Part shown: in pieces, positions 1-64,000 of the stretch
Numbering within the stretch: the stretch's first letter is position 1
Layout: every line of letters starts with the position of its first letter
DNA from: Malaciobacter mytili LMG 24559
Lineage (GTDB): Bacteria > Campylobacterota > Campylobacteria > Campylobacterales > Arcobacteraceae
Direction of reading: 5' to 3'
Length of the DNA stretch: 64,000 bases
Assembly (NCBI RefSeq): GCF_003346775.1
Contig: NZ_CP031219.1
Coordinates: 2,356,001-2,420,000, forward strand
The notes under the pieces: generated by a model
Told to the model about the DNA's origin: nothing
Seen by the model: only the letters and a program-made list of their open reading frames with translations
Databases searched by the model: none
Program-made: the position numbers and the translations under genes

Positions 1-17
1 AAACTGAATATATTGAC
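1..17 (-). other. 3' arm of the pre-16S processing stem
   Basis: Plus-strand bases 1-13 (AAACTGAATATAT) are the exact reverse complement of 1708-1720, and 14-17 (TGAC) complement 1703-1706, with one bulged base at 1707. The two arms flank the 16S gene, so the precursor RNA can close a 17-bp stem looping out 16S, the usual substrate for RNase III in rRNA maturation. The stem may extend beyond the window. Between this arm and 16S, 21-46 forms a second perfect 10-bp hairpin with a 6-base loop in the trailer. Confidence 0.75.
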
Positions 18-57
18 TTTCAGATTAAGAATTGAATCTTAATCTGTTTTTTCTCTG

Positions 58-1573
<1,516 letters not shown>

Positions 1574-1813
1574 AGTGTTTGAAACTGACAAATTATGTAA
1601 CTCTATTTGTTACAAAATTATCACTCATTGTTTTTTAATTAAAATTAATTAATTAAATTTTTGTTATAGACGAAGAATTTTCTATTCTTCTTGTTTTTCA
1701 TTGTCATATATATTCAGTTTATAAAGATTACTTTCCTTATAAACTTTTTGTTTTTAAAGAACTCAATTTCTATCTCTCCCGCTTCTTAAGCGTTCCAGCG
1801 AATTTGGACGGGA
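1574..1813 (-). other. rRNA leader with processing arm, hairpins and boxA-like site
   Basis: Transcribed leader between the rRNA promoter and 16S; no coding sequence. It contains the 5' arm of the 16S processing stem (1703-1720), a 9-bp hairpin with arms 1716-1724 and 1737-1745, a boxA-like element read on minus as GTTCTTTAAAAAC (about 1750-1764), compatible with Nus-factor antitermination, and a small GC-containing hairpin at 1780-1792 (CGCTT-AAG-AAGCG). The 9-bp hairpin shares bases 1716-1720 with the processing stem, so the two structures cannot both form fully. Confidence 0.6.
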
Positions 1814-1842
1814 ATTATAATAGATTTTTTACCCCTTGTCAA
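1814..1842 (-). promoter_or_regulatory. rRNA operon promoter (consensus sigma-70)
   Basis: On the minus strand a perfect -35 (TTGACA, complement at 1837-1842) and perfect -10 (TATAAT, complement at 1814-1819) are separated by exactly 17 bp. The bases after the -10 read TCCCGTCC, a GC-rich discriminator typical of rRNA promoters under growth-rate/stringent control. Start of transcription is expected near 1807. The 1843-1923 stretch between this promoter and the next gene is AT-rich with no further clear signal. Confidence 0.9.
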
Positions 1843-1923
1843 GGGTTTTTCCTAAATTCTAACTTAAATTTTTAAATTCTTTACTCTTTTTTCTCTTTGC
1901 TTTCTTCTTATTATCCTATTTCT

Positions 1924-2553
1924 CTATATTTTATAGATATTACCTCCCTCATTTTCTATTATTATTTCTCTATATTTTCCTTTTTTATCTATTAATTTTA
2001 TTGTGCAAGGCTCTTTTAGTTCATTTTTTTTATCTTCTTTTTCATTTGTACTTAATTTGTTATATATTTTTCCATCATAACCAAAAGATATTTTCCCTAA
2101 TGAATTATCACTTTTGCATGAAATCTCAACATTAGTTATATCAAACTCTTTTGTAAGTAAAACATATTTTGATGTATCTGATTCTTCATTACAACTATTA
2201 GAACTATAAATATATCTATTAGTAAGTGGGTCTTTTAAACTCTCTTGTTTATTAGGATGACCTTTTTTATTTTTATCACTATATATAACATAATATATTC
2301 CGCCAACATTTTTACTACATCTAAAAAATGATAAAGTCCATCTTTTTTTATGCCATAAGTTATCATTTAAATCATATTGGCTATCAATTAATGCTTGCAG
2401 TCTAGTTTGTTTTAAATATAAAACTAATTTATTTGTAACTATATTGATTTTATTTTCTAAGATAGTCTCTTTATTATAAAAAAAGGAAAAAGAAATTATT
2501 GAGATTATTGTAAGAGTTAGAATTAGTTCAAGTAAAGAGAAACTTCTTTTCAT
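1924..2553 (-). CDS. Pilin-like protein with prepilin N-terminal motif
   Basis: 209 residues. The N terminus MKRSFSLLELILTLTIIS has the layout of a class III prepilin signal: short basic leader, cleavage expected between Ser4 and Phe5, Glu at mature position 5 (Glu9), then one hydrophobic helix of about 20 residues. The leader has Ser instead of the usual Gly at -1. The remainder is a soluble domain with four cysteines, typical in size for FimT/GspH-like minor pilins or pseudopilins, but I recognise no specific subfamily. Its start overlaps the stop of the upstream membrane protein in an ATGA, so it is probably translationally coupled as third gene of a pabA operon. No prepilin peptidase or assembly ATPase lies in the window. 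Exported/pilus-associated is an inference from the N terminus only. Confidence 0.75.
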   Translation of the reverse strand: MKRSFSLLELILTLTIISIISFSFFYNKETILENKINIVTNKLVLYLKQTRLQALIDSQYDLNDNLWHKKRWTLSFFRCSKNVGGIYYVIYSDKNKKGHPNKQESLKDPLTNRYIYSSNSCNEESDTSKYVLLTKEFDITNVEISCKSDNSLGKISFGYDGKIYNKLSTNEKEDKKNELKEPCTIKLIDKKGKYREIIIENEGGNIYKI

Positions 2554-3749
2554 TTTAATTTTAATACATATGCTGTTTCAACTTCAATACCAAAATATGA
2601 AATAGGTATTTTAAAAGTATAATTGTTCTCTTCTTTTAAAGAAAGATAATATTTTTCCCCTTTATATATTTTATAAAACATTAATCTTAATTGTAGCTTT
2701 TCATCATTTGTTATTACCATATTTATATTTCTTTTTTTTAACTCTTGACTTAGTTCTTTTACTATATGGTATTTATATACAAAATGTTTTTTTGGATTAT
2801 CAAGTATTAAATATAAAGGTTTATTAAAAATTGTAACAACAATATTAATACATAAAGTAACTAATACTAAAAAAGCAAAGAAATTATGCTTTTTTCTAAA
2901 CTCTTTTAATCTAATTCTATATGAATGAAAAAATAGTTTTACCATTAAAGGAATAGAAATAACAACATAAGGAGCAAAATCTTCAATATATATTTGTTGT
3001 CTAAAAGAAAAAATAATTGAAAATAATAAAGCTGTTACACTAATATACCAAATAAAACTTCTTTCATTTTTTACACCCAATCTATATAAAGAATAAAAAA
3101 AGTATAAAAATAAAAAAGGAGAAAAAATTGAAGCATATATTGCAAAAGTATCTACTAAAAATCCCCTTGGTTTTCCAGAACTATCAAATCCATATATACT
3201 CATAGATAAACCAAAAAGAATCAGTGATATATATAGCATTGTATTATCTTTTTTATTTAAAGAGTAGAAAAACAACGCTAGATAAAAAATTGCAAAAGAG
3301 TTATCAACAAATAAAAACACAATTAAAAATAGATAATTGTGTTTTAAAGTTCTTTGATAATAATAGATATAAAACAGTGTACAAAAAGTAACTACAATTG
3401 CACTATTTACTAAAAGTGAAGCACTAAGCACCCCTGGTAAAAACATAAATATAAAAGTAGAGACCACTCTATCACTTTGATATTTAAAAAAGCTTCTTGT
3501 ATTTTGATATAATAAAACAACACTAAAAAAATAAAATACAATAAAAGGTAGTCTAAGGGCTATATCATTTTGCCCAAAAATAGAAATAGAAATATTTGTT
3601 AATAAAGATAGCATTGAGTTATTTTCAAATACATTTAAGGCCTCTTTATAAGAGATACTTAATGTATTTGAAACAAATATTAATATAATAGAAGTAATTA
3701 CTAATATAGTATAAACTAAAGTATTATGTTGGTTTTTAATCTCTATCAT
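2550..3749 (-). CDS. Multi-pass membrane protein, GT39/ArnT-like (GT-C fold)
   Basis: 399 residues with about ten hydrophobic segments, then a short soluble C-terminal part from about residue 335. The stretch FGQNDIALRLPFIVF near residue 60 matches the pattern after the first external loop in glycosyltransferase family 39 and ArnT-type enzymes, which move sugars from polyprenyl-phosphate donors on the periplasmic face. The acidic residue expected in the first loop may be in SYKEALNVF near residue 35. The C-terminal soluble part is small compared with ArnT. It overlaps both neighbours by 4 bases (pabA upstream, pilin-like gene downstream). Because the next gene encodes a pilin-like protein, a role in glycan or lipid decoration at the envelope is possible but unproven. 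Confidence 0.6.
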   Translation of the reverse strand: MIEIKNQHNTLVYTILVITSIILIFVSNTLSISYKEALNVFENNSMLSLLTNISISIFGQNDIALRLPFIVFYFFSVVLLYQNTRSFFKYQSDRVVSTFIFMFLPGVLSASLLVNSAIVVTFCTLFYIYYYQRTLKHNYLFLIVFLFVDNSFAIFYLALFFYSLNKKDNTMLYISLILFGLSMSIYGFDSSGKPRGFLVDTFAIYASIFSPFLFLYFFYSLYRLGVKNERSFIWYISVTALLFSIIFSFRQQIYIEDFAPYVVISIPLMVKLFFHSYRIRLKEFRKKHNFFAFLVLVTLCINIVVTIFNKPLYLILDNPKKHFVYKYHIVKELSQELKKRNINMVITNDEKLQLRLMFYKIYKGEKYYLSLKEENNYTFKIPISYFGIEVETAYVLKLK

Positions 3750-4315
3750 AATTTTAAGAAATTATTTATTATCTCATGTCCAAATTCACTCATAATTGAT
3801 TCTGGATGAAATTGAACTCCATATATTTTTTTATCTTTAATTTCTAAAGACATAATTTCATTATCATCTAAGCTATAAGAAGTTGGGATTACAACTTCAG
3901 GTAAATTTTCTTTATTTACAGTTAAAGAGTGATACCTTGTTTGTGTAAATTCTTTTGGCAAGTCTTCAAAAATCTTTGTATCTTTTACAACTTTGATTTT
4001 AGAAGTTTTACCATGCATCATTTTTGGTGCTTTTATAACTTCTGCACCAAATACTTGTGCAATACTTTGATGTCCCAAACAAATACCTAAAATTGGTTTT
4101 TTATCTTGAAAATATTCAATCACTTCAAGACAAACTCCTGCTTCATTGGGTGTTGCAGGTCCAGGAGAAAGAATAATCTTTTCAGGATTAAGTTCTTCTA
4201 TTTGCATTACAGTTAATTCATCATTTCTTATTATTTTTAAATCTGCACCTAACTCTTTACAATATTGAACTATATTATATGTAAAAGAATCATAATTATC
4301 AATCATTAAAATCAT
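3746..4315 (-). CDS. pabA: Aminodeoxychorismate/anthranilate synthase glutaminase subunit
   Basis: 189 residues, normal for a stand-alone TrpG/PabA class I glutamine amidotransferase. It hydrolyses glutamine and passes ammonia to a chorismate-binding partner (PabB for folate, TrpE for tryptophan). The oxyanion motif SPGPATPNEAG is at 50-60, the nucleophile is Cys79 in GICLGHQ, and the His170/Glu172 pair lies in FHPES. No pabB or trp gene is nearby, so it may serve both pathways; PabA is the more likely label. A Shine-Dalgarno sequence (AAGGGA) precedes the ATG. It heads a three-gene overlapping minus-strand cluster with a GT39-like protein and a pilin-like protein, an unusual association. Confidence 0.9.
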   Translation of the reverse strand: MILMIDNYDSFTYNIVQYCKELGADLKIIRNDELTVMQIEELNPEKIILSPGPATPNEAGVCLEVIEYFQDKKPILGICLGHQSIAQVFGAEVIKAPKMMHGKTSKIKVVKDTKIFEDLPKEFTQTRYHSLTVNKENLPEVVIPTSYSLDDNEIMSLEIKDKKIYGVQFHPESIMSEFGHEIINNFLKL

Positions 4316-4551
4316 ATTTTATTTTTCCCTTATCAAGCCTAAATAAGGCTTTTCAAATTTCATTTGCCAATAAATCTTATCTAAAATCTCTTTTAATAGA
4401 TAAATTAGGGATATTATATCCATACTTTAGTATTTTTTGAATTAAATCTAAAATATATATTTAATTAACCTTTTGTGATTTTTACTTACACAAATAATAA
4501 ATTTGTAGATATAAAATTGCTTGCTAATTTAAGAAAATTATAAAAGATTTA

Positions 4552-4821
4552 TTAATCTTTAGAGTTATTAAATAACTCTTTATAATAATTTGCCATTTTA
4601 GCTTTCACTTCACTTAAATGTTCAGCTGTAACATTTGAATCTACTTGCCACTTAACTTCATCTATATGTCCACCATAATCTTCACCCATTTTTTCAATAG
4701 TAAAAGAAAATTCTTCTAAATCATTACATTTTTCTACTCTATTAGACATAGTATCTTTTATTTCTAAATACCAGCCTCCAATACCATTTTCTTTTACAAT
4801 TGCTTCAAAAATTATTCTCAT
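4552..4821 (-). CDS. Small paralogous protein A, unknown function
   Basis: 89 residues, acidic, no signal peptide or membrane segment. I do not recognise the family. It shares about half of its residues with the next upstream gene over roughly 80 positions; common blocks are IIFEA at the start, IGGWYL near residue 14, KCN near 31 and EEFS at 36-39, plus matching VD..VT..E and EVK segments. The conservation and good ribosome sites (AAGG upstream of ATG) argue that both are real genes. The pattern of two short beta stretches followed by helical segments suggests a small alpha/beta cytoplasmic protein. Probably a recent tandem duplication. Downstream, 4316-4551 has no gene. Confidence 0.65.
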   Translation of the reverse strand: MRIIFEAIVKENGIGGWYLEIKDTMSNRVEKCNDLEEFSFTIEKMGEDYGGHIDEVKWQVDSNVTAEHLSEVKAKMANYYKELFNNSKD

Positions 4822-4870
4822 ACTTTAACCTTATAATAAAAATATCATTGTAGCAAAATAAAATTTAAGG

Positions 4871-5119
4871 CTATTGAAAATAATTTGTCAATAATTTTTC
4901 TTTTACTTCTATTATTTGTTCAGAAGTAACATCTAAATCAACTTTCCATTTAATTTCATCAATTTTCCCATTATATTCTTTACTCATTTCCTCAATTGCC
5001 ACAGAAAATTCTTCCATATTATTACATTTTTGAGTTTTTTTTGAAATTGTATCTTCAACCTGTAAATACCAACCCCCAATTTCATTTACTTTTATTGTTG
5101 CTTCAAAAATAATTTGCAT
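4871..5119 (-). CDS. Small paralogous protein B, unknown function
   Basis: 82 residues, paralog of the gene 49 bases downstream (about 54 percent identical by hand alignment without gaps). It keeps the shared blocks IIFEA, IGGWYL, KCN and EEFS, and the Trp in the second half (KW.VD). The start is an ATG preceded by AAAGGTG. It is divergent from the iron-transport operon and its start lies about 60 bases from a Fur-box-like palindrome at 5181-5195, so it could be co-regulated with iron uptake; this is inference only. The two genes probably form one transcript with paralog A. Confidence 0.65.
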   Translation of the reverse strand: MQIIFEATIKVNEIGGWYLQVEDTISKKTQKCNNMEEFSVAIEEMSKEYNGKIDEIKWKVDLDVTSEQIIEVKEKLLTNYFQ

Positions 5120-5180
5120 ATTTCACCTTTTAAATAATCAAAAATATTATATCAAATATATATTAAAGATAATATTTTGA

Positions 5181-5195
5181 TGAGAATAATTCTTA
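5181..5195. promoter_or_regulatory. Fur-box-like operator
   Basis: TGAGAAT-A-ATTCTTA is a 7-1-7 inverted repeat with one mismatch, and it sits within a longer run resembling repeated GATAAT units (about 5168-5200). It lies 69 bases before the start of the iron-binding protein gene, where Fur sites are usually found. Assignment rests on pattern and on the identity of the downstream operon. Confidence 0.55.
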
Positions 5196-5263
5196 TTATT
5201 CAGTTTAATAAAAGGATTGCTAAATTATAATTCCAATAACTATTATCAAAAAAAGGAAAATTA

Positions 5264-6271
5264 ATGATAAAAAAACTAGCTCTAAGTGCAGTATTACTTG
5301 CTTCTTCATTATTTGCAAGTACAGAAGTAAATGTTTATTCACATAGACATTATGATACAGATAAAAAACTTTTCAAAATGTTTGAAGAAAAAACAGGTAT
5401 AAAAGTTAATGTAGTAAAAGCTGAAGCAAGTGCATTAATTGAAAGAATTGAAAATGAAGGGAAAAACTCACCAGCAGATGTTTTAATTACTGTTGATGCA
5501 GGTAGATTATATCAAGCAAAAGAAAAAGGAATTTTACAAGCAATTGAGTCAAAATACTTACTTGATAATATTCCTGAAAAATTAAGAGATAAAGATAATC
5601 AATGGTTTGCTCTTACTAAAAGAGCTAGAGTTACAGTATATAAAATTGGTTCAGGTATGCATAAAGAATTATCAACTTATGAAGATTTAGCTAATCCAAA
5701 GTTTAAAGGTCAAATTATGGTTAGATCTTCAAATAATATATATAACCAATCTTTAATGGCTGCAATGATTGCACACCATGGTGAAGAATATGCAGTTAAT
5801 TGGGCAAAAGGTGTTGTAGCAAATATGGCAAATGCACCAAAAGGAAATGATAGATACCAAGTTAAAGCTATTGCTAATGGAATTGGGTCAATTGCAATTG
5901 CAAATACATATTATATTGGACAAATGGTAGATAATAAAGATTTATCTCAAGCAGAATCAGTAAAAAAAGTTAAAGTATTCTTCCCTAAATTTGAAAAAGG
6001 TGGAACACATATTAATGTAAGTGGTGCTGGTGTTGCTAAATATGCTCCAAATAAAGAAAATGCAATAAAATTTATTGAGTTTTTAGCTTCTAATGAAGCA
6101 CAAAAACTATTTGCACAAGCAAACTTTGAGTACCCTGTATTAAAAGGGGTTGAATCTTCTGATATTGTTAAATCATGGGGAACTTTTGAAGATGATACAA
6201 TTTCTATTAATACTTTAGGTGAAAATAATAAAGCAGCAGTTAAAGCTTTTGATTTAGCTGGTTGGAAGTAG
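5264..6271 (+). CDS. fbpA: Ferric-iron ABC transporter, periplasmic binding protein
   Basis: 335 residues. A signal peptide covers about 1-18 (cleavage expected after LFA/S), then the mature protein begins with VNVYSHRHYDTD, as in the FbpA/FutA/HitA family of Fe(III)-binding proteins. Adjacent tyrosines Tyr216-Tyr217 in IANTYYIGQM match the twin tyrosines that bind ferric iron in this family. It captures iron in the periplasm and delivers it to the permease encoded next. The gene starts with a good GGA ribosome site. Permease and ATPase genes follow within a few bases, so fbpABC form an operon. A Fur-box-like element upstream suggests repression by iron. Confidence 0.92.
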   Translation: MIKKLALSAVLLASSLFASTEVNVYSHRHYDTDKKLFKMFEEKTGIKVNVVKAEASALIERIENEGKNSPADVLITVDAGRLYQAKEKGILQAIESKYLLDNIPEKLRDKDNQWFALTKRARVTVYKIGSGMHKELSTYEDLANPKFKGQIMVRSSNNIYNQSLMAAMIAHHGEEYAVNWAKGVVANMANAPKGNDRYQVKAIANGIGSIAIANTYYIGQMVDNKDLSQAESVKKVKVFFPKFEKGGTHINVSGAGVAKYAPNKENAIKFIEFLASNEAQKLFAQANFEYPVLKGVESSDIVKSWGTFEDDTISINTLGENNKAAVKAFDLAGWK

Positions 6272-6277
6272 TAGTAA

Positions 6278-7885
6278 TTGAATCAAGCTGTTTCGAAAAT
6301 AAAGATAAGTAGCATATTTCTTACGCTACTTATCTCTGCTCCTGCAGTAATAATCTTTTTATATCTTTTTATTGGACATAGTGATAATTGGCAACATTTA
6401 AAAGATACTTTACTTTTTGAGTATATTTTTAATTCACTATATATTATGTTTGGTGTAGCAATACTTACATCAATTATAGGTTTTACAACAGCATATCTTA
6501 CATCACTTTATACATTTACTTTTTCTAGATTTTTTCATTATGCACTAATTTTACCTTTTGCTTTTCCTGCATATATAGTTGCCTTTATTTATGGAGGAAT
6601 GTTTGATATTACAGGAACAGTAACAACTTTTATTTTAAATTTAATAAATAAAGATTTAAGTGAAGTAGTCTTTTTTGATATTATGTCAATTGAAGGTGCT
6701 ATTTTAGTTATGTCTTTAGTTTTATATCCATATGTGTATCTAATTTGTAAAACATATCTTAGTTTTGAATCTGCTTCAATTATTGATGCAGCTAAAACTT
6801 TTAATCTTTCATCTTGGCAAATTCTAAAAAAAGTAATTTTACCTATTTCAAGGCCAGCAATTGTTGCAGGAGTAACACTTGCTGTTATGGAAGCTGTTGC
6901 TGATTTTGGAGTTATGGATTATTTTGGAGTAAATACTTTTGTAACAGGTATTTTTAAAACTTGGTTTGGAATGGGAAGTGTTGATGATGCTGCAAAATTA
7001 GCAAGTATTTTAATGACTTTTGTCTTTTTAATTATTATTTTAGAAAGATTACAAAGAAGAAATAAAGTATTTAAAAGTTCAGGGAAAGATTTTAAACCTA
7101 TTGATAAAGTAAAGCTTACTGGATTTAAATCATTTTTAGCATTTATTAGCTGTTTTATACCCGTATTTTTTGGTTTTATTTTACCATTTATACAGCTATG
7201 CTATTGGTTTTTTATCTCATATGAAGATATTATTGATGAAGATTTTATGACTATTTTATATCAAACTTTATCATTGGCAATTATTAGTGCATTTATTATT
7301 ACTGCTTTAGGACTACTTTTTGTATATAATGTACGAAAAAATAAAGATAAGACTTCTTCAATTTTAACTCAAATTGCTAAATTAGGTTACTCAATTCCAG
7401 GAGCTGTTGTTGCAGTGGGGATTTTATCATTTTTTACTATTTTAGATAAAAATATTATTGAGATATTTACTTCTAATTATGTAATTAGTGGAACAATAAT
7501 TGCTATAATTTTTGGATATTGTGTTAGATTTTTAGCAATTACTATTAATAATTTTGAAGCTGGTTTTAGTAGAATTCCACAAACATACGATGATGCAGCA
7601 AAAACATTAGATGTGGGCGAAAAAAGAACTTTTATAACTATTTTTATGCCTTTACTAAAAAATTCTGCATTTGCTTCTTTTATAGTGATTTTTATTGAAG
7701 TAATTAAAGAGTTACCTTTAACTATGATTTTAAGACCTTTTAATTATGATACATTGGCAATTTTATCACTAGAATTAACACAACAATCACAAATAGTAGA
7801 ATCTTCTGTTCCTTCTATGTTTATTTTAATCATAGGAATGATTTCAGTTGTTTTACTAGCAAAAAATATGAATAAGGCACACTAA
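6278..7885 (+). CDS. fbpB: Ferric-iron ABC transporter, fused double permease
   Basis: 535 residues with about twelve membrane segments in two halves, each a binding-protein-dependent permease domain. The EAA loops that contact the ATPase are visible: DAAKTFNLSSWQILKK around 169-184 and DDAAKTLDVGEKRTF around 430-444. This fused layout is the usual FbpB form. The start is a TTG six bases after the fbpA stop, with GGAAG about nine bases ahead; there is no ATG or GTG start near, and the next in-frame Met lies inside the membrane region. It forms the inner-membrane channel for Fe(III) released by the upstream binding protein. Confidence 0.92.
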   Translation: MNQAVSKIKISSIFLTLLISAPAVIIFLYLFIGHSDNWQHLKDTLLFEYIFNSLYIMFGVAILTSIIGFTTAYLTSLYTFTFSRFFHYALILPFAFPAYIVAFIYGGMFDITGTVTTFILNLINKDLSEVVFFDIMSIEGAILVMSLVLYPYVYLICKTYLSFESASIIDAAKTFNLSSWQILKKVILPISRPAIVAGVTLAVMEAVADFGVMDYFGVNTFVTGIFKTWFGMGSVDDAAKLASILMTFVFLIIILERLQRRNKVFKSSGKDFKPIDKVKLTGFKSFLAFISCFIPVFFGFILPFIQLCYWFFISYEDIIDEDFMTILYQTLSLAIISAFIITALGLLFVYNVRKNKDKTSSILTQIAKLGYSIPGAVVAVGILSFFTILDKNIIEIFTSNYVISGTIIAIIFGYCVRFLAITINNFEAGFSRIPQTYDDAAKTLDVGEKRTFITIFMPLLKNSAFASFIVIFIEVIKELPLTMILRPFNYDTLAILSLELTQQSQIVESSVPSMFILIIGMISVVLLAKNMNKAH

Positions 7886-7887
7886 AT

Positions 7888-8877
7888 ATGGTAAGTATTG
7901 ATAACTTTGGAATATCATTTAATGAAACAAAAATTTTAGAAGATATAACTTTTGATGTAAAAGCAGGAGAAATTGTAACAATACTTGGAGCAAGCGGTTG
8001 CGGAAAAACAACTATTTTAAGATCAATTGCAGGGTTACAAAAAGAACATGAGGGATATATTTGTATTGGAGATGTTTGTGTATCTTCAAAAGAGATTTAT
8101 AAAAAAGATAGAGAAGTTGGATATATTTTCCAAGACTATGCTTTATTTCCCCATTTAAATGTGGAAGAAAATATTGCTTTTGCTTTATTTAAACTTTCAA
8201 AAAGTGAAAAAACAAAAAGAGTAAATGAGCTATTAGAACAATTTAATTTAACTGAGCATAAAACTAAACAAATTCATCAATTATCAGGGGGACAACAACA
8301 AAGAGTTGCTATTGCAAGAGCTTTGGCTAATAACCCTAAGATTTTACTTTTAGATGAACCCTTTTCAAATCTTGATGCAATGTTAAGATATAAAACAAAG
8401 ATTTGGTTAAAAGATATTATAAAACAGTTAAATCTAAGTGCTATTTTAGTAACTCATGATAAAAAAGAGGCCTTATCAATTTCAGATAAAATTGGAATAA
8501 TAAATGATAAAAAACTTATTCAATTTGATAGTGCTAAAAATATCTTTGATAAGCCTGCAAATTTATATGTGGCAAACTTTTTATGTGAAATAAACAAGCT
8601 TCCTAATATATATTTAAAAACTTTAAATCTTGAAATACAAGAGAATAAAGTTTGTATTGTAAAAATTGATAAATGTAAACTTTCTAAAGAAAAAAATGAT
8701 TTCTTAGTTGAGATTTTAGATATTTCTTTTTGTGGAGATTATTATGAATTAATTGTTCAATTAAAACAAAGTAAAGATACTTTACTAATAAAAATGAATA
8801 ATATAGAAGATTTTAAAATCTCTGATTTTGTATATTTACATATAAATAAACAAGATTTAATGATTATTGATAAATAA
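7888..8877 (+). CDS. fbpC: Ferric-iron ABC transporter, ATP-binding subunit
   Basis: 329 residues. The Walker A motif GASGCGKTT is at 34-42, the Q loop is in YIFQDYALFPH (about 79-89), the signature LSGGQQQ is at 132-138, Walker B ILLLDEP at 152-158, and the switch His in VTHDKKEA near 189. A C-terminal extension of about 100 residues after 230 fits the regulatory domain of FbpC/FutC-type ATPases. It powers iron uptake through the permease, two bases upstream. A perfect inverted repeat spans the stop codon and probably ends the operon. Confidence 0.92.
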   Translation: MVSIDNFGISFNETKILEDITFDVKAGEIVTILGASGCGKTTILRSIAGLQKEHEGYICIGDVCVSSKEIYKKDREVGYIFQDYALFPHLNVEENIAFALFKLSKSEKTKRVNELLEQFNLTEHKTKQIHQLSGGQQQRVAIARALANNPKILLLDEPFSNLDAMLRYKTKIWLKDIIKQLNLSAILVTHDKKEALSISDKIGIINDKKLIQFDSAKNIFDKPANLYVANFLCEINKLPNIYLKTLNLEIQENKVCIVKIDKCKLSKEKNDFLVEILDISFCGDYYELIVQLKQSKDTLLIKMNNIEDFKISDFVYLHINKQDLMIIDK

Positions 8878-8897
8878 GAGTAGAATTACTCTTATTT
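8872..8897. terminator. Bidirectional terminator, fbpC/ubiD
   Basis: Perfect 11-bp inverted repeat AAATAAGAGTA / TACTCTTATTT with loop GAAT. It overlaps the stop codons of both convergent genes. A- and T-rich arm ends provide the U-tract in either direction. Confidence 0.65.
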
Positions 8898-10710
8898 ATA
8901 ATTGGAATTTCTTTTCAAATTCTAAAGAAATATCAATAATTCCCCTTTGTTTTAGTGACTGTAAAACTTCTTTGTTACAATCAACATCATCAGGCCATCT
9001 TCTTTTAAAGTTATCATAACTATTTTTATTTGTAGCATCAATTGAGATTGTATTATTTTCAATATAAATATCTCTATTTGAATCAATATTATTTACAACT
9101 CTCCAAATTAACATATAAGCATTTTCCACATCATTTTGATTTGCTGCATCTACAATTACTAAAATTTTAATATGTTCAAATAGTGGCTTTAAATCTTCAA
9201 TTAGATACTTTTGACTTCTTTTTTTATCTACTGTTATTACTGTAATTGGATTTTTAGTGTGAGTAAAATATTGTTTTAAACTCTTTACTTCATCACTTAT
9301 TTTTTGCATCTTTTCTAATAATTCACTATCACTTAATAAAGTAATACCTAACTCTTTTATCTCTTCACCTGTACAATCAAGTCCTAATTTTCCACCAATT
9401 GCAAATTTTGGACTTGAATGGTCAAGTGCATCAACTACCCCTTTAGAAATAAGCATATCTTCAATATTTATTCTATTTAAAATATATTGCGTTATAGCTT
9501 CATGGTCTTCAAGTTCTGGAGCATCTTCATTTACAAAAATAGCATGTTTAACAAAACTCATTTGCCCTACTCCCCAAAATGCATGCATCATTTGAGAAGC
9601 ATGACCTGGATATAAAGTTTTAATTTTTGCTAATATTAAATTATGAAATACTCCATTTTCAGGCATATAATAATCTATTAAATCAGGTGCTGTTGTTTTA
9701 AGTAATGGTAAAAATATTCTCTCTGTTGCAAATCCCATATATTTATCTTCTAAAGGTGGCTTACCAACAACTGTTGCTAAATATGTAGGTTTTTTCTTAT
9801 GGGTAATTGCTGTAACTTCTAAAAATGGATACTCTTCTTCTAAAGTATAATATCCTGTATGATCTCCAAAAGGTCCTTCTATTCTCATCTTAGAAGTATC
9901 TACAAATCCTTCAATTATAAAATCATTGTCTTTTGGTACATAAATATCATTTGTAATAGATTTTACAAGTTGAGCATTTTTATTTTTAACAAAACCATAA
10001 AGCATAAGTTCAAAAATACCAATTGGAAGTGGTGCTTGTCCACACCAAATATACATGGGATCTCCTCCAATACCAATTGAAACTGGCATTTTTTTACCAG
10101 CTTTTTTATATTCATGGAAAAAGTGATTTGAGTCTTTATGTATTTGCCAATGCATTCCAAGTGTATTATCATCATATACTTGAAGTCTATACATACCTAA
10201 ATTTTTCATCTCCCCATTTAAAGAAGTTGTATAAACCTGTCCCATTGTAATAAAAGGACCCCCATCTTGTTCCCAAGTTGTTAATATGGGTAAATCAGAA
10301 AGTTTTGCTTCACTTCCTAATTTAATAACTTCTTGACACTCTCCTTTTCCCTTTAGCTTTTTAGGAATTGTATTTTTAAGTGCAAATAGTTTTCCAAATG
10401 TAGAAAGTTTTTCACTAAAAGTTGTAGGTGGTTTCATTTTTAGTAAAGATTCAATCTCTTTTCCTATTTTATCTCCATCCCCAATAAAAAGCTCAACTGC
10501 TTTTTTTGAACCAAATACATTCATCAATACAGGTATATCAAATTTTTTATTGTTTTTTTTATCTACAACATTTGTAAATAATAATGCTTTAGAATCCTCT
10601 TTTTTAACTTCTATATATGCAATATGAGGAATTTCTAAATATATATCTAATTCATCATCAATAATTTTTAATAAATTATGTTTTTTAAGTAGTTCAATAG
10701 CTTCTTTCAT
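8896..10710 (-). CDS. ubiD: UbiD-family decarboxylase, probably menaquinone biosynthesis
   Basis: 604 residues, matching the long UbiD form in Campylobacterota and other users of the futalosine pathway. UbiD enzymes decarboxylate aromatic or unsaturated acids with prenylated FMN. The family active-site segment EGPFGDHTGYYTLEEE is present near residues 274-289, and EYPFLEVTAITHKKKP follows as usual. Campylobacterota make menaquinone by the futalosine route, whose late decarboxylation uses a UbiD homologue, so this is the most likely role; it would support the menaquinone-linked complex I and fumarate reductase encoded in the same window. No ubiX or mqn gene is adjacent. Monocistronic as seen; start ATG at the family's expected position. 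Confidence 0.85.
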   Translation of the reverse strand: MKEAIELLKKHNLLKIIDDELDIYLEIPHIAYIEVKKEDSKALLFTNVVDKKNNKKFDIPVLMNVFGSKKAVELFIGDGDKIGKEIESLLKMKPPTTFSEKLSTFGKLFALKNTIPKKLKGKGECQEVIKLGSEAKLSDLPILTTWEQDGGPFITMGQVYTTSLNGEMKNLGMYRLQVYDDNTLGMHWQIHKDSNHFFHEYKKAGKKMPVSIGIGGDPMYIWCGQAPLPIGIFELMLYGFVKNKNAQLVKSITNDIYVPKDNDFIIEGFVDTSKMRIEGPFGDHTGYYTLEEEYPFLEVTAITHKKKPTYLATVVGKPPLEDKYMGFATERIFLPLLKTTAPDLIDYYMPENGVFHNLILAKIKTLYPGHASQMMHAFWGVGQMSFVKHAIFVNEDAPELEDHEAITQYILNRINIEDMLISKGVVDALDHSSPKFAIGGKLGLDCTGEEIKELGITLLSDSELLEKMQKISDEVKSLKQYFTHTKNPITVITVDKKRSQKYLIEDLKPLFEHIKILVIVDAANQNDVENAYMLIWRVVNNIDSNRDIYIENNTISIDATNKNSYDNFKRRWPDDVDCNKEVLQSLKQRGIIDISLEFEKKFQL

Positions 10711-10787
10711 TTAAAACCTTATTTCTAATTAATCTTATTTTTATATCATTATATCTATAAAAATTAGTTTATAGTAGAGAAAAAAAG

Positions 10788-11951
10788 ATGAAATATAATT
10801 TTGATGAGTATATAAATAGAAAAAATACAAATTGTGTAAAGTATGATGGTTTAAAAAGATATTTTAATATTGAAGATGCAAAACCTATGTGGGTTGCTGA
10901 TATGGATTTTAAAACACCAAATTTTATTTTAGAAGATTTAAAAAAGGTTTTAGATTATGAAATATTAGGTTATCCAGAAGTAAGCCAAGAGGTATATAGT
11001 TCTATTATATCTTGGTATGAGAAAAGACATAAAATATCTAATATAAATAATGATGAGATATTACTTACAACAGGAGTAGTTACAGCTATTAGTGCTTGTA
11101 TAGAAGCCTTAAGCAAAGAAAATGATGAAGTAATTATACAAACTCCTGTCTATTATCCATTTTTTTCTTGTGTACAAAATAATAATAGAAAACTAATTAT
11201 TAATCCTCTTATAAATGAACAAGATTATTATAAAATTGATTTTAAAGATTTAGAAGAAAAAATCACACCTAAAACAAGACTTTTAATACTTTGTTCACCT
11301 CATAATCCTGTGGGAAGAGTTTGGGATAAAGAAGAGTTATTACAACTTTGCAAGATATGTTTAAAACACAATATTATTATTATAAGTGACGAAATACATT
11401 CTGATTTAGTTTTTAAACCTTTTACTTCAATACTTCATTTAGAAGAAAAATATATAAATAACTGTGTAGTTTTAAATTCCCCTAGTAAAACTTTTAATAT
11501 TGCAGGTCTTAATAGTTCGTATATAATAGCAAAAAATGAAATTTTAAAAAATAAAATCTCAGTTATTATAAAAAAAAGAGAAATTGGGAACTTAAATCTT
11601 TTTGGATTACAAGGAATTATCTCTTCTTATACAAAAGGAGAAGAGTGGCTAAAAATGTTACTATTTTACTTAAATGAAAATATCACTATTGTTAATCAAT
11701 CATTAAATAATAAATGCAATAATATCACTTTTAAAATCCCAGAAGCTACTTATTTATTGTGGTTAAATTTTACAAAAGTAGAAGATTCCCATAAAAATAT
11801 TTTTTCTAGATTGCTCAATAAATCGAAGTTAGCACTGAATGATGGTTCAACATTTGGTAAAGAAGGAGAGTTTTATTTTAGACTAAATATTGCACTTAGC
11901 AAGAATGAACTAATAAAATCACTTATATGTTTAAATAATGAATTTAATTGA
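10788..11951 (+). CDS. patB: PatB/MalY-type PLP aminotransferase/C-S lyase
   Basis: 387 residues, fold-type I PLP enzyme. The N-terminal KPMWVADMDF, the NPVGRVW segment (174-180), DEIH (201-204) and the PLP lysine Lys234 in SPSKTFNIAG are characteristic of the MalY/PatB subfamily, which usually acts as cystathionine beta-lyase or cysteine desulfhydrase and is sometimes used as an aminotransferase. The substrate cannot be told from the sequence. A ribosome site GAG-AAAAAAAG lies directly ahead of the ATG. It stands alone between the divergent ubiD gene and the nuo operon. Confidence 0.85.
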   Translation: MKYNFDEYINRKNTNCVKYDGLKRYFNIEDAKPMWVADMDFKTPNFILEDLKKVLDYEILGYPEVSQEVYSSIISWYEKRHKISNINNDEILLTTGVVTAISACIEALSKENDEVIIQTPVYYPFFSCVQNNNRKLIINPLINEQDYYKIDFKDLEEKITPKTRLLILCSPHNPVGRVWDKEELLQLCKICLKHNIIIISDEIHSDLVFKPFTSILHLEEKYINNCVVLNSPSKTFNIAGLNSSYIIAKNEILKNKISVIIKKREIGNLNLFGLQGIISSYTKGEEWLKMLLFYLNENITIVNQSLNNKCNNITFKIPEATYLLWLNFTKVEDSHKNIFSRLLNKSKLALNDGSTFGKEGEFYFRLNIALSKNELIKSLICLNNEFN

Positions 11952-12101
11952 TTAATTTAAGTTAAAAAAAAAGTTATTTTAAAGTATTACATTTCTTCTC
12001 ACTATTTTATTGAATGTGTAAAATAATCCGTTAATACCTTTATACTTACTGTAAAATATTGTACAATCCAAACATAACAAAACTATATGGGAAGAAGTGC
12101 A

Positions 12102-12464
12102 ATGTCAACAGAACTACTTTTATCGACAAGCATCTTTGTTATCATAGGCCTAGTCTTAGTTTCAGTTTTTGCTTTAACTAAGTACCTCGGACCAAATAAC
12201 AAAGACGACAAACAAAAAAACTTAGTATACGAAAGTGGGGTATCAAACCCTGTTGGTACTACAAACCTAAGATTTTCTATCAAATTCTATCTTGTAGCAA
12301 TTCTTTTTGTGATTTTTGATGTAGAAATTATCTTCATGTTTCCTTGGGCTGTAAATATTAGAGAACTTGGATTTTTAGGACTTGCAGAAATGTTTATGTT
12401 TATGGCATTATTATTTGCAGGATTAATTTATATTTATAAGAAAAAGGCGCTATCATGGGATTAG
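12102..12464 (+). CDS. nuoA: NADH-quinone oxidoreductase subunit A
   Basis: Small membrane subunit of complex I with three hydrophobic segments. [25 protein letters not shown] is replaced here by its usual variant and [12 protein letters not shown] is the conserved acidic membrane motif. An earlier ATG exists at 12087, but the ATG at 12102 has GGAAGAAG just upstream (12089-12097) and gives 120 residues starting MSTELLL, so I prefer it; the upstream site would place the Shine-Dalgarno inside the gene. First gene of the nuo operon; it overlaps nuoB by 10 bases. The 135-base region before it is AT-rich and holds a palindrome ATTGTACAAT at 12058-12067. Confidence 0.93.
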
Positions 12465-12970
12465 GAGCAGAATCAGCATTTGGTGATTCAATAATCACTA
12501 CAAAACTTGATCACGCGGTTAATTGGGGTAGATCATACTCATTATGGCCAATGGTGTTTGGTACTGCATGCTGTGGTATTGAATTTATGTCAGTTGTTGG
12601 AGCTAAATATGACCTTTCTAGATTTGGTGCAGAGGTTGTAAGATTCTCACCAAGACAAGCAGATTTAATGATTGTTGCTGGAACAATCACTTATAAGCAA
12701 GCTCCTATTTTAAAGAAAATTTATGATCAAATGTGTGAACCAAAATGGGTTATTTCTATGGGTGCGTGTGCATGTTCTGGTGGATTTTATGATAACTATA
12801 CAACAGTACAAGGAATAGATGAAATTATTCCTGTAGATGAATATGTATCAGGTTGTCCTCCAAGACCAGAAGCTGTATTAGATGCGGTTATGAGAATTCA
12901 AGAAAAAGCACAAAAAGACTCTGTATTAAAAGAAAGAGCTAGAAACTTTAAAGGAATTCTAGATGCATAA
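12455..12970 (+). CDS. nuoB: NADH-quinone oxidoreductase subunit B
   Basis: 171 residues, the peripheral-arm subunit that carries iron-sulfur cluster N2, the last electron carrier before quinone. The ligands are visible: Cys39-Cys40 in GTACCGIEF, Cys105 in GACACSGG and Cys134 in GCPPRPEAV. The family length is normal. It overlaps nuoA upstream and nuoCD downstream, indicating translational coupling. An additional Cys107 is present in the GACACSGG loop. Confidence 0.96.
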
Positions 12971-14597
12971 AAATGAAATTTTAGTTAATGCAAATCAAAT
13001 TAGAGAAACAATTTTAAAATTAAAAAACAATGATGGTTTTAATCTACTATTAGATATTACTGTAATTGATTATTTAAAATATCCAGATGTTACTCCTTCA
13101 AGATTTGCTGTTGTTTATATTTTAAGAGATAGAACTTTTAAAAAATTTATAACTGTAAAAGCATTTGTAGATGATAATACTTTAGAAGTTGATACTATTT
13201 CTGATCTATTTTATAGTGCCAATTGGGCAGAAAGAGAAGCTTATGACCAATATGGTATAAAATTTAAAGGTCATCAAAATTTAAAAAGAGTATTAAATCA
13301 CCATCAATTTGTTGGACATCCTTTAAGAAAAGATTATCCAGTTACAAAAAGGCAACTTTGTACTGAAACTGAAGATTTAATGGATGAGATGACTCCACTA
13401 TTAAAATCTTATGGATATGATGAGAGTGATTTTGAAGATTTAATGTTTTTAAATGTTGGACCATCTCACCCTGCCTCACACGGTACTATTAGAAACTTTT
13501 TAGCTATGGAAGGTGAAACAATCAAAGCTTGTGTAACTGAAATTGGTTACTTACATAGAGGTTTTGAAAAAGCTTGTGAAACACACACTTACTCACAAGT
13601 AATTCCATATACAGATAGACTTAACTATTGTAGTGCAATTTTAAATAATATTGGTTATTCAAAAGCTGTTGAAGATATGTTAGGAATCGATATAACGCCA
13701 AGAGCTAAAATGATTAGAATTGTTATTGGAGAATTAAGTAGAATTATTGACCACTTAGTATGTAATGCTGCTAATATGGTTGATTTAGGAGGTTTAACAA
13801 ACTTCTGGTATTTATTCGCTCCAAGAGATAAAACATATGATTTATTATCAAAACTAACAGGTGCAAGACTTACAAACTCTTATACAAGAATAGGTGGATT
13901 AGAGTTTGACTTATATGAAGGTTTTGAAGAAGATTTAAATGAAGTAATTAAAGAGATTGAAAAAGGTATTAGTGATGCTTTATCTTTAGTTGAACATAAT
14001 AGAATTTTCCATGATAGAACACAAGATGTTGGTGTAATTAAAGATGATTTTGCAATTAGTGCTGGAATTACAGGACCAAATCTAAGAGCAGCTGGAGTTG
14101 CTTTTGACTTAAGAAAAAATGCTCCTTATTATGGATATGAAAACTTTGAATTTGATATTGTTATAGGAAGTCATGGAGATGTTTATGACAGAATTATGGT
14201 TAAATTTGAAGAGATTAGACAATCAATTAGAATTATTAAACAAGCTATGAAAGAGTTACCTGATGGACCACTAAATGTTGATCATCAAGGTATTTTCTTA
14301 CCATCTAAAAAAGATGTATATGGAAATATTGAAGGATTAATGAATCAATTCAAACTTACTTTTGAAGGTATTAAAGTTCCAAAAGGTGAATACTACGGAT
14401 ACACTGAAGGTGCAAATGGTGAGTTAGGATTTCATATTACAAGTGATGGTTCAGGAACACCTTATAAAGTTAAATGTAGACCACCTTGTTTTTACTCTTT
14501 AGGTGCATATTCAAAAATAGTTGAAGGTGGAATGTTAGCAGATGCTGTTATTACAATGGCTAGTATGAACTTTATTGCAGGGGAGTTTGATAGATAA
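12963..14597 (+). CDS. nuoCD: NADH-quinone oxidoreductase fused subunit C/D
   Basis: 544 residues. Residues 1 to about 140 are the 30-kDa NuoC domain ([17 protein letters not shown], then HPLRKDYPV) and about 155-544 are the 49-kDa NuoD domain ([26 protein letters not shown], and CRPPCFYSL near the end). The fusion is known from enterobacteria and some others; in Campylobacter and Helicobacter the two are separate as far as I recall. NuoD lines the quinone pocket together with NuoB. The C terminus ends in AGEFDR, the conserved end of the family, so the reading frame is intact. Its stop overlaps the nuoE start (TAATG). Confidence 0.95.
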
Positions 14598-15094
14598 TGA
14601 GTAAATTTAAATATACACCTGAAAATGAAGAAAAATTTCAAAAACAGTTAAAAAGATACCCAAATAGTAACTCGATGATGCTACCAGCTTTATGGTTAGT
14701 TCAAGAGCAAGAAGGATGGGTAAGCCCTGAGGCAATGATTTTTGTTGCTGATAAATTAAATAAACAACCAATTGAAGTTTATGAGTTTGCAACATTTTAT
14801 ACAATGTTTAACTTAAAACCAATTGGAACTTATCATATAGAATTATGTAAAACTCTATCTTGTATGGTTATGGGAAGTAGAGATTTAAAAAAATTTATCA
14901 AAGATACAATAGGAATTGGTCCAGGTGAAACAAGTGAAGATGGACTATTTCATTTTAGTGAAGTTGAGTGTTTAGGTGCTTGTGGTGGAGCTCCAATGTT
15001 TGCTTTAAATGGGCAATACCATGAAAATCAATCAGTTGAATCATTAAAAAAGGTAATTGAGGAGTGCAAAAATGCTAGTAAAAGTAGTAAGTAA
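14597..15094 (+). CDS. nuoE: NADH-quinone oxidoreductase subunit E
   Basis: 165 residues with a thioredoxin-like [2Fe-2S] domain. The four ligands appear as C-KTLS-C and C-LGA-C in CKTLSCMVMG and ECLGACGGAPMF. The N-terminal helical part includes LPALWLVQEQEGWVS, as expected. NuoE, NuoF and NuoG form the NADH-oxidising module. Its presence matters because Campylobacter and Helicobacter lack NuoE/NuoF and replace them with unrelated subunits. The gene overlaps nuoF by 23 bases. Confidence 0.95.
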   Translation: MSKFKYTPENEEKFQKQLKRYPNSNSMMLPALWLVQEQEGWVSPEAMIFVADKLNKQPIEVYEFATFYTMFNLKPIGTYHIELCKTLSCMVMGSRDLKKFIKDTIGIGPGETSEDGLFHFSEVECLGACGGAPMFALNGQYHENQSVESLKKVIEECKNASKSSK

Positions 15095-16322
15095 AAATTT
15101 TGATATTCCTAATTCTCATAAATTAGAAGTTGCAAAAGCAAATGGAAGATACTCTTCAATAGAAAAACTTTTTACTATGACTCCTGATGAAGTAACTAAA
15201 GAAGTTACACTATCTGGACTAAGAGGAAAAGGTGGTGGTGGAGCTCCATGTGGACCAAAATGGGAATTAATGCCTAAAAATGATCCAAGACCAGCTTATT
15301 TAATAGTAAATGGAGATGAGTCAGAACCTGGAACATTTAAAGATAGACAAATTTTTCAATATGATCCACATCTTTTAATTGAAGGAATTATCTGCTCTTG
15401 TTATGCAATAAATGCCCATGATGCATATATTTATATAAGAGGTGAGTATAAGTGGTTTATTGATAGATTAAATGAAGCTATTGATGAAGCATATGAAGCT
15501 GGAATTATTGGTGAAAAAGTAATGGGACACGATTTTAGAGTTGATATTACTGTTCATAGAGGTGGTGGAGCATATATTTGTGGAGAAAAATCTGCACTTA
15601 TTGAATCACTAGAAGGTAAAAGAGGACATCCAAGATTAAAACCACACGGTAAAGAGTGTGAGTGGTTCTTTGATAATCCAGCAACTGTAAATAATGTTGA
15701 AACAATTGCTACTGTTCCATTTATTGTGGAAAATGGTTATCAAGCATATACTGCATATGGAACTGAAAAATCACCTGGAACAATGCTATTTGCTATGAGT
15801 GGTCCAGTTAAAAATCCAGGTGTATATGAGTTAGCATTTGGAAATAAGATGATTGATGTTATCAATCAAATTGGTGGAGGGATGAAAGAAGGGAAGAAAC
15901 TAAAAGCAGTTATTCCAGGAGGTTCATCTTGTCCAATTTTAACTGCACAAGAAGTTGAAAAAGCTGTACTTGATTATGAATCAATGTGGGATATTGGTTC
16001 TACTTTAGGTACTGGTGGAATGATGATAATTGATGATAGTATGAATATGGTTGAAGTTGCTAAAAACCTAATAGAATTCTATCATCATGAATCTTGTGGA
16101 CAATGTACACCTTGTAGAGAGGGGTGCGGTTGGATTGATAAAGTTTTAGCAAGGGTATTAGCTGGTGAAGGAAGTGAAAAAGACTTAGATATTATCTTAG
16201 ATGTTTGCGAAACAATGAATGGAAAAACTGTTTGTGTTTTTGCACCTGCTGTTAAAGATATTATTAAAAGTATCGTTCAAAAATTTAGACATGAATTTAT
16301 AAAAGAATTTAAAAATAATTAA
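15072..16322 (+). CDS. nuoF: NADH-quinone oxidoreductase subunit F
   Basis: FMN- and NADH-binding subunit with cluster N3. Recognisable parts: LRGKGGGGAPCGPKWEL (glycine-rich NADH/FMN segment, with Cys replacing the commoner Thr), NGDESEPGTFKDRQI, GGGAYICGEKSALIESLEG, and the [4Fe-4S] motif SCGQCTPCREGC plus a later Cys. I choose the ATG at 15072, preceded by GAGGAG at 15059-15064, giving 416 residues; a reading frame opening 15 bases earlier uses a TTG and has no ribosome site. It is followed 15 bases later by gltA rather than nuoG. Confidence 0.95.
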   Translation: MLVKVVSKNFDIPNSHKLEVAKANGRYSSIEKLFTMTPDEVTKEVTLSGLRGKGGGGAPCGPKWELMPKNDPRPAYLIVNGDESEPGTFKDRQIFQYDPHLLIEGIICSCYAINAHDAYIYIRGEYKWFIDRLNEAIDEAYEAGIIGEKVMGHDFRVDITVHRGGGAYICGEKSALIESLEGKRGHPRLKPHGKECEWFFDNPATVNNVETIATVPFIVENGYQAYTAYGTEKSPGTMLFAMSGPVKNPGVYELAFGNKMIDVINQIGGGMKEGKKLKAVIPGGSSCPILTAQEVEKAVLDYESMWDIGSTLGTGGMMIIDDSMNMVEVAKNLIEFYHHESCGQCTPCREGCGWIDKVLARVLAGEGSEKDLDIILDVCETMNGKTVCVFAPAVKDIIKSIVQKFRHEFIKEFKNN

Positions 16323-16337
16323 ACCAAGGAGAAAACT

Positions 16338-17624
16338 ATGGCAAAAAATACAATGACATTAACTGATAACAGAAGTGGTAAATCTTACGAGTATAATATT
16401 ATTGATGGTACAAGAGGACCAAGTGTTGTAGATATAAGAACTTTCTACAAAGATTCAGGTATGTTTACTTATGACCCAGGTTATACTTCAACTGCATCTT
16501 GTGAATCTAAAATCACATTTATTGATGGTGAGAACTCTGAGTTAAGATATAGAGGTTATGATATTACTGAACTTGCTGGTAAAAAATCATATCTTGATGT
16601 TTGTCACCTTTTAATGGTTGGTAAATTACCTGATGAAGAAGAATCAAAAGCTTTTGATTTAGAAATCAGACATAGATCTTTCTTAAATGAAGGTATTATT
16701 AGATTATTTGATGCTTTACCAGATGGTGCACACCCAATGGCTACTATGGGTGCAGCTACTATGGCACTTGCTGCATTTTACAAAGATCACTTACATTTAG
16801 AAGATGAAGATGAATTTAAAACAATGAGAAGAAGAATCTTAGCAAAAATGCCAACTATTGCAGCTATGGCTTATAGAAATTCAATTGGTACACCACTAAT
16901 TTACCCAGATGTAAATAGATATTTTACTGAAAACTTCTTATATATGTTAAGAGCTTACCCAGGTGGAAAGATGAAATACCTAGGTGATGGATTAAATGAT
17001 GAAATTAAACAAGTTGAAGTTGATGCACTTGATGCTATCTTAACTCTTCATGCTGACCATGAACAAAATGCTTCTACTACAACAGTTAGAAATGTAGGTT
17101 CAACAGAAGCTCATCCATATGTTGCTATTTCTTCTGGTATTGCTGCATTATGGGGAAGTGCTCACGGTGGAGCAAATGAAAAAGTTATGGATCAATTAAG
17201 ATTAATTGGGGATGTTAAAAATGTTCCTGAATATATTGCTAAAGCAAAAGATAAAAATGATCCATTTAGATTAATGGGATTTGGACATAGAGTATATAAA
17301 AATAGAGATCCAAGAGCTGAAACTCTTAAAAAATTACAAGATCAATTAAGAGTTGAATTAAAACTTGATTCTAAATTATTAGATATTGCTCAAGCTGTTG
17401 AAGAGGCTGCATTAAGTGATGATTACTTTAAACAAAGAGGACTATATCCAAATATTGACTTCTATTCAGGTGTAATTTTAACAGCACTTAAAATTCCAGT
17501 AGAGATGTTTACTCCAATCTTTGTTATTGGAAGAATTCCAGGATGGATTTCTCAATGGTCTGAGTTAAAACAAGATCCAAACCACAAAATTGCTAGACCA
17601 AGACAATTATATACAGGTAACTAA
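16338..17624 (+). CDS. gltA: Citrate synthase, inside the nuo operon
   Basis: 428 residues, type II (hexameric) citrate synthase, condensing oxaloacetate and acetyl-CoA. Catalytic residues are in place at a constant offset of +12 from E. coli GltA: His276 (GSAHGGANE), His317 (GFGHRVYKN) and Asp374 (NIDFYSG). The N-terminal beta-rich domain present in type II enzymes (about 1-60) is also there. A strong ribosome site AAGGAG precedes ATG. It sits between nuoF (15 bases upstream) and nuoG (30 bases downstream) on the same strand with no terminator on either side, so it is very likely co-transcribed with complex I. A second family member, prpC, is at 61614. Confidence 0.96.
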   Translation: MAKNTMTLTDNRSGKSYEYNIIDGTRGPSVVDIRTFYKDSGMFTYDPGYTSTASCESKITFIDGENSELRYRGYDITELAGKKSYLDVCHLLMVGKLPDEEESKAFDLEIRHRSFLNEGIIRLFDALPDGAHPMATMGAATMALAAFYKDHLHLEDEDEFKTMRRRILAKMPTIAAMAYRNSIGTPLIYPDVNRYFTENFLYMLRAYPGGKMKYLGDGLNDEIKQVEVDALDAILTLHADHEQNASTTTVRNVGSTEAHPYVAISSGIAALWGSAHGGANEKVMDQLRLIGDVKNVPEYIAKAKDKNDPFRLMGFGHRVYKNRDPRAETLKKLQDQLRVELKLDSKLLDIAQAVEEAALSDDYFKQRGLYPNIDFYSGVILTALKIPVEMFTPIFVIGRIPGWISQWSELKQDPNHKIARPRQLYTGN

Positions 17625-17654
17625 TAAGTAGTTACTTAAAGGAGATAACAAGAA

Positions 17655-19091
17655 ATGAGTGAAATGGTAAAAATATCAGTAAACGGAGAAGAATTAGATG
17701 CCCCAAAAGGTGGGCTTCTAATTGATACTTTATTAGAGAAGAATATTCACATTCCTCATTTTTGCTATCACCAAGCACTAGGGAAAGATGGAAATTGTAG
17801 AATGTGCATGGTTGAAATTGAGGGGCAAAAAAGACCTCAAATTGCATGTGATACACCTGTTAAAGATGGAATGATTGTAAGAACAAAAGGTGCAAATATT
17901 GAGAAAGTTAGAAGAGATATTTTAGAACTTCAACTAATCAATCACCCTATTGACTGCCCAACTTGTGACCAAGCGGGTGAGTGTAAATTACAAGATTACT
18001 ATATGCAATCAGGTTTCTATGAGTCAAGAGTGAATGTTGATAGTAAAAATCATGCAAGAAAAAGAGTTGATCTTGGTGCAAATGTTATGTTAGACCAAGA
18101 AAGATGTGTTCTTTGTACAAGATGTGTAAGATTCTGTTCTGATATAACAGGGACAAATGAACTAGGAGTAATCCATAGAGCTGATCACTCAGTAATTGGA
18201 ACATTTCCAGGAAGACCTTTAGCTAATCCGTATGCTATGAATGTTGTTGATTTATGTCCAGTTGGAGCATTAACAAGTAAAGATTTTAGATTCAAACAAA
18301 GAGTTTGGTTTTTAGAAAGCTTTGATGCTATTTGTAATGGGTGTTCAAAAGGGTGTAATATTCATGTTGATCATAGAAAAGAAAAATATAAAGATGATCA
18401 AATTTTTAGATTTAGACCAAGAGTAAATAAAGCTGTAAATGGTTTCTTTATGTGTGATGAAGGAAGACTTTCTTATCACAATGAAAATAAAAATAGATTT
18501 ACAAATGCAATTGTAGATTCAAAAGAAACAACTATTGAAAGTAGCATTGCTTCTATGTTTAAATTAGTTGCAAATAATAAAGATATACTTTTTGTAGTAA
18601 GCCCTAACCTATCTTGTGAAGAGTTACAAAATGTTAATTCTTTTGCAAAAATGTTAAAAGCAAATGTTTCTGGATATTCACCAAATTATATTGATGAATC
18701 ATTTAAAGATGACTATTTAAGAAGAAGTGATAAAAGTGCAAATAGAGCTGCTTTTAAAGAGTATGGAATTAGTGAAGATGAAAAAGAGTTTAAAGCTAAT
18801 TTAGAAAAAGCATCATTAGTAGTGATTTTAGATACTAACTATTTTGATGAAAATATTAATTTATTAGATAATAAAAAAGTAGTAAGCTGTTTTTCACATA
18901 ACTGCTTAACAATAGGAAAATCAAATGTTGCAATTCCAATCTCATCTTTTTATGAGAAGAGTGGTACATATATAAATTGTGATAATATCAAACAAAAAGT
19001 TATCTCAAAAATGCAAAAAGATAAGCCTACTGCTTCTATTACTACTTTATTAGAAGAGATGAAAAGTATGGTGGAAAAAGGAAATATATGA
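17655..19091 (+). CDS. nuoG: NADH-quinone oxidoreductase subunit G, short form
   Basis: 478 residues. The first 230 carry the iron-sulfur domains: [2Fe-2S] ligands in HFCYH and CRMC, the His-containing [4Fe-4S] motif around CPTCDQAGECKL, and two clusters in CVLCTRCVRFC with the later Cys in DLCPVGAL. A further four-cysteine group (CNGCSKGC ... MCDEG, about 226-272) matches the N7-type segment. After it only about 200 residues remain, of low similarity to anything I recognise, whereas NuoG of Campylobacter, Helicobacter and E. coli is about 800-900 residues with a molybdopterin-enzyme-like domain. The C-terminal domain is thus much reduced. Neighbours: gltA upstream, nuoH overlapping by 4 bases. 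Confidence 0.92.
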   Translation: MSEMVKISVNGEELDAPKGGLLIDTLLEKNIHIPHFCYHQALGKDGNCRMCMVEIEGQKRPQIACDTPVKDGMIVRTKGANIEKVRRDILELQLINHPIDCPTCDQAGECKLQDYYMQSGFYESRVNVDSKNHARKRVDLGANVMLDQERCVLCTRCVRFCSDITGTNELGVIHRADHSVIGTFPGRPLANPYAMNVVDLCPVGALTSKDFRFKQRVWFLESFDAICNGCSKGCNIHVDHRKEKYKDDQIFRFRPRVNKAVNGFFMCDEGRLSYHNENKNRFTNAIVDSKETTIESSIASMFKLVANNKDILFVVSPNLSCEELQNVNSFAKMLKANVSGYSPNYIDESFKDDYLRRSDKSANRAAFKEYGISEDEKEFKANLEKASLVVILDTNYFDENINLLDNKKVVSCFSHNCLTIGKSNVAIPISSFYEKSGTYINCDNIKQKVISKMQKDKPTASITTLLEEMKSMVEKGNI

Positions 19092-20371
19092 CAACAGCTT
19101 CTTTAATAATTATTATTGTAAATATAGTTCTTGCATTAATCCTTGCAACAGGAATGACTCCTATTTTAGTATGGTGGGAAAGAAGAGTTGCAGGTTTTAT
19201 TCAAGATAGAACAGGTCCAAATAGATGTAATGTTGGACCTTTAAGACTTGGTGGTCTAATTCAAAGTATTGCTGATATGTTAAAACTTGTATTTAAAGAA
19301 GATTTTACATCTGCTCATATTAAATATAAATTTTTCTTTGCAATAGCACCCGGAATTTTATTTTTCTGCTCTTTTTTAACTTTTGCAGTTATTCCTTTTG
19401 CTGATACATTAGTTATTGATGGAAAAGAGCATGTAATGCAAGCTGTTCCAACTCAATTGGGGATTATGTGGTTTTTAGCTTATGCTGGATTATCTACTTA
19501 TGGAATTATTTTAGGTGGGTATGCTTCTGGAAGTAAATTTGGTATTTTAAGTTCTATTAGAGCAACTGCACAAGTTATCTCTTATGAAGCTGCTATGGCT
19601 TTAGCAGTTATTTCTATGTTATTAACATATGGTTCTATTAACTTATCAGAAATTGTAACTGAACAAACAGGAACAATATTTGGTGTTATTCCAGCATGGG
19701 GTGTATTTATGCAACCATTAGCTGCATTGATTTTTATTGTTACAGCTTTTGCTGAAACAAATAGAACTCCTTTTGATATTGCCGAAGGTGAATCTGAAAT
19801 TGTTGCAGGTTATCATACAGAATACTCTGCTATGAAATTTGGTCTTTTCCAAGTTGGTGAGTTTGCTGCTATGTGTGCAGGAAGTGCTATTATTGTTACA
19901 CTATTCTTTGGTGGGTACCATGTTCCTTGGTTAGATACACAAACATTAAAAGATAATATTAATATTGTAATTATTGTAATTATGGTTTTATTACCTTTAA
20001 AAGTTTTTGTTTTAACAAAATGGATGAAAAAGAACAATAACTGGAAAGATTCAAATAATATTAGAGCTAAAGAAACAGCTATTTTAACTAAAGTATTTTG
20101 GTTATTAGCAATAGCAGTTGTGGCTATTTTAGGTTCATTTTTAGCTACTGGACTTGGAGAAAATGGTGTAAATATAGCTGTAACAGTTATTCAAATTGGA
20201 ACTTTCTTACTTAAGTTTTTATTAATGAGTTTAGTTTTTATTTGGGTTAGATGGACACTATTAAGATTTAGATATGACCAACTTCAAATGTTAGGATGGA
20301 AAGTGTTATTACCATTATCTTTACTAAATATTGTAATAACAGCAACATATATTGTAGTAGCAGGAAATTAA
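19088..20371 (+). CDS. nuoH: NADH-quinone oxidoreductase subunit H, enlarged
   Basis: 427 residues, about 90-100 longer than the usual NuoH. The conserved parts are present: WWERRVAGFIQDRTGPNR near the start, the quinone-site loops ETNRTPFDIAEGESEIV (about 221-237), and the terminal RFRYDQLQMLGWK. The extra length is an insertion at about residues 281-370, containing a charged stretch (KWMKKNNNWKDSNN) and two additional hydrophobic segments, just before the last conserved helices. NuoH joins the peripheral and membrane arms and helps form the quinone chamber. Overlaps nuoG by 4 bases; nuoI starts one base after its stop. Confidence 0.94.
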   Translation: MTTASLIIIIVNIVLALILATGMTPILVWWERRVAGFIQDRTGPNRCNVGPLRLGGLIQSIADMLKLVFKEDFTSAHIKYKFFFAIAPGILFFCSFLTFAVIPFADTLVIDGKEHVMQAVPTQLGIMWFLAYAGLSTYGIILGGYASGSKFGILSSIRATAQVISYEAAMALAVISMLLTYGSINLSEIVTEQTGTIFGVIPAWGVFMQPLAALIFIVTAFAETNRTPFDIAEGESEIVAGYHTEYSAMKFGLFQVGEFAAMCAGSAIIVTLFFGGYHVPWLDTQTLKDNINIVIIVIMVLLPLKVFVLTKWMKKNNNWKDSNNIRAKETAILTKVFWLLAIAVVAILGSFLATGLGENGVNIAVTVIQIGTFLLKFLLMSLVFIWVRWTLLRFRYDQLQMLGWKVLLPLSLLNIVITATYIVVAGN

Positions 20372-20372
20372 T

Positions 20373-20879
20373 ATGGGAATAAAAATAGTACCAAGACATG
20401 GAAAGTCGTTAAAAGATAGACTTTATCTACCTGCAATTGCAGGTGGTATGAAGACTACATTTACGCACTTTGTTAAGAATTTAAAAGATACATCAAATCT
20501 TAAAACACTTCAATATCCAGAGGTTCAACCAACAGATTTAACTGATAGATATAGAGGTGTACATAGACTTACTAAATGGGAAGATGGAAGTGAAAAGTGT
20601 GTTGCTTGTTATATGTGTGCAACTGCTTGTCCTGCTCAATGTATTTTTATTGATGCCCAAGAGAGATTTGATGGAGTTGCTGAAAAAAGACCAAAGCAGT
20701 TCAAAATTGACCTATTAGAGTGTGTTTACTGTGGATATTGTGTAGAAGCTTGTCCTTGTGATGCAATTAGAATGGATACTGGAATTTTCTCTTTTACAGG
20801 TTCAAAAAGAGAGGATTTTTTAGTAGATAAAGATTATCTAATGTCAAATGAAAGATCAAAGGATTTTAATAATGACTGA
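20373..20879 (+). CDS. nuoI: NADH-quinone oxidoreductase subunit I
   Basis: 168 residues, ferredoxin-like subunit with clusters N6a and N6b. The two motifs are CVACYMCATACP and CVYCGYCVEACP, each with the fourth Cys before Pro as in 8-Fe ferredoxins. The N-terminal amphipathic region (GMKTTFTHFVKNL) fits membrane association near NuoH. Normal family length. Its 3' end overlaps nuoJ by 8 bases. Confidence 0.96.
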   Translation: MGIKIVPRHGKSLKDRLYLPAIAGGMKTTFTHFVKNLKDTSNLKTLQYPEVQPTDLTDRYRGVHRLTKWEDGSEKCVACYMCATACPAQCIFIDAQERFDGVAEKRPKQFKIDLLECVYCGYCVEACPCDAIRMDTGIFSFTGSKREDFLVDKDYLMSNERSKDFNND

Positions 20880-21393
20880 TATAGTATTTATAGCACTTAG
20901 TCTTTTTGCAATAGCTGGAGCTGTTGCTATGCTAGTTAATAAAAAACCATTAAATAGTGCATTAGGTCTTTTAATAACTATGTTATCAATTGCTGGATTA
21001 TTTGCTCTACTTAGTGCAAGTTTCTTATTTATGGTTCAAATAATTGTTTATGCGGGTGCAATTATGACTTTAATTTTATTTATATTAATGTTTCTTAATA
21101 TTAAAGATGAAGAGTTACCAGATGAGCCTAAAAAATATATGTTTATAGGATTAGGGGCAGCATTAATGATTCCTTTAAATGTTCTAATTCTAAAAGCTGT
21201 TTCAAAATTACCAAATGCTGATTTAAGTATTGTTGAGGGTGATTTTGGTGATATTAAACCTGTTGGTATCACACTATATAATAACTGGCTAGTATCTTTT
21301 GAGTTAATCTCTATTTTACTTCTAGTTGCCCTTGTAGGTTCTATTGTTCTTGCAAAAAGAAGAAAACCTAAAGAAAAAAGAGGAGAGCAATAA
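20872..21393 (+). CDS. nuoJ: NADH-quinone oxidoreductase subunit J
   Basis: Membrane subunit with five hydrophobic segments; VQIIVYAGAIMTLILFILMFLN is replaced here by the usual NuoJ core (IVYAGAIMTLILF near residue 60). I place the start at the ATG at 20872 (173 residues), preceded by AAAGGA at 20858-20863; a longer frame from 20848 would add eight charged residues (KDQRILI) to the amino end of a transmembrane helix and lacks a ribosome site. It overlaps nuoI and touches nuoK (TAATG). Confidence 0.93.
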   Translation: MTDIVFIALSLFAIAGAVAMLVNKKPLNSALGLLITMLSIAGLFALLSASFLFMVQIIVYAGAIMTLILFILMFLNIKDEELPDEPKKYMFIGLGAALMIPLNVLILKAVSKLPNADLSIVEGDFGDIKPVGITLYNNWLVSFELISILLLVALVGSIVLAKRRKPKEKRGEQ

Positions 21394-21707
21394 TGATAAG
21401 TTTATCATCATATGCATTCGTTTCAATGATACTATTTTCAATAGGTGTTATTGGTGTTATTGCAAGAAGAAATGTTTTTATAATTTATATGTCAATAGAG
21501 TTAATGTTAAATGGTATAACACTATTTTTAGTGACATTTGCAAGATACCACTTTAATTTGGATGCACAAGTTATAACTGTACTTGTAATTGCAATTGCTG
21601 CTGCTGAAGCTGCAATTTTCTTATCAGTTATTATTTTATTATATAGATCTAAAAAATCTTTAGATACTGATATTTTTACAACTCTAACACAAGGAGAAAA
21701 TTCATGA
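21393..21707 (+). CDS. nuoK: NADH-quinone oxidoreductase subunit K
   Basis: 104 residues, three transmembrane helices. The two membrane glutamates used in proton translocation are visible: one in MSIELMLNG (about residue 36) and one in AAAEAAIFLS (about residue 72). MrpC-like subunit. Overlaps both neighbours by 1-4 bases. Confidence 0.95.
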   Translation: MISLSSYAFVSMILFSIGVIGVIARRNVFIIYMSIELMLNGITLFLVTFARYHFNLDAQVITVLVIAIAAAEAAIFLSVIILLYRSKKSLDTDIFTTLTQGENS

Positions 21708-23590
21708 ATACTCCTTTATTAGTTTGGATTATTTTAGCTCCTTTAATTGGTGCTATTGTAAATGCAGGTTTTTATTTTTATCACATTAAAAAAGAAAGCA
21801 TTTCTGATAAGGTATTCTCGATTATTGGAACAATTACTCCTTTAATTGCATTTTTAATTACTTTATGTTTATTTTTACAAATGAGAGAAGAAGGAGTAGT
21901 ATTTACTCAAACTTTATTTACTTGGCTTTCAATTGGTAATTTAAATATTGAGATGAAATTACTAGGGGATAACTTAGCAATTTTTATGTCTATGTTTGTT
22001 ACTTTTGTTGGTTGGTTAATTCATATTTATGCAATAGGATATATGAAAGGTGATAATGGGTTTGGAAAATTCTTTGCTTATTTCAACCTATTCTTAGCAT
22101 CAATGTTAATTTTAGTATTAGCTGATAACCCAATTATCTTATTTATTGGATGGGAAGGGGTTGGAGTTTGTTCTTACCTTTTAATTGCCTTTTATTATTC
22201 AGATAAAGAGAATGTTATTGCTGGTAATAAAGCCTTTATTGCAAATAGAGTTGGAGATTTTGGTTTCTTACTTGGTGTTGTAACACTATTTTTTGCAATT
22301 GGTGCTGATTCTTTAAGTTTCTCAACAATTGAAGCAAACATAAATAATGCTTCTACTGAATTATTAATGTTAGCTGGTTTCTTACTTTTTGTAGGAGCTA
22401 TGGGTAAATCAGCACAAATTCCTTTATATGTTTGGTTACCAGATGCTATGGCAGGACCAACACCAATTTCTGCACTTATCCACGCTGCAACAATGGTTAC
22501 AGCAGGGGTTTATATGGTTGCAAGATTCCACTTTTTATATAGTGGTATTGAAGATATTGGAACATTTATTGCTTATATTGGTGCTTTTTCTGCCCTACTT
22601 GCAGCTATTATTGCAACAAGACAACAAGATATTAAAAAGATTCTTGCATACTCAACTATGTCTCAATTAGGATATATGTTTATAGGTGTTGGACTTGGAT
22701 TTTATAGTTCTGGATTATTTCATGTATTTACACATGCTTTCTTTAAAGCTATGTTATTCATGGGTGCTGGAGGAATTATTATAGCTCTTCATCATGAGCA
22801 AAATATCTTTAAAATTGCACAACATAGAGCACAATTACCAATTATTCATTTTACTTTCTTAGTTGGTGTTATTGCAATTGCGGGAATTCCTCCATTTTCT
22901 GGATTCTTCTCAAAAGATGCAATTTTAGCAGCGGCATTTCAAGATGGTGAGTATTTAATTTGGGGAATTGGAATGTTTACAGCATTTTTAACTGCATTTT
23001 ATATGTTTAGATTATATTTTATTGTATTTATTGCACCAAGCAAACATGTAGCACAATATGTATATACATCTAAAACAATTACAATTCCTTTATTAATCTT
23101 ATCAATTGGTGCAATTGGTGCAGGTTTCTTAAACTTCCCAGCTATTTTTGGAGGAAGTGCTTTTGTAGATACTTGGCTTTCTCAATTAAATTCGCAAAAG
23201 ATTCATCTAGCACACTCAACTGAATATATCTTAATGGCTGCTTCTATTTTAGTTGCAGTTGCTGGTATTGTTGTAGCATATAAAAAGTATGCTAAGTTTG
23301 ATATTTACAACCCTGAAAATGAAGAGGGAATTATTGCTAATAAATTCTATGTTGATGAATTCTATGACAAAGTATTTGTACAAACTAGTAAAAAAGTAAG
23401 TACATTTATTGATAAAGTTGTTGATGACAAAATCATTGATGGATTTATTATGACAGTATGTAATGAGTTTGTATCATTTGGTAAAAAAGTTGCAACTATT
23501 CAAAATGCAAATGTAAGATTTTATGCTGCATTTATGTTAGTTGGTATGAGTTGCATCTTTGTTTATTTATATATTTCATTAGGATTGTAG
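21704..23590 (+). CDS. nuoL: NADH-quinone oxidoreductase subunit L
   Basis: 628 residues, the distal antiporter-like proton-pumping subunit. WEGVGVCSYLLIAFYY contains the conserved helix-5 Glu, and KSAQIPLYVWLPDAMAGPTP has the helix-7 Lys and proline loop; LIHAATMVTAGVYM and MSQLGYMF follow. The length and the C-terminal lateral-helix region (about 490-628) are normal. Overlaps nuoK by 4 bases and nuoM begins one base after its stop. Confidence 0.96.
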   Translation: MNTPLLVWIILAPLIGAIVNAGFYFYHIKKESISDKVFSIIGTITPLIAFLITLCLFLQMREEGVVFTQTLFTWLSIGNLNIEMKLLGDNLAIFMSMFVTFVGWLIHIYAIGYMKGDNGFGKFFAYFNLFLASMLILVLADNPIILFIGWEGVGVCSYLLIAFYYSDKENVIAGNKAFIANRVGDFGFLLGVVTLFFAIGADSLSFSTIEANINNASTELLMLAGFLLFVGAMGKSAQIPLYVWLPDAMAGPTPISALIHAATMVTAGVYMVARFHFLYSGIEDIGTFIAYIGAFSALLAAIIATRQQDIKKILAYSTMSQLGYMFIGVGLGFYSSGLFHVFTHAFFKAMLFMGAGGIIIALHHEQNIFKIAQHRAQLPIIHFTFLVGVIAIAGIPPFSGFFSKDAILAAAFQDGEYLIWGIGMFTAFLTAFYMFRLYFIVFIAPSKHVAQYVYTSKTITIPLLILSIGAIGAGFLNFPAIFGGSAFVDTWLSQLNSQKIHLAHSTEYILMAASILVAVAGIVVAYKKYAKFDIYNPENEEGIIANKFYVDEFYDKVFVQTSKKVSTFIDKVVDDKIIDGFIMTVCNEFVSFGKKVATIQNANVRFYAAFMLVGMSCIFVYLYISLGL

Positions 23591-23591
23591 T

Positions 23592-25073
23592 ATGAGTGCA
23601 GATGTTTTATCTTTTATAATATTTTTACCAGCTGTTGTAGCCTTTGGACTTTTGGTTACAACAAAGAATATTGAAGCTGTTAGAAATATGGCTTTTCTAA
23701 CAACAATAGTTGTTCTAGCTTTAGTATTAAAATTATATTTAGAGTTTGAACCAAGTGAAGGAATACAATTTGTAACAAATGCCTCATGGATTAGTAGTTA
23801 TGGTATCAATTATTATATTGGTGTTGATGGAATTTCATTGACTATTCTTATGATGATTGCTATTTTAATTCCTACTTCTTATTTATTATTATGGGAAGGA
23901 AGAACTAAAGGTTACTGGATTAATATGTTATTAGTTCAAACAGGTGTTACAGGTTCTCTTTTATCACTTGATATTGTATTATTTTATTTCTTCTGGGAAG
24001 TAATGCTTTTACCTGTATTCTTACTAATTGGTATTTATGGTTTTGGACAAAAAGAATTTACAACTATTAAAGTTACAGTTTATACAATGGCAGGTTCATT
24101 ATTAATGTTTGTTGCTGTTTTATATCTTGGAGTTACTTTTAATAGTGAATTTGGATATTGGTCTTTTCAATATACAGATTTAATGAGAATTACTACTTTA
24201 AATTATAATGAAAAAATTTGGTTATTTTTAGCATTTTTAGCTGCATTTGCAATTAAAATTCCTATTTTCCCGTTACATACTTGGATAATGGAAACATATA
24301 AAAATGCTCCTACAGGTGCAGTTTTCTTATTATCTTCAATTATGGCAAAACTTGGAGTATATGCAATTATTAGATTTATGATTCCTATTTTTCCTGACAT
24401 TTATGTAGAGTTTTCTATGTGGTTTGTAATCTTTGGATTATTTGGTCTTATCTATTTTGGTATAGCTGCACTTATGCAAGATGATATTAAAAGAATGTTT
24501 GCATACTCTTCAGCTTCACACCTAAGTTTTATTTCAGCAGGTATTTTCTCATTAAATGCTTATGGAATGAATGGAGCTTTATATTTAATTATTGCCCATG
24601 CAATTGCAACAGGTGCGCTATTTTTACTTGTTGGAATTATTCATGATGAGACAGGAACAAAATCTATTAAAAAACTTGGTGGATTAGCTAAAACTGCTCC
24701 AATTTTCACAGTAATTTTTGCAATTATGTTATTTGCAAATGTTGGTTTACCAGGAACAAATGGTTTTGTATCAGAATTATTAATTATATTTGGTATTTAT
24801 GAATTTAATCATACGTTAGGTTATATCTCAGCACTTACTGTTATTATTGGGGCTTCATATATGTTATGGATGTTTCAAAGAGCTATTTTACAAGATAGAG
24901 ATGGTGAGTGTTTAAATATGAGAGATTTAAAAATTAAAGAGATTATTGGTTTAACTCCTTGGGTTATTTTAGTATTCTTAATGGGTATTTATCCAGATAT
25001 ATTCATAGATAAATTTGAGCCAACAGTTACTCACTATATCAATGACATCTTAAAAATTGGAGCAATGAAATGA
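23592..25073 (+). CDS. nuoM: NADH-quinone oxidoreductase subunit M
   Basis: 493 residues, second antiporter-like proton-pumping subunit, about fourteen helices. [18 protein letters not shown] has the conserved helix-5 Glu; [20 protein letters not shown] has the Lys-loop; [14 protein letters not shown] and [11 protein letters not shown] are other family markers. It overlaps nuoN by 4 bases. Confidence 0.96.
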
Positions 25074-26572
25074 ATGAATTTATCTTAATAATACCAATTT
25101 TAACGGTTTTAACAGCAAGTATTGTTTTAATGCTTTTAAGTATGTATGATAAGTTTTCAACAAAGAACTTTATTACAGTTGCCTCAATTTTTTTAATTAT
25201 TGCTTTAGGTTTTTCTATTGGAACTTTTACTGAAATATATTCAGTAAAAATTTATAGTGATATATTTAATAATGCTTTGATTTTTGACTCATTTTCAAAC
25301 TTCTTTAGTATTTTATTAATTTTTGGTACTCTTTTAACATTACTAATTGGTGAACACTATTTTCTACATAGAAAATATTTTAAAGGTGAATTTTTTACTA
25401 TTTTAATGTTCGCTTTATTTGGTATGATTTTATTAGCAAATGCAAATGAATTAATTACTGCATTTATTGCTTTAGAAATTGCATCATTTTCTGTATATGT
25501 AATGGTTGGATATAATAGTGATGATTCTAAAAGGGTTGAAGCTATTTTTAAATATTTAGTTTTAGGTTCTTTTATTGGTGCATTTTATCTTTTAGGTTCT
25601 GTTTTAATTTACGGTGCAACTCAAACTACAAACTTAACAGAAATTGCAGTATATATCTCTAATCATAGTGGAAATGATTTAACATTAGTATATATTGGTA
25701 TGACTCTAATTTTATTTACATTTTTATTTAAAATTGCAGCATTCCCATTTCAATCTTGGGTACTTGATGTTTATAGAGGTGCTCCTATGATTATCACTGC
25801 TTATATGGCAGCTACATTTAAAATTGCTATTTTCTCTTTCTTCTTAAGAGTTTTCTTACAAGATATTTCAAATGTAATTGATTTTTGGGATTCAATTATG
25901 TATGTTTTAGTAATACTAACATTAGTATTTGGAACATGGCTAGCAGTATCACAAAAAATTGTAAAAAGAATGCTAGCAGCATCATCAATTGTACATACAG
26001 GATACTTACTTTTAGCATTTCTTGCATTAGGACAAAATATTGAAGCTGCTTATGCAACAATGTTTTATTTAATTGCATATTTATTATCTGCTCTTGGAGC
26101 ATTTGGTTTAATTTCACATATTATTTCTGAAACAAGTGTAAGAGTAACATTTGAAGATTTTAAAGGTTTATCAAAAGAAAGACCTTTCTTAGCAGCAATG
26201 ATGACAATTTTCTTATTAAGTTTAGCAGGTATTCCTTCAACTATTGGATTTATTGGTAAATTCCATGTATTTACTGAAGCAATTAGTGCTGGTTTTGCAA
26301 GCTTAGCAGTATTGGCAATTATTGCAACAATTGTGTCAGTATATTACTATTTTAGACTTATTGCAATGATGTATTTCTATCCTGCAAATGCTTCTTGTGA
26401 AAGTCAAGGATTTAATGATAAAAGAGTTTCAACTTATGTAATCGCATTTATTGGAGTTCTTACTATTTTAGGTGGTATTGGTAGTGCAATCGTATTTTTT
26501 ATACCTGTTATAAATATAGATTCTATTATTTCTATCGCACAAATGACGGTACAATCTTTATTTATAAAATAA
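25070..26572 (+). CDS. nuoN: NADH-quinone oxidoreductase subunit N
   Basis: 500 residues, third antiporter-like subunit, last gene of the nuo operon. Family features: [14 protein letters not shown] with the helix-5 Glu, [20 protein letters not shown] with the Lys-loop, [12 protein letters not shown], and [15 protein letters not shown]. Thirteen or more hydrophobic segments. About 66 bases after the stop a strong intrinsic terminator closes the operon. Confidence 0.96.
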
Positions 26573-26638
26573 AATGTGTTAATATGTAACAAGATTACGT
26601 ATGACATTTTTATTTTATTATTTTTCTAACACTATATA

Positions 26639-26668
26639 AAAAGCCCTAGAAATAGGGCTTTTTTTTTA
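26639..26668 (+). terminator. Intrinsic terminator of the nuo operon
   Basis: Stem AAGCCCTA / TAGGGCTT with a GAAA tetraloop, followed by a run of T residues (26659-26667). With the flanking A run, the stem extends to at least 10 bp. Classic rho-independent structure. Confidence 0.93.
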
Positions 26669-26684
26669 ATATTTTTATTTTTTC

Positions 26685-26699
26685 GTACAATAATTGTAC
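26685..26699. promoter_or_regulatory. Palindromic candidate operator upstream of frdCAB
   Basis: GTACAAT-A-ATTGTAC is a perfect 7-1-7 palindrome. It ends 18 bases before a TATAAT (26718-26723), so it overlaps the -35 region of the likely frd promoter. Similar ATTGTAC half sites precede the nuo and prp operons. No regulator can be named. Confidence 0.45.
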
Positions 26700-26717
26700 A
26701 TACTCAATAAATAGTTT

Positions 26718-26723
26718 TATAAT
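26718..26723 (+). promoter_or_regulatory. Probable -10 element of the frdCAB promoter
   Basis: Perfect TATAAT 75 bases before the frdC start in a T-rich context. Campylobacterota sigma-70 promoters often lack a recognisable -35, and none is clear here apart from TTGTAC inside the palindrome 18 bases upstream. Confidence 0.5.
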
Positions 26724-26797
26724 AATTTTTGAAGAACACTTTTGCTATTATATCGCTACGTTAAAAACATTAGTAATATCACGAGAAAGGATGTAAA

Positions 26798-27580
26798 ATG
26801 AGTGACCTAATAGAAGGTTATATTGGTACTACAACGGAAAGAAAAAAGAGTAGACTTCCTGCAAAACTTGACTATATGCAAAGTGCTACAGGTCTATTTT
26901 TAGCTCTTTTTATGTGGGCTCATATGCTATTAGTATCTTCGATATTAATTAGCAAGGATTTTATGTACAGCGTAACAAAAGCTTTAGAGGGTAGCTTTAT
27001 TATTGAGGGAGGACACCCTATATTTGTAACTATTGCAGTTGCAGTTGTTTTTGTTATTTTTATTACTCATGCCGCTTTAGGTATGAGAAAATTACCTGGT
27101 AACTTTAAACAATACCAAGTAATTAAAGCACATTCTAAGAATATGAAACATGACGATACAAAACTTTGGTTTATCCAAGCATTTACTGGTTTTGCTATGT
27201 TCTTCTTAGGTTCTGTACACTTATATATTATGATGAGTAATCCAGGAGATATTGGACCATACGCTTCAGCAGATAGAGTTGTAAGTGATTGGATGTGGCC
27301 TTTATATATCCTTTTATTATTAGCTGTTGAATTCCATGGAACAATTGGTCTTTATAGATTATGTGTTAAATGGGGTTGGTTTGACGGTGCAAACCCAAGA
27401 GAGACTAGAAAATCTCTTAAAAAAGTAAAATGGGCATTAACAGTATTTTTCTTAGTATTAGGTTTTGCTTCATTAGCTGCTTATATTAAAATTGGTCTTG
27501 AGCATAAAGCTAACTATGGTGAAAGATATGTTCCAACTGCAAAAATTTTAAAAATTGACAATAATGGGAGGCTAGCATAA
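26798..27580 (+). CDS. frdC: Fumarate reductase cytochrome b subunit
   Basis: 260 residues, five-helix dihaem cytochrome b anchoring the enzyme and reacting with menaquinone. Haem ligands His42, His91, His141 and His180 correspond exactly, with an offset of two, to those of Wolinella succinogenes FrdC (44, 93, 143, 182). Glu64 and Glu178 match the Wolinella Glu66 (menaquinol site) and Glu180 (transmembrane proton path). This fixes it as the Wolinella/Campylobacter quinol:fumarate reductase type rather than an E. coli-like FrdCD. Start has AAAGGATG upstream. First gene of frdCAB. Confidence 0.96.
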
Positions 27581-27581
27581 T

Positions 27582-29567
27582 ATGAAAATTAATTACTGTG
27601 ATGCGTTAGTAATTGGTGGTGGATTAGCAGGTTTAAGAGCTGCTGTTGCTGCACAAAAAAAAGGATTAAGTACTGTTGTATTATCGTTAGTTCCTGTTAA
27701 AAGATCACACTCTGCTGCTGCACAAGGTGGTATGCAAGCTTCTTTAGGTAACTCAAAAATGTCTGATGGGGACAATGAAGATTTACACTTTGCAGATACA
27801 GTAAAAGGTAGTGACTGGGGATGCGACCAAGAAGTTGCAAGAATGTTCGTACATACTGCACCAAAAGCTATTAGAGAGCTAGCATCTTGGGGGGTTCCTT
27901 GGACTAGAGTTAGAGCAGGAACAAGAGAAGCTGTTATTAATGCTAAAAAAACAACTATTACTGAAGATGAAGATAGACATGGATTAATTACATCAAGAGA
28001 CTTTGGTGGAACTAAAAAATGGAGAACATGTTATACAGCTGATGCTACTGGTCACACTATGTTATTTGGTGTTGCTAATGAAGCATTAAGACATGATGTT
28101 GATATAAGAGATAGAAAAGAAGCTTTATCAATAATTCATGAAGATGGAAGATGTTATGGAGCTGTTGTTAGAGATTTAATTACTGGTGAATTAGAAGCTT
28201 ATGTTGCTAAAGGTACTTGTATTGCAACTGGTGGATATGGAAGAGTATTTAAACAAACTACTAATGCAGTTATTTGTGAAGGTACAGGTCAAGCTATTGC
28301 TCTTGAGACTGGTATTGCAACTTTAGGAAATATGGAAGCAGTACAATTCCACCCAACTCCAATTGTACCATCAGGTATTTTATTAACGGAAGGTTGTAGA
28401 GGTGATGGTGGTATCTTAAGAGATGTTGATGGTCATAGATTTATGCCAGATTACGAGCCAGAGAAAAAAGAACTTGCTTCAAGAGACGTTGTTTCAAGAA
28501 GAATGATTGAACATATTAGAAATGGTAAAGGTGTTCCATCTCCTTATGGATACCATGTATGGTTAGATATTTCTATTTTAGGTAGAGAGCATATTGAAAA
28601 GAACTTAAGAGATGTTCAAGAAATTTGTCAAATCTTCAATGGTATTGATCCAGCTGATGAAGGTCCTAAAGGATGGGCTCCTGTACTTCCAATGCAACAC
28701 TACTCTATGGGTGGTATTAGAACAAAACCAACTGGTGAATCACAAAACTTAAAAGGTTTATTTGCTTGTGGTGAAGCTGCTTGTTGGGATATGCATGGAT
28801 TTAACAGACTTGGAGGAAACTCAGTTTCTGAAACAGTTGTTGCTGGTATGATTATAGGTAACTACTTTGCAGATTTCTGTTTAGAAAATGATGTTACAAT
28901 TCCAACTGCAACAATTCAAAAATTCTTAGATGAGCAAGATAAATATCTTGATGAAATTTTATCTTACAATGGTTCTGAAAGTATTTTTAAAATTAAAAAT
29001 AGAATGAAAGAATTAATGGATGAAAAAGTTGGTATCTTTAGAGATGGTCCACACTTAGAAGAGGCTGTAGAAGAGTTAAAAGAACTATTAGTTAAAACAA
29101 AACAAATTACAGTTAAATCTAAAGAAAGAGCTGGAAACCCTGAACTTGAAGAAGCATATAGAGTTCCAAAAATGTTAAAAGTTGCTTTATGTGTTGCTAA
29201 AGGTGCTAGAGATAGAACTGAATCAAGAGGTGCACACTATAGAGAAGATTATCTAAAAAGAGATGATGTTAATTGGTTAAATAGAACATTAACTTCTTGG
29301 CCAAATTCTGATGCTTTAGAGCCTGAAATTACATATGAGCCACTTGATATTATGAAAATGGAAATGCCTCCAGCATTCAGAGGATATGGTGCTAAAGGGA
29401 TGATTATTGAAAATGAGCTTTCTGCAAAAAGACAAGCACAAGTTGATGAAATCACAGAAAAAATGCAAGCAGAAGGTAAAGATAGACATGAAATTCAAGA
29501 TGCTTTAATGCCATTTGAATTACCAATGAACTATAAAGAAAGAAATGAAAGAGCAGGAGATAAATAA
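27582..29567 (+). CDS. frdA: Fumarate reductase flavoprotein subunit
   Basis: 661 residues. The dinucleotide fold [13 protein letters not shown] is at the N terminus, His43 in [10 protein letters not shown] is the covalent FAD attachment residue (same number as in Wolinella), and active-site regions [20 protein letters not shown] and [10 protein letters not shown] are present. It interconverts fumarate and succinate; in Campylobacter jejuni the homologous complex supports both directions. Overlaps frdB by one base (TAATG). Confidence 0.97.
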
Positions 29568-30298
29568 TGAGTGCACAAAAAGGTAGAGAAATAACTATTT
29601 CAGTTCTTAAATTTAATCCAAGAAGTAAGGTTTCAAAACCTCACTTTGTTGATTATAAATTAGAAGAGACACCAGGGATGACTCTTTTTATTGCTCTAAA
29701 TTATATTAGAGAAAATTTTGATCCAGATTTATCTTTTGACTTCGTATGTAGAGCGGGTATTTGTGGTTCTTGTGGTATGGTTGTAAATGGTAAACCAGCA
29801 CTTGCTTGTAGAACACTAATTGCAAACTATCCAGAAGAAAAATTAACTTTAATGCCAATGCCTGCATTTGAATTAATTAAAGATTTATCAGTTAATACTG
29901 GTAAATGGATGGATAAAATGTCAAAAAGAGTTGAATCTTGGATTCACTCAAATGAAGAAGTTGATATTTCTAAAATGGAAGAAAGAGTTGATCCAGATAT
30001 TGCTGATCAAACATTTGAATTAGATAGATGTATTGAATGTGGTATTTGTGTTGCATCTTGTGGTACAATATTAATGAGACCAGATTTTGTTGGACCTGTT
30101 GGATTAAATAGAATTGCAAGATTTGAAGTTGATCCACATGATAATAGAACGGCAGAAGATTTTTATGAATTAATTGGTGATGATAATGGAATTTTTGGTT
30201 GTATGTCATTAATGGCTTGTGAAGACCATTGTCCAAAACACTTACCATTACAAAATAAAATAGCATATTTAAGAAGAAAGCTTGTTTCTTTAAGATAA
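29567..30298 (+). CDS. frdB: Fumarate reductase iron-sulfur subunit
   Basis: 243 residues. The [2Fe-2S] domain shows [15 protein letters not shown] and a further Cys; the [4Fe-4S] motif is [11 protein letters not shown], and [13 protein letters not shown] with the preceding pattern supplies the [3Fe-4S] and last ligands. It carries electrons between the haems of FrdC and the flavin of FrdA. Two hairpins follow before the dynamin-like genes. Confidence 0.96.
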
Positions 30299-30311
30299 AA
30301 CTTTCTTAATA

Positions 30312-30334
30312 AAAGGGGCTTTGCCCCTTTATAA
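30312..30334 (+). terminator. Terminator after frdB
   Basis: GC-rich stem AAAGGGGC / GCCCCTTT with a TTT loop, 14 bases after the frdB stop. The T run after the stem is short (TTT then ATAA), so termination may be partial and allow some read-through to the dynamin-like genes. Confidence 0.7.
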
Positions 30335-30339
30335 ACCCC

Positions 30340-30387
30340 AAATATAAAAAGTTAATTACCAATTGTGGTAATTAACTTTTTATATTT
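30340..30387. repeat. 22-bp perfect inverted repeat before the dynamin-like genes
   Basis: Arms 30340-30361 and 30366-30387 are perfect reverse complements over 22 bp, with a 4-base loop ATTG. The arm begins AAATATAAAAAGTTAATTAC. It ends 11 bases before an AGGAGG ribosome site. It may be a second terminator, an RNA hairpin controlling the dynamin genes, or a DNA operator; the sequence does not decide. Confidence 0.85.
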
Positions 30388-30407
30388 TAATAGGTATAGG
30401 AGGCATA

Positions 30408-32735
30408 ATGAATTTAGCAAAAGATTACTTTTTACTATATCATGGAATTCAAGCCCAAAAAAACATTTCATATGAAATAACAAAAACAAAAGAAGCCGAA
30501 TTTTTTGAAATTGTAGCATTAATATTAAGTGCATCAAGAAAAAACTACGATAAATATCTACCTTTAAAATCTTTTAATGATATTTGTACTTTTATTACTA
30601 CAAAAGCACCTGTAAACTTAGAAGAACTTTACTCTTTACAATACAATTTAATAGAAATTATAGCAAATGATAATCATCATGAAGATATTGAAAAACTTCA
30701 TAATGCCTTTGAATACCTTGCAAATGAAGAGATAATTACTAAAGCTGATAATGAAAAATTAATCTCACTATTTGATCCTAGTGAAATTGTAATAAAAAGA
30801 AAAGATGAAGAGATTTTAATTGATAATTCTAAAACATTTAAAGAACATAAAGAAGAGATTGATTTAGTAATTCAAGAACTAAAAGAGATAATAAAAAAAG
30901 ATGACTTATTAAATGAATTAAAAGAGACAAATAATTATATTAATAATCAAAAATTCTCAATTGGTATTACAGGTGTTATGAATGCCGGTAAATCTACTAT
31001 GCTAAATGCACTTATGGGTAAAGAGATTTTAGGAAGTGCTGTTGTACCTGAAACTGCCAACTTAACAATTGTAAAATATGATAAAAATCCAAGTGCAAAA
31101 GTTTTCTATTGGAATAAAAAAGAGTGGGATAGAATAGAAAATAGTGCAAATGAGATTGAATCAATAAAAGAGTTTGTTCAAGAAACAAAATCTATTTTTA
31201 AAGATGAACTAAAAAACTATATAAAAGATGATTCAAGAAATGATGAAGTAGATATAAATAATCTTGCACTATATACTTCAGCAGAAGCAAGTGGTAAAAA
31301 ATGTAATCTTGTAAAATATGTGGAATTAAAATCTGATTTAAATTTTTTAAAAGATGGTATAGAAATAGTTGATACTCCAGGTCTTGATGACCCAGTTATT
31401 CAAAGAGAAGAGATAACTAAAGAGTACTTAAATAATTGTGATATGATGATACACCTAATGAATGTATCACAAAGTGCAACTTTAAAAGATGTTGAGTTTA
31501 TTATTGATGCTTTACTTTATCAAAATATCTCAAAATTATTAGTTGTAATTACAAGAGCAGATACAGTTACAAAAGAGCAATTAGAAGAAGTAATTAATTA
31601 CACAAAAACTTCTATTAAAAGACAACTAAAAGCTTTAAATAAAGATAGTCAATTAGATTATATTTTAAAAACTATAAAATTTATTCCGATTTCTGGGAAA
31701 ATGGCACTTTTACATAGAACAGGTAAACAAAAAGAAGCCTTAGAAGCAGGTTTTAAACTTGAAGATACAGGAATTTTAGAAATTGAAAACTATTTAAATG
31801 AGTCTTTATTTGGGAAAAATAGCTCTAAAACTGATTTAATTATAAAAGGTGCAAAAGCACAACTATATAAAACAACTGAAAAACAAATTTCTGCACTAAA
31901 TTATGAGCTTAGACTTTTATCAAAATCAAAAGATGAATTAGAAGAAGAACTAATAGAATTTAATAAGAAAAAATCAGCAAATGAGAAAATCTTTCAAGCT
32001 ATGAAAGAGGATATTTTATACTATAAAAATGATGCAAAAAACTATATTGCTTCTTTGGAAACATTTTTAACTTCAGAATTAATTGACTTACAAACAGTAA
32101 TTAAACAAAGAGTTATTAGTGATGTAAGATATACATATGAAAAAGAGAAGAAAAAAACTCCTGCTTCAAGAGTAAAAACAATAGTTGAAACGGCAATAAA
32201 AGATGGTATTGTTGATGTTATAAGAGATTATAGATATAAATTTATTAAAAAATCTCAAAATATTGGAGAAATTTGTGAACAAAAATACCATGACTTTGGC
32301 TTTGCATTGGGACACAAAAATGATAATTTTGATGCAAGAGGTTTTTTCCAAGATGATTTTAAAGCTGGATTTTTAACTTCATCAAATGATATTCTAATTT
32401 CAAAAGTAATAGCTGCTGTTGAAAAATGCAAACCTACAAAATTAGAAGATTTAGAAATAGCTTTAGATAGAGGTTTAAAAGAAGAGTTTTTTAATATTGA
32501 AGAGAATATTAAAACAAAAGCAAAAGAAGTTTCACAACTTTTAATTGAAAACTTCTTTAAAATATTAAATGCTCCATTAGATAACTTTGAAGCAAAACTA
32601 AAAAGTGATGAAGAGATTTTACAAAATCAAATAAAATCATTTGAAGATAATGAAAAAAATAAAGATGAATTATCTATTATAATTCATAAAAATCTAAAAA
32701 AATTAGAAAGTATTAAAGAGGGTTGTAAAAGATGA
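30408..32735 (+). CDS. Dynamin-like GTPase 1 (DLP1 type)
   Basis: 775 residues. An N-terminal region of about 180 residues precedes the GTPase domain: G1 GVMNAGKST at about 189-197, G3 DTPG beginning at Asp322, and a G4-like TRAD near 382. The remaining 350 residues are mostly helical and charged, fitting the stalk of bacterial dynamin-like proteins. These GTPases bind and remodel membranes. Size and order match Campylobacter jejuni Cj0411, which pairs with Cj0412 and also follows frdCAB. A strong AGGAGG precedes the ATG. Stop overlaps the second GTPase gene by 4 bases, so the two are made together. Confidence 0.9.
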   Translation: MNLAKDYFLLYHGIQAQKNISYEITKTKEAEFFEIVALILSASRKNYDKYLPLKSFNDICTFITTKAPVNLEELYSLQYNLIEIIANDNHHEDIEKLHNAFEYLANEEIITKADNEKLISLFDPSEIVIKRKDEEILIDNSKTFKEHKEEIDLVIQELKEIIKKDDLLNELKETNNYINNQKFSIGITGVMNAGKSTMLNALMGKEILGSAVVPETANLTIVKYDKNPSAKVFYWNKKEWDRIENSANEIESIKEFVQETKSIFKDELKNYIKDDSRNDEVDINNLALYTSAEASGKKCNLVKYVELKSDLNFLKDGIEIVDTPGLDDPVIQREEITKEYLNNCDMMIHLMNVSQSATLKDVEFIIDALLYQNISKLLVVITRADTVTKEQLEEVINYTKTSIKRQLKALNKDSQLDYILKTIKFIPISGKMALLHRTGKQKEALEAGFKLEDTGILEIENYLNESLFGKNSSKTDLIIKGAKAQLYKTTEKQISALNYELRLLSKSKDELEEELIEFNKKKSANEKIFQAMKEDILYYKNDAKNYIASLETFLTSELIDLQTVIKQRVISDVRYTYEKEKKKTPASRVKTIVETAIKDGIVDVIRDYRYKFIKKSQNIGEICEQKYHDFGFALGHKNDNFDARGFFQDDFKAGFLTSSNDILISKVIAAVEKCKPTKLEDLEIALDRGLKEEFFNIEENIKTKAKEVSQLLIENFFKILNAPLDNFEAKLKSDEEILQNQIKSFEDNEKNKDELSIIIHKNLKKLESIKEGCKR

Positions 32736-34753
32736 AATTATTACAACAGTTTATAAATGAATATAAAGTTGCCTATGAAAAAAAAGAGGTTGTATATGAA
32801 AATAGTATTGAAGGAGAGATAAAAAGAGTTAAAGATTTACTTTTAGATGATAATTTTTTCCCATCAATACAATTAAAATCAATTTTAGATAAGTTTATTA
32901 GAAGAGCAAGATACCCTATGGAAGTTGCAATTACAGGTCAGTTTTCAGCTGGTAAATCAACTTTTTTAAATGCTTTACTTTCAAGAAATGTTTTACCAAC
33001 AGGTATCACTCCTGTTACTTCAAAAGTAAACTTTATTAATTATGGGGAAGAATATAAGTTAAAAATCACTTATAAATCAGGTGCTGAAGAGTATCATAGT
33101 ATTGATGCAATTGCTGAGTTTACTGACCAAAGAAAAGAAGAATTAGATGATGTAAAATATCTTACTTTATATGCTCCAATGGATATTTTAAAAGATATTT
33201 CTTTTGTGGATACTCCAGGTCTTAACTCTCAAAGTCAAAGTGATACTGATACTACAAGAAAAGTATTAAGAGATGTTGGTGGAATTATTTGGCTTACACT
33301 TATTGATAATGCAGGAAAAATGAGTGAAGCAGAAGTTTTAGAAGAGTATATGCAACACTTTAAAAATAAATCTTTATGTGTATTAAACCAAAAGGATAAA
33401 TTTACACAAGAGCAAATACAAACAACAACAAACTATGTAAAAACAAAGTTTAGTAAATATTTTGCAGAAGTTATACCAATATCAGCTAAACAAGCTTTAG
33501 ATTCAAGAAAACATCAAAAAAATATCCTATTAGATACTGTATATGAAGATATTACAAATAAATTTAAATCAAAACTAAGTGAAAATTTAGAAGTTAATTC
33601 AATGGAGTTTTTTAAAGAAGAGTTTGAAAACTTTAAAAAAGAAGTATCTTCTATTAATTCAAAAGATAATACACAAGATATGAAACTTTTAGAAGAATCA
33701 AATATCACAAAAGTTTTAGATTTTATAGAAAATGTTATTAGACCTCAGGCAAAAGAGTCAAAAGAGTTTGCAATTAAAAAGGATTTAAAAGGGGTTTGTG
33801 ATATTTTAATAAAAGAGTATGAAACTATTGTTGGGACATATAACTCTTTAATTGATATTTTAACTTTAGCAGAAGAGAAAATTTTATTAGCCTTTGATGA
33901 AATTCATAAAAAATACTCAAAAGATTTATACAATATTTATAATTCACTTGAAGCAATTATGGAAAAAATTGCAAGTGAAACTTATAAAAATGTAAAAAGA
34001 ATCCCAGCTATTAGATACCAAGAGAAAAAAGGAAACTTTTTAACAGGAACAAAAATTGAAAAAGTTGAATATGAAACTTTTTGGATAGATAGTGATAATG
34101 TATATAAAAACCTATTTTATGATGATCAAACAATAGATAAAATGTTTAAACGCTCAATTAAAATGTTAAAAAACAATGAACTTCAAACTGATGAAGCTTT
34201 TAGAGATGTTTATAGATTATTAAAATCAGAAGTTCACAAATGGCAAGAGCCTTTTGAAAAAATAAGAAAACATAGAGAAATTGCTTCTGATTTAGAATTT
34301 TCTTTTACAAGACACTTTGCAGCAAAAGTATATGAAAATGTTTTAATAGAGTACCATAAAGCTATTTTAGAAAATATTTCAGCATTAAGAAAAAAATTCG
34401 CATATTTTAATGGGGCATTATCATACTCTTATATTCAAACAACACAAGCAACAATTGCACATTTTGAACAACAAATTAAAGAATCAGAAGAATTATATAA
34501 AAAAGAGCCTACAAAATTTAGTGTAAATCATCCAAGAGAAGATGAAATACTTACTAAATTAAAAGTAAATTTTGCCTTTGAAAAAATAGAGGATTTCTTA
34601 ACTTCAAAAAGAAACTACTTATTTAAAATTGTTAAATACTCAAAAGAGCAATATTTAGAGATAAATACAAATAGAATAAAATTTGTAGAATCTAAAAAAG
34701 AAGTTTATTTAAATAAAATAAAAAAACTTCAAGAGATTAAAAATAGTATATAA
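32732..34753 (+). CDS. Dynamin-like GTPase 2 (DLP2 type)
   Basis: 673 residues. G1 GQFSAGKST lies at 69-77, G2 candidate Thr in LPTGITPVTSKV, G3 DTPG begins at Asp160, and G4 appears as NQKD near 219. The GTPase domain is close to the N terminus, unlike in the upstream partner, and is followed by long helical segments. In C. jejuni the corresponding pair forms a hetero-tetramer that tethers membranes, with the two chains playing different parts; the same asymmetric pair is inferred here. An inverted repeat follows at 34781-34811. Confidence 0.9.
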   Translation: MKLLQQFINEYKVAYEKKEVVYENSIEGEIKRVKDLLLDDNFFPSIQLKSILDKFIRRARYPMEVAITGQFSAGKSTFLNALLSRNVLPTGITPVTSKVNFINYGEEYKLKITYKSGAEEYHSIDAIAEFTDQRKEELDDVKYLTLYAPMDILKDISFVDTPGLNSQSQSDTDTTRKVLRDVGGIIWLTLIDNAGKMSEAEVLEEYMQHFKNKSLCVLNQKDKFTQEQIQTTTNYVKTKFSKYFAEVIPISAKQALDSRKHQKNILLDTVYEDITNKFKSKLSENLEVNSMEFFKEEFENFKKEVSSINSKDNTQDMKLLEESNITKVLDFIENVIRPQAKESKEFAIKKDLKGVCDILIKEYETIVGTYNSLIDILTLAEEKILLAFDEIHKKYSKDLYNIYNSLEAIMEKIASETYKNVKRIPAIRYQEKKGNFLTGTKIEKVEYETFWIDSDNVYKNLFYDDQTIDKMFKRSIKMLKNNELQTDEAFRDVYRLLKSEVHKWQEPFEKIRKHREIASDLEFSFTRHFAAKVYENVLIEYHKAILENISALRKKFAYFNGALSYSYIQTTQATIAHFEQQIKESEELYKKEPTKFSVNHPREDEILTKLKVNFAFEKIEDFLTSKRNYLFKIVKYSKEQYLEINTNRIKFVESKKEVYLNKIKKLQEIKNSI

Positions 34754-34780
34754 AAAATACAATTTTTAAATATCCCTACT

Positions 34781-34811
34781 AAATTAGCTTTCTTTATAAG
34801 AAAGTTAATTT
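34781..34811. terminator. Bidirectional terminator, dlp2/glxK
   Basis: Arms AAATTAGCTTTCTT (34781-34794) and AAGAAAGTTAATTT (34798-34811) pair over 14 bp with one G-U, loop TAT. It lies between convergent genes. Confidence 0.65.
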
Positions 34812-34812
34812 A

Positions 34813-35964
34813 TCAATCTTTTAATTTTAATTGCAAAATATTTGCAATATTATATGCAGTTGATACTAAGTTCTCTTTACTTGAAACTTTTAATTCTTCA
34901 AAACTTAAATTATTACTAAAAGTAGTATCAAAAATAGCTGTTACTCCATGTGCATAAAGTTTTTCATACCCCTTAGCTAAACTGCCAGCAATTACTATAC
35001 AAGGTTTATCATATTTTTTAGTATATTTTAAAACTCCCATTATGGTTTTTCCATAAGTAGTCTGCTCATCAACTCTACCCTCACCTGTTATAACTAAATT
35101 TGCTTTTTGTATTTTATCTTCTAGGTTTATTAAAGAACTAATAGTATCAATACCACTTGAGAATTTTGCATTTAAAAAACTATGTAAAGCAAAGCCAACT
35201 CCACCAGCAGCACCACTTCCTGCTTCATCCTTTGTTTTTTTTATAAGTCTTTTTTCACATAAAACTGCAAATTTTGTAATTAATTCTTCAAGTAAAATAA
35301 GTTGTTCTTGTGTAGCACCTTTTTGTTTTGCAAAAATATAAGTTGCTCCCTCTTTTCCACACAAGGGATTTGAAACATCACTTGCTATTAAAATTTTTAT
35401 ATCTCTTAAATATCTAATTTCACTTATATCAAAACTATCAACCAAAGCTAAATCTTTTGCTTTTAAAACTCTTTGGGCTGAAATATCAATATTGTGTTTA
35501 TCAAAAAATTTAACTCCCAAAGCTTGTAACATCCCAAGTCCAGCATCATTAGTAGCACTTCCACCAATTCCAATAATTAGTTTTTTAGCACCTCTTTTTA
35601 CACTATGAGCTATTAATTGCCCAAGACCAAAAGAAGTAGAATTTAAAATATCTCTTTTATTTTCATCTACTAAAGTTAGTCCTGTTGATTTTGCCATTTC
35701 AATAAGAGCAGTGTCTTCATCAATAAAAGCATACTGTGATTGTATTTTTTCTCCCAAAGGATTTAATACTTCATCTTTAAAAATAGTACAATCTTTTAAA
35801 ATAGAACAAACTGACTCTAAAGTTCCCTCACCTCCATCAGCTAAAATAACTTTTTCATATTCTGCTTCATTAAGGATTTTTTTTAAACCTTCTTCTATAC
35901 ACAAAGCTACCTCTTTTGAAGATAAAGTACCTTTAAATGAGTCACTGGCAATTAATATTCGCAT
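34813..35964 (-). CDS. glxK: Glycerate kinase (GarK/GlxK family)
   Basis: 383 residues, full length for the family that phosphorylates D-glycerate to 2-phosphoglycerate. Recognisable pieces are MRILIASDSFKGTLSS at the N terminus, ADGGEGTLESV at about 43-53, IGIGGSATNDAGLGML in the middle and TGEGRVDEQTTYGK towards the end. It feeds glycerate into lower glycolysis/gluconeogenesis. No glyoxylate-pathway genes are adjacent. The GNAT gene lies 20 bases upstream on the same strand and may share the transcript. Confidence 0.9.
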   Translation of the reverse strand: MRILIASDSFKGTLSSKEVALCIEEGLKKILNEAEYEKVILADGGEGTLESVCSILKDCTIFKDEVLNPLGEKIQSQYAFIDEDTALIEMAKSTGLTLVDENKRDILNSTSFGLGQLIAHSVKRGAKKLIIGIGGSATNDAGLGMLQALGVKFFDKHNIDISAQRVLKAKDLALVDSFDISEIRYLRDIKILIASDVSNPLCGKEGATYIFAKQKGATQEQLILLEELITKFAVLCEKRLIKKTKDEAGSGAAGGVGFALHSFLNAKFSSGIDTISSLINLEDKIQKANLVITGEGRVDEQTTYGKTIMGVLKYTKKYDKPCIVIAGSLAKGYEKLYAHGVTAIFDTTFSNNLSFEELKVSSKENLVSTAYNIANILQLKLKD

Positions 35965-35984
35965 TTAAACTCCTATAAGTATAA

Positions 35985-36506
35985 TTAAAATCTAGTTAAT
36001 GCTTTTTGCATATTTTTATATAAAGATTTATATTGTTCAGAATTTAATCGTTTTTTATAGGAAAGTATTAATAACTCTAAAGGAAGGGCGTCTTTTCTAA
36101 AAGGAATTTGATAATGCCTATATTCATTTATATAAAAATCAAATCTTTTATAAAAATCAAATCTTTTTTGAGTAATTATATTTGTAATTTTTTCTATTTC
36201 TAAAACTACATTATCTTTATCTTTTAAAAACTCTGTTAAGATTTTACTACCATAAGATTGTCCTCTTAATTGTCTATTTATAGCTAAATGTTCAATAAAA
36301 TAAAACTCATCTAATTTCCAATAGAAAAGTATTCCAACAATTTTTTCATTATCTATACAAGTAGTAGCATTATAAGAAGGTTCACTAAATAACTCAAGTT
36401 GTTCACTTAATAATCTCTTTTCTTCTTTAGGAAAGGCTTCTTCATATATCCCCCAAGAGATTTGAAAGTTTTTATCCTCAGCACTGTTAAGTTTATAAAA
36501 TTTCAT
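35985..36506 (-). CDS. GNAT-family N-acetyltransferase
   Basis: 173 residues. The central beta strand and acetyl-CoA loop read EHLAINRQLRGQSYGSKIL (about 71-89), matching GNAT motif A (R/Q-x-x-G-x-G/S). The N-terminal part has EEAFPKEEKR, seen in many GNAT proteins of this type. Substrate unknown. It lies between a hypothetical gene and glycerate kinase on the minus strand, 20 and 69 bases from its neighbours. Confidence 0.8.
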   Translation of the reverse strand: MKFYKLNSAEDKNFQISWGIYEEAFPKEEKRLLSEQLELFSEPSYNATTCIDNEKIVGILFYWKLDEFYFIEHLAINRQLRGQSYGSKILTEFLKDKDNVVLEIEKITNIITQKRFDFYKRFDFYINEYRHYQIPFRKDALPLELLILSYKKRLNSEQYKSLYKNMQKALTRF

Positions 36507-36575
36507 TAAACTATCCTATATATAAGATAAGAATAGTTTAACAATAATATTTAAAAATTATACTTATAAGAAATT

Positions 36576-37007
36576 TTAGTTATTAATAAATCGCCATTTT
36601 TCAGGCTTATTTTTTAAAAAGATTTCTCTTACATTTTGATAATAAGTTACATTTTTAAAATCTAACTCTTTTAAGGCTTTTTTATATCTAAATCTAATAT
36701 TTTCCCAATTAGTAGTATCATCGTGATCATTTAAGACTTGATTTTCTATCCACTTTAACTCTGTATCTAAATCTAATATTTTACTATTTGCTGATCTTGG
36801 ATAATCACTATCAAAAGATACTTCAAAAAAGATTTTATTATTATTTTTATTTACCCAAATAATATCGTCTTTAGTTAATAAATTACCAACTTCATCAAAA
36901 AGCTCTTCATTTTTTTGTAAAATATCAATAACATCAGGCATATTATCAGTAATATTTGTAATTCTACTTGAAACAATAACTTCAGATATCTCTTTTGCTA
37001 AATTCAC
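36576..37007 (-). CDS. Hypothetical protein
   Basis: 143 residues, starting at a GTG (complement 37005-37007) with AAAGGG/GGTAAG upstream. I do not recognise the family. The protein is charged and has no membrane segment. The C-terminal half is helical with aromatic residues (NWENIRFRYKKALKELDF). Codon use resembles neighbouring genes, so it is probably real. Same strand as the GNAT and glycerate kinase genes. The 201 bases to its right are AT-rich spacer before the divergent ClC gene. Confidence 0.55.
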   Translation of the reverse strand: MNLAKEISEVIVSSRITNITDNMPDVIDILQKNEELFDEVGNLLTKDDIIWVNKNNNKIFFEVSFDSDYPRSANSKILDLDTELKWIENQVLNDHDDTTNWENIRFRYKKALKELDFKNVTYYQNVREIFLKNKPEKWRFINN

Positions 37008-37208
37008 ACACTTACCCTTTTTTTTTAGAAAGTATATATATTATAGCAAAATTTAAAGAGATTAATAACTATTTTATCTCTTTTTTTATAACTTTATTTT
37101 ACTTTTGCCTTAAAATAGGCATTTTTTACATTAAATTTTCTACTTTATATTATCTTAAATTCAAATTAATTACGTTAAAATTTTAAAAAACTATTATTAA
37201 GTACTAAC

Positions 37209-38600
37209 ATGAAAAAACATATTTTAGAACAATCACTTATTTTTTTTAGTGTAACAAAATGGGTTTTATTATCTTCTTTTATTGGTGTTACAATTGGATT
37301 TATTATTACATTCTTTTTAAATATAATTCACAATGCAGAACAATCAAGGGATCTTTTACCTTTTCATTATTATTATCTTTTGCCTTTTGCTTTAATGCTA
37401 AGTTTATATTTAGTAAAAAAATTTGCTCCTAATGCAAGAGGACATGGAACAGAAAAGGTAATTGAAGCTGTTCATAAAAAAGATGGGAAAATAGAAGTTG
37501 CTGTAATACCTATTAAACTTTTAGCCACACTTATAACGCTTTTTGCAGGTGGTTCAGCAGGTAAAGAAGGACCTGGTGCACAAATAGGAGCAGGAAGTGC
37601 TTCTTTTATCTCTGAGCTTTTTAAATTTTCTAAAAATGATAGAAAAAAATTGGTTATTTGTGGTATAAGTGCAGGTTTTGCTTCTGTTTTTGGAACTCCT
37701 ATTTCAGGAGCAATTTTTGGGGTTGAAGTTTTAATTGTAGGTATTATTATGTATGATGTTTTATTACCTTCATTTATTGCTGGATTTGCAGCTTATACTA
37801 CGGCTAAAATATTAGGTGTAAACTATACATATTTTAATCTGCATTTTTCACAAACTATTCCTTTTGATATAACCCTAATCTTTCAAGTAATTATTGCTGG
37901 TCTTTTTTTTGGAATTATTTCAGATTTTTTAGTAACTGCTTTTAAAAAATCAGATTATTATATAAAAAGAATAAATATAAATATCTATTTAAAAGCTTTT
38001 TTAGGTGGATTATTTTTAGTAATTTTATCTTTTTGGGTAGGAGATAGATATTTTGGATTGGGATTAAATACTATTTCAGATGTTCTTTATTCCGACCCAA
38101 GCTTATCACAAGATATTCCTTGGTATGCCTTTATTTTAAAAACTATCTTTACTTCTGTAACTTTATCAGCAGGTGGTAGTGGAGGTGTTATTACTCCAAT
38201 TTTTTATATTGGTGCAACTAGTGGACATTTTTTAGGTACCCTTTTTGGGGAGAATATGGCACTATTTGCAGCTTTAGGATTTACAAGTGTATTAGCAGGT
38301 GCTGCAAATGCTCCAATTGCTGCAACTATTATGGCAGTAGAGCTATTTGGTGTTGAAATAGCTCATTATGCTGCTATTAGTGCTGTAATTAGCTTTTTAA
38401 TTACTGGTCATAGAAGTGTATTCTTTTCACAAATATTAAAAATGAATAAATCAGATATGCTTAGTATAGAATTTGGTAAAGATTTAGAAAATAACGATAT
38501 TCATCTTTCAACAAAAAGTAAAGAAAAAATAATAAAAATGAAAAAAATTTTAAGAAATTTAAGAAGAGATACAAATAATGAAGAGACAAAAGAGAAATAA
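37209..38600 (+). CDS. ClC-type chloride channel or H+/Cl- antiporter
   Basis: 463 residues, about ten to twelve membrane helices. Selectivity-filter motifs are present: GSAGKEGPGAQIGAG (about 116-130) with the gating Glu in GKEGP, and GGSGGVITPIFYIG near 325-338, the counterpart of GxFxP. A 45-residue charged tail follows the last helix, too short for a CBS pair. Whether it is a channel or exchanger depends on an internal proton glutamate that I did not map. Stop is covered by an inverted repeat shared with the convergent siroheme reductase gene. Confidence 0.9.
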   Translation: MKKHILEQSLIFFSVTKWVLLSSFIGVTIGFIITFFLNIIHNAEQSRDLLPFHYYYLLPFALMLSLYLVKKFAPNARGHGTEKVIEAVHKKDGKIEVAVIPIKLLATLITLFAGGSAGKEGPGAQIGAGSASFISELFKFSKNDRKKLVICGISAGFASVFGTPISGAIFGVEVLIVGIIMYDVLLPSFIAGFAAYTTAKILGVNYTYFNLHFSQTIPFDITLIFQVIIAGLFFGIISDFLVTAFKKSDYYIKRININIYLKAFLGGLFLVILSFWVGDRYFGLGLNTISDVLYSDPSLSQDIPWYAFILKTIFTSVTLSAGGSGGVITPIFYIGATSGHFLGTLFGENMALFAALGFTSVLAGAANAPIAATIMAVELFGVEIAHYAAISAVISFLITGHRSVFFSQILKMNKSDMLSIEFGKDLENNDIHLSTKSKEKIIKMKKILRNLRRDTNNEETKEK

Positions 38601-38612
38601 TCTCTTTTGTCT
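38584..38612. terminator. Bidirectional terminator, ClC/siroheme reductase
   Basis: Perfect 11-bp arms GACAAAAGAGA (38585-38595) and TCTCTTTTGTC (38601-38611), plus one flanking pair, loop AATAA. It overlaps the plus-strand stop and abuts the minus-strand stop. Confidence 0.7.
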
Positions 38613-40171
38613 TAAAGTTCCAATTTAGTTAAATACTCTTTAAAAGTAAAAGAGTTTTTATTATCTTTTTGATAATCATTAATTAAATTTCCAATAAATT
38701 CCCCTACTTCATTTGCAGGAACTTTTAATTTAGAACCTTCAGCAAATCTACTTTTTGAAGTTCCTTCTAAATGTCCACCTAATTGTACCTCATAAGCATC
38801 AACTCTATCACCTTCAACTCTTGTTTTACAACCAATTAAACCAATATCTGAAATTTGAGGGTGAGAACAGGCATTTCCACATCCAGAAATTGAAATCATT
38901 AATTGTTCATTAAAAGTTGGAAATTTTTCTTCAAGATATTTAATTAAAGAACTTGCATAAGTTTTAGTTTCAGTAATTCCAAATTTACAGAATTGTTTTC
39001 CTGTACAACTTTGAGTTCTTGCTCTAAATGTATTTGGTCTATAAGAGTATCCTAAAGTTTCAAACTCTTGGGCTAAACTTAAAGCTACTTCATCTTTAAC
39101 TCCATAAACAATAAAGTTTTGTGTAGTTGTTAATCTTATACCTTTTGCATTGTATTTTTCAATAATTTTTGCAAAAGAAGCAAAATCTTCTCCGGGAATT
39201 CTTCCTGCAAGTGTTGCGAAACCTATATAACTTTCACCTTGAATTTTTGATTTATTTATACCAAAATGATTTCTTTTTTCAATAGGTGTAATTGTTGGTT
39301 CTTCTAAACCTTCTTGTAATTTGTAGCCAATTTTATTTTCAATTTCTTCTACAAATTTTTCAACTCCCCAATCATTAATTAAGTGTCTAACTCTTGCTTT
39401 ATTTCTATTTTGCCTATTTCCATTATCCCTAAAAATTTCAGCAACTGCAACAGCAACATCTTTTATTTGCTCTTTTTTTACATATCTATTTGCTCTATAA
39501 GCAATTTGTTTTGATTTAGATAATCCTCCACCAATTGTTAAGTCAAATAAAACTTCTTCATCTTTTTTAAATGCAGTAAATGCAATATCTTGTATTTCAT
39601 GCCCACAGCAATGACAAGCACACCCACTAATAGATAATTTATATTTTCTTGGGAAATTACAAAATTCATCTTCATTTGTATCAAAATATGTATCTATTTC
39701 TTTTACAATTGAAGTTACATCAATTATCTCATTTTCATCTAAACCACTTACAGGACAAGTTACTATTGGTCTTGGACCATCTCCTGAAGCCATTCTTGAA
39801 GTTAAACCAACAGAATTTAACATATCAAAAATTGTAGGTAAATCTTTTATTTGAATAAAATGAAATTGTACATTTTCTCTTGTTGTAAAATCCACTAATC
39901 CTTGTGCATATTTAAGAGCAATTTCTCCCATAACTTTTAGTTGTTCTAAATTCATTGAAGCATCAACTAATTTTATTCTTTTCATAAAATAGTTTTTATC
40001 TTCTAAATTATCATGATTAATATGAGGATACATACCATACCATTTTAATAAACCAATATAATCAGAACTTAAAGCAATTCCTTCTTGTGCCTCTTTATAA
40101 ATATCATCAATTACTCTTAAAGGATTTCTTGAAGCCTTTAATTGTTCTAAAGCTGATAATTCTTTTTCCAT
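38612..40171 (-). CDS. Siroheme nitrite/sulfite reductase
   Basis: 519 residues, a ferredoxin-type assimilatory nitrite or sulfite reductase. Cluster and siroheme ligands are seen in CTGKQFCKFG (about residue 390) and SGCGNACSHPQISDIGLIG (about 430-448). The protein has the expected internal two-fold pattern; the N-terminal counterpart SGCACHCCGHEIQDIAF (about 186-202) is unusually rich in cysteine. FTTRENVQFHFIQI (about 95-108) is the typical N-terminal ferredoxin-like segment. The family does not allow nitrite and sulfite to be distinguished by eye. No nitrate reductase or cys genes are adjacent. It would supply ammonia or sulfide for biosynthesis. Confidence 0.85.
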   Translation of the reverse strand: MEKELSALEQLKASRNPLRVIDDIYKEAQEGIALSSDYIGLLKWYGMYPHINHDNLEDKNYFMKRIKLVDASMNLEQLKVMGEIALKYAQGLVDFTTRENVQFHFIQIKDLPTIFDMLNSVGLTSRMASGDGPRPIVTCPVSGLDENEIIDVTSIVKEIDTYFDTNEDEFCNFPRKYKLSISGCACHCCGHEIQDIAFTAFKKDEEVLFDLTIGGGLSKSKQIAYRANRYVKKEQIKDVAVAVAEIFRDNGNRQNRNKARVRHLINDWGVEKFVEEIENKIGYKLQEGLEEPTITPIEKRNHFGINKSKIQGESYIGFATLAGRIPGEDFASFAKIIEKYNAKGIRLTTTQNFIVYGVKDEVALSLAQEFETLGYSYRPNTFRARTQSCTGKQFCKFGITETKTYASSLIKYLEEKFPTFNEQLMISISGCGNACSHPQISDIGLIGCKTRVEGDRVDAYEVQLGGHLEGTSKSRFAEGSKLKVPANEVGEFIGNLINDYQKDNKNSFTFKEYLTKLEL

Positions 40172-40324
40172 AATTATTCCTATTAATCTCTATTTTGTTA
40201 TTATTACAGTGTAAAAATATTTTTTATAATTTTATATAAAATAAATTTATCTTAATTATAAGTTTATAATATTATATTTTTTTTTTACTTAGATTAAAGA
40301 TTTTTTAGGAATAAAATAATATAA

Positions 40325-40828
40325 ATGGATAAAATAAGTTACATAAATGGATATTCAAAAGAACTACAACAAAAAGTTTTAAAATTAATTGAAGAAAATA
40401 ATTTAGGCAAATACCTAAAATCAAAGTATCCAACTTGCCATAATATCACTAATAATAAACTACTATATACTCATGCAGTAAGCTTAAAAAATGAATTATT
40501 AAATAATAAAATTCCTCTTTCTAAAATTGAGTATGATAGTAAAATAAATAGTGTTGAGAATGCTTTAGGCTTACATACTTTTATTTCAAGAGTTCAAGGA
40601 AATAAATTAAAATCAAAAAATGAAATAAAAATTTCAACTCAAGTAAAAACTGCACCTTTAGAATTTTTAAATTTACTTATTATTCATGAATTAGCTCATT
40701 TTAAACATAAAGAACATAATAAAGCTTTTTATAATTTATGTGAATATATGATGAGTAATTATTTTCAAATTGAATTTGATTTAAGACTATATCTTACTTA
40801 TTTAAAACTCTTTGGAAAACTTTATTAG
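40325..40828 (+). CDS. YgjP-like zinc metallopeptidase domain protein
   Basis: 167 residues. The C-terminal half contains HELAHFKHKEHNKAFY (about residues 122-137), an HExxH zinc site with a third His in HKEHNK(A)F, as in the YgjP/M48-like (DUF45) group. The N-terminal half is basic and shows no known motif. No signal peptide; probably cytoplasmic. Function of the family is poorly defined. It is divergent from the siroheme reductase gene, with 153 bases of AT-rich spacer between the two starts. Confidence 0.75.
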   Translation: MDKISYINGYSKELQQKVLKLIEENNLGKYLKSKYPTCHNITNNKLLYTHAVSLKNELLNNKIPLSKIEYDSKINSVENALGLHTFISRVQGNKLKSKNEIKISTQVKTAPLEFLNLLIIHELAHFKHKEHNKAFYNLCEYMMSNYFQIEFDLRLYLTYLKLFGKLY

Positions 40829-41189
40829 ATTACTTAAATCTTATACTTTTTTAATTTTAGTTCTACTTTTTACTAAATTACCATTTTTTATTATTTTTTA
40901 TGTGGAAAAAAGTAACAGTAAAAAAACAAAAAGTAAAATTTCTTTTTTAAAAGTTTTAAAAGCCCATAAATTAGGTGTTTTTGCATAATAATTAATAATT
41001 TTAACACAATAATAACAAATTAACTATATATTTTTTATACAATTTGTAATTTATATTGGGTAAAAAGTAATCATTTCTATTCAAAAAGAATTACGTATAT
41101 AAAGTATATTACAAGTTTAATTTCTATTTAAATCTTTTTGTGGGAAACTAACACAAATTAAATTTTTAAATCAATAATTTGGAGACATT
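40829..41189 (+). other. 361-base AT-rich intergenic/leader region
   Basis: No convincing gene. The right part is presumably the promoter and long leader of the ThDP-enzyme operon. It includes GTTTTTGCAT near 40976 and ATACAATTTGTAAT near 41038, which resemble parts of the prp control region, and a GGAGA ribosome site at 41181-41185. I found no recognised riboswitch and no clear intrinsic terminator. Confidence 0.4.
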
Positions 41190-42860
41190 ATGAAAGCATC
41201 TGATTTATTTATCAAGGCTTTAGAAAATGAAGGTGTAGAATACATTTTTGGTATTCCTGGTGAAGAGAACTTAGACCTACTTGAGTCTTTAAGACACTCA
41301 AAAATCAAACTAATTTTAACAAGACATGAGCAAGGTGCAGGTTTTATGGCTGCAACTTATGGAAGATTAACAGGTAAAGTTGGTGTATGTCTTTCAACTT
41401 TAGGCCCAGGTGCTACTAACTTTGCTACAAGTGCTGCTTATGCACAACTTGGTGGTATGCCAATGATGATGATTACAGGGCAAAAACCAATTAAAAAATC
41501 TAAACAAGGTAGATTTCAAATTGTAGATATTGTAAGAATGATGAGACCAATGACAAAATATGCAAAACAAGTTGTTAATGGTAATAATATTCCTTCAATG
41601 GTAAGAGATGCATTTAAAATTGCTACAATTGAAAGACCAGGTGCTGTTCATATTGAATTACCAGAAGATATTGCTGCAGAAGAAGCTGATGATAATGTAT
41701 ATCCAGTAAGAGACCTAAGATACCCAAGAGCTGATAAAACTGCTATTTTAGAAGCTGTAAGAATGATTGAAGAAGCACAAAGACCACTTATCTTAATTGG
41801 TGCAGGTGCAAATAGAAATAGAATAGGAAATGCTTTAACTGATTTAGTTAATGATACAGGTATTCCATTCTTTACTACACAAATGGGTAAAGGTGTAGTT
41901 GATGATAATCATAAATTATGTTTAGGAACTGCTGCACTTTCAGCAGATGATTTTATCCACGCTGCAATTTCAACAGCTGATTTAATTATTAATGTAGGTC
42001 ACGATGTAATTGAAAAACCACCTTTCTTTATGAAAGAAGGTCCAGATGCTACTAAAGTTATCCACTTTAACTTCTTCCCATCTGAAGTAGATGATACTTA
42101 TTTCCCACACTTAGATGTTATAGGTGATATTGCTGGAAGTATTGAAGATTTAAATAGAGCTTTATCTCCACAAGCACACTGGGATTTTGATTTTTATAAA
42201 TTAGTGATTAAAACTATCAATAAAAGATTAACTAAATATTTTGGTGATATGAGATTCCCTATCTTACCACAAAGAGCTGTTAAAACAATTAGAGATATTT
42301 TAGCTCCAGAAGATATTTTAACTTTAGATAATGGAGTATATAAAATTTGGTTTGCAAGAAACTATAAATGTGCTAGACCAAATACACTATTATTAGATAA
42401 TGCTTTAGCAACTATGGGTGCAGGTCTTCCTTCTGCAATGGCTGCAAAAATGGTAAATCCAGATAAAAAAGTTATTACTGTTTGTGGTGATGGTGGATTT
42501 ATGATGAACTCTCAAGAGTTAGAAACAGCTGTTAGATTAGGTCTTGATATTACTGTTGTTATCTTAAATGACAATGCTTATGGTATGATTAAATGGAAAC
42601 AAACAGGAATGGGATTTGAAACATTTGGTCTTGACTATAACAACCCAGATTTTGTAAAATATGCTGAAGCGTATGGTGCAATTGGACATAGACCACAATC
42701 TTGTGAAGAGTTTACTGAAACTTTAGAAAAATGTGTTAATTCTAAAGGTGTTCATGTAATCGATTTAGCAGTTGATTATTCATTAAATCATGCTATTTTA
42801 AATGACCTAGTTAAAAACGCTGAAACATTATTAGAAGAAGAAGGAGTAAGTAATGAGTAA
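41190..42860 (+). CDS. ThDP enzyme, acetolactate-synthase-like; possible 2-oxoglutarate decarboxylase
   Basis: 556 residues with the three-domain fold of ThDP decarboxylases. Catalytic Glu47 is in TRHEQGAGFMAA; the ThDP/metal motif runs from GDG (433-435) to NDN (460-462). The N-terminal IFGIPGEENLDLLE and CLSTLGPGATN resemble, from memory, the cyanobacterial proteins once annotated as acetolactate synthase and later shown to be 2-oxoglutarate decarboxylase. No small regulatory ilvN subunit is adjacent, which argues against branched-chain synthesis. An aldehyde dehydrogenase gene overlaps by 8 bases and sucCD lie just beyond, so decarboxylation of a 2-oxo acid to an aldehyde that is then oxidised is the natural reading. 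Substrate is inference; catabolic acetolactate synthase is the alternative. Confidence 0.85.
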   Translation: MKASDLFIKALENEGVEYIFGIPGEENLDLLESLRHSKIKLILTRHEQGAGFMAATYGRLTGKVGVCLSTLGPGATNFATSAAYAQLGGMPMMMITGQKPIKKSKQGRFQIVDIVRMMRPMTKYAKQVVNGNNIPSMVRDAFKIATIERPGAVHIELPEDIAAEEADDNVYPVRDLRYPRADKTAILEAVRMIEEAQRPLILIGAGANRNRIGNALTDLVNDTGIPFFTTQMGKGVVDDNHKLCLGTAALSADDFIHAAISTADLIINVGHDVIEKPPFFMKEGPDATKVIHFNFFPSEVDDTYFPHLDVIGDIAGSIEDLNRALSPQAHWDFDFYKLVIKTINKRLTKYFGDMRFPILPQRAVKTIRDILAPEDILTLDNGVYKIWFARNYKCARPNTLLLDNALATMGAGLPSAMAAKMVNPDKKVITVCGDGGFMMNSQELETAVRLGLDITVVILNDNAYGMIKWKQTGMGFETFGLDYNNPDFVKYAEAYGAIGHRPQSCEEFTETLEKCVNSKGVHVIDLAVDYSLNHAILNDLVKNAETLLEEEGVSNE

Positions 42861-44247
42861 AACAATAGAAGTTACATCACCATTTGATGGTAGAGTAGTT
42901 GGAGAAGTTCCATTTAATTCAACAGAAGAAGTACAAGCTGCGATAGATTTAGCACATACTACTTTTCTAGATCATAAAAATGCTCTACCAAAATATAAAA
43001 GAGTTGAAATTTTAGAGAAAGTTGTACAAATTATGTCTTCACAAGTTGAAGAATTAACAATTCTTTGTGCAAGTGAAGGTGGTAAACCTTATATGGACTC
43101 TAAAGTTGAAGTTCAAAGAGCTATCAATGGTGTAAAACTTGCTATTGAACATTTAGGTGCATTCGAAGGTAAAGAAATTGCTATGGGGCATACTGCTTCA
43201 AGTGCAAATAGAATGGCTTATACATTTAAAGAACCTATTGGTGTGGTTGCTGCAATTTCTGCATTTAATCACCCATTTAACTTAGCAGTACACCAAGTAG
43301 TTCCTGCAATTGCTGTTGGTTGTCCTGTTGTAATTAAACCTGCAACTGCAACTCCTATGAGTGCAATTAGATTAGTTGAAATTTTAGAAGAAGCTGGTCT
43401 TCCAAAAGGTTGGGCGCAAGCTGTAGTTTGTGGAAGAGAAGGTGGAGAGTTATTAGCAACTTCACCAAAAGTTAATTTCTTAACATTTATTGGTTCAGGT
43501 GCAGTTGGTTGGTACTTAAACTCTAAAGTTGCTAATGGAACAAGAGTTGCATTAGAACATGGTGGTGTTGCACCAGTTATTGTAGAAAAAGATGCAGATA
43601 TTGATGACTTAATTCCATCAATTGGAAAAGGTGGTTTTTATCATGCTGGTCAAGTTTGTGTATCTGTACAAAGAGTTTATGTTCATGAATCAATTTGTGA
43701 AGAAGTAGCAACTAAATTAGCTACTTATGCTTCTAAATTAATTGTTGGTGATCAATTAGACCCTAAAACTGAAGTTGGACCACTAATTAACCATAATGAA
43801 GTAAATAGAGTTGAAGAGTGGGTTAATGAAGCAGTTGAAAAAGGTGGAAAAATTTTAACTGGTGGAAAAAGAATCTCTGATTCTTGTTTTGAGCCAACAG
43901 TTATTTTAAATCCAGCTGATGATGCTTTAGTATCAACTAAAGAAGTATTTGGACCAGTTGTAGTTATCTATTCATACTCAGATATTGAAGAAGCATTTGA
44001 TAGAGCTAATTCTTTAGAAGTATCTTTCCAAGCTGCTGTATTTACAAAAAATATTGATACAGCTTTAAGAGCAGTAAAAAGATTAAATGGTACTACAGTT
44101 ATGGTAAATGACCATACAGCATTTAGAGTAGACTGGATGCCATTTGGTGGAGCAAAAGCTTCAGGACTTGGTCTTGGAGGAATTCACCACTCAATGGAAG
44201 AAATGTCAAATGAAAAAATGATGGTTATTAAATCTTCTGTACTATAA
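42853..44247 (+). CDS. NAD(P)+-dependent aldehyde dehydrogenase, possible SSADH
   Basis: 464 residues, ALDH superfamily. The catalytic Cys269 is in HAGQVCVSVQR, the general base Glu235 in ALEHGGVAPVIV, the oxyanion Asn in AFNHPFNLA near 150, and EVFGPVV near 365. It starts 8 bases inside the upstream ThDP gene, so the pair is almost certainly made together. It would oxidise the aldehyde released by that enzyme; succinate semialdehyde is my favoured substrate because of the resemblance of the pair to the cyanobacterial shunt and the nearby sucCD. Lactaldehyde- or sulfoacetaldehyde-type substrates are not excluded. Confidence 0.87.
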   Translation: MSKTIEVTSPFDGRVVGEVPFNSTEEVQAAIDLAHTTFLDHKNALPKYKRVEILEKVVQIMSSQVEELTILCASEGGKPYMDSKVEVQRAINGVKLAIEHLGAFEGKEIAMGHTASSANRMAYTFKEPIGVVAAISAFNHPFNLAVHQVVPAIAVGCPVVIKPATATPMSAIRLVEILEEAGLPKGWAQAVVCGREGGELLATSPKVNFLTFIGSGAVGWYLNSKVANGTRVALEHGGVAPVIVEKDADIDDLIPSIGKGGFYHAGQVCVSVQRVYVHESICEEVATKLATYASKLIVGDQLDPKTEVGPLINHNEVNRVEEWVNEAVEKGGKILTGGKRISDSCFEPTVILNPADDALVSTKEVFGPVVVIYSYSDIEEAFDRANSLEVSFQAAVFTKNIDTALRAVKRLNGTTVMVNDHTAFRVDWMPFGGAKASGLGLGGIHHSMEEMSNEKMMVIKSSVL

Positions 44248-44252
44248 TTTTT

Positions 44253-44286
44253 AAAAGAGGTGAAGTATTTTCTTCATCTCTTTTTT
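44253..44286 (+). terminator. Intrinsic terminator after the aldehyde dehydrogenase
   Basis: Stem AAAAGAGGTGAAG / CTTCATCTCTTTT, 13 bp with one G-U pair, loop TATTTT, then TTTTTT. Begins six bases after the stop. Confidence 0.88.
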
Positions 44287-44362
44287 ATAAATTTTTTCTT
44301 AACTTATAATCCTTACACTTATCTATAGTTTTTATTAATCTTTTTTTGTTATCATTAGCTTT

Positions 44363-44557
44363 ATGAAAGAGAAAAATTTACAGTTACACAAAGAGTATAT
44401 ACACTATAAAAACCTTAAAACTTATATTCCTATAAACTTTTGTAAAATTCAAGAAAATGATACTTGGGTTGAAGCCATTTTATATAAAGCTGATGATGAA
44501 AGTTTGTATGTTAGAAGTAAAGCTGAATTTATAAAAAAATTCTCTTTAAAAAACTAG
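44363..44557 (+). CDS. Small DUF1653-like protein
   Basis: 64 residues. The pattern HKEYIHYKNLKTY, ENDTWVEAILYKA, ESLYVRSKAEFIKKF parallels the DUF1653 family (short beta-rich proteins with a Y.HYKG..Y start and a WVRP..MF end). The match is by eye and lacks the usual Gly after HYK. Function of the family is unknown. It lies alone between a terminator and sucC, same strand, with weak ribosome-site support. Confidence 0.55.
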   Translation: MKEKNLQLHKEYIHYKNLKTYIPINFCKIQENDTWVEAILYKADDESLYVRSKAEFIKKFSLKN

Positions 44558-44641
44558 TAATTTATTTATAAAGCAATATTTAGATATATTTCCAAAATAT
44601 TTTAAATGTAAAATAATGCTTTAATTATGGAGTATAAAAGA

Positions 44642-45808
44642 ATGAATTTACACGAATATCAAGCAAAAAATCTTTTTAAAAAATACAATATTCCAACTAC
44701 AAATGGCAAATTATTAACTCATTCTTCTCAATTAGATGATATTTTTAATATCTTAGGTGAAGAAAATCTTGTAATAAAAGCCCAAGTACACGCTGGTGGA
44801 AGGGGAAAAGCTGGTGGTGTTGTAATTACAAAAACAAAACAAGAAGCAAAAGAGACTGTTAATAAACTTTTAGGAAGTAAACTTGTAACTTATCAAACAA
44901 CAAGTGAAGGGCAACCTGTTAACTCTTTATATATAGAAAAGCCTTGTGATATAGAAAAACAATTATATTTGGCTTTTATTATAGATAGAAGTAGTCAAAG
45001 AGTAACTATTATGACTTCAACTGAAGGTGGAGTAGAAATAGAAGAAGTTGCAAAAAATAATCCTAAAAAGATTATGAGAAATAAAATTAATCCTGTTGTT
45101 GGGATTATGCCTTATCAATGTAGACAAATTGCCTTTGATTTGGGTTTAGATGACCATCAAGTAAATCAAATGATTCCACTTTTACAAAATATGTATAAAA
45201 TGTTTTTAGAAAATGATTTATCATTAGTAGAAGTAAATCCCTTAGTTATTACAACAAGTGGTGATTTAGTTTGTCTTGATGCAAAAGTTCAAGTTGATAA
45301 CTCAGCACTATATAGACAAAGAAAATTAAATGAAATTAGAGATGAAACTCAAGAAGACCCAAGGGAGTTACAAGCAGAAAAAATGCAATTAAACTATGTT
45401 TCTTTAGATGGAAATATTGCTTGTATGGTAAATGGAGCAGGTTTAGCTATGGCTACTATGGATTTAATTAAATCTCATGGAGGAGAGCCAGCAAATTTTC
45501 TTGATGTTGGTGGTAGCACTAATGAACAAAGAGTTATAGAAGCTTTTAGAATTATTTTATCAGATACTAAAGTAAATGGTATTTTAATAAATATTTTTGG
45601 TGGAATTGTAAGATGTGATATTATTGCAAATGGTATTATTGCAGCAGTTGAAAAAATGAATATGGATATTCCACTTGTAGTTAGACTTGAAGGTACAAAT
45701 GCAAAAGAGGGACTAGAATTAATTAGAAACTCTGGATTAAATATTATTGAAGAACAAGATTTAGATAAAGCAACTATAAAAATTATTGAATTAACTAAAG
45801 GTAACTAA
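44642..45808 (+). CDS. sucC: Succinyl-CoA synthetase beta subunit
   Basis: ADP-forming succinate-CoA ligase beta chain. [12 protein letters not shown] is the standard N terminus, so I use the ATG at 44642 (GGAG at 44629-44632), giving 388 residues as in E. coli, rather than an in-frame ATG five codons earlier. The ATP-grasp domain shows [15 protein letters not shown] near 46-60; EVNPLVIT and [11 protein letters not shown] are further markers, and [12 protein letters not shown] lies near the C terminus. It overlaps sucD by one base. Confidence 0.95.
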
Positions 45809-46683
45809 TGGCTATTTTACTTGATGAAAATACAAAAATAATGTGTCAAGGTATGACAGGGGCACAAGGTACATTTCATACACAAAAAGCACTTGAATAT
45901 GGAACAAATATGGTTTGTGGTGTTGTTCCTAAAAAAAGAGGTTTAACTCATCTTGGATTACCAATATATAATAGTGTTAGATGTGGTATTGATTTAACAG
46001 GTGCAAATGCAAGTATTATTTATGTTCCTGCACCATTTTGTAAAGACTCAATTATTGAAGCAGCAGAAAATGGTATTGAATTAATTGTTTGTATAACAGA
46101 AGGTATACCTGTTAGGGATATGCTTGATGTAAAAGCTGCTGTTGATGCAAATGGAGCAAGATTAATAGGTCCAAATTGTCCAGGAGTTATAACTCCAGGA
46201 ATTGGTAAAATGGGGATTATGCCAGGTGAAATTCATAAAGTAGGAAGTGTTGGTATTGTTTCTAGGTCTGGAACACTAACTTATGAAGCAGTAAATCAAT
46301 CAACTATTGCTGGGTTTGGGCAAAGCACTTGTGTTGGTATTGGAGGAGATCCAATTCCAGGAAGTGATTTTATAGATATGCTAAAATTATTTCAAGAAGA
46401 TGAACAAACAAAAGCAATTGTTATGATTGGTGAAATTGGTGGAACAAAAGAAGAACAAGCAGCAGAATATATTAAAAAATATATAACAAAACCTGTTGTC
46501 TCATATATTGCAGGAGTTACTGCACCAAAAGGTAAAAGAATGGGCCATGCAGGTGCAATTATTGATGGTGGTAATGGAAAAGCTGAAGATAAATATAAAG
46601 CTTTAGAAGCAGCAGGAGTTGCAACAGTTAGAACAATTACTCAAATCAAAGATGCTTTATTAGAAGTTCATCCAAAATATTAA
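45808..46683 (+). CDS. sucD: Succinyl-CoA synthetase alpha subunit
   Basis: 291 residues. CoA-binding fold at the N terminus ([20 protein letters not shown]), [11 protein letters not shown] near 121-131, and the phosphohistidine segment GRAGAI is represented by [10 protein letters not shown] near 247 (His247 within KRMGHAGA). With SucC it interconverts succinyl-CoA and succinate with substrate-level ATP formation. No 2-oxoglutarate oxidoreductase (oor) genes follow, unlike in C. jejuni as I recall it. A strong hairpin terminator follows directly. Confidence 0.95.
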
Positions 46684-46717
46684 AAGATAAAAAAGAGCTA
46701 ACTTTTTTATCTTTTTT
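46682..46717 (+). terminator. Terminator after sucD
   Basis: Perfect 14-bp stem AAAAGATAAAAAAG / CTTTTTTATCTTTT with loop AGCTAA and a trailing T run. It starts at the sucD stop codon. Confidence 0.8.
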
Positions 46718-46788
46718 ACTTATATTAAATCCCTCATTTTAAAATCATTTATGATAAAATCTCTGCAAATTTATAATAATGGATAACT

Positions 46789-47526
46789 ATGAAATTATCA
46801 CAAGAACAAATTGATGAGTTTAATTCAAATGGCTTTTTATTAATTAGAAACTTTGCTTCTAGTGAACTATGTGATGAAATTTTGCAAAAAGCAAAATACC
46901 ATTTAGAAAATATAATAGAACCAATTGAGAGTGAACAAGAATACTTAAGAATAGAAGATAAAAATAATATAACAGTTAGAAGATTAAGACAAGTATATGA
47001 TAGAGAAGAAGTTTTTAAACAATGGATGACAAATAAAGAGATTAGACCTATTTTAAAACAACTTTTAAATGATACTCCTGTTCTTACTTTAGCTCACCAT
47101 AATTCAATTATGACAAAAATGCCAAAGGATAGCTCAAGAACAACTTGGCATCAAGATAGAAGATATTGGAATTATGAAAATGATAATTTATTAAGTGTTT
47201 GGTTAAGTTTAGATGATGAATATCTTGAAAATGGGCTTTTAGAGTTTATTCCAGGTTCACATAAAATAAAGTTTGAAAAAGAGCAATTTGATGAAACAAT
47301 AAGTTTTAAAGACAATATACCACAAAATAAGCAGTTAATTAAACAAGCTGTTCATTTTAATTTGCATAAAGGAGATATTGTTTTATTTCACTGTAAAACT
47401 CTTCACCATGCAAATAAAAACAATACTTCTAAACCAAAAATCTCTTTTGTATATACAGTAAAAGCAAAAGAAACTAAACCTATAAAAGGTTCTAGAAGTG
47501 AATTTAAAGAAGTAATCCTAGATTAA
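46789..47526 (+). CDS. PhyH-family Fe(II)/2-oxoglutarate dioxygenase
   Basis: 245 residues, phytanoyl-CoA dioxygenase family. The iron ligands fit HQDRRYW (His and Asp, about 123-125) and the distal His in FHCKTLHHANKN (about 208-212); a basic residue for 2-oxoglutarate follows in the KPKISFVYTV region. GFLLIRNFASSELC at the N terminus is the common entry motif. Substrate unknown; these enzymes hydroxylate varied small molecules. Convergent with the thioesterase gene. Confidence 0.8.
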   Translation: MKLSQEQIDEFNSNGFLLIRNFASSELCDEILQKAKYHLENIIEPIESEQEYLRIEDKNNITVRRLRQVYDREEVFKQWMTNKEIRPILKQLLNDTPVLTLAHHNSIMTKMPKDSSRTTWHQDRRYWNYENDNLLSVWLSLDDEYLENGLLEFIPGSHKIKFEKEQFDETISFKDNIPQNKQLIKQAVHFNLHKGDIVLFHCKTLHHANKNNTSKPKISFVYTVKAKETKPIKGSRSEFKEVILD

Positions 47527-47543
47527 AAGAGTTTCTCTTTTAA
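47523..47543. terminator. Bidirectional terminator, phyH/thioesterase
   Basis: Perfect 9-bp inverted repeat TTAAAAGAG / CTCTTTTAA with a TTT loop, overlapping the stop codons of both convergent genes. Confidence 0.6.
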
Positions 47544-47905
47544 CTAGGTTCAGGAAGTCCATGAGGAGTTGGTTTTTTATTATAATCTAAAGCAACCATT
47601 ACAACTTCATCAACAGTTACTATAACTTTATTTGTAGTTTTGTTTTTCAATTCACATTTTACAGTAATTGAAGTTCTACCAATTTTTATTAATTCAGTAC
47701 CAATTACTAAAATATCTCCAATATTAGCTGGACTTTTAAAAGTAACTTCACTCATTTTTACTAAGGCTAATCTTGTAGTTCCTAGTTTATTTGCTGCATA
47801 TATGATAACTTCTTCATCAATCCAAGCTAAGGCTTGTCCACCAAATAATATTCCAGCAGCATTTAAATGAGGATACATAACTAATCTTTGTGTACCATAT
47901 TCCAT
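47540..47905 (-). CDS. yciA: Acyl-CoA thioesterase, hotdog fold (YciA-like)
   Basis: 121 residues, normal for a single hotdog domain. NAAGILFGGQALAWIDEE (about 15-32) is the central helix with the catalytic Asp of the YciA/BACH group, and VKMSEVTFKSPANIGDIL follows as usual. Cytoplasmic enzyme that hydrolyses acyl-CoA thioesters; substrate range not predictable. Monocistronic as seen. Confidence 0.85.
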   Translation of the reverse strand: MEYGTQRLVMYPHLNAAGILFGGQALAWIDEEVIIYAANKLGTTRLALVKMSEVTFKSPANIGDILVIGTELIKIGRTSITVKCELKNKTTNKVIVTVDEVVMVALDYNKKPTPHGLPEPS

Positions 47906-47998
47906 ATTATAAAAACCCTTTTATCAATTAATTGTCAAATTTTATCGAAATTATACTATATAAAAAGAGTTTTTTATCAAAACTATTAAGATTAGTTT

Positions 47999-48769
47999 TT
48001 ATTTTATAGGAAAGTAAAGTTCATAAGATTTTGGGATATTTTTAAAACTTTCCAAATCTTTTAAATATAAACCTTTGCTATTTAAAACATAAGATACAAT
48101 TACTTTATTATATTCAAGTACATTTTCATCTTCTAAATACTCATAAACATTTACCCATTTAGCATCTTGTATTTCATAAGTATCTTTAATTTTAATTTCA
48201 TAACTAAGTGGCTTTGCTTTACATAAAACATATAAATTTGATTGGGAAAATTGATGGGGATAAAAATGTCCTAAACTAATTATTGATTCAAATTGTACCT
48301 CAATTCCTGTCTCTTCAAAAGTTTCTCTAACAGCAGCAGCAGAAATAAGTTCCCCATTATCAATATGTCCACCGGGAAGTTTATATCCTGCTTTTGAAAT
48401 TCTCTCTTTTATTACAAGTAATTCTTCATTATCATTTATTACAACTACCCCTACTCCTAAAGTATGATTAGCAGCAGTGGGAATAATCGCATTTTCAACT
48501 AGTTTTTTTACCATAAAAACATAGTCATTTTCACAAGTATGAAACTCAAAACTATATTTTACAGCAATAGGAATAAACTCACTTTTATTTATATCAATAG
48601 TAATCCAAACCAATCTTCTATTTTTTTGTTTTGAAATAAAAAGTAGTTTTTCTAAGTTTTTATCAAAGCTTTGCTTATCTTTTGGAAATGAATTTTTATC
48701 AATTGTAATACCATTAAAAGGATCTAAAACAACTTTAAAACCCTCAATTTCTTCAATATAATCACTCAT
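47999..48769 (-). CDS. Nudix hydrolase with NUDT6-like pre-Nudix domain
   Basis: 256 residues. The Nudix box is GGHIDNGELISAAAVRETFEE followed by TGIEV (about 134-159; Gly, Glu, RE and EE residues all present). The N-terminal 95 residues (RRLVWITIDINKSEFIP, then FEFHTCENDYVFMV) look like the pre-Nudix domain of eukaryotic NUDT6 and some plant Nudix proteins, and the link PTAANHTLGVGVVVIN also fits that group. Substrate unknown, probably a nucleotide or cofactor diphosphate. Last gene of a minus-strand run that starts with an amino-acid ABC transporter; it has its own AAAGGA ribosome site. Confidence 0.82.
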   Translation of the reverse strand: MSDYIEEIEGFKVVLDPFNGITIDKNSFPKDKQSFDKNLEKLLFISKQKNRRLVWITIDINKSEFIPIAVKYSFEFHTCENDYVFMVKKLVENAIIPTAANHTLGVGVVVINDNEELLVIKERISKAGYKLPGGHIDNGELISAAAVRETFEETGIEVQFESIISLGHFYPHQFSQSNLYVLCKAKPLSYEIKIKDTYEIQDAKWVNVYEYLEDENVLEYNKVIVSYVLNSKGLYLKDLESFKNIPKSYELYFPIK

Positions 48770-48779
48770 AAAATATCCT

Positions 48780-49397
48780 TTAAAAGCTTATTAATTCAAC
48801 CAAAGAATAGGCAATTAAAAGCATAACAAAACCAATTATAGTATCTAAGATTTTCCAAGTAATTGGCTTTTTAAATAATGCAGTTAAGAACTTTGCACCA
48901 AATCCAAGAGAAAAAAACCAAACTCCTGAACCCAAAGCACATCCAAATAAAAAAATAAGCTTTTCACTTAAAAAAGTATAACTTGAACCAATACCACCAA
49001 TTAGTAAAATAGTATCTAAATATACATGTGGATTTAAAAAAGTAAAAACCAATAATAGTGAGATAACCTCTTTTAAACTCTTTTTTTCATTTTTCTCTTC
49101 AATATTTAAAGAGTCATTTTTAAAAGCAGCTTTAAAAGAAGTTATTGCATAAAAAATTAGAAAAACAATACCAAAAATAGCAATAATATTTATAAGTAAT
49201 TGATTACCTTTTATAAAAAAACCTAAACCAAATACTCCAATAGAAATAAAAAGAAAATCAAATAAAGTACATAAAAAAACTGTGATTAATACATAATGTC
49301 TTTGAAGTCCTAATTTTAAAATATATGCATTTTGAGCACCAATAGCAACTATTAAAGATAAAGTTAAAAGAAAACCTTTTAGAAATATATCTATCAA
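48780..49397 (-). CDS. LysE/ArgO-family amino-acid exporter
   Basis: 205 residues, six hydrophobic segments. The N terminus LIVAIGAQNAYILKLGLQR and the central NPHVYLDTILLIG are diagnostic of LysE/ArgO, which exports basic amino acids. The start is a TTG overlapping the stop of the marC gene by 4 bases (TTGA), with AAGG about nine bases upstream; there is no ATG before the first helix. It is co-transcribed with MarC and downstream of an amino-acid importer, so import and export of related compounds may be linked. Confidence 0.87.
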   Translation of the reverse strand: MIDIFLKGFLLTLSLIVAIGAQNAYILKLGLQRHYVLITVFLCTLFDFLFISIGVFGLGFFIKGNQLLINIIAIFGIVFLIFYAITSFKAAFKNDSLNIEEKNEKKSLKEVISLLLVFTFLNPHVYLDTILLIGGIGSSYTFLSEKLIFLFGCALGSGVWFFSLGFGAKFLTALFKKPITWKILDTIIGFVMLLIAYSLVELISF

Positions 49398-50020
49398 GCT
49401 AAGTAACCTTTTGTTAAAGCTACAATTCCACTTATAATAAATTGAATTGCTAAAGCCCCAACAATTAACCCCATAAGCTTTGTAATAATATTTTGTCCAG
49501 TAACACCTAAAAACTTTTTAATATAAATAGAGTTTTTTAATATAAAATAAAAAATTATTGCATTTATACAGTAAGCTAAACTAATAGATATTAAATCTAT
49601 AAAATCTTTTGCTTCATGTTTAAAAATAATAATAGTTGAAAATAATCCTGTACCAAAAACTATTGGAATAGCAATAGGAATAATTGCTAATTCTTCATTT
49701 GGTTTTCGATCTTTATTAGAAACAAGTGAATTATTTCCATTTATCATAGAAATTGCCATAAGTAATAATACTAATCCACCCATAACTTTTAATGAATTTA
49801 TATCTAATCCAAAAATTTTTAAAACAAATTCTCCAGCAATTAAAACAACAAAAAAAGCAATTATAATTGTAAGAGTAGTTTTATATGCAACTTTATTAAT
49901 TTCAGATTTTGTAATATTTGAACTTAAAATAGATAAAGCAATAGCAGAAATTCCTATAGGATCCATAATAGCAAAAAAAGTAATTGCTTCTTGTAAAAAG
50001 GTAGAAAAGAAGCTTTCCAC
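49394..50020 (-). CDS. MarC-family membrane protein
   Basis: 208 residues, six hydrophobic segments. FFAIMDPIGISAIALSI near the N terminus and AIPIVFGTGLFSTII in the middle are MarC/UPF0056 features. The role of the family is unclear. It starts with a GTG immediately after the stop of the permease gene, with GGTGGAG about nine bases ahead inside that gene. Overlaps the lysE-like gene by 4 bases. Confidence 0.87.
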   Translation of the reverse strand: MESFFSTFLQEAITFFAIMDPIGISAIALSILSSNITKSEINKVAYKTTLTIIIAFFVVLIAGEFVLKIFGLDINSLKVMGGLVLLLMAISMINGNNSLVSNKDRKPNEELAIIPIAIPIVFGTGLFSTIIIFKHEAKDFIDLISISLAYCINAIIFYFILKNSIYIKKFLGVTGQNIITKLMGLIVGALAIQFIISGIVALTKGYLA

Positions 50021-50986
50021 TTACGCTACTCCACCCTTTTTACTAAATTTTTTTTCTAGTATATGTCCTAAATAACTTAAAGAGAATGTAATACATAAAT
50101 ATACAACTGCAATTACAATCCAAGTTTCAAAAGGAGAAAAAGTATTTGCAACAATTTCTCTTCCAACTTTTGTTAAATCAGTAATAGCAATTACAGATAC
50201 AAGTGAAGAATCTTTAACAAGTGCTATCATCTCTCCTACTAAAGTTGGTAAAGCTCTTTTTAAAGCTTGTGGAAAAATAATATATCTCATAGCTTGAAAA
50301 TGAGAAATACCAAGAGAACTTGCAGCTTCAAGCTGACCTTTATCAATTGATTGAATAGCCCCTCTTAAAACTTCAGCCATATAAGCACCAAAGAAAATTC
50401 CTAAAGATAAAACCCCAGCAACAAATCTATCTAATTCAAATATATTTGCAACAATAAAATAAAATAAGAAAATTTGAACAAGTAAAGGTGTTCCCCTAAC
50501 AAGAGTAATATAAACAGTAGCAATATCCCTTAAAAAAACATATGATGAAAGTTTCATAAGTGCTGTAATAATACCTATTATAAATGTTAAAATTGCAGCA
50601 AAAAATGAGATTTTTAATGTTACCCAAAGTCCTTCTAAAACAGGACCTGTTTTTGTTATAGTTTTTGAAGCAATAATATCAAATTCATAAATATCATCAC
50701 CAATTTGATACTCTAAAGCATATGAACTATCAATATTTAAAGGTGTTTCACCATCATCATTTTTTAAGAAATATTTTCCCTCTTTTTCCATTAATGTTCC
50801 ACCAACAGGTGCAGAAACATTTACAGCTTGTTCATAAATAAAATATTTAGGAATTGAGTTCCATTTCCACTCATAATTCATACTTGAAGCAGCAACATAT
50901 AAAAAATATCCAACTGCTAGATAAAATGCTAGGGCAATTAAATGCCCTAGTGTTTTATTTTGTGCTAGTGATTGTCTCTTACTCAT
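50021..50986 (-). CDS. Polar amino-acid ABC transporter permease
   Basis: 321 residues. The C-terminal 200 form a HisM/GlnP-type permease: LVRGTPLLVQIFLFYF near 163-178 and the ATPase-contact motif EVLRGAIQSIDKGQLEAASSLG, split here as EVLRGAIQSI and QLEAASSLGI. The N-terminal 120 residues are an additional part with one membrane segment and a periplasmic loop, which some members of this family have. Adjacent to the binding protein (3 bases) and ATPase genes. Substrate class is polar amino acids; the exact one is unknown. Confidence 0.88.
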   Translation of the reverse strand: MSKRQSLAQNKTLGHLIALAFYLAVGYFLYVAASSMNYEWKWNSIPKYFIYEQAVNVSAPVGGTLMEKEGKYFLKNDDGETPLNIDSSYALEYQIGDDIYEFDIIASKTITKTGPVLEGLWVTLKISFFAAILTFIIGIITALMKLSSYVFLRDIATVYITLVRGTPLLVQIFLFYFIVANIFELDRFVAGVLSLGIFFGAYMAEVLRGAIQSIDKGQLEAASSLGISHFQAMRYIIFPQALKRALPTLVGEMIALVKDSSLVSVIAITDLTKVGREIVANTFSPFETWIVIAVVYLCITFSLSYLGHILEKKFSKKGGVA

Positions 50987-50989
50987 TCT

Positions 50990-51805
50990 TTATTGAACTC
51001 TTTTTAACCATTCAGTATCAACTAGCCATTTTTCATATAATTTTTGATGAAAATCTAATAGTTTATCTTCTTTGATTTGTCTCATAAAATTATTTAACCA
51101 ATTAAGAAAATCTGGATCACCTTTTCTAATTGCAAATCCTAAAGGCTCATAAGTTAAAGGAGTATCTAAGTGTACTAATCTATCTTTACCTTTATCAGAC
51201 ATAAATAATACATTGTATGGTTGGTCATAAATAAAAGCATGAGCTTTTCCATTTAAAACTTCAGACACACAATCAGCTTCTGTTTCAAATGTAATAATTT
51301 TTGCTTTTTTAAAGAATTTTCTTGCAACAATTTCACCTGTTACACCAGTTCTAGTAGAAATAATATATTTTTCATTATCTAAATCTTTATAAGATTTAAT
51401 ATTTTTAGCAACATCTTTATCAACTAAGATAGTTTGTCCAATTACAACATATGGATCAGCAAAATTAACTTTTAAGTTTCTTTGTTGAGTAATAGTCATA
51501 CCAGAGATAATAATATCAAATTTTTCAGATAATAATCCACCAATAATTCCATCAAATGATGTTGGGATAATTGTTAATTTAACACCCATTTCTTTAGCCA
51601 TTTTGCTAGCCATATCCACATCATAACCAATAATTCTTCCCTTTTTATCTTTCATTTCAAAAGGCATATATCCAGGGTCTAGTCCTACTCTTAATTCACC
51701 TCTTTCTAAAATTTTATTTAGAGTTGAGTTTTTCCATATATTAATGTCACTTGCAAATACAAAAGTATTTAAAAGAACCATTAATGCTAAAAACAGTTTT
51801 TTCAT
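50990..51805 (-). CDS. Polar amino-acid ABC transporter binding protein
   Basis: 271 residues with a signal peptide (about 1-18, MKKLFLALMVLLNTFVFA) and the SBP family 3 fold: GELRVGLDPGYMPFEMKD near 36, then RIIGYDVDMA and SEKFDIIISGMTIT. Tandem starts ATGAATG occur; the second ATG gives the normal signal peptide, after AAGGAGAG. It binds the amino acid in the periplasm for the permease encoded next. Confidence 0.9.
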   Translation of the reverse strand: MKKLFLALMVLLNTFVFASDINIWKNSTLNKILERGELRVGLDPGYMPFEMKDKKGRIIGYDVDMASKMAKEMGVKLTIIPTSFDGIIGGLLSEKFDIIISGMTITQQRNLKVNFADPYVVIGQTILVDKDVAKNIKSYKDLDNEKYIISTRTGVTGEIVARKFFKKAKIITFETEADCVSEVLNGKAHAFIYDQPYNVLFMSDKGKDRLVHLDTPLTYEPLGFAIRKGDPDFLNWLNNFMRQIKEDKLLDFHQKLYEKWLVDTEWLKRVQ

Positions 51806-51818
51806 TCATCTCTCCTTA

Positions 51819-52562
51819 TTAATGTACTAAAATTTCATTTAAAAATTTTTTTGCTCTATCACTTTTTGGGTTTTTAAAAAATTCTTCTGGAGTATTTTCT
51901 TCTACTATTACTCCATGGTCCATAAATACTATTCTATCTCCTACTTCTTTTGCAAATCCCATTTCATGAGTTACACAAACTAAAGTAAAGTTTTCTTTTG
52001 CCAAATCTTTCATAACTGAAAGTACATCACCAATAGTTTCAGGGTCTAATGCTGAAGTTGGTTCATCAAATAGTATAACTTTAGGTTTCATAGCCAAACT
52101 TCTAGCAATAGCAACCCTTTGTTTTTGCCCACCACTTAAATCAGCAGGATAAGCAGAAGCTTTATTTTCTAATTTTACTTTTCTTAATAATTCCATTGCA
52201 ATATCATTAGCATCTTTTTTTGAAATATTTTTTACTAATGTTGGAGCAATTGTTATATTTTCTAAAATTGTTAAATGTGGGAAAAGATTAAAATGTTGAA
52301 AAACCATACCCACTTCACTTCTAATTTCTTTTAGATTTTTTTTATTATTATGAATGTGTAAATCATCAACTATAATCTCTCCCTCATCTATTTCTTCTAA
52401 ACCATTTATACATCTAATTAAAGTTGATTTACCAGACCCACTAGGCCCACATATTACCACAATCTCACCTTGTTTTACACTAAAATCTATATTTTTTAAA
52501 ACATGAAAATCATCATAATATTTATTGATTTTATTCATTCTTATTATTTCATTATTATCCAT
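51819..52562 (-). CDS. Polar amino-acid ABC transporter ATP-binding protein
   Basis: 247 residues, GlnQ/HisP type. Walker [10 protein letters not shown] (about 39-47), [12 protein letters not shown], signature [15 protein letters not shown] (about 143-157), Walker [15 protein letters not shown], and [11 protein letters not shown]. First gene of a six-gene minus-strand run (ATPase, binding protein, permease, MarC, LysE, Nudix), with spacings of 13 bases or less. AGAGAAG lies ahead of the ATG. Confidence 0.92.
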
Positions 52563-52739
52563 TACTTCTCTTTTTTGATAAATCGAAGCTAATATTTTAT
52601 AATAGAATGTTTTAAACTCAAATTAATGAACAATTTTTATATAATTTTAGTAACACAAATAAAATTATTTTTCAAATGCTTTTTTTATGCAACTATTTAT
52701 AGTTATAATTAAAACTTCCAATTTAACAAAGGAGAGCCA

Positions 52740-53852
52740 ATGAAAAAGTTTTTATATATAACTGACCAAGATGAATATACAGATCTTAGTTTCATAGGTG
52801 CTTTATTTGAAAAATATTTAAGTAAATATTTTGATATGAATATTCTTTATTTTTCAGAATTTAAATCTGATTTTGAAAAAAAAGATGATAAAAGATTCAT
52901 TTTACCAAAAAAGCTAAAAAAAAATCTACTAGATGAATTGTCAAATAATGGTATAGATATAAATTCCTATTCTTTTATTGTTGTTAGAAATGATATTGAA
53001 CTTTTAAAACATATACTTAAAAGAAAAATTAGGCATAAATATAAAGTAGGCTTTAGATCGGTATTTCCTAGAAGAATTATAAAACTTCAAGAAGATGAAG
53101 CTTCAAATCAAAAAAGTTTTTTTGACATCATAGATGATAAAATCAAAACTTTTTCTGAAACTGCTTTAATAAATGAGTGTGATATTTTTATTCCTAGTTC
53201 TTCATATATGAGTGAAATATATTTTCAAGGAGTAAAAACTAAAACTTTTGTAATACCTCCTGCAATTGACCCAGAAGTTTTACATGATAATATACAACAT
53301 GTGGAAGATTATAAAAGATTTTTTTATGCAGGTACTTTAGATAAATTTAGAAGCTTTGAGACAATTTTAGAAGCCTTTAGCCAAATTAATAATAATCAAT
53401 TTAGACTAATGATTTCTACAAAAGACCCTCAATATGCAAAAGAGATGTTAAGTAATTTTGAAAATCTTAAAAATTGTGTAGAGATTTATAATGCACAAAA
53501 TAAAGAAGAATTACTTGATTTAATTTCAAAAGCAGATATTGGACTATCTATTTTACCTGATGTTGCTTTATTTAATTGTGCCACACCTGTTAAAATACTA
53601 GATTATTACTCAAGTGCCGTTCCTTGTATTATGACTAATAATTCTAATAATAAAGAGCTATTTACTGATAATAAAGAGGCTTGGTTTTGTAATTTTGATA
53701 AAGACTCAATTAAAAATAAACTAGAAGAGATTATTAACCTTTCTAAAGAAGAAGTAGCACAAGTGGGAATAAATGGCCAAAATAGATTACTTGAAGTTAG
53801 AAACTATGAAAAACTAGCAAAAAACTTCGCTTTAGAGTTAAATTTATTATAA
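52740..53852 (+). CDS. GT4-like glycosyltransferase
   Basis: 370 residues. The C-terminal half shows the GT-B nucleotide-sugar domain: FFYAGTLDKFRSFETILEAF near 198-217, then NKEELLDLISKADIGLSILP and TPVKILDYYSSAVP, the latter with the conserved acidic/KxxEY-like site. The N-terminal half is poorly conserved. Acceptor and donor unknown; no polysaccharide cluster surrounds it. Good AAAGGAGAG ribosome site. Convergent with the methyltransferase gene, sharing an inverted repeat. Confidence 0.75.
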   Translation: MKKFLYITDQDEYTDLSFIGALFEKYLSKYFDMNILYFSEFKSDFEKKDDKRFILPKKLKKNLLDELSNNGIDINSYSFIVVRNDIELLKHILKRKIRHKYKVGFRSVFPRRIIKLQEDEASNQKSFFDIIDDKIKTFSETALINECDIFIPSSSYMSEIYFQGVKTKTFVIPPAIDPEVLHDNIQHVEDYKRFFYAGTLDKFRSFETILEAFSQINNNQFRLMISTKDPQYAKEMLSNFENLKNCVEIYNAQNKEELLDLISKADIGLSILPDVALFNCATPVKILDYYSSAVPCIMTNNSNNKELFTDNKEAWFCNFDKDSIKNKLEEIINLSKEEVAQVGINGQNRLLEVRNYEKLAKNFALELNLL

Positions 53853-53872
53853 GAAGGATTACTCCTTCTTAT
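53849..53872. terminator. Bidirectional terminator, glycosyltransferase/methyltransferase
   Basis: Perfect 10-bp inverted repeat ATAAGAAGGA / TCCTTCTTAT with loop TTAC, covering both stop codons. No long T run, so strength is uncertain. Confidence 0.55.
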
Positions 53873-54650
53873 CCCAAGAAATAACTGCCCATTGAACATA
53901 ATCTTTATTTTTTTTACTAATATCCAAAGAGTCATAATACTCTTCAAGTCTTTTTACCTCATCATTTGTTAGACCATCTATACTCCAAGAAACAGATTGA
54001 ATAAACTTCTGTTTTGAAGTATAAATACTATTTCTACCTTCACTTTTTATAAAGTTTACACTTGCATTTATTCCAAGTGAATATAAAATATTTATCACAT
54101 AAATATAATCAGGTTTTTTTATAATCTCTTTTTTCAAGGCTTTTAAAATCTCTTCATCTACAAAAGAGCCACCTTTTTTATATGAAATCATAACTTTTTT
54201 ATTTGCTTTATCATTTAATTTAAGTAAAGCCTCTTTCATATCTTTTACTTCCATTGACCTTGAAGCAATAACTAAGTCAGCTTTAGGAACACTATGCCAA
54301 GAATCATACCAAGAAGTATTAATTGTATGAATATTTAAAAGTTTTTGTTTTTTTGCATTTTCATTTAAAAACTCTAACATTTTAGAAGAATAATCTAAAG
54401 CATATACCTCTTTTAATTTTGGTGCTAATTTTAAACTTAAGTTTCCAACACCACACCCCACATCTAATAAAGTATCTATTCCTTCTAAATTTATAAGTTT
54501 TAAAAACTCTTCATTATAAATAGAGTTATGTACTCTTTCATTCATTGAAGGTGCTTTATTATTCCAGTCTTCACTGCTTTTAGCTTTAAAAGTGCTTTTT
54601 TCTTTTTGTATTTTATATAACTCATTAAAATCTATTTCATTAAAATTCAT
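53859..54650 (-). CDS. Class I SAM-dependent methyltransferase
   Basis: SAM-binding motif I is LDVGCGVGNLSLKLA (about 70-84 of the preferred start) and motif II region EVYALDYSSKMLEF follows. I place the start at the ATG at complement 54648-54650 (263 residues, MNFNEIDFNELY), preceded by AAGGA at good spacing; a longer frame would start at a TTG inside the preceding gene. The substrate is unknown. The gene directly follows and may be coupled to the BASS transporter gene, so a small-molecule modification tied to transport is possible. Confidence 0.8.
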   Translation of the reverse strand: MNFNEIDFNELYKIQKEKSTFKAKSSEDWNNKAPSMNERVHNSIYNEEFLKLINLEGIDTLLDVGCGVGNLSLKLAPKLKEVYALDYSSKMLEFLNENAKKQKLLNIHTINTSWYDSWHSVPKADLVIASRSMEVKDMKEALLKLNDKANKKVMISYKKGGSFVDEEILKALKKEIIKKPDYIYVINILYSLGINASVNFIKSEGRNSIYTSKQKFIQSVSWSIDGLTNDEVKRLEEYYDSLDISKKNKDYVQWAVISWDKKE

Positions 54651-54652
54651 AT

Positions 54653-55558
54653 TTATTCCTTTTTTGCCCAATATCCAGCAATAATAGAACCTGAAATATT
54701 ATGCCAAATACTAAAAATAGCCCCAGGTAAGGCACTTAATGGTGTAAAATATTTCATTGCTAATACTACTGCTAAACCTGAATTTTGCATCCCAACTTCA
54801 ATAGCTACTGTTTTACAACTTTTTTTATCATATCCCATAAATTTAGTTATATAATACCCTAAAGTTAAACCTATTATATTATGAAACATAATTGCTAACA
54901 TTAAAGATAAAGCAAGTGATGAAATTTTACTTTGATTAATTCCTATAATTATACCTATAATAAATACAATTGCTATTATTGATAAAAAAGCAAAAAAATC
55001 GTGTCTTTTTTCAATAAACTTATGGAAAAAATGATTTAAAACAATACCTATAACCACAGGAACAAAAACAATTTTTAAAATACTAAGTAACATATTAAAT
55101 GCAGGAACAGGAACTGTTTGCCCCACAAAAATAAGAGTTAAATAAGGAGTTATTAAAATAGATAATAAAGTTGAAACTATTGTCATTGTAATAGATAAAG
55201 CCACATCAGCTTTTGCTAAATAAGCAATTACATTTGAAGCAGTACCACCTGATACAGCACCTACTAATACCATTCCTACTAATAGCTCCGTTGATAAGTT
55301 AAAAGACTTTGAAACAATAAATGCAGCTAAAGGCATTATTAAAAATTGTAAAGATACTGCTAAAGCTATAATTTTTGGCTTTTTTAGTACTCTTTTAAAA
55401 TCTTCAACTTTTAAAGTAATTCCCATACAAAACATAATTAATATTAATAAAGGGATAATCCAACCTTTTAAATCAACTACTAAGCTTGGTTGCAAATAAC
55501 AGATAATTGAAAAAATAATTGCCCAAAGGGGGAATAAAGCTGAGATTTTTTTTAACAT
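54653..55558 (-). CDS. BASS-family Na+-coupled transporter
   Basis: 301 residues with about nine or ten hydrophobic segments, bile acid:sodium symporter (SBF) family. Features: LILIMFCMGITLKVEDF near 39-55, AVSGGTASNVIAYLAKAD near 105-122, and EVGMQNSGLAVVLA near 252-265, which carries the sodium-site pattern. Bacterial members transport pantoate, pyruvate-like or other organic anions, so the name does not imply bile acids. The methyltransferase gene follows in 2-base spacing. Confidence 0.87.
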   Translation of the reverse strand: MLKKISALFPLWAIIFSIICYLQPSLVVDLKGWIIPLLILIMFCMGITLKVEDFKRVLKKPKIIALAVSLQFLIMPLAAFIVSKSFNLSTELLVGMVLVGAVSGGTASNVIAYLAKADVALSITMTIVSTLLSILITPYLTLIFVGQTVPVPAFNMLLSILKIVFVPVVIGIVLNHFFHKFIEKRHDFFAFLSIIAIVFIIGIIIGINQSKISSLALSLMLAIMFHNIIGLTLGYYITKFMGYDKKSCKTVAIEVGMQNSGLAVVLAMKYFTPLSALPGAIFSIWHNISGSIIAGYWAKKE

Positions 55559-55620
55559 TTTCTTCCTATGATAATTTTTGTTTATTTTACATAATTAAAA
55601 CTTACAACTATTCTTAAGCC

Positions 55621-56166
55621 TTATATACTACAAATAATCTCTTCAACTTTTAAAACTTTTGCAAAAATATATTCAAAACTAGCCATAAAACTATTATGCA
55701 CCTCTTTTGCTTTTATTATTTTATTATTAATTTTTAAATCTTTTGTAGCACACCCATCATAAGCCACACTACATTTATATCCCATATCAAAAGCTGCTCT
55801 AATAGTTGAATCCACACACATATGAGTCATCATTCCACAAATAACCAGCTCTTGTACATTTAATTTTTCTAAATTTTCTTTTAAAGTAGTATTTCTAAAA
55901 CTATTTGGAAAATTTTTAGTTATAACTAACTCATTATCTAAAGGCTTTAAACTTTCATATATTTGTACACCAAAACTATTTGGAAGAAAAAAAGTTGCAT
56001 CTTTTTTTGTACTTATATGTTGTATATAAATAATAGGTAAACTCTTCTGTCTAAACTTATCTAATAATATTTTAGAGTTTAAAGCAGCTTGTAAACTATC
56101 CACTAATTCACATTTACCCTTTTTAAAATAATCATTTTGAATATCTATTAGCAATAAAGCTTTCAT
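55621..56166 (-). CDS. Isochorismatase-family cysteine hydrolase
   Basis: 181 residues. The fold's triad is visible: Asp8 in LLIDIQNDYF, Lys near 84 in ITKNFPNSF, and the nucleophile Cys in GMMTHMCVDST near 116, with the cis-peptide segment VICGMMTH. Such enzymes (nicotinamidase, N-carbamoyl hydrolases and others) act on small amides or related bonds. Substrate unknown. It begins 35 bases inside the EamA gene end, so it is the last gene of the TetR-controlled unit. Confidence 0.85.
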   Translation of the reverse strand: MKALLLIDIQNDYFKKGKCELVDSLQAALNSKILLDKFRQKSLPIIYIQHISTKKDATFFLPNSFGVQIYESLKPLDNELVITKNFPNSFRNTTLKENLEKLNVQELVICGMMTHMCVDSTIRAAFDMGYKCSVAYDGCATKDLKINNKIIKAKEVHNSFMASFEYIFAKVLKVEEIICSI

Positions 56167-57016
56167 TTTTTTCCTTTTTATTAATTAAAATCATTGCTAT
56201 TATAATTGTTATTACACCTATTATAATAGTTATATCTATTTGTTTATCAAATAAAATAAAAGATAAAGTAAGAGCACTAATGGGGATTAAATAAAAAACT
56301 GAAGAGACCTTTGAAATTTCACTATTTTTAATCATAATGTATAAAATAGATAAAGCACCTATACTTACAGCTATTGACATATAAGACAAAGCAATTATAA
56401 AATCTAAATTAAAATTTAAATATCTATTTTCAAAATACAAAAAAGGCAAAACTAAAAGTGCTGACGCAAAAGTTTGAATTGCCCCACCTGCAAAAAGATT
56501 CATAGAACTACAATATTTTTTTTGATAAAGACTTCCAAAACTTAAACCAAGTAGTGCAAAAATTGAAAATAATACACCTAAAAATGTGCTATTTTCTAAG
56601 TTTATTCCTACTATAAAAAAAACTCCCACTAAACCTAAACAAAGACCTAAATACATATTAAAAGTAATTTTTTCTTTTAAAAATATAGTAGCTAAAATGG
56701 TAACTAATAATGGTTGTAAAGTTATAATTAGTGAGCTTAAACTAGCAGAAGTGCCTAAACTAAGAGATAAATACACTCCTATTGAAAATACTCCAACTGT
56801 TAGCATTCCTGCAATACTAATATGAAAAATTTGTATTAATTTAATATTTTTAAAAAGTTTAAATATATAGCTAATTGCAAAAAGTATTAAAAAAGCTATA
56901 AAAAATCTTATTAGCAAAAAAAGCATAGGACTTACATTTTCTAAGCCATATTGAGTAAAAACAAAACCACTTCCATAAAGTAGTACAAAAGTAATTGGGA
57001 AAAAATACTCTTTCAT
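56132..57016 (-). CDS. EamA/DMT-family exporter
   Basis: Ten transmembrane segments in two EamA repeats; about 294 residues from the ATG at complement 57014-57016 (MKEYFFPITFVLLYGSGF). A longer frame starting at 57061 overlaps the tautomerase gene by 41 bases and adds a non-hydrophobic tail, so I prefer the shorter start just after that gene's stop. Typical features are LLIRFFIAFLILF, the GTSASLSSLIITLQPLL segment and the ILATIFLKEKI loop. Exports unknown metabolites. It shares the transcript with the tautomerase and the isochorismatase-like hydrolase. Confidence 0.85.
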   Translation of the reverse strand: MKEYFFPITFVLLYGSGFVFTQYGLENVSPMLFLLIRFFIAFLILFAISYIFKLFKNIKLIQIFHISIAGMLTVGVFSIGVYLSLSLGTSASLSSLIITLQPLLVTILATIFLKEKITFNMYLGLCLGLVGVFFIVGINLENSTFLGVLFSIFALLGLSFGSLYQKKYCSSMNLFAGGAIQTFASALLVLPFLYFENRYLNFNLDFIIALSYMSIAVSIGALSILYIMIKNSEISKVSSVFYLIPISALTLSFILFDKQIDITIIIGVITIIIAMILINKKEKNESFIANRYSK

Positions 57017-57020
57017 AATC

Positions 57021-57398
57021 TTAACTTTTAGAGTATCTATACTCTTGAGTAATACCACCATATCCCCAAGAATTTCCAGCTATTTCATCTATTAAAACAT
57101 AACTAGCTTTATTTATTTTTATATTTAAAGCTTTAAAGCCTTCAAATATCTCTTTTATATATAAAGCCTTTTCTTCTTTTGTATTTGAATCCTTTGTAAT
57201 TTTAATTTCTAAAAAAAATGTAAATTCATTTTTTTTATTTATATACCAATTATTAAAAGGAACTTTTTCAAGTAAAACTGAAGTAACTTTTTCATCTTTT
57301 TTTAGTATCTGTTTTGTTTTTGATACTATAAGTTCTAATATACTAGCTTCTTTATCTTCAAAATCTTGAAGGTTTGTTTTTAAATTTATATATGGCAT
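57021..57398 (-). CDS. Tautomerase-superfamily protein
   Basis: 125 residues from the ATG at complement 57396-57398, which gives MPYINLKTNL with Pro as residue 2, the catalytic N-terminal proline after Met removal, as in 4-oxalocrotonate tautomerase and MIF. GGGAGAAG lies just ahead of this ATG; a longer frame upstream would run through the operator region and hide the proline. The second half is longer than a minimal tautomerase. Substrate unknown. First gene of the unit controlled by the twin operator at 57418-57470. Confidence 0.8.
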   Translation of the reverse strand: MPYINLKTNLQDFEDKEASILELIVSKTKQILKKDEKVTSVLLEKVPFNNWYINKKNEFTFFLEIKITKDSNTKEEKALYIKEIFEGFKALNIKINKASYVLIDEIAGNSWGYGGITQEYRYSKS

Positions 57399-57417
57399 AA
57401 CTTCTCCCTTTCTATTT

Positions 57418-57470
57418 CTTGACCAATTAGTCAAGTAAAAGTATAACAAAATCTTGACCGATTAGTCAAG
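57418..57470 (-). promoter_or_regulatory. Twin TetR-type operators over a promoter
   Basis: Two near-identical 18-bp near-palindromes: CTTGACCAATTAGTCAAG (57418-57435) and CTTGACCGATTAGTCAAG (57453-57470), 35 bases centre to centre. On the minus strand the second copy contains a -35 (TTGACT, complement 57464-57469); TATACT (complement 57440-57445) follows at 18-bp spacing; the first copy covers the expected start site near 57433. A repressor bound to either would block the promoter of the tautomerase gene. The encoded TetR protein immediately upstream is the obvious candidate. Confidence 0.8.
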
Positions 57471-57481
57471 ACTTTTAAATT

Positions 57482-58051
57482 TTACTTTTTAAGTTGTTTT
57501 AGGAAAAATTCTAATTGACAGATGCAGTTATTAAAAAACTCTGCATTATGGGATTTTTTTGCAGTACCTATACAGCCTTCAAGTGAAGCCACTATAAAAA
57601 CTGCAAGATTTTTTGTATCTTTATACTCTATTTCATTATTTAAAACAGCCTTATCTAATACAAGTTTAATTATCTCTTCAAATCTAAAATATACTTTTTC
57701 CAAAGAGTTTTTAAACTCAATATCTTTAGAAGATAATTCTTGAACTAAATTATTTAATTTACATCCAGATACAAAATCAAAATTTTTTCTATCTTTAAAT
57801 AAAATAATCATTTCATCAATATAATTATCTTTTTTATTTAATAAAACTGAATATTTATCTTCAATATAAGCACTTATTTTTTCATTGATAACTGCTAATG
57901 TTAGCTCTTTTTTTGATTTAAAAAAGTGATACATAGAGCCTTTATTCATATTTGCAACTTTTAAGATTTTATCTACTGAAGTTGCATAATATCCATTGTG
58001 ATAGATTTCATTAAAGGCAACTTCTAGTAACTTTTCTCTTGTATCATTCAT
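57482..58051 (-). CDS. TetR-family transcriptional repressor
   Basis: 189 residues. The N-terminal helix-turn-helix is typical: REKLLEVAFNEIYHNGYYATSVDKIL, broken here as AFNEIYHNGYYATSV and KGSMYHFFKSKKEL. The C-terminal ligand domain (about 60-189) is variable as usual. It lies directly upstream of the twin operator and its targets, and five bases after folA, so it is probably transcribed with thyA-folA and controls the downstream unit rather than its own start. Ligand unknown. Confidence 0.9.
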   Translation of the reverse strand: MNDTREKLLEVAFNEIYHNGYYATSVDKILKVANMNKGSMYHFFKSKKELTLAVINEKISAYIEDKYSVLLNKKDNYIDEMIILFKDRKNFDFVSGCKLNNLVQELSSKDIEFKNSLEKVYFRFEEIIKLVLDKAVLNNEIEYKDTKNLAVFIVASLEGCIGTAKKSHNAEFFNNCICQLEFFLKQLKK

Positions 58052-58056
58052 TTTTA

Positions 58057-58560
58057 TTAATCTTTTTTTACATAAACTTTAAATTTCCAAGAAGGAGAGA
58101 TAAGCTTTTGCTCTTGTCTAATTTCTTCATACTCTTTTTGTTCTATTAAATCCCAAGTGGAAAAATCAATTTGCTTTAAATAAGCATCTGCTTCCCCTTG
58201 AAAATCAACCTCACTTAAATACATCTTATCAACATATTTAAACATAGTTTCATAGATGTTTGCCCCACCAATTACAAATAACTCTTCTTCACCATTTTGC
58301 CTTGCAAAATCTAAAGCTTTTTCAATACTATCAAAAGTATGAACACCTTCTGAAGAAAATCCTTTAGTAGATAAAACTAAAGAAGTTCTATTTGGAAGCG
58401 GTTTACCAATAGATTCAAAAGTTTTTCTTCCCATTAAAATATGATGACCACTTGTAATTTGTTTAAAGTTTTTAAAATCTTCAGAAATATGCCAAAGCAT
58501 TTGATTATTTAATCCTATTTCCCAGTTTTTACCATAAGCAACAATCATTGATATTTTCAT
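58057..58560 (-). CDS. folA: Dihydrofolate reductase
   Basis: 167 residues. MIVAYGKNWEIGLNNQMLWHISEDFKNF is interrupted here to note its parts: GLNNQMLWH (substrate loop), an acidic Glu in SEDF, GRKTFESIGKPLPNR (NADPH site), and VIGGANIYE. It regenerates tetrahydrofolate, which ThyA consumes; thyA overlaps by one base upstream. Campylobacter and Helicobacter use ThyX and lack this enzyme as far as I recall, so the pair separates this organism from them. Confidence 0.95.
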   Translation of the reverse strand: MKISMIVAYGKNWEIGLNNQMLWHISEDFKNFKQITSGHHILMGRKTFESIGKPLPNRTSLVLSTKGFSSEGVHTFDSIEKALDFARQNGEEELFVIGGANIYETMFKYVDKMYLSEVDFQGEADAYLKQIDFSTWDLIEQKEYEEIRQEQKLISPSWKFKVYVKKD

Positions 58561-59423
58561 TATACTGCCATCTCCCCTTTTATAGCTTCATGACATACAT
58601 AATCAACAAGCTCAAAATCTTCCATTTTAAAATCATTGATATTTTTTACATTCTTATTAATTTTCATTTTTGGTTTTTCATAAGGAGTTCTTGTTAGTTG
58701 TAATTTAACTTGTTCCATATGATTTGAATAAATATGTGCATCTCCAAATGTATGTACAAAATCCCCTAATTCTAAATCACAAACTTGTGCAATCATCATT
58801 GTTAAAAGTGCATATGAAGCTATATTAAAAGGTACTCCTAAAAATACATCTGCACTTCTTTGATAAAGTTGGCAAGATAATTTTTTATTTGCCACATAAA
58901 ATTGGAAAAAAGTATGACAAGGAGGTAAAGCCATATTATCAATCTCTGCCACATTCCAAGCATTTAAAATCAGTCTTCTTGAATCTGGATTTGTTTTTAT
59001 TTGCTCAATTAATAAAGCTAATTGATCAATACTTTCCCCATTTGCACCCTTCCAGCTTCTCCATTGAGCACCATAAACTGGTCCTAACTCTTTAATTGTG
59101 TCTGTATTTGTATATCCAAGATTTTTACCTTGAAAATCTGCATTTGCAGTCCATACAGTCTTTTTACCTATTAGATTTTCAGCTTTATTTCCATAATGAA
59201 TTTCAGCCAATCTTCTTTCATTTGTACTACCTTCAATAAACCATAAAAGCTCTGAAATAATAGCTTTTAAATGTGTTTTTTTAGTAGTTACTAAAGGAAA
59301 ACCTTCACTTAAATCAAATCTCATTTGATATCCAAAAACCGAAGTTGTTCCAGTGCCTGTTCTATCTTCTTTTTTAACACCTTTATCTAAAATATGTTGT
59401 AATAAATCTAAATACTGTTTCAA
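58560..59423 (-). CDS. thyA: Thymidylate synthase
   Basis: 287 residues. The start [15 protein letters not shown] aligns with E. coli ThyA from its first residue, which fixes the TTG at complement 59421-59423 as the start (AAGGAATATC ahead). Nucleophile Cys169 is in [20 protein letters not shown] at about 22-28 and [13 protein letters not shown]-like [17 protein letters not shown] are present. Makes dTMP from dUMP and releases dihydrofolate for FolA. Operon thyA-folA-tetR. Confidence 0.95.
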
Positions 59424-59507
59424 TGATATTCCTTAGATAATTTATAAATTTTATTCTAACATTTTAATATTTAAAACGTTAAGTTAAAAACTATTCAAAA
59501 TATAAGA

Positions 59508-60485
59508 TTAATTTCTTCTTTGACCTGATTTTGGTGCACTTACATTTTTTTGTAAATCAATTGATAAATTATTATAAAAAAGTTCCCCATAATCAGTTGT
59601 TCTATTTATTGTCTCATAAGCTTGCTCTAAAGTATTATTATATTTTAATGCATCTTGCAAAATTTTTATAATTTTAACTGATTCTAAAAAATTTACATGA
59701 GAAGGTGCTTCAATAGGTGAAGAGTAATATCTATGCATTCTTTCAACTAAATTTCTATTTCTTATTTCAATAAATACAGACTCAATTGGTGATTTAAAAA
59801 ATAAAATCTTTTGTTTTACATTTATAGAGATATATGTAGTTTCCATTCCATAAATTTTCCTTGAAAAAGAATCAAATAAAAAAAGTTTCTTATTATAGTT
59901 GTTATTAAATAATTCATATATAAGTTCTAAAATTTTGATTTTTTCCTCTTTAGTAAAGAAGTTTCCAATTTTTGCATAACAAAAACTAAGAACTGATTTT
60001 ATAGAGTACCACTCAGTTGTATCATAATCATATCTTAGCATTTGATCAATTCTTTTTTGTTTTAAATCTTCTATATTTTTATCTGTTCTTGTTCTATATA
60101 CATTTTGAACAGCAGTATCTCTATACATAGGCCCTGGAAATTGTGCTTGAATTACAAATCTTCTATTTCTTTCAACTTCCATAATATATTTTAGTCTTCC
60201 ATGATAATCTTCATCAATTATTCTTACTTCTTTTTGAGGGATTTGTGTAATTGATTTTAAAAACTCATCATCAGTACAACCATCTTCCCAAATATAATCT
60301 GGATACCTAAATAAATTACAAATTCTTTTTTTTACTTCATCACTTGGTTCCACATCAGTAAGCCCATCTACCCACGAAGTTACAGTTCTTCTATCTTTTT
60401 GAATTAGTGATGAAAATTTTGATATACTTAAATGTGATCTCTTATATATTTCAATTATCTTTTCTATACCTGATTTAAAAGACAT
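59508..60485 (-). CDS. HTH transcriptional regulator divergent from prp genes
   Basis: About 325 residues from the ATG at complement 60483-60485 (AAGGAAGG ahead; a longer frame would start at a TTG). Residues about 15-45 (LSISKFSSLIQKDRRTVTSW) look like a helix-turn-helix of the XRE type. The rest is not familiar: a central part (VERNRRFVIQAQFPGPMYRD) and a C-terminal part with FIEIRNRNLVERMHRYY may sense a ligand or mediate oligomerisation. It is not the sigma-54-type PrpR nor GntR. It is divergent from prpB across 180 bases containing repeated ATTGTA/GCAxAAAAA units, which makes it the likely controller of the methylcitrate operon. Confidence 0.7.
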   Translation of the reverse strand: MSFKSGIEKIIEIYKRSHLSISKFSSLIQKDRRTVTSWVDGLTDVEPSDEVKKRICNLFRYPDYIWEDGCTDDEFLKSITQIPQKEVRIIDEDYHGRLKYIMEVERNRRFVIQAQFPGPMYRDTAVQNVYRTRTDKNIEDLKQKRIDQMLRYDYDTTEWYSIKSVLSFCYAKIGNFFTKEEKIKILELIYELFNNNYNKKLFLFDSFSRKIYGMETTYISINVKQKILFFKSPIESVFIEIRNRNLVERMHRYYSSPIEAPSHVNFLESVKIIKILQDALKYNNTLEQAYETINRTTDYGELFYNNLSIDLQKNVSAPKSGQRRN

Positions 60486-60515
60486 TGTGCCTTCCTTAAA
60501 CAAAAATTATTTTTA

Positions 60516-60606
60516 ATTGTACTATTTTTTAGCATAAAAACAAATATTGTACATAATATATTTTTACGCAAAAAAATTGGGTTTTTTTATGCAGTAATTA
60601 TACAAT
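60516..60606. promoter_or_regulatory. Candidate operator array of the prp divergent region
   Basis: Three units combine ATTGTA with GCA(T)AAAAA. Unit 1 (plus): ATTGTA 60516-60521 and GCATAAAAA 60532-60540. Unit 2 (plus): ATTGTA 60546-60551 and GCAAAAAAA 60568-60576. Unit 3 (minus): GCATAAAAAAA as complement 60582-60592 and ATTGTA as complement 60601-60606. Spacing differs, so this is a suggestion, not a defined site. A TATAAT for prpB lies at 60627-60632. Confidence 0.4.
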
Positions 60607-60626
60607 CTAGCTTAACTCAATTGATG

Positions 60627-60632
60627 TATAAT
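60627..60632 (+). promoter_or_regulatory. Probable -10 element of the prpB promoter
   Basis: Perfect TATAAT directly preceded by TG, 34 bases before the prpB start. No -35 is evident. The candidate operator array lies directly upstream. Confidence 0.5.
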
Positions 60633-60665
60633 GGATTATGAAATTTTATAAGAAGGAACTTTTAT

Positions 60666-61550
60666 ATGAGCGCAGGGAAAAAATTTAGAGAAGCATTAAA
60701 AGAATCTGCTCCTTTACAAATCGTAGGAACAATTAATGCATATCAAGCATTACAAGCTACAAGAGTAGGACACAAAGCAATTTATCTTTCTGGTGGAGGT
60801 ATTGCAAACGCTTCTTATGGTTTACCTGATTTAGGTATGACTATGTTAGAAGATGTATGTATTGATATTAGAAGAATTACTTCTATTTGTGATACTCCAT
60901 TAATTGTAGATGCAGATACTGGTTGGGGACATGCCTTTAATATTGCTAGAACTGTAAAAGAATTTATCAGATCTGGTGCTGCAGGACTTCATATAGAAGA
61001 TCAAGTTGCTGCAAAAAGATGTGGACATAGACCAAATAAAGAGTTAGTATCAACGGAAGAAATGTGTGATAGAATTAGAGCTGCTGTTGATGCAAAAATG
61101 CAATTAGACCCAGAGTTTTATATTATTGCAAGAACTGATGCACACGCATCTGAAGGTCAAGAAGCAGCAATAAGTAGAGCAAGAGCTTATGTTGAAGCTG
61201 GTGCAGATGCTATTTTTGCTGAAGCAATTCATACTTTAAAAGAGTATAAAGAGTTCACTGATGCTATTGATGTACCAGTATTAGCAAATATTACTGAATT
61301 TGGTGCAACTCCAATGTTTACTACTGAAGAGTTAGCAAGTGTAGGAATTGATATGGTTTTATATCCATTATCTGCATTTAGAGCTATGAATAAAGCTGCA
61401 TTAGCAGTATATCAAGAATTAAAAGATAAAGGTACTCAAGAAGGTGTTCTTGATACAATGCAAACAAGAATGGAATTATATGATATGTTAAATTACCATG
61501 CTTATGAGCAAAAAATGGATGAATTATTTTCAAAAGGAAAAGCTAAGTAA
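60666..61550 (+). CDS. prpB: Methylisocitrate lyase
   Basis: 294 residues. [20 protein letters not shown] and the catalytic KRCGHR (Cys119) are diagnostic of PrpB, which cleaves 2-methylisocitrate to pyruvate and succinate. DADTGWG near 78-84 holds a metal/substrate Asp. Ribosome site AAGGAAC. First gene of the prp operon; prpC follows after 63 bases, including a hairpin at 61538-61560. Succinate made here can enter fumarate reductase/succinate dehydrogenase encoded in this window. Confidence 0.95.
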
Positions 61551-61560
61551 TTAGCTTTTT
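61538..61560 (+). terminator. Hairpin with T run between prpB and prpC
   Basis: Stem AAAAGCTAA / TTAGCTTTT (9 bp), with the prpB stop codon TAA in the loop GTAA, then a T run ending at 61560. Looks like an intrinsic terminator or attenuator; since prpC has its own good ribosome site and no obvious promoter, partial read-through is likely. Confidence 0.5.
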
Positions 61561-61613
61561 CAATAAGTCTAACATCAAAGTTTAATTTACAACTAGGGAA
61601 AAAGGAGAAAATT

Positions 61614-62762
61614 ATGAGTACAACTACAGGATTTAAACCAAAAAAATCTGTTGCATTATCAGGGCATGCTGCGGGGAATACTGCAATCTGTACAGTAGGT
61701 AAGAGTGGAAACGACTTACACTATAGAGGATATGATATTTTAGAGTTTGCAAATAAATCAGAATTTGAAGAAATTGCACATTTAATTGTTCATGAAAAGT
61801 TACCTAATAAAGCTGAGTTAAAAGCTTATAAAGAAAAACTTCAAGGTATGAGAGATATTCCAGATGGTGTAAAAATTGCATTAGAGCAATTACCTAAAAC
61901 TGCTCACCCAATGGATGTTATGAGAACAGGTTGTTCAGTTCTTGGTGCAATTATGTCTGAAGATGAATCTCACCCAAAAGAAGAAGCACAAAATATTATT
62001 GATAAATTAATGGCTTGTTTTCCTTCTATTTTATGTTATTGGTATCACTATGCATATAATGGAAAAAGAATAGAAGTTGTAACTGACGATGAATCAATTG
62101 GAGGGCATTTCTTACACCTATTACATGGTGAAAAACCAAGAGAATCTTGGGTTAAAGCTATGCATGTATCTTTAATTTTATATGCTGAGCATGAGTTTAA
62201 TGCTTCTACATTTACTTCAAGAGTTATTTCTGGAACTAATTCTGATTTATTCTCTTGTATCACTGGTGCAATTGGAGCTTTAAGAGGTCCTAAACATGGT
62301 GGAGCAAATGAAGTAGCATTCTATATTCAAGAAAGATATTCTTCAGCTGATGAAGCAGAAAAAGATATTAGAGAAAGAATGGCAAAAAAAGAGATTATTA
62401 TTGGTTTTGGACATCCTGTATATACTATTTGTGATCCAAGAAACGTAGTAATTAAACAAGTTGCAAAAGAGTTATCTGAAGAAAATAATAATATGTTAAT
62501 GTATGATGTTGCAGAAAGAATTGAATCAGTAATGTGGGAAGAAAAGAAAATGTTCCCTAACTTAGATTGGTTCTCAGCTGTTTCATATAACCAAATGGGA
62601 ATTCCAACAGATATGTTTACTCCAATTTTCATTATTTCAAGAGTAACTGGATGGGGTGCACACGCTATTGAACAAAGAGAAGATGGAAAAATCATTAGAC
62701 CTTCAGCTAATTATACTGGTCCTGAAAATCTAAAATTTGTTCCTTTAGAAGAAAGAGAATAA
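61614..62762 (+). CDS. prpC: 2-Methylcitrate synthase
   Basis: 382 residues, citrate synthase family without the extra N-terminal domain of Glt[20 protein letters not shown] at the N terminus is a PrpC hallmark, catalytic His residues lie in [10 protein letters not shown] and GFGHPVYT, and the Asp in NLDWFSAV. It condenses propionyl-CoA with oxaloacetate. Position between prpB and acnD supports PrpC over citrate synthase. Start has AAAGGAGAAA upstream. Distinct from gltA in the nuo operon. Confidence 0.94.
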
Positions 62763-62786
62763 TTTTAGTTTCTTTTATAAATAGTT

Positions 62787-62812
62787 TTAAGTAGTCCCTA
62801 AGGACTACTTAA
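62787..62812. repeat. Inverted repeat between prpC and acnD (1)
   Basis: Perfect 11-bp arms TTAAGTAGTCC / GGACTACTTAA with loop CTAA. No T run follows, so an RNA-processing or regulatory hairpin is as likely as a weak terminator. Confidence 0.55.
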
Positions 62813-62870
62813 ATGTTCTAGTAGCTACAACTTAAAATCATAAAAAGTTCTTTACAGTAGCAAACATAAA

Positions 62871-62899
62871 TAGGATTGTCTACACTGTAGGCAATCCTA
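62871..62899. repeat. Inverted repeat between prpC and acnD (2)
   Basis: 13-bp arms TAGGATTGTCTAC / GTAGGCAATCCTA with a single G-U and loop ACT, 31 bases before the acnD start. With the first hairpin it fills much of the 167-base gap. Confidence 0.55.
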
Positions 62900-62929
62900 A
62901 TTAAATTATATAATATAGGATATACGATA

Positions 62930-64000
62930 ATGACAAACGAAAAATATCTTAAAGATCTTGATGGTGTAGATGGTGTTAAATATTATGATGTTAAATCAGC
63001 TGTTGAAGATATTACTGCTGGTTCATTTGAAAAATTAAACTATACATCAAGAGTTTTAGCAGAAAATTTACTTAGAAAGTGTCCAAGTGAAGATTTAAAA
63101 GATTCTTTAATTCAATTAATTGAAAAAAGAACAGATAAAGATTTCCCTTGGTACCCAAGTAGAGTTATCTGTCATGATATATTAGGATTAACTGCATTTG
63201 TTGATTTAGCAGGTCTTAGAGAAGCAGTTGCAAAAGAAGGTGGTGATCCTCAAAAAGTAAATCCAGTTGTACCAACACAACTTATTGTTGACCACTCATT
63301 AGCAGTTGAGTGTGGTGGATTTGATCCAGATGCTTTCCAAAAAAATAGAGATATTGAAGATAGAAGAAATGCAGATAGATTCCACTTTATTAACTGGACT
63401 AAAGAAGCGTTTAATAATGTAGATGTTATTCCTCCAGGTAATGGTATTATGCACCAAATTAACTTAGAGAAAATGTCGCCTGTTGTTCACTTAAATGATG
63501 GAATTGCAAGTCCAGATACATTAGTTGGAACTGACTCACATACTCCTCACGTAGATGCACTTGGAGTTATTGCTGTAGGTGTTGGTGGATTAGAAGCTGA
63601 AAACGTAATGCTTGGAAACCCTTCTTATATGAGAGTTCCTGAAATTATTGGTGTTGAAATTGTAGGAACAAGAGCACCTGGAATTACTGCAACTGATATT
63701 GCATTATCTATGACTTCATTTTTAAGAGAAAACAATGTTATTTCTGCATATTTAGAGTTCTATGGTTCAGGTATTAAATACCTTAACTTAGGTGATAGAG
63801 CTACTATTGCAAATATGACTCCTGAATATGGAGCAAGTGCTGGTATGTTTGCTATTGATGAGCAAACAATCTCTTATTTAAGAGTAACTGGTAGAGAGGA
63901 AAAACAAGTTAAATTAGTTGAAGCTTATGCTAAAGCAAATGGTTTATGGGCAGATCAGTTTGAAAATGCTACATATGCTAGAACTTTAACTTTTGATTTA
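62930..64000 (+). CDS. acnD: Fe/S-dependent 2-methylisocitrate dehydratase (partial)
   Basis: First 357 codons of an aconitase-family protein, running off the right edge with an open frame. Aconitase features present: IVDHSLAVECGG, VIPPGNGIMHQINLE, and SPDTLVGTDSHTPH; then EAENVMLGNPSYMRVPEIIGV. The prpB-prpC context and this sequence type point to AcnD, which dehydrates 2-methylcitrate with PrpF, rather than housekeeping aconitase. The cluster cysteines would lie beyond the window. ATG has AGGAT upstream. Confidence 0.88.
   Translation, partial: MTNEKYLKDLDGVDGVKYYDVKSAVEDITAGSFEKLNYTSRVLAENLLRKCPSEDLKDSLIQLIEKRTDKDFPWYPSRVICHDILGLTAFVDLAGLREAVAKEGGDPQKVNPVVPTQLIVDHSLAVECGGFDPDAFQKNRDIEDRRNADRFHFINWTKEAFNNVDVIPPGNGIMHQINLEKMSPVVHLNDGIASPDTLVGTDSHTPHVDALGVIAVGVGGLEAENVMLGNPSYMRVPEIIGVEIVGTRAPGITATDIALSMTSFLRENNVISAYLEFYGSGIKYLNLGDRATIANMTPEYGASAGMFAIDEQTISYLRVTGREEKQVKLVEAYAKANGLWADQFENATYARTLTFDL

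Follow-up and report, generated by a model that had tools for sequence, protein, structure and literature searches.

A candidate XRE-type regulator divergent from the methylcitrate operon of Malaciobacter mytili and the conserved TTGTAC array between them

Propionate and propionyl-CoA are food and poison alike for bacteria, and the locus described here raises the question of which protein controls the methylcitrate operon of Malaciobacter mytili LMG 24559 and through which DNA sites it would do so. We analysed a stretch of 64,000 nucleotides (hereafter the window, whose positions are used throughout), for which a sequence-only reading had described an unfamiliar regulator gene facing prpB-prpC-acnD, and both the open reading frame and the 180-base gap that separates it from prpB are present:

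59508–60485, minus strand: regulator gene, 325 aa, ATG at 60485, stop at 59508
60666–61550, plus strand: prpB, methylisocitrate lyase, probable start of the target operon (TIGR02317, 432 bits, cut-off 354)
61614–62762, plus strand: prpC, 2-methylcitrate synthase (NF009006, 692 bits, cut-off 550)
62930–64000, plus strand: acnD, Fe/S-dependent dehydratase, truncated by the window end (TIGR02333, 626 bits on the in-window part, full-length cut-off 1420)

The regulator has a possible longer start, a TTG at 60503, and the family alignment starts at the ATG; a search of the genome (3.04 Mb, 2 contigs) revealed a single copy. The protein matched no NCBIfam family, and a Pfam search (E up to 1) returned only a match at 0.076 that fell below the cut-off. 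That the regulator is neither a sigma-54 PrpR nor a GntR protein, as had been proposed, holds on these searches, as no Pfam or NCBIfam family, GntR included, was matched and PrpR_N (PF06506) was found neither in the protein nor elsewhere in its genome, with the E. coli control positive. Enterobacterial sigma-54 PrpR shares both the target pathway and the divergent position; membership in that family is ruled out by the missing PrpR_N and, unlike in the sigma-54 system, prpB here has a sigma-70-like TATAAT.

Evaluating the distribution of the regulator revealed carriers among 79 of 104 same-family genomes and 92 of 397 genomes across Campylobacterota (full matches all at E 2e-100 or better, one fragment at 6e-50), the nearest named relatives being those of Malaciobacter halophilus and an Arcobacter sp. 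(93%), followed by Poseidonibacter, Aliarcobacter and others. Among the same 397 genomes 115 carry prpB, which was present in 91 of the 92 regulator genomes versus 24 of the remaining 305 (Fisher p 9.5e-66, without correction for relatedness), and the two genes are divergent on the same contig in 87 of those 91, within 500 bp in 38 and at 1.7–2.3 kb in 49. These numbers bear out the proposed tie between regulator and methylcitrate operon. The exceptions are four genomes in which the regulator is not divergent to prpB (G245, G255, G390 and G400) and one without prpB (G262), and the 24 prpB genomes that lack the regulator count against reading it as a dedicated one.

The divergent partner itself varies, as in the loci from other genomes (L087–L126) it is an acyl-CoA synthetase gene (acs/prpE) in 30 and prpB in 3; the partner in S. 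arcachonense scored highest as a propionate-CoA ligase (750 bits, below the cut-off of 955). In G390 the divergent gene facing the regulator encodes a butyryl-CoA:acetate CoA-transferase (L094:4186-5535; 790.7 bits, cut-off 674.8) and, because prpB lies 56 kb away, the regulator adjoins an acyl-CoA-forming gene alone, and two further loci (L095 and L098) hold, between regulator and prpB, a CoA-transferase-like gene likened by sequence to that of G390. Given these neighbours (acs, CoA-transferase and prpB), the regulator usually adjoins genes of short-chain acyl-CoA formation, of the methylcitrate cycle or of both. Where the window has acnD, the operon is closed in three loci (L100:2152-3606, L101:1726-3180 and L067:1293-2756) by what we take to be a PrpD/MmgE-type dehydratase-like gene. 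In three f2 loci (L096, L097 and L099) the surroundings of the regulator showed no prp gene, acs or CoA-transferase gene, and the 220 bases upstream of it no TTGTAC, which suggests orphan or decaying copies. Outside the phylum, a single-sequence query, which reaches close relatives, was run over 84,980 species, and plasmid records were searched as well, the latter yielding no relative at E up to 1; within this scope the family appears confined to Campylobacterota.

To what would such a protein bind? The divergent region had been described as carrying three units that pair ATTGTA with GCA(T)AAAAA, two on the plus strand and one inverted. The units are present in the window, where ATTGTA occurs three times (plus at 60516 and 60546, minus from 60606) and each copy is followed by GCA(T)AAAAA, but their gaps are unequal (10, 16 and 8 bases) and the unit is not conserved. 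The three composite units compare with a mean of 0.004 in 5000 dinucleotide shuffles, a contrast that is overstated because the unit was defined after being seen, and ATTGTA alone, with a shuffle mean of 0.39, reached three copies in 0.5% of shuffles. We compared 58 family regions (unique, 165–190 bp long, regulator identity 78% or more, window included; L007 at 230 bp, L069 at 224 bp, L062, regions cut by contig ends and regions without a partner gene were left out), of which 53 lack the composite unit, four have it once and the window alone has it three times. Its absence from those 53 regions rules it out as the operator; GCATAAAAA occurs in 2 of the 58, window included.

Conservation in relatives, the lack of which had been named beforehand as a refutation, was found for the array in another form: on the sequence comparison, its conserved element is a genome-rare TTGTAC(AA) core. 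The conserved columns across the 58 regions are ATTGTAC (60516–60522), a block like aCAtAA.AaCAAaT, aTTGTACAt (60546–60554), AAaaA.TTG (60571–60579), caaaaA..ATACA (ending at 60604) and GTATAaT (60626–60632), and they correspond to the following candidate sites:

60517–60524, plus strand: O1, candidate operator, TTGTACTA, overlapping the regulator's candidate -10 (score 9.9 with a non-family matrix; 58 of 58 regions)
60547–60554, plus strand: O2, candidate operator, TTGTACAT, 30 bp from O1 (score 10.8 with a non-family matrix; 54 of 58 regions)
60571–60580, plus strand: AAAAA-N-TTG block, possible decayed site O3 (column conservation; aligned by eye with TTGTACAAAAATTG of deep relatives)
60598–60605, plus strand: O4, weak site, TTATACAA, centred 28 bp before the middle of the prpB -10 (score 3.8)

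The matrix behind these scores was trained on 8 regions outside the family, and O4 falls below its threshold. GTAC is found at O1 (60519–60522) in all 58 family regions and at O2 (60549–60552) in 52, ATACA stands at O4 on the prpB side (60600–60604) in 54, and an exact TTGTAC pair is spaced by 30 bp in 44 regions and by 31 bp in 2.

A genome-wide search for the motif, as the sequence-only reading had suggested, found the pair TTGTAC-N24/25-TTGTAC at its own locus but also once inside a dnaJ-like gene (two matches in total); the latter was rejected as another target. At a spacing of 26 bp, a further TTGTAC pair is flanked by an AraC-type gene and a 2-isopropylmalate synthase-like gene (C1:1004717; L127:1501-1534); it was rejected as a further target and is treated as chance, since among six genomes of the genus it is limited to this one. 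The 23-base array block, with 3 mismatches allowed, matched its own locus only, and its backward control gave 2 matches.

The array lies beside the prpB -10, as described earlier, with the conserved GTATAaT downstream of O4, and the promoter elements, whose -10 hexamers were called by consensus, are as follows:

60516–60521, minus strand: candidate -10 TACAAT of the regulator promoter, proposed from position and conservation; the first ATTGTA read on the opposite strand
60538–60543, minus strand: putative -35 TTGTTT of the regulator promoter, spacer 16
60627–60632, plus strand: prpB -10 TATAAT, preceded by G

For the regulator, the best -35 match reaches at least 3 of 6 positions in 50 of 58 regions versus about 55% at random positions, relatedness not being allowed for in this comparison. 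For prpB, no -35 above background was found in the 58 family regions; as the best match is 3 or 4 of 6 in 26 of them, a weak -35 is possible.

Scanning the offset between site and -10 revealed a nearly fixed geometry. The two centres are 28 bp apart in 45 of 58 family, 7 of 8 deep and 8 of 9 f2 regions and 29 bp apart in all 5 g41 regions, with family offsets of 27 bp in 7 regions, a match at 39 bp in 8 and, in the deep set, a further peak at 59 bp (28+31) in 6 of 8. The scan used ATACA for the family and GTNC for the other sets (8 deep regions, L066–L068, L088–L091 and L107; 5 of 8 g41 regions; 9 f2 regions), took any -10-like hexamer and relied on site patterns picked after the regions had been seen; it excludes L096, L097 and L099 and 12 f3 regions. 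The 28–29 bp offset recurs in deep relatives that have acs or a CoA-transferase gene as the first gene. With the -10 placed at -12 to -7, an offset of 28 bp puts the site at about -37.5. Linkage, sites and phasing constitute evidence at the level of the sequence.

As the regulator is kept beside propionate genes in many relatives, with TTGTAC between them, it is very probably a dedicated prp switch, and TTGTAC is quite likely, by prediction, to be its binding site. From here on, binding by the regulator, the sign of control and the effector are what we infer. An XRE-type helix-turn-helix (HTH) would bind the 8-bp palindrome TTGTACAA. O1 and O2 lie over the regulator promoter and would provide autoregulation, which is likely given that O1 coincides with the candidate -10 TACAAT and that its -35 is somewhat above background. 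O4, which keeps a fixed distance of 28 bp to the prp -10 downstream of it, would occupy the place of the -35, so that the protein bound there could recruit RNA polymerase; lambda CI at PRM is an activator in the same kind of position, roughly at or just upstream of the -35 region. A rise in propionate-derived metabolites would then lead the regulator to activate prp, with the C-terminal domain, which is modelled as a PLD fold without catalytic activity, sensing an effector that is perhaps propionyl-CoA or 2-methylcitrate; the chances are about even that the effector is a methylcitrate-cycle metabolite or an acyl-CoA. Whether propionate is the natural signal is uncertain, since A. butzleri is reported, in the accessible part of PMC2147049, not to grow on propionate.

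Taken as a whole, we consider it likely that the protein is a local one-component regulator of the methylcitrate operon that regulates its own gene and probably activates prp from about -37.5, and activation is, on the promoter geometry, the somewhat more probable sign of control. The opposite sign is improbable, though it has points in its favour: a repressor could block both promoters, with O1 over its own -10 and O4 over the prp -35 region, and be released by a methylcitrate-cycle metabolite; repression is common among simple XRE proteins, O1 shares bases with the regulator's candidate -10, and the O1–O2 pair could nucleate cooperative occlusion. However, the prp-side site lies upstream of the -10 at nearly fixed distance (28 bp, with a second site at 59 bp in 6 of 8 deep relatives), whereas repressors bear variable site positions better, and the prp promoter has no -35 above background. 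The degenerate prp-side site of the family (ATACA for GTACA), together with good O1 and O2 sites over the regulator promoter, suggests some weight against activation, and the protein may be a pure autoregulator or a repressor that acts by looping.

It is very doubtful that the TTGTAC blocks are promoter elements and not binding sites, namely a TACAAT -10 belonging to the regulator plus remnants of other such elements. Read on the minus strand, O1 does spell TACAAT, suitably spaced from the ATG and with a -35 match somewhat above background, but its GTAC is kept in 58 of 58 regions though a -10 needs neither its G nor its C, and O2 is the -10 of no known gene. In six Sulfurospirillum-type regions (seven loci named, L108 dropped as identical to L068), moreover, GTACAA occurs 31 times versus 1.8 expected, about 17-fold, with core spacings of 11 and 31 bp the commonest. 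In deep genomes, TTGTAC-N5-TTGTACA, a pattern derived from these very promoters, stands at the regulator promoter in 7 of 7; two matches elsewhere, both within coding sequence, were rejected, and the backward control gave 1 match. Still less credible is that TTGTAC serves another regulator acting here while the regulator has its own target elsewhere: a search of the 104 same-family genomes for TTGTAC-N24-TTGTACA gave 80 matches. In 56 of the 79 carriers a match directly precedes the regulator gene, and the other 24 are scattered at about equal background, 17 in 79 carriers versus 7 in 25 non-carriers. One of those 17, in G093, looks like a regulator promoter cut by a contig end, and chance does not account for the TTGTAC pair.

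To place the protein itself, we turned to predicted structures, which divide it into two parts:

60267–60476, minus strand: XRE-type helix-turn-helix, residues 4–73 (AF2 model, pLDDT 85)
59664–60242, minus strand: C-terminal domain, residues 82–274, PLD-like in the predicted model, without an HxKx4D motif

The AlphaFold model of the window protein was built from 31 sequences (pLDDT 85.3, pTM 0.70), and a second model, of the S. arcachonense orthologue, reached pLDDT 76.5 with residues 114–125 under 50. The N-terminal HTH noted earlier is upheld in the model as an XRE-type domain resembling the N-termini of Stl, SinR and DdrO (VIA-align Z about 7–8, in both models). The window protein has no HTH_3 match in Pfam, and the profile reached 19.0 (S. 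arcachonense orthologue), 15.4 and 12.6 bits in three of 8 relatives, all under the cut-off of 23. The likeness to XRE-type repressors and controller proteins (SinR, Stl, DdrO and C.Csp231I) thus concerns the HTH fold, at Z about 7–8 over 65–87 residues; unlike these proteins, of which the N-terminal part alone was matched, the regulator joins its HTH to a C-terminal domain that none of those listed has.

For the 250-residue part that the sequence-only reading could not place, one confident model offers a PLD-like fold that is absent from the weaker orthologue model. With the confident model, the 16 top-ranked Foldseek matches belong to phosphatidylserine synthases and phospholipase D (E 2.2e-3 at best, none below 0.001), and VIA-align gave Z 10.2 for vaccinia F13 (rmsd 3.8, 151 aligned) and Z 9.5 for NucT; with the second, the convincing matches were HTH proteins alone, no PLD, TrmB or PrpR row being among the 50 listed. 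A profile comparison with 13 Nuc-type PLD proteins gave no signal above shuffled columns, and a PDB profile search gave one match, at E 0.43, which was disregarded. A PLD-like sensor fold is, on this modelling, our moderately favoured assignment, and PLD-type catalysis is unlikely as the catalytic HxKx4D motif occurs in 0 of 49 family members.

A PLD-like domain joined to a DNA-binding N-terminus, here as modelled, is also the arrangement of archaeal TrmB/TrmBL, and model residues 82–271 align with TrmBL2 (VIA-align Z 9.2, rmsd 4.0, 131 aligned) and TrmB (Z 8.0, rmsd 4.5, 130 aligned). Unlike TrmB, whose HTH is winged (PF01978, in the accessible text of PMC9426492), the regulator has an HTH that matches XRE/434-type domains, and TrmB membership is ruled out in that neither the window protein nor 8 relatives match the TrmB winged HTH or Regulator_TrmB in Pfam at E up to 1. 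Should the PLD-like sensor hold up, the pairing of a sensor fold known from archaeal TrmB with a bacterial HTH of repressor type would be unusual.

The comparison with actinobacterial RamB/PrpR that had been suggested revealed likeness in arrangement, namely an N-terminal HTH and adjoining prp genes, and left kinship unsupported. In the accessible parts of PMC6765138 and PMC3420887, M. tuberculosis PrpR has 486 residues, an HTH stated to be of the XRE family, regions once annotated DUF955 and DUF2083 and a GAF-like domain that contributes to the CoA pocket. As far as these sources extend, it binds CoA and a [4Fe4S] cluster on C-X2-C-X4-C (PMC6765138), protects 25 bp with two 8-bp palindromes, one of them the perfect TTTGCAAA, and is reported to activate prpDC (both PMC3420887), and for C. 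glutamicum PrpR 2-methylcitrate is cited as coactivator (PMC6765138). The window protein, by contrast, has 325 residues and a different predicted fold; DUF955 (IrrE) and DUF2083 gave no Pfam match at E up to 1 in it or in 8 diverged relatives, C-X2-C-X4-C occurs in 0 of 49 family members, and the single invariant cysteine in 31 aligned members is C70. Membership is ruled out by the missing DUF955/DUF2083 and C-X2-C-X4-C, and by analogy the regulator may act in the same place as M. tuberculosis PrpR, perhaps in the same way, while lacking those of its defining features that we tested.

These comparisons point to a local regulator of XRE type that is unusual in its C-terminal domain and whose family is unmatched in the libraries searched. 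More tentatively, and with somewhat less than even confidence, it could represent a new class of prp regulator that combines an XRE HTH with a dead PLD sensor, activates through a TTGTACAA site in rigid phasing about 37.5 bp before the start, evolved separately from the prp regulators of the sigma-54 and actinobacterial kinds and serves much of Campylobacterota, Helicobacter-type lineages included. The literature searched, including the accessible portions of PMC2147049, PMC8865925, PMC3234257 and PMC11861179, yielded no named prp regulator in Campylobacterota, and in the A. butzleri genome paper neither ab0270 to ab0274 nor prpR occurs. Family, site and fixed geometry make propionate control in Campylobacterota experimentally testable.

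The element itself changes in the f3 group, where TATACA/GTATAA is enriched instead of GTACAA and a GTTAC..GTAAC palindrome of the type TGTTACTTTTAGTAACA closely precedes the regulator start in 9 of 12 regions (L101, L103–L106, L121, L122, L124 and L125), where it lies 16–18 bp inside the regulator end of the intergenic region. This suggests a changed operator or a second regulator, and the change falls outside what local activation from TTGTAC explains. Downstream of the regulator in the window, on the same strand, a dihydrofolate reductase-like gene shares one base with thyA (58057–59423); thyA lies near the regulator in just a few of 70 loci, many of which are short.
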